DNA of 64,000 bases from Candidatus Gastranaerophilales bacterium (lineage in GTDB: Bacteria > Cyanobacteriota > Vampirovibrionia > Gastranaerophilales > Gastranaerophilaceae): positions 1-64,000 of the forward strand of contig CALVAY010000008.1 of assembly GCA_944325665.1 (NCBI GenBank), read 5' to 3'. Shown here piece after piece: positions 1-64,000 of the stretch. The translations under genes were made by a program, and so were the position numbers. The notes beneath the pieces are model-generated. The model had not been told where the DNA came from. It searched no databases and saw only the letters and a list, made by a program, of their open reading frames with translations. The number at the start of each line of letters is the position of its first letter. Position 1 is the first letter of the stretch.

Positions 1-2
1 AA

Positions 3-404
3 TTATCTTTTTGAGAATTGGAATCTTTTTCTTGCTCTTTTGCGACCGTATTTTTTACGTTCTTTAACTCTTGCATCGCGAGTTAGCAAACCTTCTTGCT
101 TAAGAACAGGTTTGAACTCTTCGTTCATTTGAAGCAATGCGCGAGAGATAGCATGTTTAATTGCATCAGCTTGAGCACAAACACCGCCGCCTACTGCTTT
201 AACTCTAACATCAAGTTTATCTTGGTTGTCAGTTAAAACAAGAGGACGATAGATTGCCATCTCAAGTGATGGACGGTTTCCAAAATATCCTTTAAGAGTT
301 TTACCGTTGATAAAGATTCTGCCTTTACCTGAAACAACTTTTGCAACAGCGATAGAGCATTTTCTTCTGCCGGTAGTAACTACTTCTTTTTTAGCATCTG
401 CCAT
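3..404 (-). CDS. rpsI: 30S ribosomal protein S9 (uS9)
   Basis: Small-subunit ribosomal protein whose C-terminal basic tail reaches the P-site tRNA. The 133-residue product has the family core (TTGRRKCSIAVAKV near residue 10, GGGVCAQADAIKHAISRAL near 72-90) and ends in the conserved basic tail KKYGRKRARKRFQFSKR. Length is normal. It lies 2 bases downstream of rplM, the usual rplM-rpsI pairing, and is the last gene of this operon visible in the window. Confidence 0.97.
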   Translation of the reverse strand: MADAKKEVVTTGRRKCSIAVAKVVSGKGRIFINGKTLKGYFGNRPSLEMAIYRPLVLTDNQDKLDVRVKAVGGGVCAQADAIKHAISRALLQMNEEFKPVLKQEGLLTRDARVKERKKYGRKRARKRFQFSKR

Positions 405-406
405 TA

Positions 407-847
407 TTACTTATCTCCTTTGATTTCATATTTTTCGGGTTTTTGGGCTGCATGAGGATGATTAGCATCTGCATACACTTTTAATTTTGTAAATTGTTCT
501 GAACCCAAAGTATTATGAGGAAGCATACCCTTAACAGCTTTTTCGATAGCCAATCTTGGGTCTTTTTCCATTAAAGCTGCAAAGCTGATTTCTTTGAAAC
601 CGCCCGGGTAACCGCTGTGTGAACGGTACATTTTATCAGTTTCTTTTTTACCGCTTACTTGGATTTTTGCAGCATTTATAACGATAACAAAATCACCTGT
701 GTCAACATTCGGTGTATATTGAGGTTTATTTTTACCGCGAAGTATATTTGCACATGCTACTGCTAATCTGCCAAGAGTTTGACCTTCGGCATCAATAACA
801 TACCATTTTCTTTCTACTTCAAGCGGCTTTGCGCTAAATGTTTTCAT
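407..847 (-). CDS. rplM: 50S ribosomal protein L13 (uL13)
   Basis: Early-assembling large-subunit protein, 146 residues, the usual length. Recognisable segments are [17 protein letters not shown] (about residues 13-29), [16 protein letters not shown] (44-59) and the HNTLG motif near 111. Its start overlaps the end of truA by 14 bases, so the two are probably translationally coupled. Confidence 0.97.
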
Positions 848-1628
848 TTATTTGCCTTTCTTTGTGTATTTTATTTAGATAATCTAAACAGTCGTCATAG
901 CCTACTTTTAGAAGCACTAAGCCTTCAGCACTTGCTGTTATTCCGGCATTCTCGCGTTTTTTTGATTTAAGAATTTCATCCATCGCTAGCGGTGCAAGGT
1001 TGTCCTTCTCAATCATTAAAAGCGTTCCGACGATTGTCCTTACCATATTGTAGAGAAACCTGTTCCCGACAATATCGATAATTATATATTTCCCATCAAG
1101 TGAGCGATTAACTTCCGCAAGGTATATTTTACAAACCTTAGCGGGGTTATCGCTTTGGGATTTAAAAGCACTAAAATCATATTCGCCCTGCAAATATTTT
1201 ATAGCCGAATTCATTCTCTTGTCGTCCAAAAAATATTTAACATGATAGGCATCCACATCAAAAACGCTTTTTATTATGTCGTTTCGAATTTTATACCTAT
1301 AATGGCGATATGTTGCAGATTTTTGAGCATGGAAAGTTTTATCTGCTTTTACAATGTCAAAAACCCTTATATCACTTGGCAGAATACCGTTTATTGAATT
1401 TAAAAATTTATTCTTTTCAAGTTCAATATCGCAGTCAAAGTGAAGAGTCTGAGCTTTTGCGCTAACTAAAGCGTCAGTTCTGCCCGAGAATATAGTGCTT
1501 ATTTTTTGTTTAGTCAATGTACAAAGCGCTTTTTCTATTTCACCCTGGATTGTTTTTCCATTCGGCTGTTTTTGAGAGCCTTTGTAATTTTTTCCAAGAT
1601 ATTCAAGATAAAGCAGGTAACGATTCAT
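834..1628 (-). CDS. truA: tRNA pseudouridine synthase A
   Basis: Converts uridines 38-40 in the tRNA anticodon stem to pseudouridine. The 264-residue protein has the catalytic-Asp motif as [12 protein letters not shown] (family GRTDAGVHA) near residue 49 and the C-terminal [16 protein letters not shown] segment near 187. It starts on the last base of rplQ and overlaps rplM. Its position between rplQ and rplM is the arrangement familiar from cyanobacteria. I saw nothing unusual in the protein. Confidence 0.95.
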
Positions 1629-2056
1629 TATACTAATTGAATCATTGCCATTTCAGCAGCGTCGCCTCTGCGGGGAGCAAGTCTGAAGATTCTTGTATAA
1701 CCGCCGTTGCGAGTTGCATATTTTTTACCGATTACGCTGAACAGTTGTCTTAAAACTGTTTGCGAAGGTAATTTTTGTCCTTCTTGAGGAGTATCAAAAA
1801 TTTCACCTGTTTCAAGGTTCATATATTTTGAAGTTTCCTTGTCGAAGATATATTTAGCAGCTTGACGACGAGAAGCCAAATCGCCTTTTTTAGCAAATGT
1901 GATTACATTTTCAGCATAAGGACGAAGTGCTTTTGCTCTTGCCATTGTGGTGGTAATTTCACCGTGCAAGAACAATTCTGTTGCCAAAGAGCGAAGCAAA
2001 GCTCTTCTTTGGTCAGCTGCCTTTGATAAGTGGTGTCTTTTACACTGGTGTCTCAT
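1628..2056 (-). CDS. rplQ: 50S ribosomal protein L17 (bL17)
   Basis: Large-subunit protein at the exit-tunnel side, 142 residues. It begins with the family signature MRHQCKRHHLSKAADQRRAL and has LFLHGEITTTMARAKALRPYAE near 28-49. It lies 16 bases after rpoA, the near-universal bacterial order. Confidence 0.97.
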   Translation of the reverse strand: MRHQCKRHHLSKAADQRRALLRSLATELFLHGEITTTMARAKALRPYAENVITFAKKGDLASRRQAAKYIFDKETSKYMNLETGEIFDTPQEGQKLPSQTVLRQLFSVIGKKYATRNGGYTRIFRLAPRRGDAAEMAMIQLV

Positions 2057-2072
2057 TTTATTTTTCCTTTTA

Positions 2073-3059
2073 TTATATTAGTTCTAAATCATCCACACCT
2101 TCAGGGTTGGGTTGAAGATCCAAACCAAGTTGGTGTAATTTTTCAATAACTTCATCAGAAGATTTTTTACCGAAGTTTTTGATGTTCAACAAGTCATGTT
2201 CGGATTTCTTTAACAATTCTGCCATAGAGTTAATGCTTGCTCTTTTTAAGCAGTTGTAAGCACGAACTGAAAGTTCCAAATCTTCGATTGTGAAAGCAGG
2301 AACTGCTTCTTCTTCAACTTCTTCTTTTTTGACTTCTTCAACTTTTACACTAACAGGAGTACCTGTAATAGCAGCTATTTGAGAGAAGTGTTCAATAAGA
2401 AGGTTTGCACCTTTTGATAATGCTTGAGTTACGTCAATTGAACCGTTTGACCAAATTTCAAGAGTTAATTTGTCAAAGTCAAGGTTTTCACCTACACGAG
2501 CAGGTTCAACAACGTAGCTTACACGCTTGATAGGCATAAATGCCGCATCAATCGGAAGCATATCAATCGGCATACCGTTTTTATGCTCTTTAAGAGGGTC
2601 TTGAGTAACATAACCTTTGCCAACTTCAACAACGATATCAGCGTGGATTGAACCGCCTTCAGCAAGAGTACAAATTAGGCAGTCAGGGTTAACAATTTTA
2701 ACACCTGAGGGTAATTCGATATCAGAAGCCAAAACCGGTCCCGGTCTTGTAACATCAAGTCTTAAATGTTGAATGTCGTTATTATCAGTTTTAACTACCA
2801 AACCTTTAAGGTTAAGCATAATATCGATAACATCTTCAACAACACCGGGGATTGATGTGTATTCGTGAGTAATACCTTCAATTCTTACAGATGTAACTGC
2901 TGCACCTTCAAGGCTTGAAAGCAATACTCTTCTTAAAGAGTTACCAATTGTTGCACCATAACCTCTTTCAAGCGGTTCGATAACGAATTTACCGTATTGA
3001 GAACCGTCTGAGCTGGTTGTAGTATTAACGTTTTTAATTTTAAGTTCCATATTTTCCAT
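2073..3059 (-). CDS. rpoA: RNA polymerase alpha subunit
   Basis: Dimerises to nucleate RNA polymerase assembly. The 328-residue protein has the N-terminal assembly domain with FVIEPLERGYGATIGNSLRR (about 26-45), an acidic Glu-rich linker (about 240-255), and the C-terminal domain (LELSVRAYNCLKRASINSM onward) that contacts UP elements and activators. It sits in the operon between rpsD and rplQ. Confidence 0.98.
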   Translation of the reverse strand: MENMELKIKNVNTTTSSDGSQYGKFVIEPLERGYGATIGNSLRRVLLSSLEGAAVTSVRIEGITHEYTSIPGVVEDVIDIMLNLKGLVVKTDNNDIQHLRLDVTRPGPVLASDIELPSGVKIVNPDCLICTLAEGGSIHADIVVEVGKGYVTQDPLKEHKNGMPIDMLPIDAAFMPIKRVSYVVEPARVGENLDFDKLTLEIWSNGSIDVTQALSKGANLLIEHFSQIAAITGTPVSVKVEEVKKEEVEEEAVPAFTIEDLELSVRAYNCLKRASINSMAELLKKSEHDLLNIKNFGKKSSDEVIEKLHQLGLDLQPNPEGVDDLELI

Positions 3060-3072
3060 TCTCTCCTAATTA

Positions 3073-3675
3073 CTATTTAGAGTAGTATTCAATAACAAGT
3101 TGTTCTTTGAATTCGGGATCCATCTCTTCCCTTTGTGGTACTCTGTCAAAAATAATTTTTTGAGCAGCTTTATCAACATTCAACCAAGCGTATGATAATG
3201 CCATATCGATTGATTCTTGAACATTTTTAATGTAGGTCTGACTGTTTGTTTTAACAGTGATTTCATCCCCTGCTTTTAGCAAATAGGAAGGAATATCAAC
3301 TTTTTTACCGTTAACAAGAACATGTCCGTGGTTAACGATTTGTCTTGCTTGTCTTCTTGTAATTGCAAAACCGGCACGGAAAACAACGTTATCAAGTCTT
3401 GATTCAAGCATTTGAAGCATTATAGTACCTGTAACGCCTGTTTTTCTTGTTGCTTTTTCATAATATTTTGCAAATTGTTTTTCAGATACAAGATAAGTAA
3501 GACGAATTTTTTGCTTTTCTTTCAACTGAAGTGCATAATCAGAAGGTTTTTTTCTAACTGCACCGTGTTGACCTGAAGCATTTTGTCTCATTGATGATGT
3601 TAATTTACGGTTGGACAAATCCTTAACACCATAGTTTCTGAATAATTTATTTGTTGGTCCGTTATATTTAGCCAA
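3073..3675 (-). CDS. rpsD: 30S ribosomal protein S4 (uS4)
   Basis: Primary 16S rRNA binder, 200 residues. The S4 RNA-binding domain is visible as RLDNVVFRAGFAITRRQARQIVNHGHVLVNG (about 92-122). It is the short bacterial form that lacks N-terminal zinc cysteines. In many cyanobacteria rpsD is elsewhere; here it is kept between rpsK and rpoA. Confidence 0.97.
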   Translation of the reverse strand: MAKYNGPTNKLFRNYGVKDLSNRKLTSSMRQNASGQHGAVRKKPSDYALQLKEKQKIRLTYLVSEKQFAKYYEKATRKTGVTGTIMLQMLESRLDNVVFRAGFAITRRQARQIVNHGHVLVNGKKVDIPSYLLKAGDEITVKTNSQTYIKNVQESIDMALSYAWLNVDKAAQKIIFDRVPQREEMDPEFKEQLVIEYYSK

Positions 3676-3699
3676 TTTTACAGCTCCTTTTATTATTTG

Positions 3700-4086
3700 T
3701 TATACTCTACGTTTTTTAGGAGGACGGCAACCGTTGTGAGGAATTGGGGTTACGTCCTTGATTAATGTAATTTCAAGACCAGCGGCTTGAATTGCACGGA
3801 TAGCTGTTTCTCTGCCTGAACCGGGTCCTTTTATAAATACTTCAACTTTTCTCATACCTTGGTCAACAGATTTTTTAGCAACCAATTCGGCAGCAGATTG
3901 AGCAGCAAACGGTGTACCTTTTCTTGCACCTTTAAAACCGCAAGCACCGGCAGAAGCCCAAGCAACAGCGTTACCTTGAGTGTCTGTTGAAGTAACAATA
4001 GTATTATTAAAGGTTGATTGAATATGAACAACGCCTTGTAATACGTTCTTTCTTTCTTTCTTTTTAGTTTTTGTAGGTTTAGCCAT
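3700..4086 (-). CDS. rpsK: 30S ribosomal protein S11 (uS11)
   Basis: Platform protein of the 30S subunit, 128 residues. Family segments are [18 protein letters not shown] (about 18-35), [21 protein letters not shown] (43-63), the [12 protein letters not shown] loop and the C-terminal [13 protein letters not shown]. It lies between rpsM and rpsD. Confidence 0.97.
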
Positions 4087-4140
4087 TATATTTTCTTCCT
4101 TTTAATTTTTATTTACTCTGCATTTAGCAATTTCTATGCG

Positions 4141-4509
4141 CTATTTTTTCTTGTTAGCGATAGGTCCTGATTTTTTACCTCTGCGAGTTCTTGCATTGGT
4201 TTTTGTTCTCTGACCTCTTACGGGAAGCTTTCTTCTGTGGCGAACACCTCTGTAAGAGTTGATTTCAGATAAACGTTTAATATTTAAAGATTCTTCTCTT
4301 TTTAAATCACCTTCAATTGTATAGTGAGCGATTTCGTTTCTTAGTTTTTTAATATCATCATCTGTTAAATCGTCTGTTCTTAAATCTTGAGAAATACCGC
4401 ATGCTTCAAGAATTTTTGCACTTCTTGTAGGACCGATACCGTAGATATAAGTCAAAGCGATTACCATTCTTTTGTTACGGGGTAAATCAACCCCAGCCAA
4501 TCTTGCCAT
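4141..4509 (-). CDS. rpsM: 30S ribosomal protein S13 (uS13)
   Basis: Head protein of the 30S subunit contacting the P-site tRNA, 122 residues. It has the N-terminal [20 protein letters not shown] and the C-terminal basic [20 protein letters not shown] segment. Preceded by rpmJ (31-base gap). Confidence 0.97.
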
Positions 4510-4540
4510 TTATTTATGTCTCCTTCGATTTCTTACTGTA

Positions 4541-4654
4541 TTAACCCTGTCTTTGCTTGTGTTTAGGGTTTTCGCAAACAACTGTAACACGTCCGCGTCT
4601 TTTAATTACTTTGCACTTATCGCAAATAGGTTTTACTGATGCTCTTACTTTCAT
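4541..4654 (-). CDS. rpmJ: 50S ribosomal protein L36 (bL36)
   Basis: A 37-residue ribosomal protein beginning [20 protein letters not shown] and ending QRQG. The four zinc ligands C11, C14, C27 and H32 are all present, so this is the zinc-binding form. It sits 14 bases after infA and before rpsM, the classical infA-rpmJ-rpsM order. It is easily missed because of its size. Confidence 0.95.
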
Positions 4655-4668
4655 TTTATTTTCCTTTA

Positions 4669-4884
4669 TTACTTTAATCTGTATGTTATTCTGCCTCTTG
4701 TTAAGTCGTAGGGTGTCATTTCTACCTTGACTTTATCTCCCGGCAAAATTCTTATGAAATTTTTTCTGATTTTTCCTGATATGTGAGCCAAAATCTCATG
4801 TCCGTTTTCAAGTTCTACTCTAAACATTGCGTTTGGGAGCGATTCAAGAATTGTTCCTTCAAATTCAATTACGTCTTTTGACAT
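4669..4884 (-). CDS. infA: translation initiation factor IF-1
   Basis: Binds the 30S A site during initiation. The 71-residue protein is a single S1/OB domain: [20 protein letters not shown], then [22 protein letters not shown] and [12 protein letters not shown]. It is the first gene of this operon segment. The secY-adk/map genes that often precede infA are absent, and a promoter sits just upstream. Confidence 0.97.
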
Positions 4885-4914
4885 TAGTTTCCTTTATATT
4901 TTTCGATATTAAAA

Positions 4915-4942
4915 ATCATACATGTTAAAAATTTCAATGCAA
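4915..4942 (-). promoter_or_regulatory. probable promoter of the infA-rpsI operon
   Basis: On the minus strand TTGCAT (4937-4942) is followed after 16 bases by TATGAT (4915-4920), about 30 bases before the infA start. The -10 is good and the -35 is moderate. The gene upstream is divergent, so a promoter is expected here. Confidence 0.5.
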
Positions 4943-5169
4943 GGGCTTTTATGCAAGTTTTTTGGCTTTTTTGGGGTTTTTTAGTTTTTGTTTTTCTAAA
5001 GTTAGGGTATATTTAATAATGGTAATACGGTGAAAATATCAATATTTATTGGTATTTTATGGGTAATTATTAAGTTTTGTAAAACTTTTAATATATCGTT
5101 TCTTTACTTATTCAGAATGTAAAATTTTACAATTTGACCACATAAAAAATAATAATATAAAATTCGAAT

Positions 5170-6153
5170 ATGGAAAAAATTAATAATAAGATTACGGATT
5201 TTTTTGAACTAACGAGAGCATATTCTCTTCTAATGTCTCTTGCTCCTTGGTTTTTAGTTCTTATGTGGCTGCAAAAGTTCTCTTTAAGCGTCTTGGATGT
5301 ACTTTTAAGCTTTTTTGGCATAATTTGTGTGCATTTGGGAACGAATCTGCTGGATGATTTTTTAGATGTAAAAAGGGAGCTGAACAAGGGAAAAGACTTT
5401 TGCACAATTGACTTTGGCAACATAGACAATAAGGCGCGTTTGATTTTAAATAAAACCTTTTCACTTTCAGATGTTAAAAAAATAATTGCCGTTTTATATT
5501 TAATTGCAGTTATTATTGGGGTTTATTACACAATTAAAGTCGGGATAAGTATTCCGCTAATCACTATTGTGGCGGCATTATTGTGCGCTACATACCCTGT
5601 TTCTTCAAAGTATTATTTGGATGAATTGAGTGTAGCGTTAATATTTGGCCCCTTGCTTATGAGCGGGGCAAGTTTAGCTCTTAGCGGCCGCCTGCAAACA
5701 AATATTTTATTTATGTCGGTATCAGTAGGGCTATTAACGGCGGTTTTGCTTCATACTCACGCCATAATGGATTGGGAATATGACGAAAGGGCTCAGAAAA
5801 ACACTTTTTGCAGACTGTTTAAAAACAAAGACAACGCAATTTTGGCATTAAAGATTATGATAATCTTAGCTTACGCAAATGTTGTAATATGTGTAAACTG
5901 TGGCGTAATGCATAAAAACGCCTTATACGTATTTTTAACACTACCTGTTGCCGTTGAATTAATTAAATCAATAAAAGATTACGTAAAAATTAAAGACGTT
6001 AAGTTTATACCCAAATGGTACTTAGGACCAATGGAAGACTGGGATAGAGTACAAAAAAATAAGATGGAATTTTTTATGTACAGATTTTATTTGGCAAGAA
6101 ATTTAGGCTTCTTATTCTGCTTTTTTGCAGCATTAGCTTGCTATATGAGGTAA
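5170..6153 (+). CDS. UbiA-family prenyltransferase (MenA-like)
   Basis: Integral membrane enzyme of about eight or nine helices (327 residues). Prenyltransferase motif 1 appears as NLLDDFLDVKRE (about 58-69) and motif 2 as HAIMDWEYDERAQK (about 197-210), the Asp-rich sites that bind Mg-prenyl diphosphate. This places it in the UbiA/MenA superfamily, probably quinone or other lipid prenylation. No menaquinone genes are nearby, so the substrate is unknown. The start lies six bases after a TAAAAT hexamer with no Shine-Dalgarno, suggesting a leaderless message. Confidence 0.8.
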   Translation: MEKINNKITDFFELTRAYSLLMSLAPWFLVLMWLQKFSLSVLDVLLSFFGIICVHLGTNLLDDFLDVKRELNKGKDFCTIDFGNIDNKARLILNKTFSLSDVKKIIAVLYLIAVIIGVYYTIKVGISIPLITIVAALLCATYPVSSKYYLDELSVALIFGPLLMSGASLALSGRLQTNILFMSVSVGLLTAVLLHTHAIMDWEYDERAQKNTFCRLFKNKDNAILALKIMIILAYANVVICVNCGVMHKNALYVFLTLPVAVELIKSIKDYVKIKDVKFIPKWYLGPMEDWDRVQKNKMEFFMYRFYLARNLGFLFCFFAALACYMR

Positions 6154-6156
6154 AAA

Positions 6157-6696
6157 ATGAGAAAACTGCTTATAATTATTTTATTAATGTTTATGATTCA
6201 AACGGGGGCAATTATGGCAAATTCAGAATTCATTTTAAAAAGTAACAGTATAAAAAACGGCGAAGTGTTAAAAAATTCACAGGTTTTAAACGGATTTGGC
6301 TGCACTGGCGAAAATATATCACCCGATTTAGCTTGGAGCGGAGCACCGCAAGGAACAAAAAGCTATGCCCTGCTTGTTCATGACCCCGATGCACCAAAGG
6401 AAAACGGCTGGTGGCACTGGCTTGTGGTAAATATTCCAATAAATAAAACAAGCTTTAGCGCGGGCGAAAAACTTGAAAAGCCAATGCTTGAAACAATTAC
6501 AGACTTTAAAACAACAGGCTATGGCGGAGCTTGTCCGCCTATTGGTCATGGAATTCACCATTACAACTTTACAATACACGCGCTTGATGTTGAAAGTCTT
6601 GATATTTCGGCAAATCTAGACCCTAATGAAGTAGAAAAACTTGTAAAATCACACTCTATTGCAAGCTCTACAATTTGCGCAATATATCAAAGATAA
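6157..6696 (+). CDS. secreted PEBP/YbhB-type protein
   Basis: Phosphatidylethanolamine-binding (Raf kinase inhibitor-like) family, 179 residues. A signal peptide is evident (MRKLLIIILLMFMIQTGAIMA then NSEF). The fold signatures ENISPDLAWSGAPQGTKSYALL, VHDPDAPKENGWWHWLVVNIP and GYGGACPPIGHGIHHYNFTI make up the ligand pocket. The cellular role of bacterial members is mostly unknown. It starts 3 bases after the prenyltransferase stop and is probably cotranscribed. Confidence 0.9.
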   Translation: MRKLLIIILLMFMIQTGAIMANSEFILKSNSIKNGEVLKNSQVLNGFGCTGENISPDLAWSGAPQGTKSYALLVHDPDAPKENGWWHWLVVNIPINKTSFSAGEKLEKPMLETITDFKTTGYGGACPPIGHGIHHYNFTIHALDVESLDISANLDPNEVEKLVKSHSIASSTICAIYQR

Positions 6697-6733
6697 TAAA
6701 TGACTAAAATTTTTTTTATAATATACTAAAGTT

Positions 6734-8536
6734 ATGAAAAAAATTGAAAACATAAGAAACTTTAGTATAATAGCTCACATTGACCACGGTAAATCTACTC
6801 TTGCAGACAGGTTACTTGAAAAAACAGGTACAATCTCTGAAAGAGATATGCAAAACCAGCTTTTAGACACCATGGATATAGAGCGCGAGCGTGGCATTAC
6901 AATAAAACTAAACGCAGCAAAAATGAACTACCGCTCAAAAGACGGTAAGGACTATATTTTAAACTTAATCGACACCCCGGGGCACGTAGATTTTTCATAC
7001 GAAGTGTCCCGCTCTCTTGCGGCTTGCGAAGGAGCACTTTTAATAGTTGACGCAACTCAAGGGGTTGAGGCCCAAACACTTGCAAATGTTTATCTTGCAA
7101 TGGAGCAGAACTTAGAAATCATTCCCGTAATTAATAAAATTGACTTACCTTCGGCAGATGTCGAAAGAGTAAGAGCGGAAATAGAAGAAGTTTTAGGCAT
7201 TGATGCCTCTATGGCAATTCCTGTCAGTGCAAAAGAAGGAATAGGCATCGAAGAGGTTCTAGAAGCAGTTGTAAAATACATCCCTGCGCCCGATGACACT
7301 TCAGATAAACCGCTTCGCGCTTTAGTTTTTGACAGCGCCTATGACCAATACTTGGGTACGGTTTGCTTTTTTAAAGTAATTGACGGCTCAATTAAGCTTG
7401 GCGACAAAATAAAATTTATGGCAACGGGCAAAGAGTTCGAAGTTGTTGAACTTGGCTTTTTAAACCCGAACAGAGTTCAGGTAAACGAGCTTAAAACAGG
7501 TGAAGTTGGATACTTTGCAGGCTCAATTAAAGAAATAAACCGCTTTGTAGGCGACACAATAACTCACGCCGAAAACCCCGCGAGCGAACCTCTTGAAGGA
7601 TATAAAGAGGCAAAACCGATGGTATTTTCAGGCCTTTATCCTGTTGATAACGATCAATACCACGACTTAAAAGAGGCATTGGAAAAACTGAAACTAAACG
7701 ACAGCTCTATTACTTTTGAGCCTGAAACCTCGTCAGCTCTTGGCTTTGGGTTTAGATGCGGTTTCCTTGGAATGCTTCATATGGAAATCGCTCAAGAGCG
7801 TCTTGAAAGAGAATATGACTTGTCGCTTATAACCACAGCCCCGAGCGTAATCTACAATGTTTACAAAACTGACGGCACAATGGTTGAAATAGACAACCCT
7901 GCAAACTTGCCTGCACCGCAGTATAGAGAATACATTGAAGAACCTTATGTTAAAGTAAATATTTTTACACCAAATGATTTTGTAGGCTCATTAATGGAAT
8001 TATGCCAAGGTAAACGCGGCGATTTCATTAATATGCACTATCTTGACAAAACAAGGGTAAATTTAGAATATCATATCCCTCTAAGTGAAGTTATCACGGA
8101 CTTTTATGACCAGCTAAAATCTCGCTCAAAGGGTTATGCGAGTTTGGATTACGATTTTTACGCGTATAAACGCTCAGACCTTGTTAAAATGGACATACTC
8201 TTAGGCGGCGAAGTGGTAGATGCGCTGTCCGTAATATGTCATAAAGACAGTGCTTACAATATAGGGCAAAAACTTGCCACAAAGCTCAAGGAAATAATCC
8301 CAAGGCAAATGTTTGAAGTAGCAATTCAAGCAGCAGTGGGCGGAAGGGTTATCGCAAGAACAACAATTAAAGCAATGCGCAAAAACGTGCTTGATAAATG
8401 CTATGGCGGCGACATTACAAGAAAAAGAAAACTTCTTGAAAAACAAAAACGAGGCAAAAAACGTATGAAATCCGTCGGCAGGGTTGAAATACCTCAAGAA
8501 GCATTTATGGCAGTATTGAGCTTAAATGAAGAATAA
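6734..8536 (+). CDS. lepA: elongation factor 4 (LepA) GTPase
   Basis: Ribosome-associated translational GTPase, 600 residues, normal length. G1 is [14 protein letters not shown] (about 13-26), then [14 protein letters not shown] and NKIDLP for the remaining G motifs, followed by EF-G-like domains and the LepA C-terminal domain ([19 protein letters not shown]). The start has no Shine-Dalgarno, and TATACT lies six bases upstream. Confidence 0.97.
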
Positions 8537-8538
8537 AA

Positions 8539-9690
8539 CTAATTATTCTCAAGCCTTACAACATCAGGATTAAGAGCAAGCCAAGTATAGGCTTCCGTTT
8601 CCTTTTGAGGAACTTCAAGAATAAACACGCCGCCATATTTGCCTCTTTGTGCAATAAGGCAACCTTCATCGCAAAGAACTGAAACTGCGCGTTTTATGGT
8701 ATTTGTACTTACACCCAAGATTTGTGCCAGTTCGCGCATACTTGGGATTTTATCTCCGCTTTGATGATTTTGGGCAATATATTTTTCTAACGCGTCAAGA
8801 GTTTTTTCCCAGCTGTATCTGTAAGAATTAACTGAGGATGCTTGAGAAACACTACTTGAAAAGACTTTTCTGTCATCCATATTTTTTTTCTTATTAAGGC
8901 GCTCCGGATTATTTATATAAATTGTGCCATATCTTCCCCTTCTTGAGAGAATAATTTTTTGCTCATTTAAAAGCTTAGCTGCTTCATTTACCGTTCTGAT
9001 GCTAACGTTAAACATCTTGCAAAATGCTTCATTGGGTAAAATTTTATCTCCAATGTTGTAATTTTGAACAATATAATCCCTCATTTTTTTTGAGACAATG
9101 CTTACTAAAGTATCATTTTGCACATCAAAAGAGCTAAACTCTGTCATAGTTTCTTCTTTAATCGGGTTCTTATAATACCACAGAGCCTTATTTAAGGAAT
9201 TGTGCCTCACTTCCAAAATATTTTCTCGTCTCAACTGTTCAAGAGCAAGTCTTAAAGTATTTTGAGAAGTTTTGATGATATGCGAAAGAGCCGCAACCGA
9301 GGGGAGCTTTGAGCCCGGGGTTAAATTATTTTTTAAAATATACTGCTTAAGCTGAAAACAAGAAGCGTCTTTTTTTGAATTCATTTTTGAAAAAACTTTT
9401 TGTGTGTCTTTTGGGTTTTTAACAAAAGTTCCGACAGACTGTTTTGATTCAAAATAACCCATATCTTCGGCTTGCCTTATAGCATTTTGAAGTGTACCTA
9501 CACTGACATTTAAGTACTTTGCAAGCTCGGATTTTAGGGGAAGAAAATCTCCATATTTAATTTCGCCCGATAAAATTGAAGCTTCTATCCAGTCAATAAG
9601 CCAACTTAAAACAGCTCTTTCCTTTGATACAAACAAATCTTTATACTGAGGTCTTGGAAATTTTATTTGCTGTATTAAAATTCTTCTCAT
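8539..9690 (-). CDS. regulator with four tandem GntR-like winged helices
   Basis: A 383-residue protein with no recognisable effector domain. It shows four successive GntR-like wHTH segments: about 28-92 (LPLKSELAKYLNVSVGTLQN), 110-165 (LPSVAALSHIIKTSQNTLR), 197-262 (ILPNEAFCKMFNVSIRTVNE) and 287-350 (IPSMRELAQILGVSTNTIKR). The start at 9690 is preferred over an in-frame extension to 9789 because a promoter (9713-9740) and a terminator lie inside the extension, and AGGG precedes ATG by a few bases. Target genes are unknown. A four-helix array might bind an extended operator. Confidence 0.7.
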   Translation of the reverse strand: MRRILIQQIKFPRPQYKDLFVSKERAVLSWLIDWIEASILSGEIKYGDFLPLKSELAKYLNVSVGTLQNAIRQAEDMGYFESKQSVGTFVKNPKDTQKVFSKMNSKKDASCFQLKQYILKNNLTPGSKLPSVAALSHIIKTSQNTLRLALEQLRRENILEVRHNSLNKALWYYKNPIKEETMTEFSSFDVQNDTLVSIVSKKMRDYIVQNYNIGDKILPNEAFCKMFNVSIRTVNEAAKLLNEQKIILSRRGRYGTIYINNPERLNKKKNMDDRKVFSSSVSQASSVNSYRYSWEKTLDALEKYIAQNHQSGDKIPSMRELAQILGVSTNTIKRAVSVLCDEGCLIAQRGKYGGVFILEVPQKETEAYTWLALNPDVVRLENN

Positions 9691-9712
9691 GACAACCCTA
9701 ATTGTTTTTTTA

Positions 9713-9740
9713 ATTATATAACATAATAAAAACCGAACAA
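9713..9740 (-). promoter_or_regulatory. promoter of the four-wHTH regulator gene
   Basis: TTGTTC (9735-9740) and a perfect TATAAT (9713-9718) with 16-base spacing on the minus strand, about 23 bases before the chosen start. This decides the start of the downstream gene. Confidence 0.65.
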
Positions 9741-9751
9741 GAATTATTTTG

Positions 9752-9781
9752 CAAAAAGAAAAAGGGGCTCGTCGCCCCTTT
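9752..9781 (-). terminator. rho-independent terminator
   Basis: Eight-base-pair stem AAAGGGGC/GCCCCTTT (9761-9768 and 9774-9781) with a 5-base loop, followed on the minus strand by a T-rich run. It ends the CHAP/EF-hand gene transcript. Confidence 0.85.
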
Positions 9782-9810
9782 CTTATCATTAAGACAAAAA
9801 ATAAAAAATA

Positions 9811-10704
9811 TTAATCCATTCTGACAAAAGTTGAAACACAGCTTGGTTTTCTGACTTTTGTGCAGACATATCCGCTTCCGTAATGACCGCTGGCATTAGA
9901 AGTATTGCCTTCAATTGTGTGAATACCGTCAGAATCAACTTTAACAACTATACCAATGTGTCCTTCTGAATTTATAATAACTAAATCGCCCGGTTTTGCT
10001 TGAGAAGGGTCGCTATATGCTCTGCCTGTGCTTCTTGCCCAGCTTGCAATACTTGGGCAATATGCATGGTTTATTGATTCGTACCCCTCAGGCAAAGATT
10101 TGCCTGCTGCATCGTATGCATTTTTCATGGCAAAATAGACAAAGTCAGCACACCAAGCACCTGAGTGAAATCCTGTCTTAGACATAACGCCCGACATTTG
10201 TGAGGCACTTTTGCCGTTAAATTGCATAGCAAAGTTTATTGCGCTTGCAGCAGTCGAGCCACCGCTTACAAGAGGTGCAGCCATGCCTGTTGGTGTTCCG
10301 CCAAGCGAATTTAAGCTGTTTAATATACTATCATATGCTGAATTTGTGTTTTGGGCAGTAATCTGAGCCATCAAACGAGCCAAAAATGCGCCCGAGCCGC
10401 CGTTTAGGGCTTCTGCAAATTTCTTTTGACTTAGACCTGTTGAGCTTACACCTATTGCCTCGTCTTTTGATAATACTCCGTCCCCGTCAGTATCGAAAGC
10501 TTGGAAAGAACTTTCTATACCACGCTTTTGAAGACGTTCGTAAAATTCTTTGTCCGAGCCTTTTAAACCTTTTTCGACGGCAGCCTTGTATTCTTGTAAA
10601 TTATAGCCGGAAAATTTTCTGGTATCTATTGCAACATCTTTGGCAGGTGTTGGAGTTTTACCGTTTAGAGTATTTATTAAATCTGTTGATAATCCGACTG
10701 TCAT
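9811..10704 (-). CDS. CHAP-domain protein with an EF-hand
   Basis: 297 residues with no obvious signal peptide. A canonical calcium loop DTDGDGVLSKDE occupies residues 71-82. The C-terminal half resembles a CHAP/NlpC-type amidase-peptidase: catalytic Cys in GAWCADFVYF (C185), His in GHIGIVV (H249) and the polar residue in EGNTSN (about 265-270). Such domains cleave peptidoglycan cross-links. Signal-less EF-hand proteins recur in this window (11637, 59580, 60377), implying a shared export route or intracellular role. Expression probably uses the element at 10724-10759. AAGGA precedes the ATG. Confidence 0.75.
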   Translation of the reverse strand: MTVGLSTDLINTLNGKTPTPAKDVAIDTRKFSGYNLQEYKAAVEKGLKGSDKEFYERLQKRGIESSFQAFDTDGDGVLSKDEAIGVSSTGLSQKKFAEALNGGSGAFLARLMAQITAQNTNSAYDSILNSLNSLGGTPTGMAAPLVSGGSTAASAINFAMQFNGKSASQMSGVMSKTGFHSGAWCADFVYFAMKNAYDAAGKSLPEGYESINHAYCPSIASWARSTGRAYSDPSQAKPGDLVIINSEGHIGIVVKVDSDGIHTIEGNTSNASGHYGSGYVCTKVRKPSCVSTFVRMD

Positions 10705-10723
10705 TTTAAATCCTTATCTAACG

Positions 10724-10759
10724 TATATATATAAAGTATATACTTTAATAAAAATTGAC
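10724..10759 (-). promoter_or_regulatory. shared promoter-like element, copy A
   Basis: GTCAATTTTTATTAAAG followed by TATATACTTTATATATATA, upstream of the CHAP/EF-hand gene. It matches copy B at 26927-26962 at 31 of 36 positions and shares G(T/G)CAATTTT with copies at 11576, 42355 and 52250. Confidence 0.6.
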
Positions 10760-10871
10760 TTTTGTTTTTATGAAACATTACAATTCTTAACAAATATAAA
10801 AAATATATTAAGAATTTTATGATTTAAAATAGAATATAATAAAATTAAGGTGTAAACTAAAAGATTAGAGT

Positions 10872-11561
10872 ATGCGAAACATAACAACGGTAATTTTTGA
10901 TTTAGACGGAACATTAATAGACTCAAGAGCAGGAATAATAAACGGACTAAAAGATGCTCTTTTAAGGTGCGGCTACTGTGTCCCTGTTGGCGTTGAAATA
11001 CCTGTTGGCCCACCGCTTTATGACACAATTAAGTATATATTCCCAAATATTAAGGATGAAGAAATATATAAAATAGTAGAAGCATTTAGAGAAGCTTACC
11101 ACCATTTTGACCTGCCTGTTTCAAAGCCGTATGAAGGGGCAGTTGAAATGTTAAAAACACTAAAAAATTACGGGGTGAAAAGCTACATTGCAACATACAA
11201 ACCCAAAATGTTCTCATCAAAAATTTTGGAAAAATATTTTAAAGAACTTTATATCGATGTTATAACACCAACGGAATTACCTACTTGGGAAGACATAGTT
11301 CACAACAACTGCACAAAAACAGACATTGTTAAATTTTTAATCGAAAAACATAATATCAACCCTAATAATGCAATAATGGCAGGGGATGCAATAACAGATA
11401 TTGAGGCGGCGCACAAAAACGGATTAATAAGTATAGCCGCTAATTACGGGTATGGTGATAATTTAGAAATAGCAAATTATCAGGCAAACAATATTGAGGA
11501 TATGCGACAAATCCTAATGAAGCACATAAACAGAGAGGACTTAGAAAAACAAGCCGTATAA
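10872..11561 (+). CDS. HAD-family phosphatase (phosphoglycolate phosphatase-like)
   Basis: 229-residue HAD hydrolase. Motif I is FDLDGTLIDS (about 9-18), motif II lies in the SYIATYKPK segment near 109, and motif IV is GDAITDIEAA (about 172-181). The helical cap between about 15 and 90 is of the Gph/PGMB type. The substrate cannot be read from sequence; phosphoglycolate or a related small phosphomonoester is plausible. Short intergenic gaps separate it from divergent and downstream accessory genes. Confidence 0.8.
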   Translation: MRNITTVIFDLDGTLIDSRAGIINGLKDALLRCGYCVPVGVEIPVGPPLYDTIKYIFPNIKDEEIYKIVEAFREAYHHFDLPVSKPYEGAVEMLKTLKNYGVKSYIATYKPKMFSSKILEKYFKELYIDVITPTELPTWEDIVHNNCTKTDIVKFLIEKHNINPNNAIMAGDAITDIEAAHKNGLISIAANYGYGDNLEIANYQANNIEDMRQILMKHINREDLEKQAV

Positions 11562-11575
11562 TTTTTTCCCTTTTT

Positions 11576-11606
11576 GTCAATTTTTTTATCCAAAATGTTT
11601 TTATTA
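11576..11606 (+). promoter_or_regulatory. shared promoter-like element, copy C
   Basis: GTCAATTTTTTTATCC then AAAATGTTTTTATTA, 61 bases before the EF-hand gene start. It is identical to copy F (52220-52250) at 26 of 31 positions. Confidence 0.6.
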
Positions 11607-11636
11607 AACCAAGAGGATAAAAGGGAGAAATTTTTC

Positions 11637-12410
11637 ATGTCAAACGATTTTAGTATTAACGATTACAAAGACAACAGTGCTTATCAAATTCTAAGAGGCA
11701 TCAAAAAAGCACATAGAGAATATGATTTTCAAAAAACAACCGATACAACAATTATAGATTTTGCACAAACAAAAGCAGATAAAACAGAAAATAAATCAGC
11801 TATTACAGTTGCTCTTGAAGACTTTACAAGAACAACAAACGGATTTAACGGCTCAAGCTCTTCAAACATTGTAGAGAGCGACACAGAATTATCATTTTTC
11901 GAAAAAATAGGCAGTTTCTTCGGCAAAAAAACTGATAATATGTTCAAAACAAAAGAAGGACAAGAACTTGTTGCCTCCCAAGGTAAAATTTTCCAAAACG
12001 ACATTTATGACAGCGATTACGCCAAAAACGGCGGCATAAGATATGCTAAAGAAGGCGATGATTTGTATGAATCAGCTCTAAACTTTGCAAAAGCAGATAT
12101 TGGTGCAATCGAAAAAGCATATCAGATGGCAAATTTAGAATCAAATAATAACGGCAAACTTGAAAGTTTTGAAGCAGGCTCCTACACAGAATTTGACGGA
12201 AATTTATATGATGCAATTCAAGAACTTGATTTGGGCGATTCAAAGAAAAAATTAACAGCTGAAGAATATGCAAGTTATCTTATTGCGGTTGACCAAATGG
12301 GCAACTCTGACGGCGTTATAAGCTCTGATGAAGCAGCAGGCATTATTGAAATGAAAAATTCCGATTTAGCATCAAAAGCAAAAACAATCTTTGAAGAACA
12401 TTACGACTAG
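11637..12410 (+). CDS. EF-hand-like protein of unknown function
   Basis: 257 residues, starting MSNDFSINDYKDN. ATG 11637 is preferred over an upstream TTG because AAGGGAG precedes it at good spacing and the upstream frame overlaps a promoter-like element. Two calcium-loop-like segments are visible near residues 165-180 (ESNNNGKLESFE) and 225-240 (GNSDGVISSDE). Both are slightly non-canonical at position 1. No signal peptide or membrane helix. The arrangement resembles the other EF-hand proteins in the window. Confidence 0.6.
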   Translation: MSNDFSINDYKDNSAYQILRGIKKAHREYDFQKTTDTTIIDFAQTKADKTENKSAITVALEDFTRTTNGFNGSSSSNIVESDTELSFFEKIGSFFGKKTDNMFKTKEGQELVASQGKIFQNDIYDSDYAKNGGIRYAKEGDDLYESALNFAKADIGAIEKAYQMANLESNNNGKLESFEAGSYTEFDGNLYDAIQELDLGDSKKKLTAEEYASYLIAVDQMGNSDGVISSDEAAGIIEMKNSDLASKAKTIFEEHYD

Positions 12411-12446
12411 TTTAAATTTTTAAATGTAGTGATAAAATATCCATAT

Positions 12447-12477
12447 AAAGCATTTATCTTAAGATAAATGCTTTTTT
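12447..12477 (+). terminator. rho-independent terminator
   Basis: A perfect 28-base palindrome (12447-12474, centred between 12460 and 12461) with AAAGCATTTATCTT as its left arm, running into a T tract. It ends the EF-hand gene; the pgeF Shine-Dalgarno begins directly after it. Confidence 0.85.
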
Positions 12478-12490
12478 GGAGTTTAAGAAT

Positions 12491-13216
12491 ATGTTTTATT
12501 TTGACAAAGTTAATTCAAAAAAAATTTTAAAATCAGATTTAATATCTGAAGCAGAAGTGTTTTTCACAACAAAAGAAAGTTTTATAAAAACAAAAGAAGA
12601 AAGCTTAAAACAACTTGCCAATGAAAACAAAAATTTAATTTGCAATTACCTTAAAATAAACCCAAACTGTCTTTTGCACCCAAAACAAGTGCATGGTGAT
12701 AATATCGAGTTTATAATTAAAAACAAAAAAGAATACCCCCAAACAGACGCATTAATTTTAAATGACACAACAAATGCTATTTATCTGAACTTTGCAGATT
12801 GCACCCCTGTTGTCCTCTATGACTTTAGAAAAAATATTATAGCAATAGCTCATGCCGGCTGGCGCGGAACAGTTCTTAAAATAGCAACAAAAACAATTTC
12901 AAAGATGAATTCTAATCCGCAGGATATAAAGGCACTTATTGGCCCAAATATTTGTTTTAATTGCTTTGAAACAAGCGAAGAAATTGCACTTGAACTTAAA
13001 AAAACTTTGATTAACCCTGACGGGCTGTTTTTAGAGAAAAACGGCAAATATTACGCCGACCTAAAGGGTGTTAACGCTCGACAACTTTATGAAGCAGGGG
13101 TAAAAGAGGTCGATACATGTCCATACTGCACTTATTGTAACAACGATTTATTTTTCTCGTACAGAAAAGAAAATAAAACCACAAGCAGAATAAGTGCCGT
13201 TGCAAAGTTAAAATAA
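12491..13216 (+). CDS. pgeF: PgeF/YfiH family purine nucleoside phosphorylase
   Basis: 241-residue laccase-domain (DUF152) protein. Family signatures are HPKQVHGDNIEF, NFADCTPVVLYD, AIAHAGWRGTVLKIA and IGPNICFNCFE, supplying the His/Cys zinc site. Members act as adenosine/inosine phosphorylases or peptidoglycan editing factors. Start chosen at ATG 12491 with GGAG nine bases upstream; the longer TTG frame begins inside the terminator. Confidence 0.9.
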   Translation: MFYFDKVNSKKILKSDLISEAEVFFTTKESFIKTKEESLKQLANENKNLICNYLKINPNCLLHPKQVHGDNIEFIIKNKKEYPQTDALILNDTTNAIYLNFADCTPVVLYDFRKNIIAIAHAGWRGTVLKIATKTISKMNSNPQDIKALIGPNICFNCFETSEEIALELKKTLINPDGLFLEKNGKYYADLKGVNARQLYEAGVKEVDTCPYCTYCNNDLFFSYRKENKTTSRISAVAKLK

Positions 13217-13936
13217 TTATTTTGAGCAAACAGGGCAATTGGGATTTTTTTGTACTTTAATTTTCTTAAACGACTGCTCAAGCCCACTGTAGAGAAGCAA
13301 TTGGTTTTTTAAAGGCTCGCCAAGCGAGGTGATTGCCTTAAAAACCTCCATTGACTGAATTGAAGAAATAGTTGAAACACAAGGGCTTATAACACCTTTT
13401 TTTGTATTATTTTCATCCGAGAAAGCATTTTCTGGCAAAATGCAAGCAAGACAAGCAGAGGTTTTATCAATTGTACAAACTTGACCGAAAAATTCATCCA
13501 CACCGCCATGCACAAGGGTTTTGTCGGTTTTAATAACCGCACTTGATACCAAAAGTTTTGTTTTAATGCTATCTAAGCAATCAACTATTATATCATAGGG
13601 GAAAATTAGCTCATCCACGTTATTTTCATCAATTTTTTCGCAATAGGTTTTAATGTTTAATACCGGATTAAACTCAAGAGCGGTTTTTCGTGCCGACAAT
13701 ACCTTAAATTCACCCAAAGCCGAGGTTTTATGTATGTACTGACGGTTTAAGTTGCTTAACTCGACCTTATCAAAATCAACAATACCAATGTTCATAACCC
13801 CAAGAGCGCAAAGGTTAAAGATTACACCGCTTGCAAGCCCGCCGGCACCACAGATTAACACTTTTGCATTTTTAATTTTTTGCTGACCCGACTCGCCTAT
13901 TTCGCTTATCAATATATTTTTCTGATATCTTGTCAT
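13217..13936 (-). CDS. ThiF/MoeB/HesA-type E1-like adenylyltransferase
   Basis: 239 residues. Nucleotide-binding GAGGLASGVIF (about 29-39, with Ala where most members have Gly), VDFDKVELSNLNRQYIH with the arginine finger, and DCLDSIKTK. Two CxxC pairs (CLAC near 175 and CPVC near the C terminus) form the structural zinc site. Such enzymes adenylate the C-terminal Gly of ThiS/MoaD-like sulphur carriers; no carrier gene is nearby. It is divergent from hydE across 44 bases. GATAAT lies six bases before the ATG. Confidence 0.85.
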   Translation of the reverse strand: MTRYQKNILISEIGESGQQKIKNAKVLICGAGGLASGVIFNLCALGVMNIGIVDFDKVELSNLNRQYIHKTSALGEFKVLSARKTALEFNPVLNIKTYCEKIDENNVDELIFPYDIIVDCLDSIKTKLLVSSAVIKTDKTLVHGGVDEFFGQVCTIDKTSACLACILPENAFSDENNTKKGVISPCVSTISSIQSMEVFKAITSLGEPLKNQLLLYSGLEQSFKKIKVQKNPNCPVCSK

Positions 13937-13980
13937 AAAATTATTATCGACAAAGAAAGAAAAAAATCTATAATGTTTTT

Positions 13981-14979
13981 ATGGAACAAAAAGAAATAAT
14001 TGAAATTTTAAAAAACGATAACGCTGATGAACTGTATCAAAAAGCGCACAAAACAAGGGTTGAAAACCTTGGACACAATGTTTATTTAAGAGCATTAATA
14101 GAATGTTCTAATGTTTGCTCAAGAAACTGTCTTTACTGCGGAATTAACAGGGAAAATAAAGAGCTTAAGCGTTTTTCCTTGAGTAAAGATGAAATTATTA
14201 AAACGGCAAAACTTGCAAAAGAGTTGGGTTTTAAGACTATTGTTCTTCAAAGCGGTGAAAATCAGGTTTATGATTTAAAGACAATGTGCGGGATTATTGA
14301 AGAAATAAAATCCCTCAACCTTGCACTTACACTAAGCTTAGGTGAAAAAACTTTTGAAGAATACAAGCAATACAAAAAATCAGGGGCAGACAGGTATCTT
14401 TTAAGAATTGAAACAACTGATGAAAATCTCTTTCAAAAAATGCATCCTGACGGAAATTTTAAAAACAGGGTTGAGTGCCTTTATAACCTTAAAGAATTAA
14501 ACTATGAAACAGGGACAGGAATTTTAGTAGGGTTGCCTAATCAAAGTATTGAAAGTTTAGCTAAGGATATTTTATTCTTTAGAGAGCTTGATGCCGATAT
14601 GATTGGTCTTGGACCTTTTATACCGCACAATAAAACACTATTAAAAAATGAAAAAGCAGGTGATTTGGAGCTTACACTTAAGGTTATGGCGCTTGTGAGA
14701 ATTCTTATGCCAAATATAAATATCCCCGCCACAACTGCAATGGAAACACTAAGCAAAAACGGTCGAAAAAAAGCTCTTATAAGCGGAGCAAACGTTGTTA
14801 TGCCAAATGTAACGCCGATTTTAAACAGAGAAAATTATTCAATTTATCCCGACAAAAAAGGTGTAAATGCACTAAATAAAGAGGAACTCAAAAAGCTTTA
14901 TAAAGAGATAGAAGAAATTGGCGATAAGGTATCAGGCGGCTTTGGCACAAGCAAAAACTTTAAGAAAATTAATAAATAG
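13981..14979 (+). CDS. hydE: [FeFe]-hydrogenase maturase HydE (radical SAM)
   Basis: 332 residues. The radical-SAM cluster motif is CSNVCSRNCLYC (CxxxxxxCxxC spacing in the segment about 44-55, with the canonical CxxxCxxC formed by its last three Cys). HydE-like context follows: IVLQSGENQ, YLLRIETTDENLFQKMHP, GLPNQSIESLAKDILFFRELDADMIGLGPFIPH. HydE builds part of the H-cluster, implying a hydrogenase and HydF/HydG elsewhere. BioB/PylB-like relatives are the alternative. TCGACA-16-TATAAT ends six bases before the ATG: apparently leaderless. Confidence 0.85.
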   Translation: MEQKEIIEILKNDNADELYQKAHKTRVENLGHNVYLRALIECSNVCSRNCLYCGINRENKELKRFSLSKDEIIKTAKLAKELGFKTIVLQSGENQVYDLKTMCGIIEEIKSLNLALTLSLGEKTFEEYKQYKKSGADRYLLRIETTDENLFQKMHPDGNFKNRVECLYNLKELNYETGTGILVGLPNQSIESLAKDILFFRELDADMIGLGPFIPHNKTLLKNEKAGDLELTLKVMALVRILMPNINIPATTAMETLSKNGRKKALISGANVVMPNVTPILNRENYSIYPDKKGVNALNKEELKKLYKEIEEIGDKVSGGFGTSKNFKKINK

Positions 14980-14988
14980 CCTTATTTT

Positions 14989-15017
14989 TTGCCCAAAGAT
15001 ATTAATAGTGCTATACT
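14989..15017 (+). promoter_or_regulatory. probable ilvA-ridA promoter
   Basis: TTGCCC (14989-14994), 17-base spacer, TATACT (15012-15017), giving a leader of about 20 bases that contains GAGG before the ilvA ATG. Confidence 0.55.
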
Positions 15018-15043
15018 TAAAGCGTAATTAAGCCGAGGTTGAA

Positions 15044-16237
15044 ATGCTTACACTTGATAAAGTTTACGATGCACAGAGAGTTTTAAAGGATAACATAAGA
15101 AAAACCGACCTGATTTTTGCCCCAGCGTTATGCGAAAATTCACAAATTTATTTAAAGGCGGAAAACCTTCAAACAACAGGGTCATTCAAGGTTAGAGGCG
15201 CTTATTATAAAATCTCAAGATTATCTGATGAGCAAAAACAAAGAGGAATTATAGCCTGCTCAGCCGGAAACCACGCACAGGGCGTGGCACTTAGTGCACA
15301 GAAAAATAATATAAAATCGGCAATTTTTATCCCAAGCACGGCACCGATTTCAAAAATTGAAGCAACAAGAAAATATGGTGCTCAAATTATGCTTGTAGAT
15401 GGTGTTTATGACGACGCTTATCAGGCAGCGGTAAAGTATCAGGAAGAAACTCAAGGAGTTTTTATTCATCCTTTTGATGACCCCGATATTATTGCAGGAC
15501 AGGGAACAATAGCACTTGAACTTATGGAACAGTTGCCCGATATGGAAGCAGTTATTGTCCCAATAGGCGGAGGCGGACTGATTTCAGGGGTTGCCTACAC
15601 TGTTAAGATGTTAAATCCCAAGTGCAAAGTTTATGGTGTACAAGCTTGCGGTGCACCCAGTATGGTAAATTCATTGCATGAGCACAAAAGAATTGAACTG
15701 CCTTCTGTTTCAACTTTTGCAGACGGTACGGCAGTAAAATTACCCGGTGAAAACACATTTAAGATTTGCGAACAATACGTTGACGAAGTTGTAACCGTTA
15801 GCGAAGATGAAATAGCCGGAGCTGTTTTATCTCTCATTGAAAAGCAAAAGCTTATTGCAGAAGGCGCAGGGGCACTAAGTGTTGCTGCCGCTATGTTTAA
15901 CAAACTTCCGATTGATGGTAAAAAGACAGTTTGTCTTGTATCCGGCGGAAATATCGATGTTAATATTCTATCCAGAGTAATAAACAGGGGTCTTTTAAAA
16001 GAAGGTCGCTTGAGCGATTTAACTATCGAGCTTTTAGACAAACCCGGTCAATTAAGAGATGTATCGACAATCATTGCTCAACTCGGCGCAAATGTTGTCC
16101 GTGTAAGACACAATCAAGGCGGCAAAGGTACCGAGATAAACGAGTGCTACTTATCCGTAACGCTTGAGACGAAAAATGCAGAGCATTTGGAAGAAATAAA
16201 AAGAACATTTGTTGAAAAAGGTTACAGAATTCACTGA
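15044..16237 (+). CDS. ilvA: threonine ammonia-lyase with ACT domain
   Basis: PLP enzyme converting threonine to 2-oxobutanoate and ammonia, 397 residues. The PLP lysine is in TGSFKVRGAYYK (about 45-56), phosphate-binding glycines are in PIGGGGLISG, and a C-terminal ACT domain starts near 325 (LSDLTIELLDKPGQLRDV). This is the short IlvA/TdcB form with one ACT domain. ridA follows 16 bases downstream, matching the known partnership in which RidA removes the reactive enamine/imine made by this enzyme. Confidence 0.92.
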   Translation: MLTLDKVYDAQRVLKDNIRKTDLIFAPALCENSQIYLKAENLQTTGSFKVRGAYYKISRLSDEQKQRGIIACSAGNHAQGVALSAQKNNIKSAIFIPSTAPISKIEATRKYGAQIMLVDGVYDDAYQAAVKYQEETQGVFIHPFDDPDIIAGQGTIALELMEQLPDMEAVIVPIGGGGLISGVAYTVKMLNPKCKVYGVQACGAPSMVNSLHEHKRIELPSVSTFADGTAVKLPGENTFKICEQYVDEVVTVSEDEIAGAVLSLIEKQKLIAEGAGALSVAAAMFNKLPIDGKKTVCLVSGGNIDVNILSRVINRGLLKEGRLSDLTIELLDKPGQLRDVSTIIAQLGANVVRVRHNQGGKGTEINECYLSVTLETKNAEHLEEIKRTFVEKGYRIH

Positions 16238-16252
16238 TCCAAAGGGGGAATA

Positions 16253-16627
16253 ATGAAAAAAGTTATCTATACAAAAAATGCACCCGATGCAATCGGACCA
16301 TACTCGCAAGCCTACCTTTGTGATAATACCTTATACACTTCAGGACAAATTGCAATAAATCCTGAAAACGGTGAACTTGTTGCGGGCGGGATAAAAGAGC
16401 AAACAGCAAGAGTTATTGAAAACATCGCTTCAATCCTAAGGGAAGCAGGCTTCGGCTTTGAACATGTTATTAAAACAACTTGTTTTCTTGCAAATATGGA
16501 TGACTTTGCAACATTTAACGAAGTTTACGGGCAACACTTTATATCAAAACCTGCGCGCTCTTGCGTTCAAGCGGCAAAATTACCCAAAGGTGCTTTGGTT
16601 GAAGTGGAAGTAATTGCCAAAAAATAG
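16253..16627 (+). CDS. ridA: RidA reactive-intermediate deaminase
   Basis: 124-residue YjgF/YER057c/UK114 protein that hydrolyses 2-aminoacrylate-type enamines. Signatures: PDAIGPYSQAYL, YTSGQIAINP, KTTCFLANMDDFATFNEVY and the catalytic-Arg motif KPARSCVQAAKLPKGALVEVE. A strong GGGGG Shine-Dalgarno precedes it. Its pairing with ilvA is functionally sensible. Confidence 0.94.
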   Translation: MKKVIYTKNAPDAIGPYSQAYLCDNTLYTSGQIAINPENGELVAGGIKEQTARVIENIASILREAGFGFEHVIKTTCFLANMDDFATFNEVYGQHFISKPARSCVQAAKLPKGALVEVEVIAKK

Positions 16628-17206
16628 TTAAAACCAGTCTATTAAAGCTTTATCCTTGCCGAAGTTTAAATTACATACTTCGGCAAGTTTACTGTTGTAT
16701 AAAAATTTCTTGCTCAAATTATAAGCAAGCGGTTCTTGCTTGTAGCCAAGCTCTTTAAACTTAACATCGCTTAGCTGCCCTGTTGAATAATCATAAACTT
16801 GAGAATAATTTAGCCCTTCAAAAAGACAGGACGGAACTTTTATTTTTTCATCCAAAAAATAAGGCAATCCAAAAGTTCTGCATATTATCGGTCTTTTTTC
16901 ATAAATTGCACATCTGTCGTTAACTAAAAACGGACAAATATAAGTCCAGTTCCTATCATTACCTTGCTGCATTTTTTCCTTTTTTAATTGCGAAATTTTA
17001 TCTAAAATCTTTACCCTGAGTTCATAATCAAGTTCACTCAGAGCAGATTTTAAATATAAAAATTCTATTTCACTTATAGGGTAAACTCCCGTCTTGCAAC
17101 AAAGCGAACAGCCCTCTTTGCAGCAAATGTATTCTTTTTGCTGTTCAAAGAAACTTTGAAGTTTTACATTTAAATAACCAAGAAATTTTTCGTAATTATC
17201 AAACAT
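16628..17206 (-). CDS. YkgJ-type cysteine-cluster protein
   Basis: 192 residues. The metal-binding signature is CCKEGCSLCC (about 28-37) with CPFLVNDRCAIYEKRPIICRTFG (about 90-112); these Cys probably bind a metal or Fe-S cluster. Function of the family (UPF0153/YkgJ) is unknown. It lies 2 bases after argF and probably belongs to the arginine transcript. A clear paralogue is at 28644. No catalytic role can be assigned. Confidence 0.8.
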   Translation of the reverse strand: MFDNYEKFLGYLNVKLQSFFEQQKEYICCKEGCSLCCKTGVYPISEIEFLYLKSALSELDYELRVKILDKISQLKKEKMQQGNDRNWTYICPFLVNDRCAIYEKRPIICRTFGLPYFLDEKIKVPSCLFEGLNYSQVYDYSTGQLSDVKFKELGYKQEPLAYNLSKKFLYNSKLAEVCNLNFGKDKALIDWF

Positions 17207-17208
17207 TT

Positions 17209-18135
17209 TTATATAATTGATGCCAATATCGCCTTTTGAGCATGCATTCTGTTTTCTGCCTGCTTAAATATTATATCAGCATTTTTTTCTAAAATCTCAT
17301 GAGTTATTTCTTCTTCTCTGTGCGCAGGTAGGCAATGCAGAACAATATGCTCCGATGCTGCTTTTTGACATAGTGAAGAATTTATCTGATAAGGTTTAAA
17401 TATCTCCCTTCTGGCTTGAGCTTCGCCTTCTTGTCCCATGCTTGCCCAAACATCAGTGTAGATGATGTTGGCATCTTTTACTGCAATATTTGGGTCATGT
17501 ACAACTTCTACTTTTGAACCTGTTTTTTTAGCGGTTTCATTTGCAAAGTTTAAAAAGTTACTCATAGGCTCATACCCTTCAGGACAAGAAATTGTAACGT
17601 CCATACCAACTAAGGCACAACCCGCCAAAAGACTGTTAGCAACATTATTGCCATCGCCAACATAGCAAAGTTTAAGACCCTTAAGCTTTGAAAAATGTTC
17701 TTTTATGGTCAATAAATCCGCCATAATTTGACAAGGGTGGCAATCATCCGTTAAACCGTTTATTGTTGGAATTGTAGCGTATTTTGCAAACTCTTCAACG
17801 TCTTTATGCGCAAAGGTTCTAATCATAACACAATCCGCATAACCCGATAAAACCCTTGCAGTATCAGATATAGTTTCTCTAACGCCCAAATTAATTTCAT
17901 CTTGCTTTAAAGTTAAAGAGCTTCCGCCAAGCTGTCTCATACCAATTTCAAAACTCACCCTTGTTCTTAAGGAAGGTTTTGAAAATATTAAAACAAGATT
18001 TTTATTCTCTAAAATAGGCAAAAAATGTCCGCTTTTGGCATCTTTTTTAATTGCTTCGGCAAAATCAAGCAGATAAAGTATCTCATCAGATGTAAAATCC
18101 ATTAAAGTTATAAAATCTTTTCCTTTTAAATTCAT
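17209..18135 (-). CDS. argF: ornithine carbamoyltransferase
   Basis: Makes citrulline from ornithine and carbamoyl phosphate, 308 residues. Carbamoyl-phosphate loop is SLRTR (usually STRTR), then the HPCQIMADL motif and the ornithine-binding HCLPAH motif near 268. Its start overlaps the argH stop by one base. It is the last arginine gene of the cluster. Confidence 0.96.
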   Translation of the reverse strand: MNLKGKDFITLMDFTSDEILYLLDFAEAIKKDAKSGHFLPILENKNLVLIFSKPSLRTRVSFEIGMRQLGGSSLTLKQDEINLGVRETISDTARVLSGYADCVMIRTFAHKDVEEFAKYATIPTINGLTDDCHPCQIMADLLTIKEHFSKLKGLKLCYVGDGNNVANSLLAGCALVGMDVTISCPEGYEPMSNFLNFANETAKKTGSKVEVVHDPNIAVKDANIIYTDVWASMGQEGEAQARREIFKPYQINSSLCQKAASEHIVLHCLPAHREEEITHEILEKNADIIFKQAENRMHAQKAILASII

Positions 18136-19520
18136 TATCTTTCTCCTAAAAATTTTTCATAAATTTTAATTACTTTTGACATAGATTCACTTGAAGGGCC
18201 GCCCAAAGTTTTTCTTTTCTGAACACAAGCCTCAAGAGATATTTCATCGTAAATATCGTCGCCAAAAAGCTCGCTAAAAGACTTAAACTCATCCAAAGTT
18301 ATATCTTCAATGTTTTTGGAGTTTTGAATGCAGTAAAATACAATCTCACCCGCAATTCTGTGGGTATCTCTAAAGGGAATGCCTTTTTTAACAAGATAAT
18401 CGGCAACATCTGTTGCATTTAAAAAACCGCTCTTAGATGACTTTAGCATATTTTGGGCATTAACCTTAATGGTTGAGAGCATTTTTGTGAAAACTTCAAG
18501 ACACATTTTTACAGTATCAACCGCATCAAACAAGAACTCTTTATCTTCTTGCATATCCTTGTTATAAGCTAAAGGCAAGCCCTTCATCATTGTTAAAATG
18601 CCCATTAAATCACCATAAACTCTTGAACATTTACCGCGAACAAGCTCGGCAATGTCAGGGTTTTTCTTCTGCGGCATAATGCTTGAGCCTGTTGAAAATT
18701 TATCGTCAAGCTCAATATAGTCATACTCCTTTGAACACCAGAGAATAATTTCTTCACTAAATCTGCTCAAATGCATCATTATAGTTGAAATTACACTCAC
18801 AAGCTCAATTGCAAAATCTCTGTCCGAAACAGAGTCCATGGTGTTTAAAGTCGGCTCGTAAAAACCCAAAAGGTCGCTGACATATTTTCTATCCGTATTG
18901 TATGTAGTACCTGCAAGAGCGCAAGCCCCCAAGGGGCAAGTGTTTGTCCTTTCCCGGCAGTCCTTAAGCCTTGATATATCCCTTTTAAACATTTCAAAGT
19001 AAGCACAAATATGATGAGCAAAAGTAACGGGCTGCGCCTTTTGAAGGTGAGTAAAGCCCGGCATAATTGTATTAATATTATCTTTTGCCAACTTTAAAAT
19101 CACCTCTAAAAGGTCATAGAGCAGAGTTTGAATTAAAATATTTTCTTCTTGAGAATACATTTTAAAATCAAGCGCAACTTGGTCATTTCTGCTTCTTGCA
19201 CTGTGGAGCTTTTTTCCCGCCTCGCCGATTAAATCTGTCAAAAGTTTTTCAATATTCATATGAATATCTTCACAAGAAACACTAAAGCTAACCTTGCCTT
19301 GTTCAATATCTTCAAGGATTTTATTTAGCCCGAAAATAATTTTCTCAAGCTCGCAAGAAGTTATAATACCTTGCTTTTCAAGCATTTTAGCATGAGCTAT
19401 TGAGCCTTTTATGTCTTGCTTATAAAGCCTTTTATCAAATCTGATTGAAGAATTAAAATCATCAACCATCTCATCGGTTTGGGCGGAAAATCTTCCGCCC
19501 CATAGCTTATCATTACTCAT
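18135..19520 (-). CDS. argH: argininosuccinate lyase
   Basis: Splits argininosuccinate to arginine and fumarate, 461 residues. The superfamily signature is [12 protein letters not shown] near 279-290, with [11 protein letters not shown] near 105 and the His of THLQKAQP near 153. It overlaps argG by 8 bases. Full length. Confidence 0.97.
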
Positions 19521-20724
19521 TAATTTTATCTCCCAAAAGCATTGCTCTTACCTTTAAAGGCAAGCCAAAAAGATTTATAAAACCTTCTGCATCTTTATGA
19601 TTATACAAATCGCCCGTTGTAAAGCTTGCCAGACTTTCGCTGTAAAGTGAATAAGGTGAAGTTGCACCTGCGTAGATAATATTGCCCTTGTATAGTTTTA
19701 GTTTTACTTTACCCGTAACTGTTTTTTGAGTTTCATCTACAAATGCGCTAAGTGCCTTTCTTAGAGGAGTAAACCACTGACCGTTATACACAAGCTTTGC
19801 AAATTCGTTTGCAATATTTAATTTATATTGGTAAGTATCCTTATCTAAGCATAAATGCTCAAGATACTCATGAGCCTGATACAAAAGAGTTCCGCCGGGG
19901 GTTTCATAAACTCCTCTTGATTTCATACCAACAAGCCTGTTTTCAACAATATCGGCAATACCGATACCGTTTTGCCCTGCAAGCTCGTTTGCGGTTTCAA
20001 GAAGTTCTTTTGCACTTGTTTTTTTGCCGTTAATGGCAATCGGTTCACCTTTTTCAAATTCTATTTCAACATAAGTCGGCTTATCAGGGGCTTTCTCGGG
20101 CGTAGTTGACATTTGAAGAAGTTTGTCGAAATTAGGCTCAAGAGCAGGGTCTTCAAGCTCTAAACCTTCATGGCTTAAGTGCCACAAGTTTTTATCCCTT
20201 GAATATGAATCATCTTTTTTCATAGGAACTTCAATGCCTCTGTCTTCAAGGTATTTGATTTCATCTTCTCTGGATTGAATATCCCAAATTCTCCAAGGAG
20301 CAATGATTTTAAGCTCAGGAGCAAGAGCCTTAATTGCAAGCTCAAATCTTACTTGGTCATTTCCCTTACCTGTTGCACCGTGGCAAATTGCAACAGCGCC
20401 TTCTTTTTTCGCAATATCTACAAGGTATTTGCCGATAACAGGTCTTGCGATTGATGTTCCCAATAAATATTTGCTTTCATATATAGCGCCTGCTTTTAAG
20501 GTGGGCCAAGCGTACTCTTTTAAAAATTCTTCCGTAACATCAAGCAAATAAAACTTGCTTGCACCGGTTTTCAAAGCCTTTTGTTCAAGTCCGTCAGTTT
20601 CTTTACCTTGTCCTACATCAATACAAACTGCAATAATGTCATAGTCATAAGTTTCTTTAAGCCAAGGGATTAAAACCGTTGTATCCAAGCCGCCTGAGTA
20701 AGCTAAAACTACTTTTTCCTTCAT
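19513..20724 (-). CDS. argG: argininosuccinate synthase
   Basis: ATP-dependent joining of citrulline and aspartate, 403 residues. The N-terminal PP-loop is [12 protein letters not shown], followed by [15 protein letters not shown] near 115-130 and [14 protein letters not shown] near 178. Full length, 1 base after argD, with a good Shine-Dalgarno. Confidence 0.97.
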
Positions 20725-20725
20725 A

Positions 20726-21901
20726 TTATTCTCCTTTTATTTCATTAAAAACCTTATCTAAAACTCTAAACCCTTCTTCTGCCGCCTTTTCATCAATGAT
20801 TAAAGGCGGCACAAATCGGATAACATTTGAGCCTGCACTTAAAATCAAGAGCCCTTCTTTAAAAGCAAGGTTTACAACCTCTTTTGGTGAAATATCAAGC
20901 TCTATTCCAAGCATTAAGCCGAGCCCTCTAATTTCCTTTATAAAAGAATATTTTTCTTTTAGCTCGCTAAGCTTTTGAACAAAATAATTATGCATTTTAT
21001 CAACATTTTCAAGCAGCTTTGCATTTAAAATTTCATCTACAACAACATTTGCACAAGCACACGCCAAAAGATTTCCGCCAAAAGTGCTGGCATGATCCCC
21101 TGCTTCAAAAGCGTCCGCAAATTTCTTATTGGAGAGCATTGCTCCCATTGGCACACCCCCGCCAATGGCCTTTGCAAGAGTAACAATATCAGGGTTAACA
21201 TCATATACCTGATGAGCAAAAAGCTTGCCGCATCTGCCCATTCCGCATTGAACTTCATCAAAAATTAAGGCGATATTATTTTTTGTACAAATATCTCTCA
21301 ACTCCTGTAAAAATTCCTTTTTAGCAGGAACTATACCGCCTTCACCTTGAACAGGTTCAAGGAAAATAGCACATACTTCAGGACTAAGGAGTTTTTTAAC
21401 CGAATTTATGTCGTTAAAGTTTGCAAATTCAACCTCGGGCATTAAGGGGGTAAAGTTTTTTTGATATTTATCTTGCCCCGTTAAGCTCAAAGAGCCTGTT
21501 GTTCTGCCGTGAAATGAGTTTTTAAAGGCAATAAACTTTGTGCAATCTGCACCTTTATTTTTCTTTGCGTAAATTTTTGCAAGTTTTAGTGCGGCTTCAT
21601 TTGCTTCAGCCCCGCTATTGCAGAAAAAGGCCTTATCAAAAGAAGAATTTTCGCAAAGTTTTTGAGCCAGCTCAAGTTGAGGTTCACTCCAGTATAAATT
21701 TGAGCAATGCAAAAGTTTTTTAGACTGTGATGAAATTGTATCTTCAATTTTTTTACAACCGTAACCAAGGGAGTTTACGGCAATGCCTGAAGCAAAATCA
21801 ATATATTTTTTTCCGTTAATATCAAACAAATAACACCCTTCACCATGGTCAAAAACCACGTCAAATCTTGAATAAGTGTTCATTACATAATTTTTTTCCA
21901 T
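20726..21901 (-). CDS. argD: acetylornithine aminotransferase
   Basis: Class III PLP aminotransferase, 391 residues. Signatures: [17 protein letters not shown] near 94, [17 protein letters not shown] near 213, and the Schiff-base Lys in [15 protein letters not shown] near 242. It overlaps the argB stop by one base. Confidence 0.95.
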
Positions 21902-22761
21902 TACTTTTCCACCATTGTTCCTATACCGTGATGAGTAAATATTTCAAGTAAAAGAGAATGCTCCAATCTGCCGTCTAAAATATGAACAGTGCCTACTCCG
22001 TTGTCAATAGCGCATTTACAGCTTTGGACTTTTGGAATCATACCGCCTTCAATGATTTTATCTTCAATATATTTATCAATTTCATCAACCTTAAGGGTTG
22101 AAATAACAGAGCTTGGATCAAATTTATCTCTCATAACTCCTTCTATATCGGTCAAGAAAACAAGCTTTTCGGCTTTTAGTGCGCTTGCTAATGCAACTGC
22201 CGCATAATCCGCATTAACGTTATAAATGTTACCTTCAATATCCTTTGAAACAGGTGCTACAACAGGGATATAATTGTTTTCAATTAGGATATTCAAAAGT
22301 TTTGAATTAACATTTTTTACCTCACCAATAAAGCCTAAATCCTTGCCGTTCGGGTAGATTTTTTCAACTTCAAACAAATTTGCATCACATCCGCAAATTC
22401 CGACAGCTTCAACACCGTGAGTTTGAATATCGTGAACAATTTTTTTGTTAACCGTTGCACCCAAAACCATTTCGACAACTTGAGCGGTTTTCTTGTCGGT
22501 TTTTCTTAAACCGTCCACAAACTCAGTCTGCACATTCATTTCTTTAAGAGTTTCGGTTATCTCAACTCCGCCACCGTGCACCACGACAGGCTTTATGCCG
22601 ATAAATTTCATAAGGGCAATGTCTTCTATAATGGTTTTTGAAACAACCTCGTCCTTAAGAGCTTCGCCGCCAAGTTTAATAACGACGGTTTTACCCGAAA
22701 ACTCTTTAATATATGGCAAAGACTCGGTTAAAATTCTTACTTTTTGTACATATTCTTTCAT
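21901..22761 (-). CDS. argB: acetylglutamate kinase
   Basis: Phosphorylates N-acetylglutamate, 286 residues. ATP-binding VVIKLGGEAL near 27 and the substrate segment VVHGGGVEI near 60. The N-terminal helix (KEYVQKVRILTESLPYIKEF) matches the hexameric, arginine-inhibitable and PII-regulated class found in cyanobacteria. That regulatory link is an inference. Confidence 0.96.
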   Translation of the reverse strand: MKEYVQKVRILTESLPYIKEFSGKTVVIKLGGEALKDEVVSKTIIEDIALMKFIGIKPVVVHGGGVEITETLKEMNVQTEFVDGLRKTDKKTAQVVEMVLGATVNKKIVHDIQTHGVEAVGICGCDANLFEVEKIYPNGKDLGFIGEVKNVNSKLLNILIENNYIPVVAPVSKDIEGNIYNVNADYAAVALASALKAEKLVFLTDIEGVMRDKFDPSSVISTLKVDEIDKYIEDKIIEGGMIPKVQSCKCAIDNGVGTVHILDGRLEHSLLLEIFTHHGIGTMVEK

Positions 22762-22771
22762 TTTATGCTCC

Positions 22772-24019
22772 TTATGTTCTATATTCGCCGTTAATTCTTA
22801 CGTACTCGTAACTTAGGTCGCAACCCCAAGCGGTAGCTTGTGCTTCGCCTTCGCTCATATAAATATTTATTGTTATTTCTTTGTTTTCAAGCAATTTATG
22901 AGCCTCTTGCTCGTCAAACTCAAGCGGAGTGCCGTCTTTCATAAGATAAATCGATTGCCCACCGCTTAAAAATTCAATCGAAACACCTTCAGGGTTGAAT
23001 TTAACACCGCTGTAACCAAGAGAGGCTAGTATTCTTCCCCAGTTAGCGTCTTCACCAAAGAAAGCGGTTTTAACCAAGTTTGAGGTTGTAACGGATTTTG
23101 CCAAAATTCTTGCAGACTCTTCATCTTTTGCGCCCATAACCTGAACTTGCAAAAACTTAGTCGCCCCTTCGCCATCCAGTACAATTTGCTTTGCAAGGTG
23201 CTTATTAACCATATCCAAGGCTTTTGCAAAAGTTTTATAATCGTCGTTTTCCTGTTCAATAGGCTTATTTTGAGCCTCACCGTTAGCCAAAACAACTACC
23301 ATATCGTTTGTTGAGGTATCCCCGTCAACAGAAATCATATTATATGTATTTTTTGTACTTTGCGAAAGTGCCTTCTGAAGCATTTCTTTTGAAATTACGG
23401 CGTCAGTTGTAACAAAACCAAGCATTGTACCCATATTAGGATGAATCATGCCCGAACCTTTTGCTATTGCACCGATTTTAACAGTCTTACCGCTTATTTC
23501 AAACTCATAAGCAACACCTTTTACAAAAGTATCCGTTGTCATAATTCCTTCGGCAGCATTCAATGCAGCTTGTTCATTTGAACCAAGCTGGGTAACAATT
23601 TCTTCAATACCGTCTAAAATCTTATCCATTTGAAGTTGAACGCCAATAACACCCGTTGAGGCAACAAGAACGCTTCTTTCGGGAAGATTTAAAACCTCTT
23701 GAGTTTTCTTTGTCATCTCCCAAGCGTCCGTCAGACCTTTTGCGCCCGTACAAGCGTTAGCGTTACCACTGTTAATTATTATTGCATTAATAGGCGTAGC
23801 TTTATCGATAATATCTTTTGTAACCAAAAGCGGTGCGGCTTTTACCGTATTTGTTGTGTAAACGCCTGCACTAATTGCGCTTTTTTTGGTATAAATAAGT
23901 GTCAAATCTTTTCTTCTTCTTTTAACACCCGTTCTTATACCCGCACATTCAAAGCCCTTCGGGGCAATTATCGCCCCTTGGATTTTTTTATACTTTTCTT
24001 TTGCTAAATTCTCAAACAT
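22772..24019 (-). CDS. argJ: ornithine acetyltransferase / N-acetylglutamate synthase
   Basis: Transfers the acetyl group of acetylornithine back to glutamate, 415 residues. The self-cleavage region is AKGSGMIHPNMGTMLGFVTT (about 190-209), with the nucleophilic Thr after Gly in MGTML; the family is made as a precursor that splits into two chains. With argJ present no argE is needed, and argA is not seen. It lies between argC and argB. Confidence 0.96.
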   Translation of the reverse strand: MFENLAKEKYKKIQGAIIAPKGFECAGIRTGVKRRRKDLTLIYTKKSAISAGVYTTNTVKAAPLLVTKDIIDKATPINAIIINSGNANACTGAKGLTDAWEMTKKTQEVLNLPERSVLVASTGVIGVQLQMDKILDGIEEIVTQLGSNEQAALNAAEGIMTTDTFVKGVAYEFEISGKTVKIGAIAKGSGMIHPNMGTMLGFVTTDAVISKEMLQKALSQSTKNTYNMISVDGDTSTNDMVVVLANGEAQNKPIEQENDDYKTFAKALDMVNKHLAKQIVLDGEGATKFLQVQVMGAKDEESARILAKSVTTSNLVKTAFFGEDANWGRILASLGYSGVKFNPEGVSIEFLSGGQSIYLMKDGTPLEFDEQEAHKLLENKEITINIYMSEGEAQATAWGCDLSYEYVRINGEYRT

Positions 24020-24028
24020 TTTTACTCC

Positions 24029-25069
24029 TTATGGAAAAACTGTATTATTTTTAAGACCGCTTGTTTCATCTAAATTAAACATAATGTTCATATTCTGTAC
24101 CGCTTGACCCGCCGCACCTTTTACAAGGTTATCAAGCGCACCAAACGCCAAAATTCGTCCCGTTCGTCTATCTTTAAACACGTTTATATCGCAGTAATTA
24201 GACCCTTTTGTCCACTTGGTTTCAGGGGCTTCATCCCCCTCTAAAACCCTTATAAACGCTTTATTTTGGTAATATTTTTTATAAACTTCTTTTAATTCAT
24301 CCAATGAAACATCTTTTGTCGGTTTAAGATAGGCACAAGCTAAAATACCTCTGTTCATAGGCACAAGATGCGGTTGGAAATTAAGAAGAACATTTACACC
24401 TGAAATATCACTCAAAACCTGCTCAATCTCGGGCGTATGTCTGTGAGTAGCAATTTTATAAGGTTTAATTGTTTCATTGCACTCGCAAAAGTGAACTGAT
24501 AAATCAAGACTTCTTCCTGCACCTGAAACACCTGATTTAGCGTCAATTACAATATCATTAGAATTCACAAGCCCTTCCTTAAGTAAAGGTGCAACGGTCA
24601 AAATCGAAGCGGTAGCATAACATCCGGGGTTTGCGATAAGTTTAGCCGTTTTAATTTTTTCCTCATTCCACTCAGGCAAACCATAAACAGCACCTGCTAA
24701 AACATCTTCACCCTTATGCTCAACTTTATACCAAGCTTCATAGCAGTTTTTATCTTTTAGTCTAAAGTCAGCCCCCAAATCAATTACTTTTGAATTATTC
24801 AAAACTTCTTGAGTAACCTCGTTTGAAGCAATTCCATGGGGCAAGCAAACAAAAATTACATCCGTTTTTTTAGAAATTTCGGGCAAATTTTGCTCTTCAA
24901 GCTCAAGCTCAACTATTCCCTTAAAGTTTTTATAAATGTCCGAAAACTTTTTGCCTACATAGCTTTTTGAGGTCAAGCCAACTATTTCAACATCCTTATG
25001 ATTGGCTAAAATACTTATTAATGTTGCCCCTGAGTATCCTGTTGCTCCAATTACCGCTGCTTTTATCAA
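24029..25069 (-). CDS. argC: N-acetyl-gamma-glutamyl-phosphate reductase
   Basis: 346 residues. Rossmann motif VIGATGYSGATLISIL at the N terminus, catalytic Cys in NPGCYATASI near 148, and HTPEIEQ near 209. The start is TTG, supported by AGGAG six bases upstream. It is the first enzyme gene of the cluster and lies 22 bases after the terminator of an upstream attenuator (25091-25231). Confidence 0.95.
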   Translation of the reverse strand: MIKAAVIGATGYSGATLISILANHKDVEIVGLTSKSYVGKKFSDIYKNFKGIVELELEEQNLPEISKKTDVIFVCLPHGIASNEVTQEVLNNSKVIDLGADFRLKDKNCYEAWYKVEHKGEDVLAGAVYGLPEWNEEKIKTAKLIANPGCYATASILTVAPLLKEGLVNSNDIVIDAKSGVSGAGRSLDLSVHFCECNETIKPYKIATHRHTPEIEQVLSDISGVNVLLNFQPHLVPMNRGILACAYLKPTKDVSLDELKEVYKKYYQNKAFIRVLEGDEAPETKWTKGSNYCDINVFKDRRTGRILAFGALDNLVKGAAGQAVQNMNIMFNLDETSGLKNNTVFP

Positions 25070-25090
25070 TTTTTTCTCCTTTTTTGTATT

Positions 25091-25129
25091 AAAAAACCTC
25101 TCGACGGCTGATTTTCCTTTTTCGAGAGG
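25091..25129 (-). terminator. attenuator terminator before argC
   Basis: On the minus strand CCTCTCGA (25129-25122) pairs with TCGAGAGG (25104-25097) and is followed by six T (25096-25091), directly upstream of argC. A terminator between a promoter and the first biosynthetic gene implies conditional read-through. Confidence 0.85.
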
Positions 25130-25193
25130 CTTAGTAAATTTATTTAGTTAACGCTATCACAAATAAACTTAATAAGACTCACATCTTATTAAG
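25126..25193 (-). promoter_or_regulatory. alternative hairpins of the arg attenuator
   Basis: Pause hairpin: CTTAATAAG (25193-25185) pairs perfectly with CTTATTAAG (25176-25168). Competing antiterminator: CTTATTAAGTTTATTT (25176-25161) pairs with AAATAAATTTACTAAG (25145-25130) with one G-U pair and one mismatch. After a further mismatch GAG (25180-25178) pairs with CTC (25128-25126), inside the left arm of the terminator. The two folds are mutually exclusive. Confidence 0.75.
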
Positions 25194-25231
25194 CGGCGGC
25201 GTATAACAAATTGTTGTGTTTTGTTGTTCAT
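25169..25231 (-). CDS. arginine leader peptide
   Basis: A 20-codon frame, MNNKTQQFVIRRRLIRCESY, with AAAGGA five bases before its ATG. Residues 11-13 are three consecutive Arg codons (CGC CGC CGC), and a fourth Arg codon (AGA) follows at residue 16. The last CGC abuts the first arm of the pause hairpin and the stop codon lies in the second arm, the geometry needed for ribosome-controlled attenuation: a ribosome stalled on Arg codons would free the antiterminator, while one reaching the stop would favour the terminator. Its role is inferred; the layout is read directly. Confidence 0.8.
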   Translation of the reverse strand: MNNKTQQFVIRRRLIRCESY

Positions 25232-25255
25232 GTTTTTCCTTTATTTGTTGAAATT

Positions 25256-25284
25256 ATTACAACATTTTTTTTAAGAGTTGTCAA
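25256..25284 (-). promoter_or_regulatory. arg operon promoter
   Basis: Perfect TTGACA (25279-25284), 17-base spacer, TGTAAT (25256-25261) on the minus strand. Predicted transcription start near 25249, about 18 bases before the leader-peptide ATG. Confidence 0.75.
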
Positions 25285-25386
25285 TAATTAATTGTACAAT
25301 TTACACGCTTAATGTAAAAAAAACTTAATATTGTAGCAATAATATGTCTTTAGGTGATTTAATTAACTTGTAAATAGAGGACAACT

Positions 25387-25662
25387 ATGACAAAAGCATT
25401 AACAATTACACCAAAGTTGGCAAGCTATAAAGGCATACAACCAAAAACTTCAAGAGCTGCCGCAAGTTTACAAAGTCAAGCCCCACAAATTAAGACAAGC
25501 AAAGCGACTCGCGGTTTAGTCGGTAACATAATAGACATTTTTAAAGCGCTTGCGACTAAAATTGCAAAACCTGAAAACGCTGTAAATAAAATCAGCACAA
25601 ATACGCTGCACGCTCCGCACAAAGACCCTGCGGCACTTGTAATGAAATCAATTCACGGCTAA
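25387..25662 (+). CDS. small basic protein, unknown
   Basis: 91 residues, rich in Lys, Ala, Thr and Ser, beginning MTKALTITPKLASYKGIQ. There is a short amphipathic stretch, GNIIDIFKALATKIAKP, near 46-62. AGAGGAC precedes the ATG. No family recognised. GCAAT at 25336-25340 lies about 50 bases upstream, faintly like the shared element found at five other genes, but the downstream part does not match. Confidence 0.6.
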   Translation: MTKALTITPKLASYKGIQPKTSRAAASLQSQAPQIKTSKATRGLVGNIIDIFKALATKIAKPENAVNKISTNTLHAPHKDPAALVMKSIHG

Positions 25663-25681
25663 TTTGTGCTAGAATATTCCT

Positions 25682-26176
25682 GTGGACTTTCAAACAGGTA
25701 AAATTTACGACGATTTTATTAATCTGAGACAAACTCAGTATCTTTGTTTTGCAAAAAATACCGTCGAAATTGTAATCCTCAGAAAAAATATGGATGAGGA
25801 TTTTATTGAAAAAATAAAACACAATGAAGTGTTTTTTCAGATTTTTATAAGAGAGAATATAATTTTTCTTTTAATAAAATTCGAAGGGTTAAATTGGCTC
25901 GATATACCGTTTGTTATAAAAAACGTCAAAAGCTTGCCTGATGAAATTAACGATGATAATTTCGGATACAAATGTCAAATTCTGCTTGCCGATGCAATGT
26001 CAGGAAAACTTTATGTAAACAGATTTGAAGGCTTAAGCCATGGGCTGTCAAAAGCTCTTTATTGGGCAATTTGTGAGCAGATTAAAAACCCCGTCAAAAA
26101 TTTTGAACAAAAGGTAAACAAGGTACATGCCTCTTTTTCATCGGATGAAATGGCAAGACTCTCTTGCGGGAAATAA
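25682..26176 (+). CDS. hypothetical protein
   Basis: 164 residues, GTG start. An extended -10 sequence, TGCTAGAAT, ends six bases before the GTG and no Shine-Dalgarno is visible, so the message is probably leaderless. The protein is a mixed alpha/beta sequence with a beta-rich first half (FFQIFIRENIIFLLIKFEG) and no membrane helix. No family recognised. Confidence 0.6.
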   Translation: MDFQTGKIYDDFINLRQTQYLCFAKNTVEIVILRKNMDEDFIEKIKHNEVFFQIFIRENIIFLLIKFEGLNWLDIPFVIKNVKSLPDEINDDNFGYKCQILLADAMSGKLYVNRFEGLSHGLSKALYWAICEQIKNPVKNFEQKVNKVHASFSSDEMARLSCGK

Positions 26177-26914
26177 CTATGCCTTCAGTTGATTGTAAAT
26201 TGAAGTAACAGAAGGTATCCAGCCCGAATTTGTGCCATTAGGGTCGTTTGCAGCACCAACAGGGCAATATTTATTACCAATTTGCGCTATTGTTGTTAAT
26301 CCTTTGTCAATGTAGCCTTTTTTCAGGTTTTTTGCCATAGCATCTATACCTTCTTCAATTGTTGAAAAGCTTTGAAGCTTCATCCAATTTGAAGAAGCAC
26401 TCATCAAGCCGCCCGGATTATTTTGATTTTTAACTGCTGACGATGTACCCCAACCGGTTTCAAGAGCCATAATAGCTGCTAACAGTGCAGGATCAAGCCC
26501 GTATTTTTGTGCAGCGCCAACTATTACATCACCTTTATTTGCAAGTGCGCCTTTAAATTTTTGATTAAGTTTATTTGCAAAATCTCCGCTTACAGGTGTT
26601 ATTGAAGCATTTGAAGTTTGCGAAGCAGAAGCGGGAGCAGCTTGAGACTGTTGAGCAGCGGTGATATTTGACTTAAGCAAATTTGTAATAGCATCTGTAA
26701 TCTGTTCAGATTGTTCTCTCATCATCTCAAGATTATCTTGCATATCATCAAGAATATCTGTTTCAACATAATTATCTTCAGAAGTTGACGAAGAAGTTGT
26801 TTTTTTATCTTCCTCTTTAGCAGCTTCAGTATCGCCGGAAGTCTTTTCCTTGCTGCCGCCTAAATTAATTGTACCTTTAGAAATTGATAAATATTCAAAT
26901 GGATTTACAGACAT
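26177..26914 (-). CDS. glucosaminidase-like cell-wall hydrolase
   Basis: 245 residues. The N-terminal half is low-complexity and helical (MSVNPFEYLSISK, acidic and Ser-rich, helix 50-85). The C-terminal domain from about 125 (GDVIVGAAQKYGLDPALLAA) has the lysozyme-fold catalytic Glu in ALETGWGTSSAVKNQNNPGG, as in GH73-type N-acetylglucosaminidases. No signal peptide. Start moved to 26914 because GAGGAAAC precedes it and the upstream extension is promoter sequence. It shares a promoter-like element with the CHAP/EF-hand gene. Confidence 0.75.
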   Translation of the reverse strand: MSVNPFEYLSISKGTINLGGSKEKTSGDTEAAKEEDKKTTSSSTSEDNYVETDILDDMQDNLEMMREQSEQITDAITNLLKSNITAAQQSQAAPASASQTSNASITPVSGDFANKLNQKFKGALANKGDVIVGAAQKYGLDPALLAAIMALETGWGTSSAVKNQNNPGGLMSASSNWMKLQSFSTIEEGIDAMAKNLKKGYIDKGLTTIAQIGNKYCPVGAANDPNGTNSGWIPSVTSIYNQLKA

Positions 26915-26926
26915 GTTTCCTCGCTT

Positions 26927-26962
26927 TATATATATAAAGTATATAACGTAAAAAAAATTGCC
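26927..26962 (-). promoter_or_regulatory. shared promoter-like element, copy B
   Basis: GGCAATTTTTTTTACGT followed by TATATACTTTATATATATA. The 19-base second part is identical to copy A at 10724-10742. It starts 48 bases before the glucosaminidase ATG. Confidence 0.6.
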
Positions 26963-27002
26963 TAAATTTGAGTAAAAAAACAAAAAATGGTATTATTTTT
27001 TT

Positions 27003-27266
27003 ATGCAAAAAAATATAAACAGATTAATTAAAACAGCTCAAGGACAACTTGAAGGCATATTAAAAATGATAGAGCAAGGTAGGGAATGCACGGAAATAAG
27101 CATTCAGCTTTTGGCTACCCAATCTATTTTAAAAAAAGTTAATGTTGAAATTTTAAAGACACATCTTAACCACTGCCTAAAAGAAAGTTTTGAAAGTTGC
27201 AGTGAAAAGACCAAGCAGGAAAAAATTGACGAAATGGCAAAACTTTTGGATAAAATTTTAAAATAG
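27003..27266 (+). CDS. CsoR/RcnR-family metal-sensing repressor
   Basis: 87-residue all-helical DUF156 protein. The metal ligands fit the family spacing: C29, H54, C58, with H57 also present; there is no N-terminal His as in RcnR. It faces a CDF exporter whose promoter carries a C/G-tract palindrome of the kind this family binds, so cobalt, nickel, zinc or copper sensing is likely, perhaps like the DmeR-DmeF pair. TGG-TATTAT (extended -10) ends six bases before the ATG: apparently leaderless. Confidence 0.88.
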   Translation: MQKNINRLIKTAQGQLEGILKMIEQGRECTEISIQLLATQSILKKVNVEILKTHLNHCLKESFESCSEKTKQEKIDEMAKLLDKILK

Positions 27267-27920
27267 TTATTTAATTTTATAGTCTAAAAGCACTAAAGAA
27301 GTTGATTTTATAAGATTAATTGCCCAAATAATTATCATAACACCGCCTATAACCCCAACAAGCGGATCAAGGAAAGTAAAACCGAGGAACTTTCCTGCAA
27401 GAAGCGCAAAGATAGCAAAAAATGAAGTTAAGGCATCAGCTAAAATATGCAAATATGCTGCAATAAAGTTATAGTCCTTGTGATGATTGCAGTGGTTATG
27501 TGAGTGAGAGTGATTTTTAACCCCCATAATCAATATACACAAGAGATTAACAACAAGGCCTATTATTGCAACAACTATGGCGTCAGTAAAGTTAATTTGA
27601 TAGGGCGTAAAAAACCTTAAAACAGATTCAAACAAAATCCAAAGCCCCGTTAAACCCAAGAAAAGAGAACTTATAAAGCCAGCCAAGGTTTCAATTTTAT
27701 CTGTCGAAACACTGAATTTTTCACTTTTTGAAAGTTTTTCGCTTAAGATATAAGCAAAATAAGTTATAAACAATGCCAAAGCATGGGTCCCCATGTGCCA
27801 GCCGTCAGCTGTTAGAGCCATAGACTTTGTAATTATTCCAAAGAATACCTCTAAAACCATTGTAATAAGGGTAAGTACAATAACAAGAAGAGTTTTATTT
27901 TTTGCTTGAGTTTGTGTCAT
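27267..27920 (-). CDS. cation diffusion facilitator (CDF) metal exporter
   Basis: 217 residues, about six membrane helices. Metal-site residues appear as TADGWHMGTHALALF in helix 2 (about 32-46) and HILADALTSFFA in helix 5. A His-rich loop (NHSHSHNHCNHHKDY) lies between helices 4 and 5. It is of the DmeF/CzcD type and pumps divalent metal against protons. Start 27920 has AGGAAC upstream; the longer frame would run through the operator. It ends immediately beside the CsoR-type gene. Confidence 0.88.
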   Translation of the reverse strand: MTQTQAKNKTLLVIVLTLITMVLEVFFGIITKSMALTADGWHMGTHALALFITYFAYILSEKLSKSEKFSVSTDKIETLAGFISSLFLGLTGLWILFESVLRFFTPYQINFTDAIVVAIIGLVVNLLCILIMGVKNHSHSHNHCNHHKDYNFIAAYLHILADALTSFFAIFALLAGKFLGFTFLDPLVGVIGGVMIIIWAINLIKSTSLVLLDYKIK

Positions 27921-27934
27921 GTTGTTCCTTTCTG

Positions 27935-27951
27935 ATACCCCACGGGGGTAT
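27935..27951. promoter_or_regulatory. CsoR/RcnR-type operator
   Basis: Palindrome ATACCCC-ACG-GGGGTAT just downstream of the CDF promoter -10 (TATGAT, 27958-27963; TTGAAA, 27980-27985; 16-base spacer), covering the expected transcription start. Confidence 0.75.
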
Positions 27952-27990
27952 AGTATTATCATAACACTTTTAAATAAAATTTCAAGACTC

Positions 27991-28572
27991 CTATTTTAAA
28001 AATTTATATTTATCTTGTTCGTTAATTTCCCTTATAACTCGACAAGGAGAGCCGTAAGCAAGAGAATTTGGTGCAACATCTTTTGTAACAACACTTCCGG
28101 CACCTATTATACAGTTATCACCAATTGTAACATTGGGCAGAACAATTACATTTGCACCAATCCAGACATTATTACCTACTTTAATAGGGTAAGCATACTC
28201 AAGCCATTTATTCCTTTGCTCAACATCAAAAGGATGTCCTGCGGTGTAAAATCCGCAATTTGGAGCAATTAGAACGTTATCACCAAAAGTAATTTTTGCA
28301 CAATCGAGCATTACACAGTTGTGATTAATATAAAAATTATCTCCCGCTTCAATGTTATACCCGTAATCACAGAAAAAATTTGCTTCTATATTAAAGTTTT
28401 CACCAATTTTGCCAAAAAGAGAGCGGATAATTTCTCGCCTTTTATCTGTTTCATAAGGAGAAAGAGAATTGTACTTATGACACAAGTCCTTGGCTCTGAG
28501 CCTTTCATCAAGAAGTTCTTTACCTGTTGCATCATATAAATATCCATTTAACATTTTTTCTTTTTCTTGCAT
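27991..28572 (-). CDS. sugar O-acetyltransferase (Maa/LacA family)
   Basis: 193-residue left-handed beta-helix acetyltransferase. N-terminal Maa domain (EKMLNGYLYDATGKELLDER), catalytic His in FYTAGHPFD near 113, and hexapeptide repeats ending VLPNVTIGDNCIIGAGSVVTKDV. Uses acetyl-CoA on a sugar hydroxyl; substrate unknown. GGAG precedes the ATG. Confidence 0.9.
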   Translation of the reverse strand: MQEKEKMLNGYLYDATGKELLDERLRAKDLCHKYNSLSPYETDKRREIIRSLFGKIGENFNIEANFFCDYGYNIEAGDNFYINHNCVMLDCAKITFGDNVLIAPNCGFYTAGHPFDVEQRNKWLEYAYPIKVGNNVWIGANVIVLPNVTIGDNCIIGAGSVVTKDVAPNSLAYGSPCRVIREINEQDKYKFLK

Positions 28573-28643
28573 GACAACTCCTTAAACCTAAAAAATTATA
28601 CCAAAATTTTACTCTTTTTTGCTAGTATAGTTGTGAGGGAAAA

Positions 28644-29225
28644 ATGCTATACAATTATTCAAAATTTTTAAGTTTTTTAGATGAAAAATTAAATGGTTTC
28701 TTTGAAAGCCAAAAACCTTTTATATGCTGCAAAGAAGGTTGCTGTAAATGCTGCGAAAATGCGGAATTTCCGTTCACAAAAATTGAATTTGACTACTTAA
28801 TGCTCGGATATGTCAGCTTAGACGAAAAAACAAGGCTCCAAATAACAAAAAAAATTAATGAACTCAAAGAACAAAAAAAGAACTCGAAAGAAAAAATCTT
28901 CACGCATTCGTGCCCCTTTTTAATTAATGAAAGGTGTAGTGTTTACAATTATCGCGGTATTGTTTGCAGAACATTTGGACTTATGGCCTTTAGAAAAGGT
29001 GCCAAATCTACTATTCCATTTTGTGCAAACATCGGACTAAATTATTCAAAAATATTTGATAAAGATAAAAAAACAATTTCATCAAAGCTTTTGGCCGAAT
29101 CGGGTATAAAAACAGACCCTCTTGTTTTTAATATTGACTACGCTTTTTTAATTAGCGATGAGTATGCCAAAAATTTTAATTTAAAATTTGACGTACCAAA
29201 ACCACTGCTAGAAAGGTTAAATTAG
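28644..29225 (+). CDS. YkgJ-type cysteine-cluster protein (paralogue)
   Basis: 193 residues, closely similar to the product at 16628-17206: CCKEGCCKCC near 28-37 and CPFLINERCSVYNYRGIVCRTFG near 90-112. GAGGG precedes the ATG, and TGC-TAGTAT upstream is a likely extended -10. A transporter gene overlaps its stop codon. Function unknown. Confidence 0.8.
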   Translation: MLYNYSKFLSFLDEKLNGFFESQKPFICCKEGCCKCCENAEFPFTKIEFDYLMLGYVSLDEKTRLQITKKINELKEQKKNSKEKIFTHSCPFLINERCSVYNYRGIVCRTFGLMAFRKGAKSTIPFCANIGLNYSKIFDKDKKTISSKLLAESGIKTDPLVFNIDYAFLISDEYAKNFNLKFDVPKPLLERLN

Positions 29226-30100
29226 TGAAAAGAACAAAAACAAAAGGAATATTAAACGGAATAGCGGCAGCAGTGAGCTATGGAACAAACCCACTTTTTG
29301 CTCTACCTATGATGACAGCAGGATTAAGCGTCAATTCCGTACTTTTTTACAGATATTTTTTAGCAACAATAATATACGGACTGTTTTTAAAATACATTAA
29401 AAAAATATCTCTGCACGCTGAAAAAGATGAGCTTTTAGCATTATTGGTTTTAGCGTTATTGTTTTCTTTTTCATCTCTTACGATGTATAGTTCTTTTAAA
29501 TACATAGATTCAGGACTTGCTTGCACAATTTTATTTTCTTATCCCACCTTTGTAGCGCTTATTAATCGCGTATTTTTTAAAGAGAAATTAAGTAAAGCGA
29601 TAATCTTTTCAATATTCATAATAAGCTTTGGGATAATTCTTCTCTACAATGGGGACGGGGCGGAAAAACTTGATATAAGAGGGGTACTGTTTGCTCTTGC
29701 AGGCGGATTTTTCTATGCGCTTTATATGGTCGGAGTAAAAAGCTTTAAATCAGTGAAAAGCATTAAAAAAGATAAACTTAGTTTTTATGTAATGCTCTTT
29801 GGGCTTTTGGTTTACATAGTAAATTCAAGGTTTTGCACACAGCTTGAAGGTATAAACTCACCCCTTGTTTTAATTTGTGCAATTTTAATAGCGCTGGTGC
29901 CAACAATACTGTCAATAGAGACTACAAATGTTGCAATAAAATTAATGGGTTCAACAAAAACCGCTCTCCTTGGGGCATTAGAGCCAATTACCGCAATAGT
30001 CTTTTCACTTTTGTTCTTTGGTGGAGTTTTGACCCTTAAAATATCAATCGGGGTGTTGATGATATTATTTGGCGTTGGTTTTGCCATTTTGAAAAAATAA
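29225..30100 (+). CDS. EamA/DMT-family transporter
   Basis: 291 residues, ten predicted membrane helices in two EamA halves (first about 8-140, second about 150-290; NVAIKLMGSTKTALLGALEPITAIVFSLLFFGG is the typical second-half signature). Probably a metabolite exporter, substrate unknown. GTG start overlaps the previous stop by one base. Confidence 0.88.
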   Translation: MKRTKTKGILNGIAAAVSYGTNPLFALPMMTAGLSVNSVLFYRYFLATIIYGLFLKYIKKISLHAEKDELLALLVLALLFSFSSLTMYSSFKYIDSGLACTILFSYPTFVALINRVFFKEKLSKAIIFSIFIISFGIILLYNGDGAEKLDIRGVLFALAGGFFYALYMVGVKSFKSVKSIKKDKLSFYVMLFGLLVYIVNSRFCTQLEGINSPLVLICAILIALVPTILSIETTNVAIKLMGSTKTALLGALEPITAIVFSLLFFGGVLTLKISIGVLMILFGVGFAILKK

Positions 30101-30115
30101 AAAGGACACTAATTT

Positions 30116-30739
30116 ATGAAAAAAATTTTGTGCTACGGAGACAGCAATATATACGGTTTTAACCCAAAAGACGGTTCAAGATACGAAAAATCGAAACGCA
30201 TAGGCTCAAGACTTGAACAATTAGCAAAAGGCAAGTACAAAGTCGTTGAAAACGGCTGCAACGGAAGAGGATTAAGGCTTTCTGATAAAGAAACAAAAGA
30301 AAAAATTGCAGGCGTAGATTTTATAAATTTTATCGGCAAGGAATCTGATTTTGACCTTATTATTTTTGCCTTGGGGCTAAATGATACACAATTTCAGCAT
30401 AATCTTGAAATTGAAGATATAAAATGCGAAATGGAAAAGCTGATTGATTTTACAAAAACCAACACAAAAGCAAAGGTACTTATTTTATCTCCCCACAAAA
30501 TCGAAAAAGAAATTTTAAAAAGCGGATTTTCTTTTTTATTTGATGAAAGCTCAATTGAAAAATCAAAACATTTTAGAGAAATTTACTGCAATCTTTCAAA
30601 AGAAAAAGACTGCTATTTTATTGACTTAAACGAACTTGAAAAACCAAGCGACATTGACGGCTTACACTATTTTGCAAATTCGCATCAAAAAATAGCAGAC
30701 TATCTTTTTAGCTTTATTGAGAAAAATATTTTTGCTTAG
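30116..30739 (+). CDS. SGNH/GDSL-family hydrolase
   Basis: 207-residue esterase/lipase-fold protein. Block I YGDSNIYG (nucleophile Ser), block [10 protein letters not shown], block III GLNDTQ and block V DIDGLHY (Asp and His) are all present in order. Resembles arylesterase/TesA-like enzymes. AAAGGAC precedes it. Its end overlaps trpB (opposite strand) by 4 bases. Confidence 0.85.
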
Positions 30740-31938
30740 AATTTATCACAATTCTCTAAAACAAAGTCAATATCCTTATCACCACGGCCTGAAAGGTTAA
30801 CAAGGATTTTTTTACCTTGATTGTTTTGTGCAAACTTAATTGCATAAGCAAGAGCATGAGAGCTTTCAAGAGCAGGAATAATTCCCTCAACTCTTGATAG
30901 TTCAAAAAATGCATTTAGTGCTTCTTTATCGTTAACGGTTACGTATTTTGCTCTGCCGATTTGGTTTAAATGACAGTGTTTAGGGCCAACGCCGGGGTAA
31001 TCTAAACCGCTTGCAATAGAATAAGCATTTGCAACTTGTCCGTTTTCATCCTGCAAAAGTTTACATTTAAATCCGTGAATAATGCCGTCTTTACCGTAAG
31101 TCATACTTGCAGCATTTTCACCTATTTTCTCACCCTTACCAAGTGGTTCAACACCGTATAAATCAACTTTTTCGTCATCAAGAAAGCCTCTAAATATACC
31201 AATAGCATTTGAACCACCGCCAACACAAGCCATAACGCAATCAGGTAATGTGTTTGTCAAGTCTAAAAATTGTTCTCTTGCCTCAGTTCCGATTACCGAT
31301 TGAAAATGTTCAACAATCATCGGGAACGGATGAGGGCCGACAACCGAACCTATCGCATAAATTGCCGTCTTATACTCTCTTAAATAAGCGCTAAATGCTT
31401 CATCCACCGCTTCTTTTAAAGTTCTTTTGCCGCTTTTTACACAAACAACATTTGCACCTAAAATCTTCATTTTATCAACATTGGGTTTTTCTTTTTGAAT
31501 GTCAACTTCACCCATATAAATATCGCATTTTAGCCCCATTAACGCTGCGGCAGTAGCAGTTGCAACACCGTGTTGACCCGCACCTGTTTCAGCAATAATT
31601 TTTTCCTTACCCATTTTTTTTGCCAAAAGTGCTTCACCGAGCGAGTGGTTAATTTTATGTGCGCCGGTGTGGTTTAAATCCTCTCTTTTAAGATAAATTT
31701 CAGCACCGTATTTATTTGATAAATTTTTTGCAAAGTAAATCGGGCTAGGGCGACCTACATAATGTTTTAAAAGATAATTAAGTTCATCGTTAAAATCTTT
31801 GTCGTCTTTAATTTTTAAGAACTCATCCGCAATTTTTTTAAATTCTTTTTTTAAGTCTTCATCTAAAAACTGACCGCCGTAGTTTCCAAAAAAGCCTTCA
31901 CTGTCAGGTAATACGTTTATTTTTAAATTAGTTTCCAT
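30736..31938 (-). CDS. trpB: tryptophan synthase beta chain
   Basis: PLP enzyme joining indole and serine, 400 residues. The PLP lysine is in [21 protein letters not shown] near 88-108, with [14 protein letters not shown] and the GGGSNAIG phosphate site. This is the classical TrpB1 type. No other trp enzyme gene is in the window. It overlaps the trpR-like gene by 11 bases, so the pair is one transcript. Confidence 0.96.
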
Positions 31939-32200
31939 TTTTAATTTCCTTTATCATTTTCTTTGTAACCGCATTTGAATTTTTTAAGATTTTCGCCCCT
32001 CGGGTAACTTTACAAAGGCTTACACCAAGCTCTTTTGCCACCTCTCTTTGGGTAAAATCACAACTTAATAATTTCAAAATACGCCATCGTTTTGATAAGT
32101 CGTCAACTTCACTGTCTGTTAGAATTTCATGCAAAAACGTATTTATATCTTTTTTTGTCATGCCGCTAAGCAGAGTGGATAGTTCTTCTATGCTTTGCAT
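31928..32200 (-). CDS. trpR: TrpR/YerC-family repressor
   Basis: 90-residue helix-turn-helix protein of the Trp repressor superfamily; the recognition region is [25 protein letters not shown] (about 48-72). Its coupling to trpB and the paired operator-like repeats around its own promoter support a tryptophan-responsive autoregulated repressor. The less characterised YerC/YecD group is the alternative. AAGGAAAG precedes the ATG. Confidence 0.82.
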
Positions 32201-32210
32201 TTAGCTTTCC

Positions 32211-32266
32211 TTGTTCTTATTTATAGAAACATTATAGCAAATTATTTGTTCTTGTCAATAGAAACA
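32211..32266 (-). promoter_or_regulatory. trpR-trpB promoter with two 21-base operator repeats
   Basis: Perfect TTGACA (32253-32258) and TATAAT (32231-32236) with 16-base spacing. Two direct repeats of 21 bases (minus strand TGTTTCTAT...AAGAACAA, at 32246-32266 and 32211-32231) differ at only 3 positions. One covers the -35, the other abuts the -10 and covers the start site; centres are 35 bases apart. Confidence 0.75.
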
Positions 32267-32406
32267 AAGATAAAAAAATTAATATTGGAAATCTCCAACT
32301 AGGGAATAAAAAAATAAAAAAGAATATTATATCTTATCTTCATAAGTTCATAGGCTAAAAGTGCAAAATATGCTACCCTTAATAAAGATTATAAAAAGGA
32401 GAGCAT

Positions 32407-33438
32407 ATGAAAGCTTTAGTTTATGAAGATACAAATAAGATTAGACTTGTTGAGAAAAACAGACCAAAAATTCAAGACCCGAAAGACGCAATAGTTAAGG
32501 TTAAAATGTCATCAATTTGTACAAGCGATTTACACATTATAAAAGGAGCTGTGCCAAAGGCAAAAAAAGGCATAACGCTTGGGCATGAATTTGTTGGCGA
32601 GATAGTTGAAACAGGTTCAGAAGTTAAGACCCTAAAAAAGGGTGATAGAGTAAGCGCTAACTGCGAAACCTTCTGCGGGGAATGTTATTTTTGCAAAAAC
32701 GGCTTTGTAAATAACTGCCAAAGGGGCGGCTGGCTTTTAGGCTGTCAAATTGACGGATGTCAGGCAGAATATGTAAGAGTACCTTATGCAGATAACGGAT
32801 TAACGGTTATCCCCGATAACTTAAGCTATAAAAACGCTCTTTTTGTGGGAGATATTTTATCAAGCGGTTATTTTGCAGCACTTATGTGCGAAATTAAAAA
32901 TGGAGATACAATTGCCATAATAGGTTCAGGCCCTGTCGGACTTTGTGCGATGCAGTGTGCAAGAATTTTAGGAGCAGGGAAAATAATTGCGATTGATATA
33001 AATGAAAAACGCCTCGAAATTGCAAGGCAAAATAAACTGGCAGATATTTTTATTAACCCGCAAAAAGAAGACTGTGAAAAAATTGTAAAAGAAAATACAA
33101 ACTCCCTTGGCGCAGACGGAACAATAGAGGCTTCGGGCAGTGAAGAGGGTTTTGAGCTTGCTTGGAAAATAGCACGTGCAAATTCTTGCGTAGGAATTGT
33201 TGCAATGTACGAACAAGACCAAAACTTGCCTCTGCCAAAAATGTACGGAAAAAATCTAACCTTTAAGACAGGCGGAGTTGACGCCATACACTGCAAAAAA
33301 CTTTTAGATTACATAAGCGAAGGAAAACTGAATACCGATTTTTTAATAAGCGAAGAAATTAAACTTGAAAATATTGTCGAAGGATACGAAAAATTTCAAG
33401 ATAAAAACAACAATATTTTAAAAATCGCCGTCGTATAG
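32407..33438 (+). CDS. zinc-dependent alcohol/polyol dehydrogenase (MDR)
   Basis: 343 residues. Catalytic zinc ligand Cys in SSICTSDLH (about 38), GHEFVGEI near 61, structural zinc cysteines in CETFCGECYFCKNGFVNNC, and the Rossmann motif GSGPVGLCAMQ near 174. NAD(P)-dependent; substrate not evident. The next gene is an alpha-oxoamine synthase, an order reminiscent of tdh-kbl, but threonine dehydrogenase identity is not established. AAAGGAGAG precedes the ATG. Confidence 0.85.
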   Translation: MKALVYEDTNKIRLVEKNRPKIQDPKDAIVKVKMSSICTSDLHIIKGAVPKAKKGITLGHEFVGEIVETGSEVKTLKKGDRVSANCETFCGECYFCKNGFVNNCQRGGWLLGCQIDGCQAEYVRVPYADNGLTVIPDNLSYKNALFVGDILSSGYFAALMCEIKNGDTIAIIGSGPVGLCAMQCARILGAGKIIAIDINEKRLEIARQNKLADIFINPQKEDCEKIVKENTNSLGADGTIEASGSEEGFELAWKIARANSCVGIVAMYEQDQNLPLPKMYGKNLTFKTGGVDAIHCKKLLDYISEGKLNTDFLISEEIKLENIVEGYEKFQDKNNNILKIAVV

Positions 33439-33502
33439 TTAACTTTATCCAATCAGCTTATGAGATATTTTGAATACGAAAATTAGATAACGGAGAAGGA
33501 CA

Positions 33503-34780
33503 TTGATTGAAAGCGAACAAATTCAAAGCAAAAAATTTGAAGATTATCTTGTAAGCGAAAACGGTGAAGACCTGTTTAGAAAAACCCAAAAAGTGTATGA
33601 AATTCTAAAAAGCGGTGTAATGACAGGTAACGAAGGCCTTGGTATGATTTCAATAGAAAAACATCAAGGCGAATACCCGATTAAAGAAAAAAACGGTAAA
33701 GTTCACAAAGTTATTATGCTTGGCTCAAACTCTTATTTGAACCTCTCAACGGACAAAAAAGTTGTTCAAGAAGCACAAAAAGCCTTAGAAAAGTTTGGCT
33801 TTGGTATGGGCGCGGTTTCAAATTATGCGGGCATAACGGAAATTCATCAAGAGCTTGAAGCAAGAATTGCCAAATTTTACCAAAAAGAGGATGCGATAGT
33901 ATTTCCAAGCGGATATGGCGCAAACGTCGGGATTATCTCGGCACTTTGCAACAAAGGCGATGTAATTATAAACGACAGTGCAAACCACGCTTCAATTTTT
34001 GACGGCTGCAAATTATCAGGGGCGGATATAAAAGTATTTCCGCACGCAAATATGCAGGCATTAGAGAGAGTTTTACAAAAAATTCCCGACGAACAAACAG
34101 GAAGGCTGATTATAACAGACGGTGTCTTTTCAATGGACGGAGATATTGCAAGGCTTGATGTGATTGTTGAGCTTGCCCAAAAATACGGCTGCAAAATTAT
34201 GGTAGATGACGCTCATGGCATCGGCATCGTAGGAAAAAGCGGAAGAGGCTCTGCACAATATTATAACGTTGAAGACAAAATAGACTTAAATGTCGGTATG
34301 CTAAGTAAATCCCCCGGAGGTTTAGGCGGTTACTGTGCAGCATCAAAAGAAATAATTCAATATTTAAAGCTCTATGCAAGAACATATTTCTTCTCAACCG
34401 CTCTACCTGCTTCTGTTGCAGCAGGATTAAATGAAGTATTTAAAATGTTTGAAAAGGACAGCGCGGGAAGAGATGTTCTTTGGCAAAAAATTAATTACCT
34501 GAAAGAAAAACTTACAAAAGAAGGCTTTGACATCGGACATTCTCAATCTGCGATTGTGCCTGTTATGATATATGATGAGGAAAAATTATTTAAAATCCAC
34601 TCTGAATTAAGACAAAGAGGGGTATATGTAAATATTGTTACTTATCCTGCCGTTAGAAGAAAAGAGTGCAGATTAAGACTTTGTGTTATGAAAGAGCTAA
34701 GCTTTGAGCAAATCGACAGGGCGGTTGAAATATTGGTTGAATTAGATAACAAATATCATATAAGAAAAAGTTTTGTATAA
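33503..34780 (+). CDS. alpha-oxoamine synthase (KBL/AONS-like PLP enzyme)
   Basis: 425 residues. Fold-type I PLP enzyme of the glycine C-acetyltransferase/8-amino-7-oxononanoate synthase family: SNSYLNLSTDKKV, FPSGYGANVG, NDSANHASIFDG, DDAHGIGIVGKSGRGS, and the Schiff-base Lys in GMLSKSPGGLGG (usually TFSKALG). TTG start with GGAG seven bases upstream. It condenses an amino acid with an acyl-CoA; exact substrates unknown. Next to an MDR dehydrogenase. Confidence 0.85.
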   Translation: MIESEQIQSKKFEDYLVSENGEDLFRKTQKVYEILKSGVMTGNEGLGMISIEKHQGEYPIKEKNGKVHKVIMLGSNSYLNLSTDKKVVQEAQKALEKFGFGMGAVSNYAGITEIHQELEARIAKFYQKEDAIVFPSGYGANVGIISALCNKGDVIINDSANHASIFDGCKLSGADIKVFPHANMQALERVLQKIPDEQTGRLIITDGVFSMDGDIARLDVIVELAQKYGCKIMVDDAHGIGIVGKSGRGSAQYYNVEDKIDLNVGMLSKSPGGLGGYCAASKEIIQYLKLYARTYFFSTALPASVAAGLNEVFKMFEKDSAGRDVLWQKINYLKEKLTKEGFDIGHSQSAIVPVMIYDEEKLFKIHSELRQRGVYVNIVTYPAVRRKECRLRLCVMKELSFEQIDRAVEILVELDNKYHIRKSFV

Positions 34781-34806
34781 AAAAAGCCCGAATAATCGGG
34801 CTTTTT
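34781..34806. terminator. bidirectional terminator
   Basis: Stem AAAAAGCCCGA/TCGGGCTTTTT (11 pairs, 4-base loop) between convergent genes, with T tracts on both strands. Confidence 0.9.
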
Positions 34807-34809
34807 AGT

Positions 34810-35349
34810 TTAATAGTTTGTATATTGCTGCTCGAAAAATGCTTTAGGGTGCTTACAAACGGGGCATAGCTCGGGAGCTTTTTTACCTTTGTGCATATGT
34901 CCGCAATTTGAACAAACCCAAGCAATTTCTTCGTCTTTTTCAAAGACGCTGCCGTCTTTAATTCTTGACCAAAGTTTTCTGTATCTTTGTTCGTGTTCTT
35001 TTTCAATCTTTGCAACTTCCTCAAACAAGAAGGCAATATCGTTAAACCCTTCTTCTCTGGCATCTTGTGCAAATTTTTTGTACATATCGGTCCACTCGTA
35101 GTTTTCGCCCTCAGCAGCATCGTAAAGATTATCCAATGTCGAGCCGATTGAACCGCCATGCAAAAGCTTGTACCAAATTTTTGCATGTTCTTTTTCATTA
35201 TTTGCGGTTTCTTCAAATATTTTGCTTATTTGAACATAACCTTCTTTTTTTGCAACAGAAGCGAAATAAGTATATTTATTTCTTGCTTGTGATTCTCCTG
35301 CAAATGCTTCCATTAAGTTTTTTTCGGTTTTTGAACCTTTTAATTCCAT
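34810..35349 (-). CDS. rubrerythrin
   Basis: 179 residues. N-terminal ferritin-like diiron domain ([46 protein letters not shown] supply Glu and His ligands), then a C-terminal rubredoxin-like center with [12 protein letters not shown] and [11 protein letters not shown]. Reduces hydrogen peroxide in anaerobes. Start placed at 35349, with GAGG upstream, rather than a longer frame. Confidence 0.95.
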
Positions 35350-35368
35350 TTTACACCTCAATCCTTTG

Positions 35369-35935
35369 CTACTGCTTTTTATATCCGCATTTAGGACAAA
35401 CGCCTTCATTATTTAATGATATACCACATAGCGGGCAGCGATCCATTGTTTTGTTTACTTCGTAAGTTTCACTTGCTGCATTAACACCGCTTGTAAAAGT
35501 GATTTTTGAAATGTTCAGTTTGTCCTTTAGTAAATCATACACAATTTTAATCATACCTTCAACAGTCATTGTTTCTTTTGTAACAACAAGTCTGCAATCA
35601 GGATATGCGGTAGCTAAATCTGTCTTAAACGCTACACCTTTCATTGTGTTTTGAGGAGCTCCGTTTTTAATACCTTGTTTCTCATAAACTTCTAAAATAG
35701 CAGGCAATAGCGGGTCATCTTCCCTTAGAATTGTTGCATGATCAAAGTTTTTTAGTACATCCCAAGCGGTTTTTTGAATTTCGTTACAGGGAAATACCAT
35801 ATTCACGCCCATATTTATACTGTCTTCAACTTCAATTGTTAAAACACCTGTGTGTCCGTGTAAATACTGTGCTTCACCCTTAAAGCCGTAAAATCTGTGA
35901 GCATACTGTAAGTCAAAAGTGGTAATTGATTTCAT
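35369..35935 (-). CDS. PTPS/QueD-fold protein with C-terminal zinc ribbon
   Basis: 188 residues. The tetrahydropterin synthase fold is suggested by [20 protein letters not shown] (zinc His residues at about 12, 26 and 28) and [19 protein letters not shown]. The catalytic Cys usually found four residues before HGH is not there; the local residues are E-A-Q-Y-L. After residue 150 two CxxC pairs (CPLCG and CPKCG) add a zinc ribbon not normal for QueD. It may act on a pterin or be a non-canonical member. queC is present elsewhere in the window but is not adjacent. Confidence 0.65.
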
Positions 35936-35955
35936 CGTGTTTCTCCTTTTTTTCT

Positions 35956-38322
35956 TTATATAAACAAATTAGAGTTTGCATTACTACTCTCGGCTATGTA
36001 TTTTGCAACCCCTGCTATTTCGACTCCGTCAAGGAGTTCTTCTTTTTTAATACCCATAACATCCATACTCATTTGACAAGCAATGAATTTAACCCCTTGT
36101 TTTTGTGCCTCGTCAATAAGCTCTTTTAGTGTTGAGATATTCTTGTTTTTCATAACCAATTTCATTAAAATTGAGCCGAGCCCGCCCATATTAAGCTTAG
36201 ATAGCGTTAGCTTATCCGCACCCTTTGGCATCATTAAGCCAAACATTTTATCAAGGAGGGATTTTTTAACATTAATATTATCTTTTCTTAAAATATTTAA
36301 CCCCCAGAAGGTGAAAAACAAGGTTACATCTTTGCCGCTTGCTTTTGCACCGTTTGCAATAATAAACGACGCAAGGGCTTTATCTAAATCGCTTGAAAAG
36401 ACAACAATAGTTTGTCCGTTTTTATCTTTACTTGCAATATTTTGTTCTTGCCCCTTTTTAATTGTTGCAACTATTTTTTTATCAACATTATCAAGGCTAA
36501 CAAGGGTGTTATTTGTGGAATTGCACCAAGCTTCAACGTCTGAATAAAAGCCTTTATCGGTCGAAATTATCTCTAAGACATCTCCGTCTTGAATTTGCTC
36601 AATATTTTGTGCCAATTTCATAATCGGCCCGGGGCAAGAAAGTCCGCATGCATCAACCTTTATGACATTGGCATTTGAATTTAGTGCAGCTTTAACCTTT
36701 GCTTTTTTCACAACTTTACTTTCTTTGTCTTTTTGAATTTCTTTATATAATTTCATGCCTGCCATTAGGGAATAAACGTTATTAAAGCCGTTTTGAATTA
36801 AAATTCTTGACGCAAGATAACTTGTATAGCCTGAATCACAAACTAAAATTACCTTTTTATCTCTTGGAACTTCACTTAATCTGCTCCTTAGCTGAGCAAG
36901 AGGAATATTAACCGCCCCTTGTATTGCAGATGTTTTATAGCTGTCAGGTATTCTAACATCAATAACATAAGAGTTTTCTATGTCCTCATAAAAAGCAGGC
37001 TTTACAAAACCCCTTAACACATTATCCGCACTCATACCAAGGACATTAACAGGGTCTTTAGCTGAAGAATAAGGTGGCGCATAGCATAATTCACTATCCA
37101 ATAACTCTTGCACGCTGCCTGAATTTCTCATAACGGAAGAAATTACATCAATTCTTTTTTCAACACCCTCTTGCCCAACTGCTTGTGCACCAAGGATTTT
37201 ACCTTCATTATCAAATAATAATTTAAAAAGAATTGAAGTTGCATCGGGGTAATATCCCGCATGTGAATTTCCAAAAGTTAACACTTTCCAGTAGGGAATA
37301 TTTTCCCTCTTTAAAAGCTTTTCATTGTACCCGACAGCAGCAACAGTGTAGTCAAAAACCTTTAATACCGATGTTCCTTGAGATTTTTTATAGACAGAAT
37401 TAACACCAAAAATATTATCCGCAATAATTCTTCCTTGCCTGTTTGCAGGCCCTGCAAGAGGAATTAGGGTGTCTTTATCGGATACAAAGCTTTTTATTTC
37501 AACGCTATCACCGCCCGCAAATATATCGGGGTCAGATGTTTGCATATTTTCATTTACTTTAATTCCGCGATTAACCTCAAGCCCTGATTTTTTGGCAAGT
37601 GTTGTTTCGGGAATTACCCCAATTGAAAGTATTGCAATGTCATAGGGGATTTTTTTGCCTGACGAGAGTTCAATTTCGTTATCCAAAAACGATTTAACGC
37701 CATCGGAGAGGATTAATTCAACTCCGTTTTGCCTCATTTCATTTTGAGCAAAACAAGCTATTTCATAATCAACCGGTGCTAAAATTTGGTCCGACAGCTC
37801 AACTAAAGTTGTGTCAATATTAAGGTGTGCAAGGTTTTCTGCCATCTCGACACCAATAAAACCGCCGCCTATTACAACTGCATTTCCTACATTATTTTTT
37901 GATATAAAATCTTTAATTTTATCTGCATCAGATAATGTTCTAACCGTAAAAATATTTTCCTTTTCAATACCTTCTATTGGTGGTTTAATCGGGTTTGCAC
38001 CTTGGGCTAAAACAAGTTTGTCGTAGTAAAATTTTTCATTTGAATTAGTTAAGACATACTTTTCTTCCCTGTTTATTTCAATAACCTCTGAATTAAGACG
38101 AACATTAATATTAAACATATTCCTAAAACGCTCGGGGCTTGAAACAAGGATTTTTTCTCTTTCGGATATTACATCCGAACAGTAGTAAGGCAAACCACAG
38201 TTTGCAATTGAAATTTCATCCGTTCTTTCTAAAATTGTTATTTCGCAATTTTCATCTAATCTTCTTAGTCTTGCGGCACAGCTTGCACCACACGCTCCGC
38301 CGCCTATTATAACAACTTTCAT
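35956..38322 (-). CDS. CoA-disulfide/persulfide reductase with rhodanese, TusA and DsrE domains
   Basis: 788 residues, four domains. 1-440: FAD/NAD disulfide reductase (GGGACGASCAARL; active Cys in SIANCGLPYYC, C42; second nucleotide site VVIGGGFIGVEMAENL). About 450-530: rhodanese with catalytic C495 (VCDSGYTSY). About 553-625: TusA (CGLSCPGP, C559 and C563). About 636-788: DsrE-like domain with C749. Together these suit transfer and reduction of persulphide sulphur coupled to NAD(P)H. It is divergent from an ArsR regulator; promoter TTGACC (38389-38394)/TAATAT (38366-38371), 17-base spacing. Confidence 0.9.
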   Translation of the reverse strand: MKVVIIGGGACGASCAARLRRLDENCEITILERTDEISIANCGLPYYCSDVISEREKILVSSPERFRNMFNINVRLNSEVIEINREEKYVLTNSNEKFYYDKLVLAQGANPIKPPIEGIEKENIFTVRTLSDADKIKDFISKNNVGNAVVIGGGFIGVEMAENLAHLNIDTTLVELSDQILAPVDYEIACFAQNEMRQNGVELILSDGVKSFLDNEIELSSGKKIPYDIAILSIGVIPETTLAKKSGLEVNRGIKVNENMQTSDPDIFAGGDSVEIKSFVSDKDTLIPLAGPANRQGRIIADNIFGVNSVYKKSQGTSVLKVFDYTVAAVGYNEKLLKRENIPYWKVLTFGNSHAGYYPDATSILFKLLFDNEGKILGAQAVGQEGVEKRIDVISSVMRNSGSVQELLDSELCYAPPYSSAKDPVNVLGMSADNVLRGFVKPAFYEDIENSYVIDVRIPDSYKTSAIQGAVNIPLAQLRSRLSEVPRDKKVILVCDSGYTSYLASRILIQNGFNNVYSLMAGMKLYKEIQKDKESKVVKKAKVKAALNSNANVIKVDACGLSCPGPIMKLAQNIEQIQDGDVLEIISTDKGFYSDVEAWCNSTNNTLVSLDNVDKKIVATIKKGQEQNIASKDKNGQTIVVFSSDLDKALASFIIANGAKASGKDVTLFFTFWGLNILRKDNINVKKSLLDKMFGLMMPKGADKLTLSKLNMGGLGSILMKLVMKNKNISTLKELIDEAQKQGVKFIACQMSMDVMGIKKEELLDGVEIAGVAKYIAESSNANSNLFI

Positions 38323-38343
38323 TTAATCCTCACTTGTTTATCT

Positions 38344-38356
38344 ATATTCGCATATT
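38344..38356. promoter_or_regulatory. ArsR-type operator box 1
   Basis: ATATTCGCATATT, just downstream of the -10 of the persulfide-reductase promoter (about +3 to +15). Identical to box 2 at 38410-38422. Confidence 0.6.
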
Positions 38357-38403
38357 AATATATTCATATTATCAAACTTATTAGCCGAGGTCAATATATT
38401 AAT

Positions 38404-38432
38404 TTGACAATATTCGCATATTGTAATATTCT
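38404..38432 (+). promoter_or_regulatory. arsR promoter with operator box 2 in the spacer
   Basis: TTGACA (38404-38409), 17-base spacer, TATTCT (38427-38432). The identical 13-base box ATATTCGCATATT fills 38410-38422 of the spacer. The ATG at 38439 is where transcription should begin. Confidence 0.65.
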
Positions 38433-38438
38433 CATAAT

Positions 38439-38714
38439 ATGAAAAGTCAAAATATTGATATAGAACAATACACGGCTATTTTTAAAGCATTGGCACACCC
38501 CACACGTCTTACTATTGCATACAATTTAATGCTAAAACCCGAATGCAATGTAAGTAGAATGTGCGAATGCCTGAATATACCTCAGCCGACAGTTTCGCAA
38601 CACTTATCCATTTTAAAAAATGCCGACGTAATAACAGGCTCAAGACACGGTAATCAAATATGCTATAAGATTGAAAACCCTAATGTTATAGCTATTTTGA
38701 AACAACTATCTTAG
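38439..38714 (+). CDS. ArsR-family repressor, probably sulphur-responsive
   Basis: 91-residue winged helix: FKALAHPTRLTIAYNLM, then recognition helix QPTVSQHLSILKNADVI. Cysteines cluster at CNVSRMCEC (about 33-41), with one more in NQICYKI. Divergent from the rhodanese/TusA/DsrE reductase with matching operator boxes, so a BigR/SqrR-like persulphide sensor is a reasonable inference; arsenic or metal sensing is the alternative. No Shine-Dalgarno; apparently leaderless. Confidence 0.82.
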   Translation: MKSQNIDIEQYTAIFKALAHPTRLTIAYNLMLKPECNVSRMCECLNIPQPTVSQHLSILKNADVITGSRHGNQICYKIENPNVIAILKQLS

Positions 38715-38816
38715 TGTCATCATTTCAGGCGCAACTCTACCAAATATTTTCCTTAACTAGCAAAGAACTATCTTTAGAATTTTTAAGACAACAACACTGT
38801 TTAAGGATTAATAAAT

Positions 38817-39587
38817 ATGAGAGTAGAGAGAATTTCAACACCAAGAATTAATAACTATAAAAGCAGCGGCAATTATAAATACAATCAAGCAATGCAATTT
38901 GATTCGGTTTCGTTTGGAAAAAAAGATGACGAGACAAAGAAGCCAAGCTTCAGAGAAAAAGTTTTAGCATTCTTCAACAAAAGTGAACCGCTAAGTCCCG
39001 AGGAAGAAAGAAGCGAAGAAATACAAGATGTTATTTCATCCCTAAAAAAACAAACCGGTTTTTTAAGAAAAGATGCTAAATATTATCACAGTTATTTAGA
39101 TTTATTATACAAAACAGGTAGGGCGGATAACTTTAACATGCTCCTTATGGGAGAAACAAAAAGAGTTCTTTTTGGCGAAATATCGCCACAGAGCAATTTG
39201 CCTAAAACCGTTACTGTTGTTGACATGAAAGAGGGTATGCAAATAGACAAAACTTTTAGTGCACCAAACGGGTTTAATTCACCTTTTGTAGTAAAGTACA
39301 ATTTTGATGAAAATACTGAAATTGAACTTAACATATTGGGTATTATGCCATTGTCAATTGTTGAGAAAGACACGGATACAAAAGAGAAAAGAATGCTAAT
39401 GCCTACAAAAAACGGCTTCTATTTTGTAACATCTATATACGATGAGGATAACGACTCGGAAGAAAAAATTCTCGAAATAAACTATGACCCGACAGATTGG
39501 AGCAACAGTTTTTATATGTCAAGAAATGACGAAGGAGAAGAGGAAGTATATAGGTATAATCCAAAGAGCAAGATGTGGAGTGTATAA
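38817..39587 (+). CDS. lineage-type hypothetical protein with N-terminal FG motif
   Basis: 256 residues, starting MRVERISTPRINNYKSS. An N-terminal segment QFDSVSFGKKDDE precedes a charged helix (SFREKVLAFFNKSE) and a mixed, acidic C-terminal part. The short aromatic-Gly motif near the N terminus also occurs in the protein at 43246. No signal peptide, no membrane helix, no family recognised. AAGGATT precedes the ATG. Confidence 0.6.
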   Translation: MRVERISTPRINNYKSSGNYKYNQAMQFDSVSFGKKDDETKKPSFREKVLAFFNKSEPLSPEEERSEEIQDVISSLKKQTGFLRKDAKYYHSYLDLLYKTGRADNFNMLLMGETKRVLFGEISPQSNLPKTVTVVDMKEGMQIDKTFSAPNGFNSPFVVKYNFDENTEIELNILGIMPLSIVEKDTDTKEKRMLMPTKNGFYFVTSIYDEDNDSEEKILEINYDPTDWSNSFYMSRNDEGEEEVYRYNPKSKMWSV

Positions 39588-39591
39588 TTAA

Positions 39592-40443
39592 CTAATCATC
39601 ATTTCCTTCATACCATTCTACATTTCTTGTAGCATACATAATTGCAGCAACAATAACAAATAAGATAAAGCTTCCTATTAAAAGAGAAAAATCTTGAATT
39701 ACAAGCAATGTGTACAAGAAAGTGTACAATAAAAGAATGGCGGAAGTTATAAGAAGAGTAAATTTAGGGTTTTGCTTCTTAGTCAGTACAAAATAAGTGT
39801 AAGTGCATATCAAGCCTACGGTAAATAATACCGAAATAAGATAAGCCCACACAAATGGTATAAATTCAGAAATTGACGTTAACAGCAGATAAAATATTAA
39901 CAAAGCCCCACCCATCAGCATATATTGTATAGGGTGTATAGGCGTGTTTTTCTTTTGGGTAATTTCAAAAACATAATATGCAACAAAGGTTAAAAGCAAG
40001 AATAGAAATGCATATTTAACTGACCTTAGAGACATTCTGTAATTGTCAACAGGTGTCAATAGGGATACTGACGCCTTGTTTGTAACTACTCCATCGGATT
40101 TAACTGTTGCAATTTTTGGAACAGACCAATATGCGCTAAAATCTTTGCTTGTAACAGTGCGTTCTTGCGGCAAATAATCACCTTCAAAGCCAGGGTCTTT
40201 CCAGTTGCCGCTTATTGATATTTTACTTGTTGTACCGGAAGGCTCAACAGATAAGGTATTTATACCTCTTAGCGTATATTCAATTTCAAAAGGAATTTTA
40301 TCCGAATTTAGTGTTAAATATCTAATACAAATGTTGTCATCAGTAACTTTTAATTCGTCATTTGCCAATTTGAATTTTGGGGCTTCGACAAACCCTTTTG
40401 AATCAGAAACATCAAAAAATAATTCAGATTTAATATTAATAAC
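39592..40443 (-). pseudogene. creD: creD remnant lacking its N-terminal part
   Basis: The reading frame carries the second part of CreD: VSDSKGF, SGNWKDPGFEGDYLPQERTV, TPVDNYRMSLRSVKYAFLFL, IHPIQYMLMGGALLIFYLLL and the closing TRNVEWYEG, with about five membrane helices. CreD proteins are near 450 residues and start with a membrane helix. Here the homologous frame opens directly after a stop codon (40444-40446) with no ATG or GTG, and the first usable codon is a TTG at 40368 without Shine-Dalgarno. About 150 N-terminal residues are missing. Either a decayed gene or a rearranged fragment. Confidence 0.7.
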
Positions 40444-40470
40444 TTATTTATTTAAAAAAGGCAAGATATT

Positions 40471-40752
40471 TTAATTATTTTCAACAACATCAATGCATCT
40501 TATAAATTCGCTCACGCAATGGGTTTTAAGTGAATAGTAAACATTAAGCCCTACTTTTTTATCCTGAATTAAGCCCGCTTCTTTTAATTTAATCAAACTT
40601 TTTGAAATATGAGGCTGCTCATAATTTAATTTTTCAACAATTTCACAAACACACTTTTCGCCGTCAGCTAAAAAATCAATTATCTCGAGCCTTACAGGGT
40701 TAGATAAAGCTTTAAACAGTTTGGCTTTTTTATTATAAATTTCACTCTTCAC
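40471..40752 (-). CDS. ArsR-family metal/metalloid repressor
   Basis: 93-residue winged helix: LFKALSNPVRLEIIDFL, the metal-binding CVCEIVEKL motif near 34-36, and YEQPHISKSLIKLKEAGL as the recognition region. The ECVCD-like box is typical of As(III)/metal-sensing ArsR/SmtB members. GTG start with GAGG six bases upstream. Divergent from a permease fragment with an ideal operator between. Confidence 0.9.
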   Translation of the reverse strand: MKSEIYNKKAKLFKALSNPVRLEIIDFLADGEKCVCEIVEKLNYEQPHISKSLIKLKEAGLIQDKKVGLNVYYSLKTHCVSEFIRCIDVVENN

Positions 40753-40767
40753 GACTTACCTCATAAA

Positions 40768-40796
40768 TTGACAATATTCCAAAAGTGGAATATAAT
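40768..40796 (+). promoter_or_regulatory. consensus promoter with ArsR operator in the spacer
   Basis: Perfect TTGACA (40768-40773) and TATAAT (40791-40796), 17-base spacing. A perfect inverted repeat ATATTCC-N6-GGAATAT (40774-40793) fills the spacer. Repressor binding here would block the permease gene fully. Confidence 0.85.
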
Positions 40797-40815
40797 GTTT
40801 TTATATATTCCGATT

Positions 40816-41223
40816 ATGGCATATATTATATTATTGTCAACGGGAGCGAACTATGTTTTTAAAATTTGGCTGTTTGTTCTGTTGGGAGTAGGAGTAGGAG
40901 CATTTTTGCACGGATATGTACCACAAGAATTTTTTATAAAATATATGTCAAATGATAATTTCTTCGCTGTGCCATTAACAGTAATAGCCGGTATTCCGCT
41001 TTATGCCGATGCAACAACTATTATTCCTATTGCACAAGTTTTAATTCAAAAAGGCGCTGCTATTGGCACAGTTTTAGTATTTATGATGGCAACAGTTGGC
41101 TTATCGTTACCTGAAATGATTATTTTATCAAGGGTTATGAAAAAAGAGTTGATAATCAGGTATGTAATCTTTATGTTTATAACATTTACTATTGTCGGAT
41201 ATTTTTACAACTTTATTTTATAA
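40816..41223 (+). CDS. half-length ArsP/UPF0718-type permease
   Basis: 135 residues, four membrane helices. It corresponds to one half of the PF03773-type permease family (HGYVPQEFF, AVPLTVIAGIPLYADATTIIPIAQVLIQKGAAIGT, SLPEMIILSRVMKK), whose full members have about 300 residues and export methylarsenicals or other substrates. The longest frame starts at 40768 but there it overlaps the promoter, so ATG 40816 is chosen; no Shine-Dalgarno. Half-size members could dimerise; truncation is the other reading. Confidence 0.7.
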   Translation: MAYIILLSTGANYVFKIWLFVLLGVGVGAFLHGYVPQEFFIKYMSNDNFFAVPLTVIAGIPLYADATTIIPIAQVLIQKGAAIGTVLVFMMATVGLSLPEMIILSRVMKKELIIRYVIFMFITFTIVGYFYNFIL

Positions 41224-41336
41224 AATCAGAATATCATACTCGATACTTACAACTCTTTGTTGTCAGTCTTGACTAATTATTAAATTGCCTGCAAAATTAA
41301 TTCTCCCGCTGAATTACTCGCGAAGGAAAATTTAAA

Positions 41337-42296
41337 TTAATTTTTTAATAAAATAAAACGACTGCCCATATCAGCTGTTTCATCAGGGTATATTTTTTGG
41401 TCTTCCATGTAACTTATAGGAGTTTTTTTTGTATATACAAAAGTCTTTCCTATCTGCTCAGTACCATCACTCAAGGTTTTGCAACCTTCTCTATACATAA
41501 ATGTATCAGGATACACAAAGAGTGGGTCCTGGACAGTAATTCTTCGCGCTACTTCACGTAAGCCATCCGCAGTTTCATTTATACCTTCTTCCACTTGAAT
41601 TAAAGAACCATCTACAAAGATTGACTTTCTTATAATTTTGCCATCTTCGCCAAATTCTTCCATAATTTTTTGTGCACCGTTACCTGTAATTTTTCTTAAA
41701 AACGTTCCGTCAGGCTTTACTTCTTCACCTCTATTGAACAATTCCGTAACTTCATCAGATATCTTTTGCACTTTTTCTGACAGGTTATCATAGTGTTTTG
41801 CAATCATATCTTCAACATATTCTCGAAATACCTTGGTTGCTTGTTCTATATCATCAAGTTCTTTTTGACTTATTTCTACAGCTTCAAAAACAACAGGTGT
41901 TTGTTCTTGGCTAATTAACATTTTAATTTTATCAATTTGTTTTGGGTTAAGCTCTGCACCCACACTGGTTGCCTGCTTTTGCATTTCACCTGCAATCTCG
42001 TCAGCAATATCGTCTGTCTGCCTTTGCACATGTTGCGTTGTTTCACTAAATACTTCCTGCAATGCACTAGGCTTCCATTTTTTTATGGCAACTGCGGCAC
42101 CGACGCCAACAAGTGCGAGAGCACCAAGTACACCCATTATTGTCGCAGGTTTTTTACTGCTTTTATGGGGCAATATTTCCTGTGGAGCATTATCTTGCGC
42201 AGCTTGCGGATTTATTGTAGCATTTTTTACCTCGGTACTTGTTGCATCAAAACTTGTTTTAAAAATGCTAAATGGATTTGGTTGACCTACGATCAT
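41337..42296 (-). CDS. single-pass membrane protein, unknown
   Basis: 319 residues. N-terminal soluble stretch (MIVGQPNPFSIFKTSF), one membrane helix at about 52-70 (TIMGVLGALALVGVGAAVAI) followed by KKWKP, then a long helical, Gln/Glu-rich region (90-200) and a beta-rich end. No family recognised. ATG is preceded by AGGAG. A shared promoter-like element lies about 59 bases upstream. Confidence 0.6.
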   Translation of the reverse strand: MIVGQPNPFSIFKTSFDATSTEVKNATINPQAAQDNAPQEILPHKSSKKPATIMGVLGALALVGVGAAVAIKKWKPSALQEVFSETTQHVQRQTDDIADEIAGEMQKQATSVGAELNPKQIDKIKMLISQEQTPVVFEAVEISQKELDDIEQATKVFREYVEDMIAKHYDNLSEKVQKISDEVTELFNRGEEVKPDGTFLRKITGNGAQKIMEEFGEDGKIIRKSIFVDGSLIQVEEGINETADGLREVARRITVQDPLFVYPDTFMYREGCKTLSDGTEQIGKTFVYTKKTPISYMEDQKIYPDETADMGSRFILLKN

Positions 42297-42322
42297 AAAT
42301 ACTCCTGTAACTTAACATATAT

Positions 42323-42355
42323 TATTACTAAAACATATAAAAAAATAAAATTGCC
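42323..42355 (-). promoter_or_regulatory. shared promoter-like element, copy E
   Basis: GGCAATTTTATTTTTTT followed by ATATGTTTTAGTAATA on the minus strand, 59 bases before the start of the membrane protein gene. Confidence 0.5.
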
Positions 42356-42625
42356 AGCTTATTATAACAAAAAACAACTTTCAGTGGGGCTTTAGGGTAG
42401 CATTTTGGCTTTCAGTCAAAATGCTTAATTTTGAATCTGACTATAAAATTTATTGTGCATATGAAAAACCAAACAGTTTTTGTTAAACTTAACGACTTTT
42501 GAAACTAGTAAAAATCCATTTTAGCAAGTTTTGATTTTCTACAATCAACCAACTTTCAACCGCCGAAAGTTAGAATGCTTTGGTTTTTACTCTCAAATGA
42601 CAAAAGTACTTCCTGGCAAACAGGC
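42356..42625. other. non-coding stretch with small hairpins
   Basis: No convincing gene on either strand. Two simple inverted repeats are present: AGCATTTTG/CAAAATGCT (42399-42407, 42417-42425) and AACTTTC/GAAAGTT (42551-42557, 42565-42571). Neither has a strong T tract, so they are not clear terminators. Confidence 0.4.
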
Positions 42626-42742
42626 TTAAAAAAATATAGCAATCAAGTCCTCGCATTTATCAATAATAATATCGTTTGCATATACATTTGGGGTATAGAT
42701 TAAAAACAGACATAACAATACAATCCGTTTAATTAATTTCAT
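42626..42742 (-). CDS. possible 38-residue secreted peptide or gene remnant
   Basis: MKLIKRIVLLCLFLIYTPNV then YANDIII; a signal peptide ending near VYA would leave a 16-residue acidic tail ending in IAIFF. AAAGGTGG precedes the ATG. A frameshift at the run of seven T near the stop would extend the frame, so this may be a broken longer gene. It lies downstream of the tRNA-Phe gene and its relic. Confidence 0.35.
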   Translation of the reverse strand: MKLIKRIVLLCLFLIYTPNVYANDIIIDKCEDLIAIFF

Positions 42743-42783
42743 TTTGCCACCTTTCGCATCGCAACAATATTTTAATACAAAAA

Positions 42784-42836
42784 TGCCACGTCTGAGGAAT
42801 CGACTGCACGGGACGCAAGGACTGTGCAAGTCCCTT
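42784..42836 (-). pseudogene. tRNA-Phe 3'-half relic
   Basis: On the plus strand TGCCACGTCTGAGGAATCGA then ...AGTCCCTTG parallels the intact gene's TGCCGCGTCTCGGAATCGA ... AGTCCCTTG in the same order and orientation, covering acceptor 3' side, T arm and anticodon stem. Pairing is degraded, and no 5' half is found nearby. Confidence 0.5.
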
Positions 42837-42873
42837 GTGGACAAAATTTGTCCGTCGTAATAAACAAAAAATT

Positions 42874-42946
42874 TGCCGCGTCTCGGAATCGAACCAAGGA
42901 CACAGGGATTTTCAGTCCCTTGCTCTACCAACTGAGCTAACGCGGC
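42874..42946 (-). tRNA. tRNA-Phe (anticodon GAA)
   Basis: Minus-strand 73-base gene beginning GCCGCGTTAGCTCAGTTGG. Acceptor stem GCCGCGT/ACGCGGC is complete; anticodon loop CTGAAAA gives GAA; T loop GGTTCGATTCC is standard. CCA is not encoded. Confidence 0.96.
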
Positions 42947-43145
42947 AAAAGTATTACATATTTAATTTTCAATTTCCTCATTAGCTCAGTTGGTGAATCT
43001 ACTTATATTCTTGTTTCGTTTCACTCAACAAGGGCTAACGCGGCAAAAATATTACATATTTAATTTTCAATTTCCTTATTAGCTCAGTTGGTGAATTTAC
43101 TTATATTCTTGTTTCGTTTCACTCAACAAGGGCTAACGCGGCAAA
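42936..43145. repeat. 98-base tandem repeats built from tRNA-Phe fragments
   Basis: Two units (42936-43033 and 43034-43131) plus the first 14 bases of a third. On the minus strand each extra unit begins with the tRNA's first 11 bases (GCCGCGTTAGC) and then departs into unrelated sequence with a CTTGTT/AACAAG hairpin. Each unit also carries ACCAACTGAGCTAA, a 14-base antisense copy of the tRNA D-arm (plus strand TTAGCTCAGTTGGT at 42981-42994 and 43079-43092). Units differ at very few positions. Confidence 0.9.
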
Positions 43146-43245
43146 GCCGATAGAATTATAATACCAGCTCAAGCTCACAAGTCAACAAAATATTTTATTT
43201 ACGTGTTTTACTACAATACAAACATTTTTACATAAGGGAGGTAAT
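43146..43245. other. short intergenic stretch
   Basis: Upstream region of the 43246 gene. GTCAAC at 43181-43186 faintly recalls the shared element, but the rest does not match. GGGAGG precedes the next ATG. Confidence 0.3.
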
Positions 43246-43620
43246 ATGAAAATAAACAGTGTTTCAAATGTCAACTTTGGGTCAAACGTAAAATTTACTG
43301 AGGACTTCAAAAAAACACCCGAAGAAAAACTCGGCAGGATTAATTCCTCAATTATAAAAAGTGCCCTTGAAGAGCTTGAAGAAAATGGCAAAGATGACAC
43401 AGTCAAAGTCTTTATAACAGACGGCTGGGAAGATTATATGTTGGCAATGAAAGTCGAAAAGGAAATTAACGGACAAAAATACGAAGGAACAGCTAAAATG
43501 TCCCTATTTTATAAAAATTTAAGCACAAAAGATGTACACAAAATATACGATGAAGCAGCCCAAAAAGCCGAAAGTATGAAAACTCCTGCCAAAGAAAGTA
43601 TTTTTAGCAAATATATGTAA
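43246..43620 (+). CDS. small protein with N-terminal FG motif, unknown
   Basis: 124 residues beginning MKINSVSNVNFGSNVKF. Then a charged helical stretch (EEKLGRINSSIIKSALEELE), a short beta segment (KVFITDGWEDYMLAMKVEKE) and a helical tail. No signal peptide or membrane helix. The opening resembles that of the protein at 38817 in having an aromatic-Gly motif close to the N terminus, typical of small proteins I associate with gut Melainabacteria. GGGAGG Shine-Dalgarno. Function unknown. Confidence 0.65.
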   Translation: MKINSVSNVNFGSNVKFTEDFKKTPEEKLGRINSSIIKSALEELEENGKDDTVKVFITDGWEDYMLAMKVEKEINGQKYEGTAKMSLFYKNLSTKDVHKIYDEAAQKAESMKTPAKESIFSKYM

Positions 43621-44658
43621 CTAATTCTCCAATAAAACCTTTATCGCTTCGCCGTTTCCGTGCATTTCAAGCGCACGTTTAGCATATTTCATTTGCATGG
43701 TTTTTGTAATTAATTTCTCAACATCAACCTGACCGGATGAAATTAACCCCAGAGCCTGCCTAAAATATTTAGGCGTATGGTGAAATACGCTAATAATATT
43801 TACTTCATCGTAATGCAATCTGCGTGTGTCAATATTAACGCTTGTACCCGCCGAGCAGCCGCCAAAAAGGTGAACAACCCCGCCACGTCTAACTAAAGAA
43901 AACATTCTCTCCCAAATTTCGGGCAAACCGACGCACTCAATTGCAACATCTAAGCCCCTGCCTTCTTCAGTCATGGTCATTATCATATCTTTTGGATCGG
44001 GATATTTTTTAAGGTCAATTACTTCATCAGCCAGTGCAAATTCTTTTGCCATTTTTAATTTTAACGGATTTCTGCCCATAGCGATTACTTTTGCACCCTT
44101 TAGTTTTGCAAGGCGGGCAAACATAAGCCCGATTGGACCAATACCGACTATTCCAACCGTATCGCCCTTTTGGATAGGGGTTCTTTCAATCCCATGAACA
44201 ACATTTGCCAATGGCTCGCAAAAAACAGCACGCCTAAAAGGCACATCATCAGGGATTATTAGAAGATTTTTTTCTACAATTCTTTTTGGAATTGTTATGT
44301 ATTGCGCATAAGCGCCGTTTAAAAGGTCAAGATTTTCACACAAATTTTCTTCACCGCGACGGCAGAAAAAACACTCTCCGCAAGGAGCAGAGTTAGCCCC
44401 GACGACTCTGTCGCCGACTTTAAAGTTTTCGACGCCTTCGCCAAGCTGAACAATTGTACCTGCAAATTCATGCCCAAAACCCGAGGGAGTTTTTTTAATT
44501 AAAACAGGATGCCCTCTTCTTAGTGTTTTAACATCCGTACCACAGGTAAGAGCTGCTTCTACCTTAACTAAAACCTCGCCTTCATCAGGCATTTTAACAT
44601 TCACTTCTTCATAGCGAATGTCTTTTGGGGCATAGTACATAACAGCTTTCATTTTCAT
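43621..44658 (-). CDS. zinc-dependent dehydrogenase (MDR), second of pair
   Basis: 345 residues. Catalytic-zinc Cys in AALTCGTDVKTL (about 39), GHEFAGTI near 65, structural zinc CGECFFCRRGEENLC, Rossmann GIGPIGLMFARL near 172. Overlaps its upstream neighbour (also an MDR) by 4 bases. The substrate is not evident; sorbitol- or threonine-dehydrogenase-like polyol oxidation is typical of this group. Confidence 0.85.
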   Translation of the reverse strand: MKMKAVMYYAPKDIRYEEVNVKMPDEGEVLVKVEAALTCGTDVKTLRRGHPVLIKKTPSGFGHEFAGTIVQLGEGVENFKVGDRVVGANSAPCGECFFCRRGEENLCENLDLLNGAYAQYITIPKRIVEKNLLIIPDDVPFRRAVFCEPLANVVHGIERTPIQKGDTVGIVGIGPIGLMFARLAKLKGAKVIAMGRNPLKLKMAKEFALADEVIDLKKYPDPKDMIMTMTEEGRGLDVAIECVGLPEIWERMFSLVRRGGVVHLFGGCSAGTSVNIDTRRLHYDEVNIISVFHHTPKYFRQALGLISSGQVDVEKLITKTMQMKYAKRALEMHGNGEAIKVLLEN

Positions 44659-45629
44659 ATTTTTATATAGGCCTTAAAAATCTTTCCGCAAATATTATCT
44701 TCAATCGCTGACGGCAAATTGTCAAGAGTATAAATTGTACTTACATCTTTGGTGTTTACTTTATTTTCAACCAACAATTCATACGAAATTTTATAATCCT
44801 CGGGCGAAGGCGAATAGCTTGGTATAACGCTTATTTCTCGATAATACAAGTCATTATTTCTATACCCGTCATCGTTTTCAACAGATGAAAATACAATAAT
44901 TTTCCCGCCGTCTCTTACATGCTCTAATGCGGTTGGAATAGCCTTTGAAGAACCTGATGTCATAAAAATTGTGTCATAGCTGTCTTTTTTATAAGTTACG
45001 CCGAATTTTTTGGCAAATTCTTCTCTTTGAGTATTAATATCAAAGCCAAAAGTCCTAACTCCAAAAGCTTTAAGCGCTTCAGCCGTAATTAGACCAATCG
45101 AGCCTAATCCTAATACAAGAGAATTGGATTTTGAATTATCCTTATCAAGTTCATAGCCAGCACGCCTAATTGCACGCACAACACATGCCAGAGGCTCAAG
45201 AAAAGCAATTTGAGCATAATCCATATCTTTTGGAACAGGAAAAACGGTATATTTCAAGTGATTTTCATCAACTCTAATAAATTCCGAAAACCCGCAAGGT
45301 GAAATGTTTGAATTTTTAAATGTCTTGCACATTGAATAAGCGCCAATGCGGCAATAGTCGCAACTAAAGCATGGGTAATGATGACCGAGTGCAACAATTT
45401 CGCCAACTTTAAAATCGGTATCGGAATTTATTTCAACAATTTCGCCGACTACCTCATGCCCAAGTATAACTTTTGCTTCGTTTTCCTTTGTAGCATGCTT
45501 AATTTTAACAATGTCCGAGCCGCACAAACCGCAACCGAGAACTTTTATAATCGCACCCCTGCCTTGAAGGGAAGGCTTTTTAGCATCAACTATCTGAACT
45601 TTTAAATCGATTAACTTTGCACTTTTCAT
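44655..45629 (-). CDS. zinc-dependent dehydrogenase (MDR), first of pair
   Basis: 324 residues. CGLCGSDIVKIKH supplies the catalytic Cys, GHEVVGEIV near 57, structural zinc CFSCDYCRIGAYSMC, Rossmann GLGSIGLITAEAL near 164. Start at ATG 45629 with AGGAG five bases upstream. It lies 8 bases after a pilin-like peptide gene and overlaps the next MDR; two such paralogues in tandem suggest consecutive steps on one substrate. Confidence 0.82.
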   Translation of the reverse strand: MKSAKLIDLKVQIVDAKKPSLQGRGAIIKVLGCGLCGSDIVKIKHATKENEAKVILGHEVVGEIVEINSDTDFKVGEIVALGHHYPCFSCDYCRIGAYSMCKTFKNSNISPCGFSEFIRVDENHLKYTVFPVPKDMDYAQIAFLEPLACVVRAIRRAGYELDKDNSKSNSLVLGLGSIGLITAEALKAFGVRTFGFDINTQREEFAKKFGVTYKKDSYDTIFMTSGSSKAIPTALEHVRDGGKIIVFSSVENDDGYRNNDLYYREISVIPSYSPSPEDYKISYELLVENKVNTKDVSTIYTLDNLPSAIEDNICGKIFKAYIKI

Positions 45630-45637
45630 TACCACTC

Positions 45638-45808
45638 CTATGGTGTCATAGGCGGCACCACAACCGTATTTGTACCTGATTCTTGAACACCAAAAGTAGC
45701 TTGTTGTTCAATTCCTCTCAATTTAAAGTGATTTACAAAAATAGTTATAAAAATCAGCACAAAAGCTGCTATTAAAGTAAATTCCAAAATAGATTGAGCT
45801 TGTTTCAT
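45638..45808 (-). CDS. 56-residue Flp-pilin-like peptide
   Basis: MKQAQSILEFTLIAAFVLIF then ITIFVNHFKLRG and a polar tail. A short basic leader followed by QSILEF, with Glu at mature position 5 and a long hydrophobic helix, is the prepilin (Flp/TadE, class III signal) pattern, though Ala replaces the usual Gly at -1. No tad genes are in the window. Missed by length filters. TATAAT (45815-45820 on the minus strand) ends six bases before the ATG: apparently leaderless. Confidence 0.6.
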   Translation of the reverse strand: MKQAQSILEFTLIAAFVLIFITIFVNHFKLRGIEQQATFGVQESGTNTVVVPPMTP

Positions 45809-45822
45809 AGTTGCATTATACT
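45794..45822 (+). promoter_or_regulatory. back-to-back promoter of the Fe-S and pilin-like genes
   Basis: Plus strand: TTGAGC (45794-45799), 17 bases, TATACT (45817-45822), then six bases to ATG 45829. Minus strand: TATAAT at 45820-45815, then six bases to ATG 45808. The two -10 boxes overlap by four bases in opposite orientation. Confidence 0.6.
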
Positions 45823-45828
45823 ACAATT

Positions 45829-46938
45829 ATGAAAGCCAATGAAGTAGAAAAAAATATTTTAAAATGCTCAAGATGCGGACTTTGCCAAGAAGTCTGTCCG
45901 ATTTATGACGAGTTGAAATCAGAAAGTTCGGCTACCAGAGGAAAATTATCTCAAATTTTTGGCTTAATTAAAGGTGATTTAAAATTAAATCGAGAAATTT
46001 TAAACAATTTAGATTTGTGTTTAAACTGCGAAAAATGCAAACTAAACTGCCCTTCGGGCGTAAATACCACAGGTGTTTTTAATAAAGAGAGAAAACTGGG
46101 TCTTGTGGGCAAAATAATGACATCGGATTTTGTTTTTAATCTTAAAATAAAATCTTTAGAGTTATTTTCGCTTTTTAAAAAAAGTCCGAGATTTGATGAC
46201 AGTTCAAATATTTTATATTTCCAAGGCTGCATTGCAAAAAAACTCAAACAAGGTTTAAATTTACAAGGATTAAAACTAAAAAACGGCAATTTTGAATGCT
46301 GCGCGATACCTTATCTTACAAAGGGCAGAGAAGACATTTACAATAAAATTGCAAAGTATAATGAAAAAATAATAGAAAAGGCAGATTTAGTTATCTTTGA
46401 CTGCGCTACATGCTTTAGCACAGTTAAAGATTACCCCTTTAAAAACCCGAAAAACAAAGATAAGCTTGTATTCTATACCGACTTTTACAAAAAAGCTCAA
46501 TTTGTATCCAAACAAAAGGTGAGTGTTACTTTTCATATGCCTTGCCACCTAAAAGCCGCAGGTGTGAGTTTAGATGAAATAGAAGACATATTAAAATCAA
46601 TTAAAAACATAAACTACACAAGAGCATTAAATGCCCAAGACTGCTGCGGCTTTAGCGGAGATTTCTTTCTAAGGCACCCGAAAATTGCTTTTAACATTGC
46701 CTACAAAAAAGCAAAAGGCATTGTAAGAACTAATGCAGATTTTGTATTAAGCGCTTGTCCCACTTGCATTTGGAGTTTAAGATTTTCACTTTTTGCAAGC
46801 AAATATATATACAAAAATAAAAACAAAATAAAAACCATGGATATGGCAGAATTTTTAAATAAATACTGCTATATAGAAAATAAAACCGCGCAAAAAGAAA
46901 GAAAAAGAACTAATCAAGATGCAGGTATGTGTGTATAA
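45829..46938 (+). CDS. (Fe-S)-binding oxidoreductase subunit (GlcF/HdrD-like)
   Basis: 369 residues. Two 4Fe-4S motifs near the N terminus (CSRCGLCQEVCP and CLNCEKCKLNCP), then two cysteine-rich CCG-type domains (FQGC...CCAIPY and MPCHLKAA...QDCCGFSGDF). This is the architecture of the glycolate oxidase Fe-S subunit and heterodisulphide reductase D-type proteins, which pass electrons from a flavin partner; no partner gene is adjacent. Start 45829 placed by promoter; apparently leaderless. Converges with the next gene, overlapping it by 29 bases. Confidence 0.82.
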   Translation: MKANEVEKNILKCSRCGLCQEVCPIYDELKSESSATRGKLSQIFGLIKGDLKLNREILNNLDLCLNCEKCKLNCPSGVNTTGVFNKERKLGLVGKIMTSDFVFNLKIKSLELFSLFKKSPRFDDSSNILYFQGCIAKKLKQGLNLQGLKLKNGNFECCAIPYLTKGREDIYNKIAKYNEKIIEKADLVIFDCATCFSTVKDYPFKNPKNKDKLVFYTDFYKKAQFVSKQKVSVTFHMPCHLKAAGVSLDEIEDILKSIKNINYTRALNAQDCCGFSGDFFLRHPKIAFNIAYKKAKGIVRTNADFVLSACPTCIWSLRFSLFASKYIYKNKNKIKTMDMAEFLNKYCYIENKTAQKERKRTNQDAGMCV

Positions 46939-47911
46939 CTTTTATTATTTTATCAAAGTGATTAATTAAACACACAACAACCATAGAAACAACAAGACCA
47001 ATGAGCGCTTTTGTAAGGTCTTTTACTACGTGCTTGTAGACTTTTTTCTGAGTTTCAAATCTCAACCTGTTATACATTGCTATTTCTCTACCCGCAAGAA
47101 GTCCCAAAAATACCCATGTAGTAGACATCGGAACATTATTTACATATTGAAAATACAGAAGAATTGAAGCATAAGTAACATCGATTATCGTCGCTGAGCG
47201 GATATCTTGAGTATTTGTTTTTAATTTCACGATATTTTGAATTTCGCCGCCACGCTTATATACTATCCAACCAAGGAAAGTAATAAAAATTCCAAGAGTA
47301 ACTATCATCTGCGCAAAATCAAGTTTTCTTGGCAGATAAACATAAAGATTTGCAGCATCTTGCATTAGCCACATTGACCAAAGATAAGCAGTTGCGCTCC
47401 ACTTTGTAACATACCACCATTTAGAGATTTTTTTGCCCTTGGTGTACAAGAATTTTTTCTCAAGAGGTCTTGAAATTATAAAATATAAAACTATTGAAAT
47501 TGTAAACGCCATTATATAGCCTAAAAAAGACTTTGCAAGCATAAGGCTTATGACGGTTCCCGATGAAAATATGCTTAAAATCAAAAATGCCGTTGCAACA
47601 GGAATGCCTTTTTTTGTTAAGTATATAAGTATGACGGGCGGAAGAACATGCCACCAGTAAAACTGCTGTGCAAACGGTATTCTGTCCAGCCTGCCAAATG
47701 CCATATCTCCGTCATCTATATACCAGCCCAGAGTAAAAGTTATTACAAGGACAAGGCTTGCAAAAAGCCATATAAGCCATGCCGGCTTATCACGGGTTGT
47801 GCTTAAAAAAGTACCGAGTGTTTGAATGACGTCGTTAGAAACACACGCATACAGAGAAAGCGAAAAGCCCAGTATCATATATATTTCATTTAATGTGATT
47901 GCATTTGTCAT
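46910..47911 (-). CDS. polytopic membrane protein with PiT-like motifs
   Basis: 333 residues, about nine membrane helices. Two segments resemble the duplicated motif of phosphate transporters: VSNDVIQTLGTFLSTTRD (about 24-41) and NNVPMSTTWVFLGLLAGREIA (about 256-276). The rest (GWYIDDGDMAFGRLDRIPF, WLMQDAANLYVYLPR, KTNTQDIRSATIIDVTYAS) matches no transporter I can name. Anion or phosphate transport is a guess from the motif pair. GGTGAAG precedes the ATG. Confidence 0.55.
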   Translation of the reverse strand: MTNAITLNEIYMILGFSLSLYACVSNDVIQTLGTFLSTTRDKPAWLIWLFASLVLVITFTLGWYIDDGDMAFGRLDRIPFAQQFYWWHVLPPVILIYLTKKGIPVATAFLILSIFSSGTVISLMLAKSFLGYIMAFTISIVLYFIISRPLEKKFLYTKGKKISKWWYVTKWSATAYLWSMWLMQDAANLYVYLPRKLDFAQMIVTLGIFITFLGWIVYKRGGEIQNIVKLKTNTQDIRSATIIDVTYASILLYFQYVNNVPMSTTWVFLGLLAGREIAMYNRLRFETQKKVYKHVVKDLTKALIGLVVSMVVVCLINHFDKIIKVIHTYLHLD

Positions 47912-48016
47912 ACTTCACCAAAACTATTTTATCAGAAAATTTTAAATGTCAAAGTAAAAAATTTTAAAGAGGATATTAAAATTATATAAAGTTTTGATAA
48001 TGTGTAAAAATTACAC

Positions 48017-48045
48017 TTGCAATTAAATATATTTTGTTTTAAAAT
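48017..48045 (+). promoter_or_regulatory. adhE: adhE promoter
   Basis: TTGCAA (48017-48022), 17-base spacer, TAAAAT (48040-48045). The predicted start near 48052 falls inside the Rex operator. A further inverted repeat GTGTAA-AAA-TTACAC lies at 48002-48016, upstream of the -35. Confidence 0.65.
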
Positions 48046-48049
48046 CATA

Positions 48050-48067
48050 TTGTGAAATAATTCACGA
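48050..48067. promoter_or_regulatory. Rex operator
   Basis: TTGTGAA-ATAA-TTCACGA, one mismatch from the ideal Rex palindrome TTGTGAA-N4-TTCACAA, placed over the adhE transcription start. The rex gene is directly downstream of adhE. Confidence 0.85.
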
Positions 48068-48095
48068 ATACAAACTCCGATTTTATGAGGAAAAC

Positions 48096-50789
48096 ATGTT
48101 TTTAAAATTCAAGAAAAATAAAACTCAAAAAGAGCTATGTAATAAGGAGAACGAAATGACACAAGAGAACATGGAAATTCAAGTTCAAGATGAACAAAAT
48201 CGTCAATTAGTTACAAGCGCTGAAGACTTAGACCAGTTGATTGAAAGAGCGAAAGCTGCACAAAGAGTTTATGCAACTTACACTCAAGAACAAGTGGACA
48301 AAATCTTTAGAGCTGCGGCATTAGCTGCAAACAAAGCCAGAATTCCTCTAGCTAAAATGGCTCATGAAGAATCAGGCATGGGTATTGTTGAAGATAAAGT
48401 TATTAAAAACCACTTTGCTTCAGAATACATTTACAATAAATATAAAAACTGCAAAACTTGCGGCATTATTGAAGAAGACAAACCAAACGGAATTAAAAAA
48501 GTTGCTGAACCTATCGGTGTTTTAGCAGGTATCGTTCCTACAACAAACCCGACTGCAACAGCAATCTTTAAATCATTAATTTCATTAAAAACAAGAAACG
48601 CAATTGTTTTCTCACCCCACCCGAGAGCTAAAAAAGCAACTATCAAAGCTGCTCAAATCGTTCTTGACGCAGCAGTTAAAGCAGGTGCTCCAAAAGACAT
48701 TATCGGTTGGATTGATGAACCCACAGTTGAATTATCAAACCAATTAATGCATCACCCTAAAATCGATATGATTTTAGCAACAGGCGGCCCCGGCATGGTT
48801 AAAGCTGCTTACTCATCAGGTAAACCTGCTCTAGGTGTTGGCCCCGGTAACACACCTGCAATTATTGATGAAACAGCAAATATCAAAATGGCAGTTTCTT
48901 CAATTCTTTTATCAAAAACATTTGATAACGGTGTTGTTTGTGCTTCTGAACAAGCTATCATCGCTGTTGACAGTGTTTACGAAGAAATTAAAGAAGAATT
49001 AAAATACAGAGGCGCTTACTTCTGTAACGAAAACCAAAAACAGGCATTAAGAAACACTATGTTCCCCGAAGGCAGATTAAATGCTGCTATCGTTGGACAA
49101 CCTGCTTATAAAATTGCTCAAATGGCAGGTTTTGAAGTTCCAGAAGATGCTAAAGTATTAATCGGTGAAGTAACTGATTATTCAATGGATGAACCGTTTG
49201 CGCACGAAAAATTATCACCTGTTCTTGCAATGTACAGAGCTTGTGATTTTGATGATGCGGTAAACATTGCATTCACTCTTGTTGATGCAGGCGGCGCAGG
49301 CCACACTTCAGTTCTTTACACTGATGAAAGAAAACCTGAAAGAATTGAAAAATTCGCAAAAACACTACATACAGGTAGAATCTTGATTAACTCTCCCGCT
49401 TCTCAAGGTGCTATCGGCGATATTTACAACTTCAAATTAGACCCGACATTAACAATCGGTTGCGGTTCTTGGGGTGGTAACGCAGTCAGCGAAAACGTTG
49501 GTATTAAGCACTTATTAAACTACAAAACAGTAGCCGAAAGGAGAGAAAACATGCTATGGTTCAAGATACCGCCAAAAGTTTACTTCAAACGTGGTGCTAC
49601 TGATTTAGCACTTAGAGAACTTAAAGGCAGACAAAGAGCATTTATCGTAACAGACAGATACTTATTTGACTCAGGAACAGTTTATAACGTAACTAAGGTA
49701 TTGGAAGAAATCGGTGTAGATTATCAAATCTTCTTCGATGTTAAACCGGATCCGACATTGGCTACAATTAACGAAGCAATGCAGATGGTTAACGTATATA
49801 AACCTGACGTAATCATTGCTCTTGGTGGCGGTTCACCAATCGACGCTGCTAAAGTTATCTGGTTAATGTATGAACAACCTGATTCAGTATTTGAAGATGT
49901 TGCTATGAGATTTATGGATATCAGAAAGAGAATTTGTGATCTTCCTGCTCTTGGTAAAAAAGCAACTATGGTTGCTATTCCTACAACATCAGGTACAGGT
50001 TCTGAAGTTACTCCGTTTGCGGTTATTACAGATGAAAAAACACACATCAAATATCCTCTTGCAGACTATGCCCTAACTCCTGAAATGGCAATCATCGACC
50101 CGAACTTTGTTGATACAATGCCAAAAGGTCTATGCGCAGCATCAGGTATTGACGCACTAAGCCACGCATTAGAAGCTTATGCAAGCTGCATGGCTACAAA
50201 CTTCACAAATTCACCTGCACTTGAAGCAGCTAAATTAATCTTCAGATACTTACCACGTTCTTACAAATTCGGTAAGGATGATCCGATTGCAAGAGAAAAA
50301 ATCCACTACGCTTCAGCTCTTGCAGGTATGGCTTTTGCTAACGCATTCTTGGGTGTTTGCCACTCAATGGCTCACAAACTTGGTGCAGCGTTTAACATTC
50401 CTCACGGTATCGCAAACGCTATGTTATTAAACCAAGTTATCAGATTCAACTCATCTGATTGCCCAAGAAAACAAGCATCATTCCCGCAATACAAATTCCC
50501 GAATGCTAAGACAAAATATGCTCAAGTAGCTGACAACTTAGGTTTGGGCGGTAACAACGATGATGAAAAAGTTGAAAGATTACTAAGCGCTATTACAAAT
50601 CTTAAAAAAGAACTTGAAATACCGCTTTCAATCAAAGAACTTGGCATTAGCGAAGAAGATTTCTACGGCAAATTAGACGAACTTGTTGAATTAGCATTTG
50701 ACGATCAATGTACAGGTGCTAACCCTGCATATCCTCTAATGAAAGAAATCAGAGAAATGTACATTAAAGCCTACAACGGCGAAGTGTAA
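48096..50789 (+). CDS. adhE: bifunctional acetaldehyde-CoA/alcohol dehydrogenase
   Basis: Reduces acetyl-CoA to ethanol with two NADH; forms spirosomes. 897 residues: ALDH domain (about 40-470, catalytic Cys in DNGVVCASEQAI), linker, iron-dependent ADH domain from about 490 (GGGSPIDAAKVIW; iron His in CHSMAHKLGAAFNIPHGIAN). Two starts compete: ATG 48096 (GAGG upstream) and ATG 48156 (AAGGAG upstream; the family N terminus fits the latter), so a 20-residue extension may exist. Strong codon bias suggests high expression. A Rex operator controls it, and rex follows a terminator. Confidence 0.96.
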   Translation: MFLKFKKNKTQKELCNKENEMTQENMEIQVQDEQNRQLVTSAEDLDQLIERAKAAQRVYATYTQEQVDKIFRAAALAANKARIPLAKMAHEESGMGIVEDKVIKNHFASEYIYNKYKNCKTCGIIEEDKPNGIKKVAEPIGVLAGIVPTTNPTATAIFKSLISLKTRNAIVFSPHPRAKKATIKAAQIVLDAAVKAGAPKDIIGWIDEPTVELSNQLMHHPKIDMILATGGPGMVKAAYSSGKPALGVGPGNTPAIIDETANIKMAVSSILLSKTFDNGVVCASEQAIIAVDSVYEEIKEELKYRGAYFCNENQKQALRNTMFPEGRLNAAIVGQPAYKIAQMAGFEVPEDAKVLIGEVTDYSMDEPFAHEKLSPVLAMYRACDFDDAVNIAFTLVDAGGAGHTSVLYTDERKPERIEKFAKTLHTGRILINSPASQGAIGDIYNFKLDPTLTIGCGSWGGNAVSENVGIKHLLNYKTVAERRENMLWFKIPPKVYFKRGATDLALRELKGRQRAFIVTDRYLFDSGTVYNVTKVLEEIGVDYQIFFDVKPDPTLATINEAMQMVNVYKPDVIIALGGGSPIDAAKVIWLMYEQPDSVFEDVAMRFMDIRKRICDLPALGKKATMVAIPTTSGTGSEVTPFAVITDEKTHIKYPLADYALTPEMAIIDPNFVDTMPKGLCAASGIDALSHALEAYASCMATNFTNSPALEAAKLIFRYLPRSYKFGKDDPIAREKIHYASALAGMAFANAFLGVCHSMAHKLGAAFNIPHGIANAMLLNQVIRFNSSDCPRKQASFPQYKFPNAKTKYAQVADNLGLGGNNDDEKVERLLSAITNLKKELEIPLSIKELGISEEDFYGKLDELVELAFDDQCTGANPAYPLMKEIREMYIKAYNGEV

Positions 50790-50801
50790 GATAAAAAAAT
50801 T

Positions 50802-50842
50802 ATACCGAACAGTGTCCAAGTTGATGCTGTTCGGTATTTTTT
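50802..50842 (+). terminator. rho-independent terminator between adhE and rex
   Basis: Eleven-pair stem ATACCGAACAG/CTGTTCGGTAT with a 14-base loop and a T tract ending 9 bases before the rex ATG. Confidence 0.92.
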
Positions 50843-50851
50843 AAAAAGATT

Positions 50852-51472
50852 ATGAACAATAAAATTTCAGATAAAATTATAAATCGTCTAACTCTTTATC
50901 ACTGCATTTTAAGTGATTTTATTGCACAAAAAATTGACACTGTAACAAGTGTCCAAATTGCAACTTTATTAAAAATAGACGATTCTCAAGTAAGAAAGGA
51001 TATTTCCCTGCTTGAAAACAGCGGAAAGTCGCGCGTCGGTTATCATGTTGCCGACCTTAAAAAGGCAATAGAAAAAACTCTCGGCTTTTCACACCCTAAA
51101 AATGCTTTCATAGTAGGCGCGGGTAACTTAGGTCTTGCGCTTGCAAAATATGATAATTTTTTAAACTACGGCTTAAATGTTCTTGCGCTTTTTGACAACG
51201 ACCCTCTTAAAGTCGGCGTTACAGTCAACAAAAAAGAGGTTTATCATATTTCAAAATTGCCTGAATTAGCCAAAAAAATGGGTGTTCAAATGGTACTTTT
51301 AACCGTTCCGAGAAGCGCTTCGCAACAAACGGTTGATTTTCTTGTCCAATCAAACATTAAGTACATTTGGAACTTTTCCCCATCAGTTCTAAGTGTTCCT
51401 GAGGGCATTGAAGTTTGGAACGAAAATCTAATGGGTAATTTTCTACATTTTTCTTACAAAATTTCTAATTAA
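50852..51472 (+). CDS. rex: redox-sensing repressor Rex
   Basis: 206 residues. N-terminal winged helix (INRLTLYHCILSDFIAQKID, then LLKIDDSQVRKDISLLENSGKSRVGYHV) and a Rossmann domain from about 85 (KNAFIVGAGNLGLALAKYDNF), ending in a domain-swap helix. It binds TTGTGAA-type operators when NADH/NAD is low and releases them on NADH binding. A strong terminator lies directly upstream and no Shine-Dalgarno is visible, so it probably depends on read-through from adhE or a weak promoter in the terminator. Overlaps the convergent repeat-protein gene by 8 bases. Confidence 0.95.
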   Translation: MNNKISDKIINRLTLYHCILSDFIAQKIDTVTSVQIATLLKIDDSQVRKDISLLENSGKSRVGYHVADLKKAIEKTLGFSHPKNAFIVGAGNLGLALAKYDNFLNYGLNVLALFDNDPLKVGVTVNKKEVYHISKLPELAKKMGVQMVLLTVPRSASQQTVDFLVQSNIKYIWNFSPSVLSVPEGIEVWNENLMGNFLHFSYKISN

Positions 51473-52193
51473 AATTAGAATTGTAATATTTATCGTAATC
51501 AGGTTGAGTGCTTGAAGAATTTATACCAAGACTTCTTTCGGCAGCACCGCTTATTTTTTCAGCAAAATTTGTACCGTAATACGCATCATAAGCTACGCCC
51601 GTTGAATATCTTTGTCCTTGATTATCAGGATTATTTAGCGCATTTTGATATTTGTTGTACTCGTTTTCATAACTAAAGCCACTGTCTGTTGCGTCTTGCT
51701 CGTAAGAATTAAAGTTGGCATTATAATATGCATCATAAGCTACGCCCGTTGAATATCTTTGTCCTTGATTATTTGGGTCTTTTAGGGCATTTTGATATTC
51801 ATTGTATTCATTTTCATAACTAAAACCGCTGTTTGTTGCATTTTGCTCATATACGTCAAAATTTGCATTATAATATGCATCATATGCTAAGCCCGTTGTT
51901 GGTCTTGGCCCTTGATTATTTGGGTCTTTTAGGGCATTTTGAAAGTCATTGTACGCACCTTCATAGCTAAAACCATCATCGGCAGCATTTTGTTCGTAAA
52001 CGCTGAAATTGCCGTTATAATATGGTTCACCTGAAAATAAATTATAAGAATTTATATAATTTGGAGATTTTTCGACGGAACCATCCATTCGCCAATATTT
52101 CTTCAAAAAAGCATTATGTCTAAAACTATCAACATCTTCAGCTTTAACCGGTTTAGGTTGAAACCAGAAGTTATTAATGTCTCCGTATTGCAT
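51465..52193 (-). CDS. protein with three 49-residue tandem repeats
   Basis: 242 residues, no signal peptide. After a 57-residue N-terminal part (MQYGDINNFWFQPKPVKAED) come three repeats (58-106, 107-155, 156-204), each YY-NxNF-xxYEQxA-xxGFSYExxYNxxQNAL-xxPxNQG-xRxxTGxAYDA, then a short Ser-rich tail ending DKYYNSNF. Rich in Tyr, Asn, Gln and Asp. No family recognised; a structural or surface role would fit. AGGAG precedes the ATG, and a shared promoter-like element lies 57 bases upstream. Confidence 0.7.
   Translation of the reverse strand: MQYGDINNFWFQPKPVKAEDVDSFRHNAFLKKYWRMDGSVEKSPNYINSYNLFSGEPYYNGNFSVYEQNAADDGFSYEGAYNDFQNALKDPNNQGPRPTTGLAYDAYYNANFDVYEQNATNSGFSYENEYNEYQNALKDPNNQGQRYSTGVAYDAYYNANFNSYEQDATDSGFSYENEYNKYQNALNNPDNQGQRYSTGVAYDAYYGTNFAEKISGAAERSLGINSSSTQPDYDKYYNSNFN
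51582..52022 (-). repeat. three 147-base in-frame tandem repeats
   Basis: DNA of the three 49-residue repeats. Copies 2 and 3 are especially alike at the nucleotide level, pointing to recent duplication. Confidence 0.85.
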
Positions 52194-52219
52194 ATAAATC
52201 TCCTAAATCCTCTATGCAA

Positions 52220-52250
52220 TAATAAAAACATTTTTAAAGAAAAAATTGCC
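52220..52250 (-). promoter_or_regulatory. shared promoter-like element, copy F
   Basis: GGCAATTTTTTCTTTA then AAAATGTTTTTATTA on the minus strand, directly after the rpmB terminator and 57 bases before the repeat-protein ATG. Matches copy C at 26 of 31 positions. Confidence 0.6.
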
Positions 52251-52252
52251 AC

Positions 52253-52287
52253 AAAAAAAACAACCCTAAAAAATAGAGTTGTTTTTT
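52253..52287 (-). terminator. rpmB terminator
   Basis: Stem AACAAC-CTA/TAG-GTTGTT with one mismatch, flanked by A and T tracts; on the minus strand it ends in eight T. Confidence 0.7.
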
Positions 52288-52306
52288 ATAGAAAAAATTT
52301 AATTAA

Positions 52307-52498
52307 TTAAAGCGCTTTTTTAACTTTGCCCGCTCTAATGCAAGAAGAGCAAACACGAATTCTTTTTACAACGCCGTTAACAACTGCTTTTACAGAGTGC
52401 AAGTTTGGTTGTTGTCTGTGTACATGTTGTTTATGTGAAAAAGAAATTTTAGCAGCTTTTATAGATTTTTTTCCGCAAATTTCGCATGCTATTGACAT
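52307..52498 (-). CDS. rpmB: 50S ribosomal protein L28 (bL28)
   Basis: 63 residues: MSIACEICGKKSIKAAKISF, HVHRQQPNLHSVKAVVNG, RIRVCSSCIRAGKV. Two CxxC pairs make this the zinc-binding form. Start at 52498 with AAGGA eight bases upstream, rather than the ATG at 52507, which overlaps that Shine-Dalgarno. Confidence 0.95.
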   Translation of the reverse strand: MSIACEICGKKSIKAAKISFSHKQHVHRQQPNLHSVKAVVNGVVKRIRVCSSCIRAGKVKKAL

Positions 52499-52583
52499 TT
52501 TGTGCATCCTTTCAAGTGATAACTTAATACAATAATAATAAATTAAAAATAAAATAAATCAAGTATAGAAATATTAAGCAAGG

Positions 52584-53306
52584 CTATTGCTGATAAATCC
52601 ATACATCAAAATTCTGTGCCCTAAATTTTGAAGCAACCTGCTTAGCTGTTGTTAACTCTTGATATGAGCCGACTTGAAGGGCATAAATGTCTCCGACTTT
52701 TCTGATAAAAGGAGTTGAGCCCTGATTGTATTCGCGAACAGAATCTTGCGCCGCACGAGCCTCGTCAAAAGTGGCATACTTTCCGATTAAAACTTTTGAA
52801 TACACACCGATATTTGAAGCTTGAGGCGTTGTTTCTTCTTGAGAAGAAACTTCTTTTGCGCGCTTTGTATCAATAGTCTTTATTGAAACCTCGTCCTGAG
52901 GAGCGCTTGAAGACTCTTTGATTTTTTCAAACTGCTCAAAATTAATTACTTCGTCATTTTCTTTTTCCTTAGAAATAACTTTTGCTTCACTCGGCGCATT
53001 TTCTTCCAACTGAATTAATTTTAATCTGCTGTCTATCATCTTCTTGGCTTCAGAGCCAAAACCTTGTGTCAGAAGGGAATCCTCTTGACGAGCAATTGAA
53101 TTATCAGTTTGATTTCTTCCGTACTCAATATCAATTCTGGTTGAATATTTTCTTATCACTTGCACCACAATAGCAAAAATTACCGAAAAAGTTATAATAA
53201 AAACCCACATGGCAATTCTTGTTTTAGACATATACCCTTTTTTATTATATTTGGGGTTTATTTTGCTTTTTTTATATGTAAGATAATCAGGTGAATTATT
53301 ATTCAT
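52584..53306 (-). CDS. SPOR-domain inner-membrane protein
   Basis: 240 residues. Short cytoplasmic N terminus, one membrane helix about 29-48 (RIAMWVFIITFSVIFAIVVQ), a long disordered charged linker, and a C-terminal SPOR domain from about 168 (YSKVLIGKYATFDEARAAQDS ... YALQVGSYQELTTAKQVASKF). SPOR domains bind denuded glycan at the division septum, so a division-site role is likely. It starts one base from the DUF366 stop and shares its transcript. Confidence 0.85.
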   Translation of the reverse strand: MNNNSPDYLTYKKSKINPKYNKKGYMSKTRIAMWVFIITFSVIFAIVVQVIRKYSTRIDIEYGRNQTDNSIARQEDSLLTQGFGSEAKKMIDSRLKLIQLEENAPSEAKVISKEKENDEVINFEQFEKIKESSSAPQDEVSIKTIDTKRAKEVSSQEETTPQASNIGVYSKVLIGKYATFDEARAAQDSVREYNQGSTPFIRKVGDIYALQVGSYQELTTAKQVASKFRAQNFDVWIYQQ

Positions 53307-53867
53307 CTAAAAAACTCCTCTTACCTTACATTTTGCCAAGTAAATATCCTCTAATTCAAATTTAAAAGCATTCATAATTTCATCTGCAAAAGCTTTTATA
53401 TCAAAAATTTCCATCTGCTCAAGCGAAGATACCTCAATCGGCGCGCCGGATGACGTTATATTTAGTGCAGTGTGGATAAGACAAGAAGTAATTGACTTAG
53501 TTGCAATTGAAACGGAAAGTTTTTTATCTTCCCAAAATAAGTCATCTCCCGACCTTTTAACTTTTTTACCTCTGTTTTCCAAGACTTCTTTAATAATTGT
53601 TATAAAAAGTCTTTGGCGGCAAATCATTTCAGATAAGTCCGTATCAAAACATTCGATTATGAAATTCAACATCTTATCTGACGAAATAGGTTCAATATTA
53701 ATAACATCTTCAATATCAACCATTTCGTTTAACTTAACATCAACTTCACCGACAAAAGAAACAATTGCGTCTCCTTGAATATGGAAATTTTTATAAATCC
53801 AATGAGGGCTAAGCTGAACGCCTGTGTATTTTATTTCTTCTTCTATAAATTTCGTCTTCATATCCAC
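53307..53867 (-). CDS. DUF366-family protein
   Basis: 186 residues. Family-like segments: HFDTDLSEMICRQRLFITIIKEVLE-type stretch (here ECFDTDLSEMICRQRL), RSGDDLFWEDKKLSVSIATKS and SCLIHTALNITSSGAPIEVSSL. The family is uncharacterised. It lies 12 bases after queC, a context that could tie it to deazapurine or nucleotide chemistry; that link is only positional. Confidence 0.7.
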   Translation of the reverse strand: MDMKTKFIEEEIKYTGVQLSPHWIYKNFHIQGDAIVSFVGEVDVKLNEMVDIEDVINIEPISSDKMLNFIIECFDTDLSEMICRQRLFITIIKEVLENRGKKVKRSGDDLFWEDKKLSVSIATKSITSCLIHTALNITSSGAPIEVSSLEQMEIFDIKAFADEIMNAFKFELEDIYLAKCKVRGVF

Positions 53868-53879
53868 ATTAATTCTGTT

Positions 53880-54554
53880 TTAAAAAAAGAGATTTAGCAA
53901 GTCTTTGTTAACACTTTTTAAAATAGCCGCCTTAAGACGCTTACAAGACTCACATTTTCCGCAATGCTTAGCACCTGTTTTTTCTTTTGAATCATAGCAG
54001 CTTTTAATAAGCCTAAGGGGTGCTTTTTTCTCCAGTGCCAAATTAATTATTTGATATTTTTCTAAATTTGCAAGCGGAGCTAAAATTTTTGGGTGTTTTT
54101 GTGTTGAGTAATTAAAAAATTCATCGGCAAGTTTTAAAAATTCAAGTGAATTGTCGCTAAAAGTACCCGCTTCTTCTTTATTTGCGCCAATAATGATATA
54201 ATCTATATTCATAGAATCGGCATAACTTGCAGCAATATTTAAAAACAAACCGTTTCTGTTGGGCACCCAAACGGCATTTTTGCTCTCTTCACCTAATGTA
54301 TCAAATTCAAGGTTTTTATTCTCATCCGCTAAAGCTGTGTTTGTTATCTGTGCCAAAAAGGGGAGCTTAATAACCTTGTGTTCTATTTTATAATATTTAC
54401 AAATCTCAGATGAAGCCTCAAACTCTTCCACAAAAGCTCGTTGAGAATAATCAAAAGTCAGAGCAAGTTTAACATCATACTCTTCAAGTGCAGCCGCAAG
54501 ACTTACAAACGAGTCTAATCCGCCTGATAAAAGAATAATCGCACTTTTACTCAT
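53880..54554 (-). CDS. queC: 7-cyano-7-deazaguanine synthase
   Basis: Makes preQ0 for queuosine from carboxydeazaguanine, ATP and ammonia, 224 residues. PP-loop SGGLDSFVSLAAA near 9-21; NRNGLFLNIAASYA and IGANKEEAGTFSDNS; the zinc site is the C-terminal CYDSKEKTGAKHCGKCESC. Start 54554 (AGGAGG upstream) rather than a longer frame that runs into the HEAT gene. queD/E/F are not nearby. Confidence 0.95.
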   Translation of the reverse strand: MSKSAIILLSGGLDSFVSLAAALEEYDVKLALTFDYSQRAFVEEFEASSEICKYYKIEHKVIKLPFLAQITNTALADENKNLEFDTLGEESKNAVWVPNRNGLFLNIAASYADSMNIDYIIIGANKEEAGTFSDNSLEFLKLADEFFNYSTQKHPKILAPLANLEKYQIINLALEKKAPLRLIKSCYDSKEKTGAKHCGKCESCKRLKAAILKSVNKDLLNLFF

Positions 54555-55509
54555 CTTCCTCCTCTTCAATTTCAAGAAGAACATTTTGAGCCTCTTCTTT
54601 TGTGTCAGAGGATAGAGTTTCATCAGACAATATTCTTATTAACACGTCCTTATCTTCAATATTATAAAGCGCTATTACGGCATTTTTTCTAACTTCCTTG
54701 TCCTCATCATAGAGCATATTCCAAATTAAATCGGAAGCATTTTCCAATTCGGAATTCATAATGGATTCAATAGCGTTAATTCTAACTTGCGCGGATTCAT
54801 CAGCCAGTGCTTGTTTTATAGCACTTACGGCACGTCTGTTTGAAGAAAAGTCTATCTTTGAAAACGCCTCGACAATTCTTTCTTTTAAAAAAGTAAATTT
54901 ATCCAAGAAGGATTTTTTAGCCTCGAGTATTCCGACAAAAGCGTCTATTGCTCTTTCATCGCCTATCATCCCAAGCGCCAGAGCAGCCGATTCTCTTACA
55001 TATACCGATTTTTCATTTTCATCAGATACAACATCGATTAATGATTCAACGGCATTTTTATCGCCGATTCTACCCAACGCCTCTGCTGCTGCAAGGCGGA
55101 TTTTATAATTTTCATTTTTATTATTCAGGCAATACAAAAGCGTCGGAACAGCTTTAATATTTTTATAGTTTGATATCGCCTTAATGCAAAATACCTTAAG
55201 GTTAATATATTCATTTATGTCATCAAAGTCTTTTATATCGCAATCAAGAATAAAATCAATTAAATCATCCAAATTTGAAGGATGTTTTAGTATATCTATT
55301 TCTCTTATTAATTTGCGTAAAAAAGTAGGGGATTTATTTTCCCCCAATAATTTTGAATATATTTCAGACAATTCGTCATAAGAAAATTTTTCTTTTAAAG
55401 AGGCAAAAACGGGTTCGAAATTTTCTTGAGAATTTTTAATCTCAATTTCGATTTTAAAGATGATATCATCAGATAACTCTTTATTTGTCATCAGCGAACC
55501 CAACATCAT
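54547..55509 (-). CDS. HEAT-repeat (PBS-lyase-like) protein
   Basis: 320 residues, alpha-solenoid. At least five HEAT units are visible from about 105 (VPTLLYCLNN...IRLAAAEALGRIGDKNAVESLI, VRESAALALGMIGDERAIDAFV, VSAIKQALADESAQVRINAIESI). The C terminus is a run of Glu and Asp. Likely a protein-binding scaffold; partner unknown. Start may be 55509 or ATG 55491; neither has a good Shine-Dalgarno. Overlaps queC by 8 bases. Confidence 0.8.
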   Translation of the reverse strand: MMLGSLMTNKELSDDIIFKIEIEIKNSQENFEPVFASLKEKFSYDELSEIYSKLLGENKSPTFLRKLIREIDILKHPSNLDDLIDFILDCDIKDFDDINEYINLKVFCIKAISNYKNIKAVPTLLYCLNNKNENYKIRLAAAEALGRIGDKNAVESLIDVVSDENEKSVYVRESAALALGMIGDERAIDAFVGILEAKKSFLDKFTFLKERIVEAFSKIDFSSNRRAVSAIKQALADESAQVRINAIESIMNSELENASDLIWNMLYDEDKEVRKNAVIALYNIEDKDVLIRILSDETLSSDTKEEAQNVLLEIEEEEDE

Positions 55510-55575
55510 AACTACTTATAGCATAAATGAAAAAAATTAAATTTCAATACAATTTTTTTATGCTAGAATTTTTCT

Positions 55576-56526
55576 ATGGCAGATACAGTTGAATTTAACA
55601 ACATTAAAGAACTTTTATACTCTAAAGAAGAAACTCTTTCACCCTTTGCACAAAAATCAATTAATTCTAAAGGAAGAAACAAAAAAGAAGAGGGTGGGGA
55701 CCCTTTTAGAACAGAGTTTCAAATTGACAAAGACAGAATTATCAATTCAAAAGCCTTTAGAAGGCTCAAAAGAAAAACTCAAGTATTTTATACCCCTAAA
55801 AATGACCACTTAAGAACAAGACTTACCCACACGCTTGAAGTATCGCAGATTTCAAGAACAGTTGCCTGTATTTTAAATCTAAACGAAGATTTAACCGAAG
55901 CTATTGCTCTGGGGCACGATTTAGGACACGCACCCTTTGGACACTCAGGCGAAGAAGCTCTTATGGAGGTTACAAAAAACGGCTTTAAGCATAACGTTCA
56001 CGGCGTAAGAGTAGTTGAAGTAATTGAAGGCTTAAACCTCACAAAAGAAACATTAGATGGCATATTAAACCACACGGGAATACATAAACCAAAGACTCTT
56101 GAGGGGCAGATAGTAAAAATAGCCGATAGAATTGCATATTTAAACCATGATATTGAAGATGCAATAAGGGAAGAAGTAATTGAAGAAAACGACATTCCCC
56201 ACGAATTTAAAGAATACTTTGGCAACACAAAACAAAAAAGAATTGATACCGTAATTAAAGACTTATACACAAACAGCTACAATCAAGATGAGATTAAAAT
56301 GTCCGACGCTTGTGTAAACTTTTTAAACAATTTAAGAAGCTGGATGTTTAAAAATGTTTATTTTAGTGATAAAACGAAACAGGAAGAACACAAAATTAAA
56401 ACCATTGTCTTTGAATTGTTTGAGTATTACAAAAATCTTTACGGCGAGCAGGATGCAATAGACTACGTTGCAGGCATGAGCGACCAGTTTGCCATAACAA
56501 CCCATAAGGAAATATGTCGGAAATAA
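55576..56526 (+). CDS. dgt: dGTPase-like HD-domain triphosphohydrolase
   Basis: 316 residues. NSKAFRRLKRKTQVF, RTRLTHTLEVSQISRT (metal His), LGHDLGHAPFGHSGEEAL (HD motif) and YLNHDIEDA mark the deoxyguanosine triphosphate triphosphohydrolase-like family. It regulates dNTP pools. Gene order dgt-dnaG-rpoD is common. An extended -10, TGCTAGAAT, ends six bases before the ATG, and no Shine-Dalgarno is present. Confidence 0.92.
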   Translation: MADTVEFNNIKELLYSKEETLSPFAQKSINSKGRNKKEEGGDPFRTEFQIDKDRIINSKAFRRLKRKTQVFYTPKNDHLRTRLTHTLEVSQISRTVACILNLNEDLTEAIALGHDLGHAPFGHSGEEALMEVTKNGFKHNVHGVRVVEVIEGLNLTKETLDGILNHTGIHKPKTLEGQIVKIADRIAYLNHDIEDAIREEVIEENDIPHEFKEYFGNTKQKRIDTVIKDLYTNSYNQDEIKMSDACVNFLNNLRSWMFKNVYFSDKTKQEEHKIKTIVFELFEYYKNLYGEQDAIDYVAGMSDQFAITTHKEICRK

Positions 56527-58400
56527 CTTATAGCCAAGCAGTAGAGCAAATTAAGAACAGTCTTGATATTGTCGATGTTGTTTCAAAGTATGTCGTGCTT
56601 AAAAAAGCAGGGCATAATTACAGCGGCTTATGTCCTTTTCACAACGAAAAAACTCCGTCATTTACCGTTACCCCCTCTCGTCAAATTTTTAAATGCTTCG
56701 GCTGCGGCGAAGGCGGCGATGTAATTACTTTTTTGATGAAAATAAACAATCAAAATTTTAAAGAGGTAATTGAAGAACAGGCAGCCATTTTAGGGATAGA
56801 GCTTCCAAAGGCAAGTTCAAATTCAACGAAATACAAACAAGAAAAAGAGCGTCTTTTAGAGGCGATGGACTGTGCAAGAAAATTTTATCATAACAATCTT
56901 CTAAACAATCAAAAGGCTCTTGAATACCTTGAAAAAAGAGGTGTCGGCGAAGTCGCAATAGGAAAATTTTTCTTGGGTCTTGCACCAAACTCAAACTTTG
57001 AACTAAAACAACACTTAAAAGAAAAAGGCTTTACAAATGACGAAATGTATAAAGCCGGTCTTTTATATGAAAAAAACGGCGACTTTTTAGACAGGTTTAA
57101 AAACAGAATAATTATCCCCATTATGGATATAAATTCTTGTACAATCGCCTTTGGTGCAAGAGCTATTATGGACGGACAAAATCCAAAATACCTTAACTCT
57201 CCGGAGTCCTCAATATATAACAAAAGTTCGGTTCTTTTCGGAATGAACTTGGCAAAAGAACACATCAAAGAAGAAGACTCGGTTATAATTATGGAAGGGT
57301 ATTTTGATGTAATTTCAGCCCATGTTGCAGGAGTGCAAAATGCGGTTGCATCTTGCGGAACAGCCCTAACACCTCAGCACATTAAACTTATTGCAAGGTA
57401 TTCCCCCTCAAGAAAAATTTATCTTGCTTTTGACTCCGATTCAGCCGGACAAAAAGCAACAAACCTTGGGGCAGAAGTTATTAAGAATATTTTCTCAAAC
57501 TTGGGAGACATTAAACAATACGACTCAAGCTACAATGATGTTTCGCAGTCCGTTTGCGAAATACACGTTGTTTCTCAAGTGGCAGGAAAAGACCCTGATG
57601 AATTTATAAGAGAATTTGGGGCTCAAGAGTATAAAAATCACATTAAAAACGCTCCTTTGTTCTTGGATTACAGGCTAAATAAGACACTTGAAGGCATAAA
57701 CAGTGAAATAACCCCGCAGGAAAAAAGTGAAATAGTACAACAAATAGCCGATATTTTATCAGAAATTCAAAATCCCGTAATTTTATCCGATTACATTAGA
57801 AACATTTCTTTTAAATTAAATCTGGAAGAAAATATACTGAAAAATCAAATTCAAAAGGCAAAACTAAGTAAAGAAAACATCCAAAACGATTTTAAAGATA
57901 ATGTAATTTTGGCAAAAAGATTCACAAAGCATGCTTCAAAAGACCTAAACACAAGAAGAGTGCTTATGGAGAACAACCTTATAAAACTTGCTTTTGTCGC
58001 AAATACACCCGAGAAAAGAAATTTTTATAAGCATGCCATAAATACCTATGAGCCTAAAGACGAAGTTAATGCTAAGATTATTACAAATATTGACAAAGCT
58101 TTGGGTGAAATTAATAATATTGATGAACTAGCAAAAAAACTTTTTTGCGAGTTTTACAATAATAACGAAATACAACAGAAATTATCAGATGAAATTTTTT
58201 CCTCAACAGAATATGAAAATCTTGATTTCGAAAACTATATACAAGCCGTTAATGAAATATTTGAAAGGCTTAACAACATAGACACAGAACTTAAAAAGCA
58301 CGAGCTCGGACAAAAAATCAAAGACAAAAATCTGAGCGAGGATGAAAAGCTTAAGTTGCTTTTCAAACAATTTGAAACAAACAGAATGGAGACATTTTAA
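56514..58400 (+). CDS. dnaG: DNA primase
   Basis: Synthesises RNA primers at the replication fork, 628 residues. Zinc-binding [11 protein letters not shown]...[12 protein letters not shown] near 40-68; catalytic core with FGARAIMDG and the TOPRIM segment [19 protein letters not shown] near 256 and [11 protein letters not shown] near 305; C-terminal helicase-binding helical region. Overlaps dgt by 13 bases and rpoD by one base (TAATG). Confidence 0.97.
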
Positions 58401-59473
58401 TGAGCAGAAAAAAAAATTCCGACGATTCAGTTATAAGTGTTGTAGATAAAAATACAGACATGATGGCTGACGACAGTTATTTTGATGCAACAGGACTTGA
58501 AACAGATAATATAAGCAATATTATAAGCAGCCACGGCGTAAGCGCTATGGATACAAACTTGTCCGCTTCATTTTATGATAAAGAAGATGACGAAGACTCT
58601 CAAGAAGATGACATCACACCTCCAAGAGGCATTTCCGTTGATGACCCTGTCAGAATGTACTTAAGAGAAATCGGAAGAATAAAGCTTTTAACTGCTGATG
58701 AAGAAATAGATTTGGCAAGAAAAATTGTAGCAGGCGGAAACAGCGGTGCAATTGCAAAAAGAAAATTGGTTCAAGCTAACTTGCGTCTTGTAGTTTCAAT
58801 TGCAAAAAAATATGTAGGTCGAGGAATGCTTTTCTTAGACCTTATTCAAGAAGGCAACTTGGGTCTGATTCGTGCTGCTGAAAAATTTGACCACGAAAGA
58901 GGTTACAAGTTTTCAACTTATGCAACTTGGTGGATAAGACAAGCAATAACTCGTGCTATTGCAGATCAAGCTAGAACAATCAGAATCCCCGTTCATATGG
59001 TTGAAACAATCAACAAGCTTAAAAAAGTTACAAGAAAACTTGCTCAAGAGTTGGCAAGAAAACCCACCGAAGAAGAATTATCTGTTGAAATGGGTATTTC
59101 AATTAATAAATTAAGAGAAATAATTAAAGTTGCTCAAGAGCCCCTATCTTTAGAAACTCCGATAGGTAAAGAAGAAGACTCTCGTCTTGGCGACTTTATT
59201 GAAGACAAAGATGCTGATGCTCCCGTTAAAACAGTGGCACATGAGCTTCTAAGGGAAGATTTGGCAGAAGTTTTAGGAAGTCTTTCCGCACGTGAAAGAG
59301 ATGTTCTAAGATTGCGTTTCGGTATGGATGACGGCAGACAAAGAACATTGGAAGAAGTCGGTCAGCTCTTTGGCGTAACTCGTGAGCGTATCAGACAAAT
59401 TGAAGCTAAAGCTTTAAGAAAATTAAGACATCCCAATCGCTCAAAAAGACTTAAAGAATACATTGAGGTTTAA
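58400..59473 (+). CDS. rpoD: housekeeping RNA polymerase sigma factor (sigma-70)
   Basis: 357 residues. Region 1.2 [18 protein letters not shown] near 79, region 2 [32 protein letters not shown], region 3 ([14 protein letters not shown]) and region 4 [29 protein letters not shown]. The N-terminal 75 residues are acidic and lack a typical region 1.1. A terminator follows. Its target sequence is presumably the TTGACA/TATAAT promoters seen across the window. Confidence 0.97.
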
Positions 59474-59477
59474 AACC

Positions 59478-59504
59478 AAGCGGGTTAATTTAACCCGCTT
59501 TTTT
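59478..59504 (+). terminator. dgt-dnaG-rpoD terminator
   Basis: Stem AAGCGGGTTAA/TTAACCCGCTT with a single-base loop, then a T tract, 5 bases after rpoD. Confidence 0.9.
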
Positions 59505-59579
59505 ACATTTGTTTACAATATGTAAATATTCTCTTTGTAAATATTTTTATAAATATAACGCAGAGAGAGGAAAATTAGT

Positions 59580-60236
59580 ATGTCAACAAACGGGATTTAC
59601 AACCAAATGCAAGCTTGGCTTAACAAGCATGAGAACAATATGAACACTTATGCATCAACAATTAAAAGTTTAGATGCACAATATGCGGAAATTTCAAAAC
59701 AACTGCAATCAGGCTTAAGCGGTGCAGAGCTTGATGAAGTTTCAAATAAAATTGACCAACTTGAAATCCAAGGTCTGAAGGCAGAATTACAATATCTTGA
59801 AGGACAATACAATACAGGCAAAAAATTCAATTTCATGGAGGGTGGTTATGACCCTACAAATACACAATCCTTCCTTCAAGCATACACTGTTCAAACAGGA
59901 AAACTGGCACAAGGTGATATGGATGCTTGGGAGGCTGACGGCGAAGACGGTATAAGCTTTGATGAATACAGAAATGCTCAGCTTAATTCCGATACAACAA
60001 AAGGAATGACGCCGGATGAATTTGTTCAAGCAAGCCAATATACGGCTAATGCATTTACAACAATTGATATTAACGGCGATGGAATGATACAGAAAAACGA
60101 GCTTCAAGGCTTCTATGCAGCACTTGACAACTCAGACGGCGCAGTTGACGGAAAACTCGATATAAATTCATCAGGAGCCGACATAACATCCGAAAAATTC
60201 AGAAAGAATATAGAGCAATTCCAGCAATATCTATAA
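59580..60236 (+). CDS. EF-hand protein of unknown function
   Basis: 218 residues, no signal peptide. N-terminal 80 residues are a helical coiled-coil-like region (LKAELQYLEGQYN). A canonical calcium loop DINGDGMIQKNE lies near residue 162, with a looser DGEDGISFDE loop near 120. GAGAGAGG precedes the ATG. Similar in style to the products at 11637 and 60377; probably one lineage-specific family. Confidence 0.65.
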   Translation: MSTNGIYNQMQAWLNKHENNMNTYASTIKSLDAQYAEISKQLQSGLSGAELDEVSNKIDQLEIQGLKAELQYLEGQYNTGKKFNFMEGGYDPTNTQSFLQAYTVQTGKLAQGDMDAWEADGEDGISFDEYRNAQLNSDTTKGMTPDEFVQASQYTANAFTTIDINGDGMIQKNELQGFYAALDNSDGAVDGKLDINSSGADITSEKFRKNIEQFQQYL

Positions 60237-60376
60237 TTTTCAGGATTTATACCTAAAATTATTAAGTTTTGTTGCCATTTTAGTAAAGTTTTGTAACAAA
60301 AAAGCAATTTTATTGAAGTTTGGCCTCAATAAATACGTTTTATATAGTAGGTATATAAAACAAACGTGAGGCAGAT
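60237..60376. other. intergenic region upstream of the LysM/EF-hand gene
   Basis: Contains AGCAATTTTATT (60302-60313), identical over eleven bases to part of copy E of the shared element, and TATATAGTAGGTATATA closer to the start. A sixth copy is possible, but spacing is 75 bases rather than 48-61. Confidence 0.35.
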
Positions 60377-61126
60377 ATGACATACGTAGCTAAAAGTGGT
60401 GATTGTTTATGGAACATTGCTAAAGAACAATGCGGCGCAACTACAAACGCAGAAATAATAGCAAAAGTTAATGAAATTGCACAACTTAACGGTAAGTCCG
60501 ATCCCAATCTGCTTATGGTAGGTGAAGAATTAAAATTGCCGGGAGATACATTCCAACCAAGCAATCCTGCACCAGCCGAAGCACAAACCGGTGGCGCAAA
60601 TACTCCTATACCTTTAGCTGCTACACTTTCCGATGGCCAAGGCAACGGTGAACAAACAGGTGCTCTTCCAATGCCTACCCTTGATTTTGGAAATTTAATG
60701 GATTGGTTATTCGGCTGTAAAGATATAATTGAAAGCGAAGACCAAGAAGCAATTGATTTAATGGAAACAGATTATAGCATGGGCGTAGGCGCAGACGAAA
60801 TCGAAGCCAACCTTAAAAACATTGCAAACGGTATGTTCCAAGAAGTAGGCTCAAAAGACGGTCAAGAAGGAATTAACTTCAATGAATTCGAAGGCTGGTT
60901 CAGAAGCGTTATCACAAGCGACGAAAACAAAATGCTAGACAAACGTACAGACAAATTCCAAGAAGCATTCAGTCAACTTGATGCAAACAATAACGGCGTT
61001 TTGAGCGAAGATGAAGTTGCAAATATGTTTAAAAAGCTTGATTTGTTTGACACACGCCACGATGGCAGACTATCCAACAAAGATATTACCGATCCACACA
61101 ACTGGATAAAAGGAAAATTTAACTAA
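60377..61126 (+). CDS. LysM and EF-hand protein
   Basis: 249 residues without a signal peptide. An N-terminal LysM domain (TYVAKSGDCLWNIAKEQCGA ... LMVGEELKLPG, about 2-57) should bind peptidoglycan glycan. A Pro/Gly-rich linker follows, then paired EF-hands: DANNNGVLSEDE (canonical, about 207-218) and DTRHDGRLSNKD; DGQEGINFNEFE is a third, looser loop. Probably acts at the cell wall under calcium control. GTGAGG precedes the ATG. Confidence 0.78.
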   Translation: MTYVAKSGDCLWNIAKEQCGATTNAEIIAKVNEIAQLNGKSDPNLLMVGEELKLPGDTFQPSNPAPAEAQTGGANTPIPLAATLSDGQGNGEQTGALPMPTLDFGNLMDWLFGCKDIIESEDQEAIDLMETDYSMGVGADEIEANLKNIANGMFQEVGSKDGQEGINFNEFEGWFRSVITSDENKMLDKRTDKFQEAFSQLDANNNGVLSEDEVANMFKKLDLFDTRHDGRLSNKDITDPHNWIKGKFN

Positions 61127-61132
61127 ACAACT

Positions 61133-61158
61133 AAAGCGGTCAAAAGACCGCTTTTTTT
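61133..61158 (+). terminator. rho-independent terminator
   Basis: Stem AAAGCGGTC/GACCGCTTT with AAAA loop and T tract after the LysM/EF-hand gene. Confidence 0.92.
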
Positions 61159-61186
61159 ATGAAATAAATTATTGTATAATTAGTTT

Positions 61187-61756
61187 ATGAGTGAAACTAA
61201 AGCAAAATTATATGTAATTACGGGTCCCTCAGGCGTCGGCAAAGGGACTGTTTTGAATAAATTTTTTGAGAACAATAAAGATATAATCTACTCGATTTCT
61301 GCAACAACAAGAAAGCCAAGACAAGGTGAAATTGACGGAGTAAATTACTTTTTTATTACAAAAGAAGAATTTGAAAAAGAAATTCAAGAAGACAATTTTC
61401 TTGAGTGGGCAAAGTATTCAGACAATTACTACGGCACCAAAAAAAGCTTTGTTTGCAAAAAATTAAATGAAGGAATAAGCATTGTTCTTGAGATTGAAAC
61501 TCAAGGTGCAAAAAAAGTTATGGAACAATACCCTGACTGTGTTTCAATTTTTATTACCCCTCCAAACATTGATGAGCTTGAAAAAAGACTAAGAGGCAGA
61601 AATACCGAAGACGAAGAAGCCATTAAAAAAAGATTGGACGCAGTTAAAAGAGAATTAAAAGAAGCAAAACACTACAAGTATGTTATTGAAAACGATGTAG
61701 TTGAAGACACATACAGGCATTTGCAAGAGATATACGATAAGGAGAAAGTGCTTTGA
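61187..61756 (+). CDS. gmk: guanylate kinase
   Basis: Phosphorylates GMP to GDP, 189 residues. P-loop ITGPSGVGKGTVL near 10-22; GMP-binding SISATTRKPRQGEIDGVNYFF; lid RLRGRNTEDEEAIKKRL. Head of gmk-coaBC-nif3-aroC. TATAAT (61175-61180) ends six bases before the ATG with no Shine-Dalgarno. Confidence 0.96.
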   Translation: MSETKAKLYVITGPSGVGKGTVLNKFFENNKDIIYSISATTRKPRQGEIDGVNYFFITKEEFEKEIQEDNFLEWAKYSDNYYGTKKSFVCKKLNEGISIVLEIETQGAKKVMEQYPDCVSIFITPPNIDELEKRLRGRNTEDEEAIKKRLDAVKRELKEAKHYKYVIENDVVEDTYRHLQEIYDKEKVL

Positions 61757-62916
61757 AAAATATTCTTATCGGAATAACCTCGTCAATTGCCGCATATAAA
61801 ATATGCGAGCTTGTAAGAATGTTTAAAAAAAACAACTACGAAGTAAAAGTTGTTCTAACGCCGGATGCAAAAAACTTTGTTACACCTCTAACTCTTGAAA
61901 CGCTTAGTCAAAACAGAGTTTACGAGGGGCAGTTTGAACCAAGGGGTACCACGGAGCACATTTCCCTTTGCAAGTGGGCAGATGTTTTTGTTATCGCTCC
62001 AATCAGTGCAAATACACTTTCAAAAATTGCAAACGGAATTTGCGACAACCTTTTAACATCAATATTTTGCGCTTACTTGGGGCACAAAAAACCAATAATC
62101 ATTGCACCGGCTATGAATGTCGGAATGTGGGAAAATCCTTTTGTACAGGAGAATTTAAACAAGCTAAGAAATCAAGGAGTTAAAATTCTTGAACCTGAAG
62201 AAGGCTTTTTGGCTTGTCAGGAAGAAAACAAGGGTAGATTGTGCTCATTGGATAAAATTTTTAACGAAGTAAATTCAGATAAACCGCTTAAGGGCAAAAA
62301 AATAATTATAACAGCAGGCGGAACAAAAGAAGCAATTGACCCTGTAAGATACATTTCAAATTCATCATCGGGTAAAATGGGTTTAGCCCTTGCAGATTGT
62401 GCTTATATGGCAGGAGCCGAGGTTGAACTTATATCCACCTTTGAAGTCCAAAAACCTTACAAAACAACTCTTGCGCTAAGCTGCCAGGAAATATTGGATA
62501 ATGTTAAAAAAGCATTTTTGGAAAAAAATGCGGATATTTTGATTATGGCTGCTGCCGTATCTGATTTCAGGGTTAAAAATCCGCACAGCTCAAAGATTAC
62601 AAAAAAAAGAACAGGGGAAGAGCTTACGCTTGAGCTCATTCAAAACCCAGATATTTTAAAATATGCCTGCGAAAACAAAAAAGAAAACCAAAAAGTTGTA
62701 GGATTTTGCCTTTCAACAGAAAATACCGTTGAAAACGCAAAGGAAAAAATACTCAAAAAAGGGTGTGATTTTATTGTGGCAAATGAGGCTAAAGTTGCAC
62801 TTGGAAGTGATGAAAACGAAGTTTGGATTATAGATAAAAATCTGAACATAGAAAAAGTTGAAAAAACAACCAAAGACAAGGTAGCAAAAGTAATTTTGGA
62901 GAAGTTATATGATTAA
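61753..62916 (+). CDS. coaBC: phosphopantothenoylcysteine synthetase/decarboxylase
   Basis: Two consecutive steps of coenzyme A synthesis, 387 residues. CoaC flavoprotein half (GITSSIAAYKICELVRMFK; PAMNVGMWENP with the active-site segment; CQEENKGRLCS) and CoaB half from about 178 (KKIIITAGGTKEAIDPVRYISNSSSGKMG). TTG start, GGAG eight bases upstream; its start overlaps the gmk stop by 4 bases. Confidence 0.96.
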   Translation: MKNILIGITSSIAAYKICELVRMFKKNNYEVKVVLTPDAKNFVTPLTLETLSQNRVYEGQFEPRGTTEHISLCKWADVFVIAPISANTLSKIANGICDNLLTSIFCAYLGHKKPIIIAPAMNVGMWENPFVQENLNKLRNQGVKILEPEEGFLACQEENKGRLCSLDKIFNEVNSDKPLKGKKIIITAGGTKEAIDPVRYISNSSSGKMGLALADCAYMAGAEVELISTFEVQKPYKTTLALSCQEILDNVKKAFLEKNADILIMAAAVSDFRVKNPHSSKITKKRTGEELTLELIQNPDILKYACENKKENQKVVGFCLSTENTVENAKEKILKKGCDFIVANEAKVALGSDENEVWIIDKNLNIEKVEKTTKDKVAKVILEKLYD

Positions 62917-63646
62917 AACCGAAGAAATTATTCAAAAAATTGAAAGGTACGCCTCGCCTGATTTGGCGGAAAGCTGGGATAACACGGGCTGGCAGATAAA
63001 CTTGCACCATGATTACACAAACCGTGTTTTAATTGCTCTTTCTTTTACAAAAGAAGTTCTGGAGCAAGCCATAACAAATGATTGCGACCTTATTATAACT
63101 CACCACCCGCCAATTTTTCACAAATTAAATAAAATTGACAATAACGAGTTAATTCAGGCTATTAAGCACAATATTTGCGTATATAGCGCTCATACAAACT
63201 TGGATAAAACTTACGGCTCTACAACAGACGCTCTTTGCGGCGTTTTGGGGCTTAAAAACCTTGTAACCGTAAATGATTACATAAAAATTTCGCACCTAAA
63301 AGACGAAATAGCGCTTGACGAGTTTATTTTAGGAGTAAAACAAGCGCTAAATTCAGACAGAATAAAACTCGTTAACCCAAGTAACGTTCAAACAGTAAGA
63401 AACGTCGCAATTAGCGCAGGTGCGGGCGGAAGCTTTATTGAGTCTTTAAACGATTACGATATTGATTTATACATAACAGGTGATGTTAAATTCCATAACG
63501 CGCTTGAAGCAGAAGGTTTTGCGGTAGCTGACGTAGGACATTTTCACTCTGAACTTCCCGTTTTACCTTTAATACAAGGCTTAATTGCAAAAACGGGAGT
63601 TGAAACAATTATTGCACGTGAACAAGTTCCTTGGACATACATTTAG
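62909..63646 (+). CDS. Nif3-like dinuclear metal protein
   Basis: 245 residues of the YbgI/YqfO/Nif3 family: LAESWDNTGWQI, ITHHPPIFHKLNKI, YSAHTNLDKTYGS and DVGHFHSELPVL provide the His, Asp and Glu ligands of the di-metal site. Short form without the PII-like insert. GTP cyclohydrolase type 2 activity has been claimed for the family, but the role is unsettled. Overlaps coaBC by 8 bases. Confidence 0.88.
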   Translation: MIKTEEIIQKIERYASPDLAESWDNTGWQINLHHDYTNRVLIALSFTKEVLEQAITNDCDLIITHHPPIFHKLNKIDNNELIQAIKHNICVYSAHTNLDKTYGSTTDALCGVLGLKNLVTVNDYIKISHLKDEIALDEFILGVKQALNSDRIKLVNPSNVQTVRNVAISAGAGGSFIESLNDYDIDLYITGDVKFHNALEAEGFAVADVGHFHSELPVLPLIQGLIAKTGVETIIAREQVPWTYI

Positions 63647-63654
63647 GAGAAAAA

Positions 63655-64000
63655 ATGCCAATAAGATTTTTAACATCAGGTGAATCGCACGGAGAATGTC
63701 TAAACGCAATTATAGAGGGCATTGGCTCAAATTTTGAATTGGATTTTGATTTTATAAACTCTGAACTTAAGGCGCGACAAGGCGGCAAGGGCAGAGGCGG
63801 CAGAATGAAAATCGAAACCGATACAATTCATTTTAACTCCGGTGTAAGATTTTCAAAAACAACAGGAGCTCCGATTTGCCTTGAAATAAAAAATCTTGAC
63901 TGGCAAAAGTGGCTGATACCGATGAGCATTGAAAAGCTTGATGAAAATATGCTCACACAAGAAGAAAAAAATCAGCTCAAAGAAAAGAAAATTGAAAATA
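63655..64000 (+). CDS. aroC: chorismate synthase (partial, runs off the window)
   Basis: First 115 codons only. MPIRFLTSGESHGECLNAII is the N-terminal signature of AroC (family F-GESHG), followed by ELKARQGGKGRGGRMKIETD and NSGVRFSKTTGAPICLEI, which line the flavin and phosphate site. AGGAG precedes the ATG, 8 bases after the nif3 stop. The frame is open at the window end. Confidence 0.92.
   Translation, partial: MPIRFLTSGESHGECLNAIIEGIGSNFELDFDFINSELKARQGGKGRGGRMKIETDTIHFNSGVRFSKTTGAPICLEIKNLDWQKWLIPMSIEKLDENMLTQEEKNQLKEKKIEN

Follow-up and report, generated by a model that had tools for sequence, protein, structure and literature searches.

The arginine biosynthesis operon argCJBDGHF is preceded by what is, with a probability of roughly 0.87, a ribosome-mediated transcription attenuator specific for arginine that takes the place of ArgR in this lineage, with translation of the leader, stalling of the ribosome and the response to arginine being inferred in the absence of expression data. 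The element lies on the minus strand of the window, by which I mean the whole stretch of 64,000 nucleotides that was analysed, and its parts, together with the operon behind it, are as follows.

25279..25284, minus: -35 box TTGACA (sequence; kept in congeneric loci)
25256..25261, minus: -10 box TGTAAT, spacer of 17 bases (sequence; TGTAAT or TCTAAT in congeners)
25237..25242, minus: ribosome-binding site AAAGGA of the leader frame (sequence; AGGA kept in congeners)
25169..25231, minus: leader peptide ORF MNNKTQQFVIRRRLIRCESY, 20 codons, ATG 25231 to TAA 25169 (in 11/11 argC-bearing congeners)
25193..25201, minus: control codons CGC CGC CGC (congeners all CGC-CGC-CGC or CGC-CGA-CGC)
25183..25194, minus: segment 1, 5' arm of the first (pause/protector) hairpin, starting within the last CGC (12 pairs with segment 2)
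25161..25180, minus: segment 2, partner of segment 1 (via 25178-25167) or of segment 3 (sequence, folding, alignment)
25126..25145, minus: segment 3, antiterminator partner (18/20 pairs with segment 2)
25094..25132, minus: intrinsic terminator hairpin (-15.5 kcal/mol; core CCTCTCGA 25129-25122 / TCGAGAGG 25104-25097)
25091..25096, minus: T6 tract of the terminator (sequence)
24029..25069, minus: argC, TTG start, first gene of the operon (TIGR01850, 439 bits)
17209..24019, minus: argJ, argB, argD, argG, argH, argF (NCBIfam equivalogs or subfamilies)
16628..17206, minus: trailing CxxCxxCC (YkgJ-like) gene (PF03692)

Anatomy of the leader before argC

A preliminary description of this locus, made from the sequence alone, had listed a TTGACA-17-TGTAAT promoter with an AAAGGA behind it, a 20-codon leader with three CGC codons and an AGA, a terminator with six T just before argC, and a stop codon in the second arm, and all of these were recovered where they had been placed. 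The promoter is of the sigma-70 type and its position, with the consensus TTGACA-17-T[GC]TAAT, is conserved among relatives; a simple promoter scan left it out of its list because it accepts only A as the second base of the -10 box. The extra Arg codon of the leader, the AGA, is found at 25186-25184 (minus), the leader stop codon falls inside segment 2, and the terminator ends 22 bases upstream of the TTG start of argC. The first hairpin had been given nine pairs from the last CGC onwards; it does start in that codon, and it has 12 pairs (CTTAATAAGA/TCTTATTAAG), i.e. 10 Watson-Crick pairs and one G-U at each end, with 100% of the alignment cells paired within the genus. The antiterminator, said to reach into the terminator arm by a GAG/CTC extension, does so: 25180-25161 pairs with 25145-25126 at 18/20 positions with the extension included, and the 3' end of segment 3, AAGCCTC, doubles as the terminator 5' arm. 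In 10 aligned sequences 95.5% of the cells of this 2:3 pairing were paired, compared to 58% or less in slid controls, and the folding of the leader beat 200/200 dinucleotide shuffles (z -3.7). The features that make a leader-peptide attenuator, namely the frame with its ribosome-binding site, codons for the product, a terminator, an antiterminator and a 1:2 hairpin, are present, with the antiterminator predicted and not probed, and translation of the frame inferred.

The operon behind the leader has the gene order that had been proposed, argC-J-B-D-G-H-F, which was confirmed by NCBIfam and is identical in congeners. The trailing gene is presumably co-transcribed, as inferred from its spacing, and no relative of it was found in the viral contigs searched. 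The start codon of argC is TTG in the window and ATG in relatives.

In the proposed mechanism, a ribosome would translate the 20-codon frame as RNA polymerase proceeds through the leader. With the CGN-reading tRNA-Arg charged, the ribosome would reach the stop codon in segment 2 and cover this segment, upon which segments 3 and 4 would make the terminator and the operon would stay unread. When charged tRNA-Arg is scarce, the ribosome would wait on CGC CGC CGC and thereby cover segment 1, so that 2 would pair with 3, no terminator would form and argCJBDGHF would be transcribed, while in the absence of translation the 1:2 hairpin and then the terminator are predicted to form. The sequence elements are demonstrated, as are their conservation, their association with the arg operon and the lack of ArgR, and on paper the helices exclude one another.

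Folding had been suggested as a check for two competing states. The 18/20-pair antiterminator overlaps the terminator arm, so that the two exclude one another as predicted structures, and equilibrium folding shows no switch: with a ribosome placed on the Arg codons the terminator still wins (0.88 in the window). The same calculation gives no switch for E. coli trpL either, with the terminator at 0.95 there and at 1.00 for thrL. As the terminator dominates at equilibrium, a switch must be kinetic and set by the order of folding, and the textbook attenuator decision is kinetic as well.

Conservation in the genus and spread through Vampirovibrionia

Loss of the leader frame or of its Arg codons in relatives had been named as grounds for refutation, and both are kept in 11/11 congeners and recur in other families. 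Among 15 congeneric genomes, 11 carry argC, and each of these has the element once and in the same place, while it was found in 0/4 of the congeners that lack argC. A covariance model of the leader gave one strong match per argC-bearing congener (11/11; 130-159 bits, E 1e-22 to 1e-28). No second copy was found in the bacterium's own or related genomes, and the weak matches of the model that were inspected (E > 1e-3) are ordinary gene-end terminators; the lone exception among the weaker matches (genome G022, C29:3141, E 1.8e-4) is an argF leader (L132) that was also found independently.

The length of the leader is constant at 20 codons in the 11 congeners; the first ten residues vary and are followed by RRRLIR[C/Q/L]ESY. 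Codon differences between near relatives were 27 synonymous and 56 nonsynonymous in the leader frame, while the two remaining frames gave 12/78 and 7/84; this synonymous bias, being specific to the leader frame, is the pattern that a translated frame would give. Covariation in the three helices had also been proposed as a check and was met in part. Within the genus, three terminator pairs have two-sided changes (e.g. CTCTCGA/TCGAGAG in the window versus CTCCC/GGGAG elsewhere), and two antiterminator pairs have them in the distant family f8 (see below), while the 1:2 and 2:3 helices are almost invariant in the genus and the sequence between them drifts. Such near-invariance is expected because segment 2 has two partners, and with segments 1, 2 and 3 nearly invariant, covariation in the genus speaks neither for nor against the 1:2 and 2:3 helices. 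As a separate observation, argC of genome G011 is 97% identical to that of the window, and its leader and promoter region is far more divergent, terminator stem and loop included (L002/L029 compared to 25070-25300).

The window comes from a gut bacterium of Ca. Gastranaerophilales, which belong to the Vampirovibrionia (Melainabacteria), a non-photosynthetic class of the cyanobacterial phylum. For a survey beyond the genus, the upstream regions of 60 further argC loci of the class were taken, the arg genes were located in each, and the regions were scanned for a short Arg-rich frame followed by a terminator, with the remaining loci read by hand. Neither the class-wide spread that emerged nor the codon bias described further below had been part of the preliminary description. 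In several other families, too, the arg operon begins behind an Arg-codon leader and an intrinsic terminator; these leaders contain 2-5 Arg codons each and are unrelated in sequence. The gene order argFGHCJBD occurs in family f7 and in g48 and g9, two further genera of the bacterium's own family, and here it is argF that follows the leader (examples are MKNISLKIAELRRQGLR, MKTVTSTTQLRRSIL, MKKVANKIQLRRSRSNQVLNRVI and MNNKIIFTTELRRRNLF). In families f4 and f2 it lies before argC (NNRRNRCITRQ..., NRSRCRSIVLQEDC), and likewise in the large genomes of the distant family f8 (SRRRRDFLENSG..., ISRRRPGLF...), apart from one f8 genome with the leader before argF (QNRRRRRSNIARGIVG) and another with the leader before argG (MLPSNSLSLNQNRRRRGFSSNPGTI). 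The leader thus accompanies the head of the operon, whichever gene this may be, and was found in most of the arginine-making relatives examined. In two g9 genomes (G022 and G268; L018, L115) the argC search reported one in-frame TAA within argC.

The device is not found everywhere. No comparable leader was seen upstream of argC in 28 photosynthetic cyanobacteria, nor was anything comparable seen near argC in the more distant argC loci examined. Family f3 (L135-L137, L139, L141, L143, L144) has argC and argG with an Arg leader at neither and no ArgR, and some other argC-bearing genomes of the class similarly lack a leader at argC or argG, and ArgR. There is no leader at argG in families f2-f4, and carA of the genus sits behind pyrF without an Arg leader. 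No leader peptide was obvious at a trpE/pabB-like gene or at the genus's leuA-like genes (five of the loci read), which gives no clear sign of attenuation as a general mode in this genome. An RRRRR frame at 56692 (+) of the window was rejected as it lies inside dnaG in another reading frame.

For 35 leaders, the terminator was computed together with the pairing of the segment behind the Arg codons with the terminator 5' arm and loop, and the terminators of L032, L130, L154 and L158 were set by hand instead of by automatic picking. In nearly all of the 35 an antiterminator of -11 to -29 kcal/mol is predicted, formed before the terminator 3' arm exists, and 29/35 were better than their own shuffles at p <= 0.05; a few, e.g. 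L142 and L153, were no better. In L126 and L129 the antiterminator is a perfect helix of 12-15 pairs, uninterrupted over 15 in L129, whose sequence is unrelated to that of the window, and the layout of antiterminator and terminator is common to the families despite their unrelated sequences. Among 12 aligned f8 leaders, two antiterminator pairs have two-sided changes (10 cells), and the covariation score exceeded 498/500 shuffles and all slid controls, although, with two sequence subtypes in f8, it may rest on few events.

Relation of the leader to ArgR

That ArgR, the textbook regulator elsewhere, is not the regulator in this lineage was supported by the absence of its C-terminal domain (PF02863) from 58/58 genomes, i.e. 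the bacterium's own and 57 relatives; 8/14 control genomes were matched in the same search. Across the class, ArgR was found in 8/382 genomes, all of them in f8. None of these eight has a leader with a terminator at argC, and in most of them argR lies directly before argG. Of the f8 genomes that have argC but no ArgR, 15 out of 16 carry the leader (14 at argC or argF, one at argG), with G151 unresolved. Leader and ArgR are therefore mutually exclusive in f8. The chance probability of this split is 9/735471 on the assumption of independent genomes, an assumption that does not hold. Well-supported branches of the argC tree force at least six changes of the leader, compared to three needed for ArgR, and the tree fits both an ancestral leader with losses and repeated gain. 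With the element read as an arginine attenuator, f8 offers an example from nature of one kind of regulation giving way to another inside a family.

A side observation concerns the f8 genomes with argR directly before argG (L296, L304, L306-L310), where an out-of-frame ATG frame within argR contains Arg runs, e.g. MQVVKIYNRRRRRRIRCMRRLQV, and overlies the Thr/Pro-rich linker of ArgR. In G144 (L297), which has an intact ArgR before argC, the argR copy at argG seems decayed, yet the Arg frame is still open. It is possible that Arg leaders originated by overprinting, though codon composition alone may explain the Arg runs.

The wider proposition is that the attenuator is old and class-wide in Vampirovibrionia, that it follows the head of the arg operon through rearrangements, that it was exchanged for ArgR within one family, and that it reads the charging of the CGN-reading tRNA-Arg and not of the major AGA-reading one. 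As a whole this is put forward tentatively, and the odds are somewhat against it.

Codon choice, other explanations and known systems

Arginine codons in the window are dominated by AGA (20 per thousand codons, compared to 2.4 for CGC, 3.0 for CGU and 1.1 for CGA), and AGA makes up 66-82% of Arg codons in most AT-rich members. The CGN share of Arg codons is 9-21% in the loci of AT-rich members, 45% in g9 and 66% in f8. Unexpectedly, the control codons are nearly all CGN despite AGA being the main Arg codon: the control runs are made of CGC, CGA and CGU in every lineage, joined by AGG in two f2 leaders, and in some congeners an AGA stands two to four codons ahead of the run. The tRNA-Arg genes found in the bacterium's own genome have the anticodons ACG, CCG and CCT, and tRNA-Arg(ACG), once deaminated as usual, reads CGU, CGC and CGA. 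The TCT tRNA-Arg expected for AGA was not among the typed tRNAs of this genome (L232-L264; a few of 37 matches were untyped, and the assembly is ~97% complete). Selective-charging theory predicts that attenuators have as control codons the ones whose isoacceptor is the first to become uncharged, and in E. coli such selective charging has been verified for the Arg family (PMC1183508). CGN sensor codons set against AGA as main codon make a clean test case for this theory.

A leader that senses the slow translation of rare CGN codons in general, through translation stress or scarcity of tRNA-Arg(ICG), instead of arginine supply would account for a control run made essentially of codons that are so sparse in the AT-rich members. 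However, the element is only found before arginine biosynthesis operons, f8 uses the same control codons with CGC as its commonest Arg codon, and selective-charging theory also allows an arginine sensor to use a single isoacceptor (PMC1183508). Rare-codon sensing is thus considered very unlikely.

Alternatively, the nascent chain, with its end RRRLIRxESY, may be an arrest peptide that responds from within the ribosome tunnel to free arginine or ornithine, in which case the Arg residues would matter as part of the chain and not as hungry codons. The fungal arginine attenuator peptide and bacterial SpeFL are arginine/ornithine-sensing arrest peptides, and the last 10 residues of the leader peptide are kept within the genus. 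There are known leaders with Arg whose response is to arginine or to ornithine, e.g. Salmonella orf34 upstream of speF (PMC6386406). Outside the genus, however, the peptide ends are unrelated (RRSIL, LRRQGLR, ELRRRNLF, QEDC, RRRRDFLENSG), while Arg codons and competing helices persist, and within the genus the conserved C-terminal codons coincide with hairpin arms, so that RNA pairing suffices to explain their conservation. An arrest peptide is accordingly considered very unlikely.

An attenuator operated by an RNA-binding protein or, as a riboswitch, by a ligand, with the short frame incidental, could draw on the terminator, on the strongly conserved RNA segments and on the lack of experimental support for translation. 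It leaves the frame-specific synonymous bias, the constant frame length and the Arg codons kept in otherwise unrelated leaders unexplained, and known riboswitches and T-boxes were unmatched: no Rfam family, T-box included, reached its threshold (the best leader score was Phe_leader with 24.3 bits, threshold 55), and for the T-box there was no window match at the gathering threshold and no leader match at a relaxed one. Little credence remains for it. Chance, with a short frame that happens to lie upstream of an ordinary terminator, has in its favour that RRR alone is not rare (4/712 short ATG frames of the window). It is excluded by conservation, where the excess over chance lies: the element is kept in 11/11 congeners at 69-97% argC identity and recurs in other families.

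Textbook leader-peptide attenuation covers Trp, His, Thr, Leu, Ile/Val, Phe and Cys, whereas arginine serves as the classic illustration of a pathway under a DNA-binding repressor. No arginine leader peptide before a bacterial arg operon was found in the literature, with most subscription journals outside the search. The enterobacterial trp, his, thr, leu and pheA attenuators are alike in having a short frame with a run of product codons, alternative 1:2, 2:3 and 3:4 helices, the stop codon in segment 2 and the terminator before the first gene, which upholds the trp/his/leu-type geometry assigned to the element at the outset; energies and spacing in the window are within the range of E. coli trpL and thrL. 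They differ in amino acid, phylum and sequence. ArgR with its ARG boxes, which regulates arginine synthesis genes in many bacteria, likewise ties these genes to arginine supply, but is a DNA-binding repressor and absent from this genome and the relatives searched. The fungal arginine attenuator peptide (the arg-2/CPA1 uORF) is also an upstream peptide that fits arginine synthesis to supply; in contrast, it is a eukaryotic translational control by a conserved arrest peptide and involves no terminator.

Outside Proteobacteria, leader-peptide attenuators have been predicted for trp, ilvB and leuS in Actinobacteria, with cys leaders that lack clear terminators (PMC1262725), and for hisS in Firmicutes, a case before which, as stated for 2010, no leader-peptide system was known beyond Proteobacteria and Actinobacteria (PMC2965389); none of these is for arginine and none is in the cyanobacterial phylum. 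Among systems that involve arginine, the nearest is orf34 of Salmonella, a short frame upstream of speF where ribosome pausing at two consecutive Arg codons at low arginine reportedly alters the downstream RNA structure; unlike the present element, it controls ornithine decarboxylase and is reported to act through Rho and RNase G and not through an intrinsic terminator and antiterminator (PMC6386406). By its anatomy, conservation and context, and with its response to charged tRNA-Arg inferred, the element is new in amino acid and lineage and not in principle, and an arginine attenuator where ArgR is absent adds one amino acid and one phylum to the known list.
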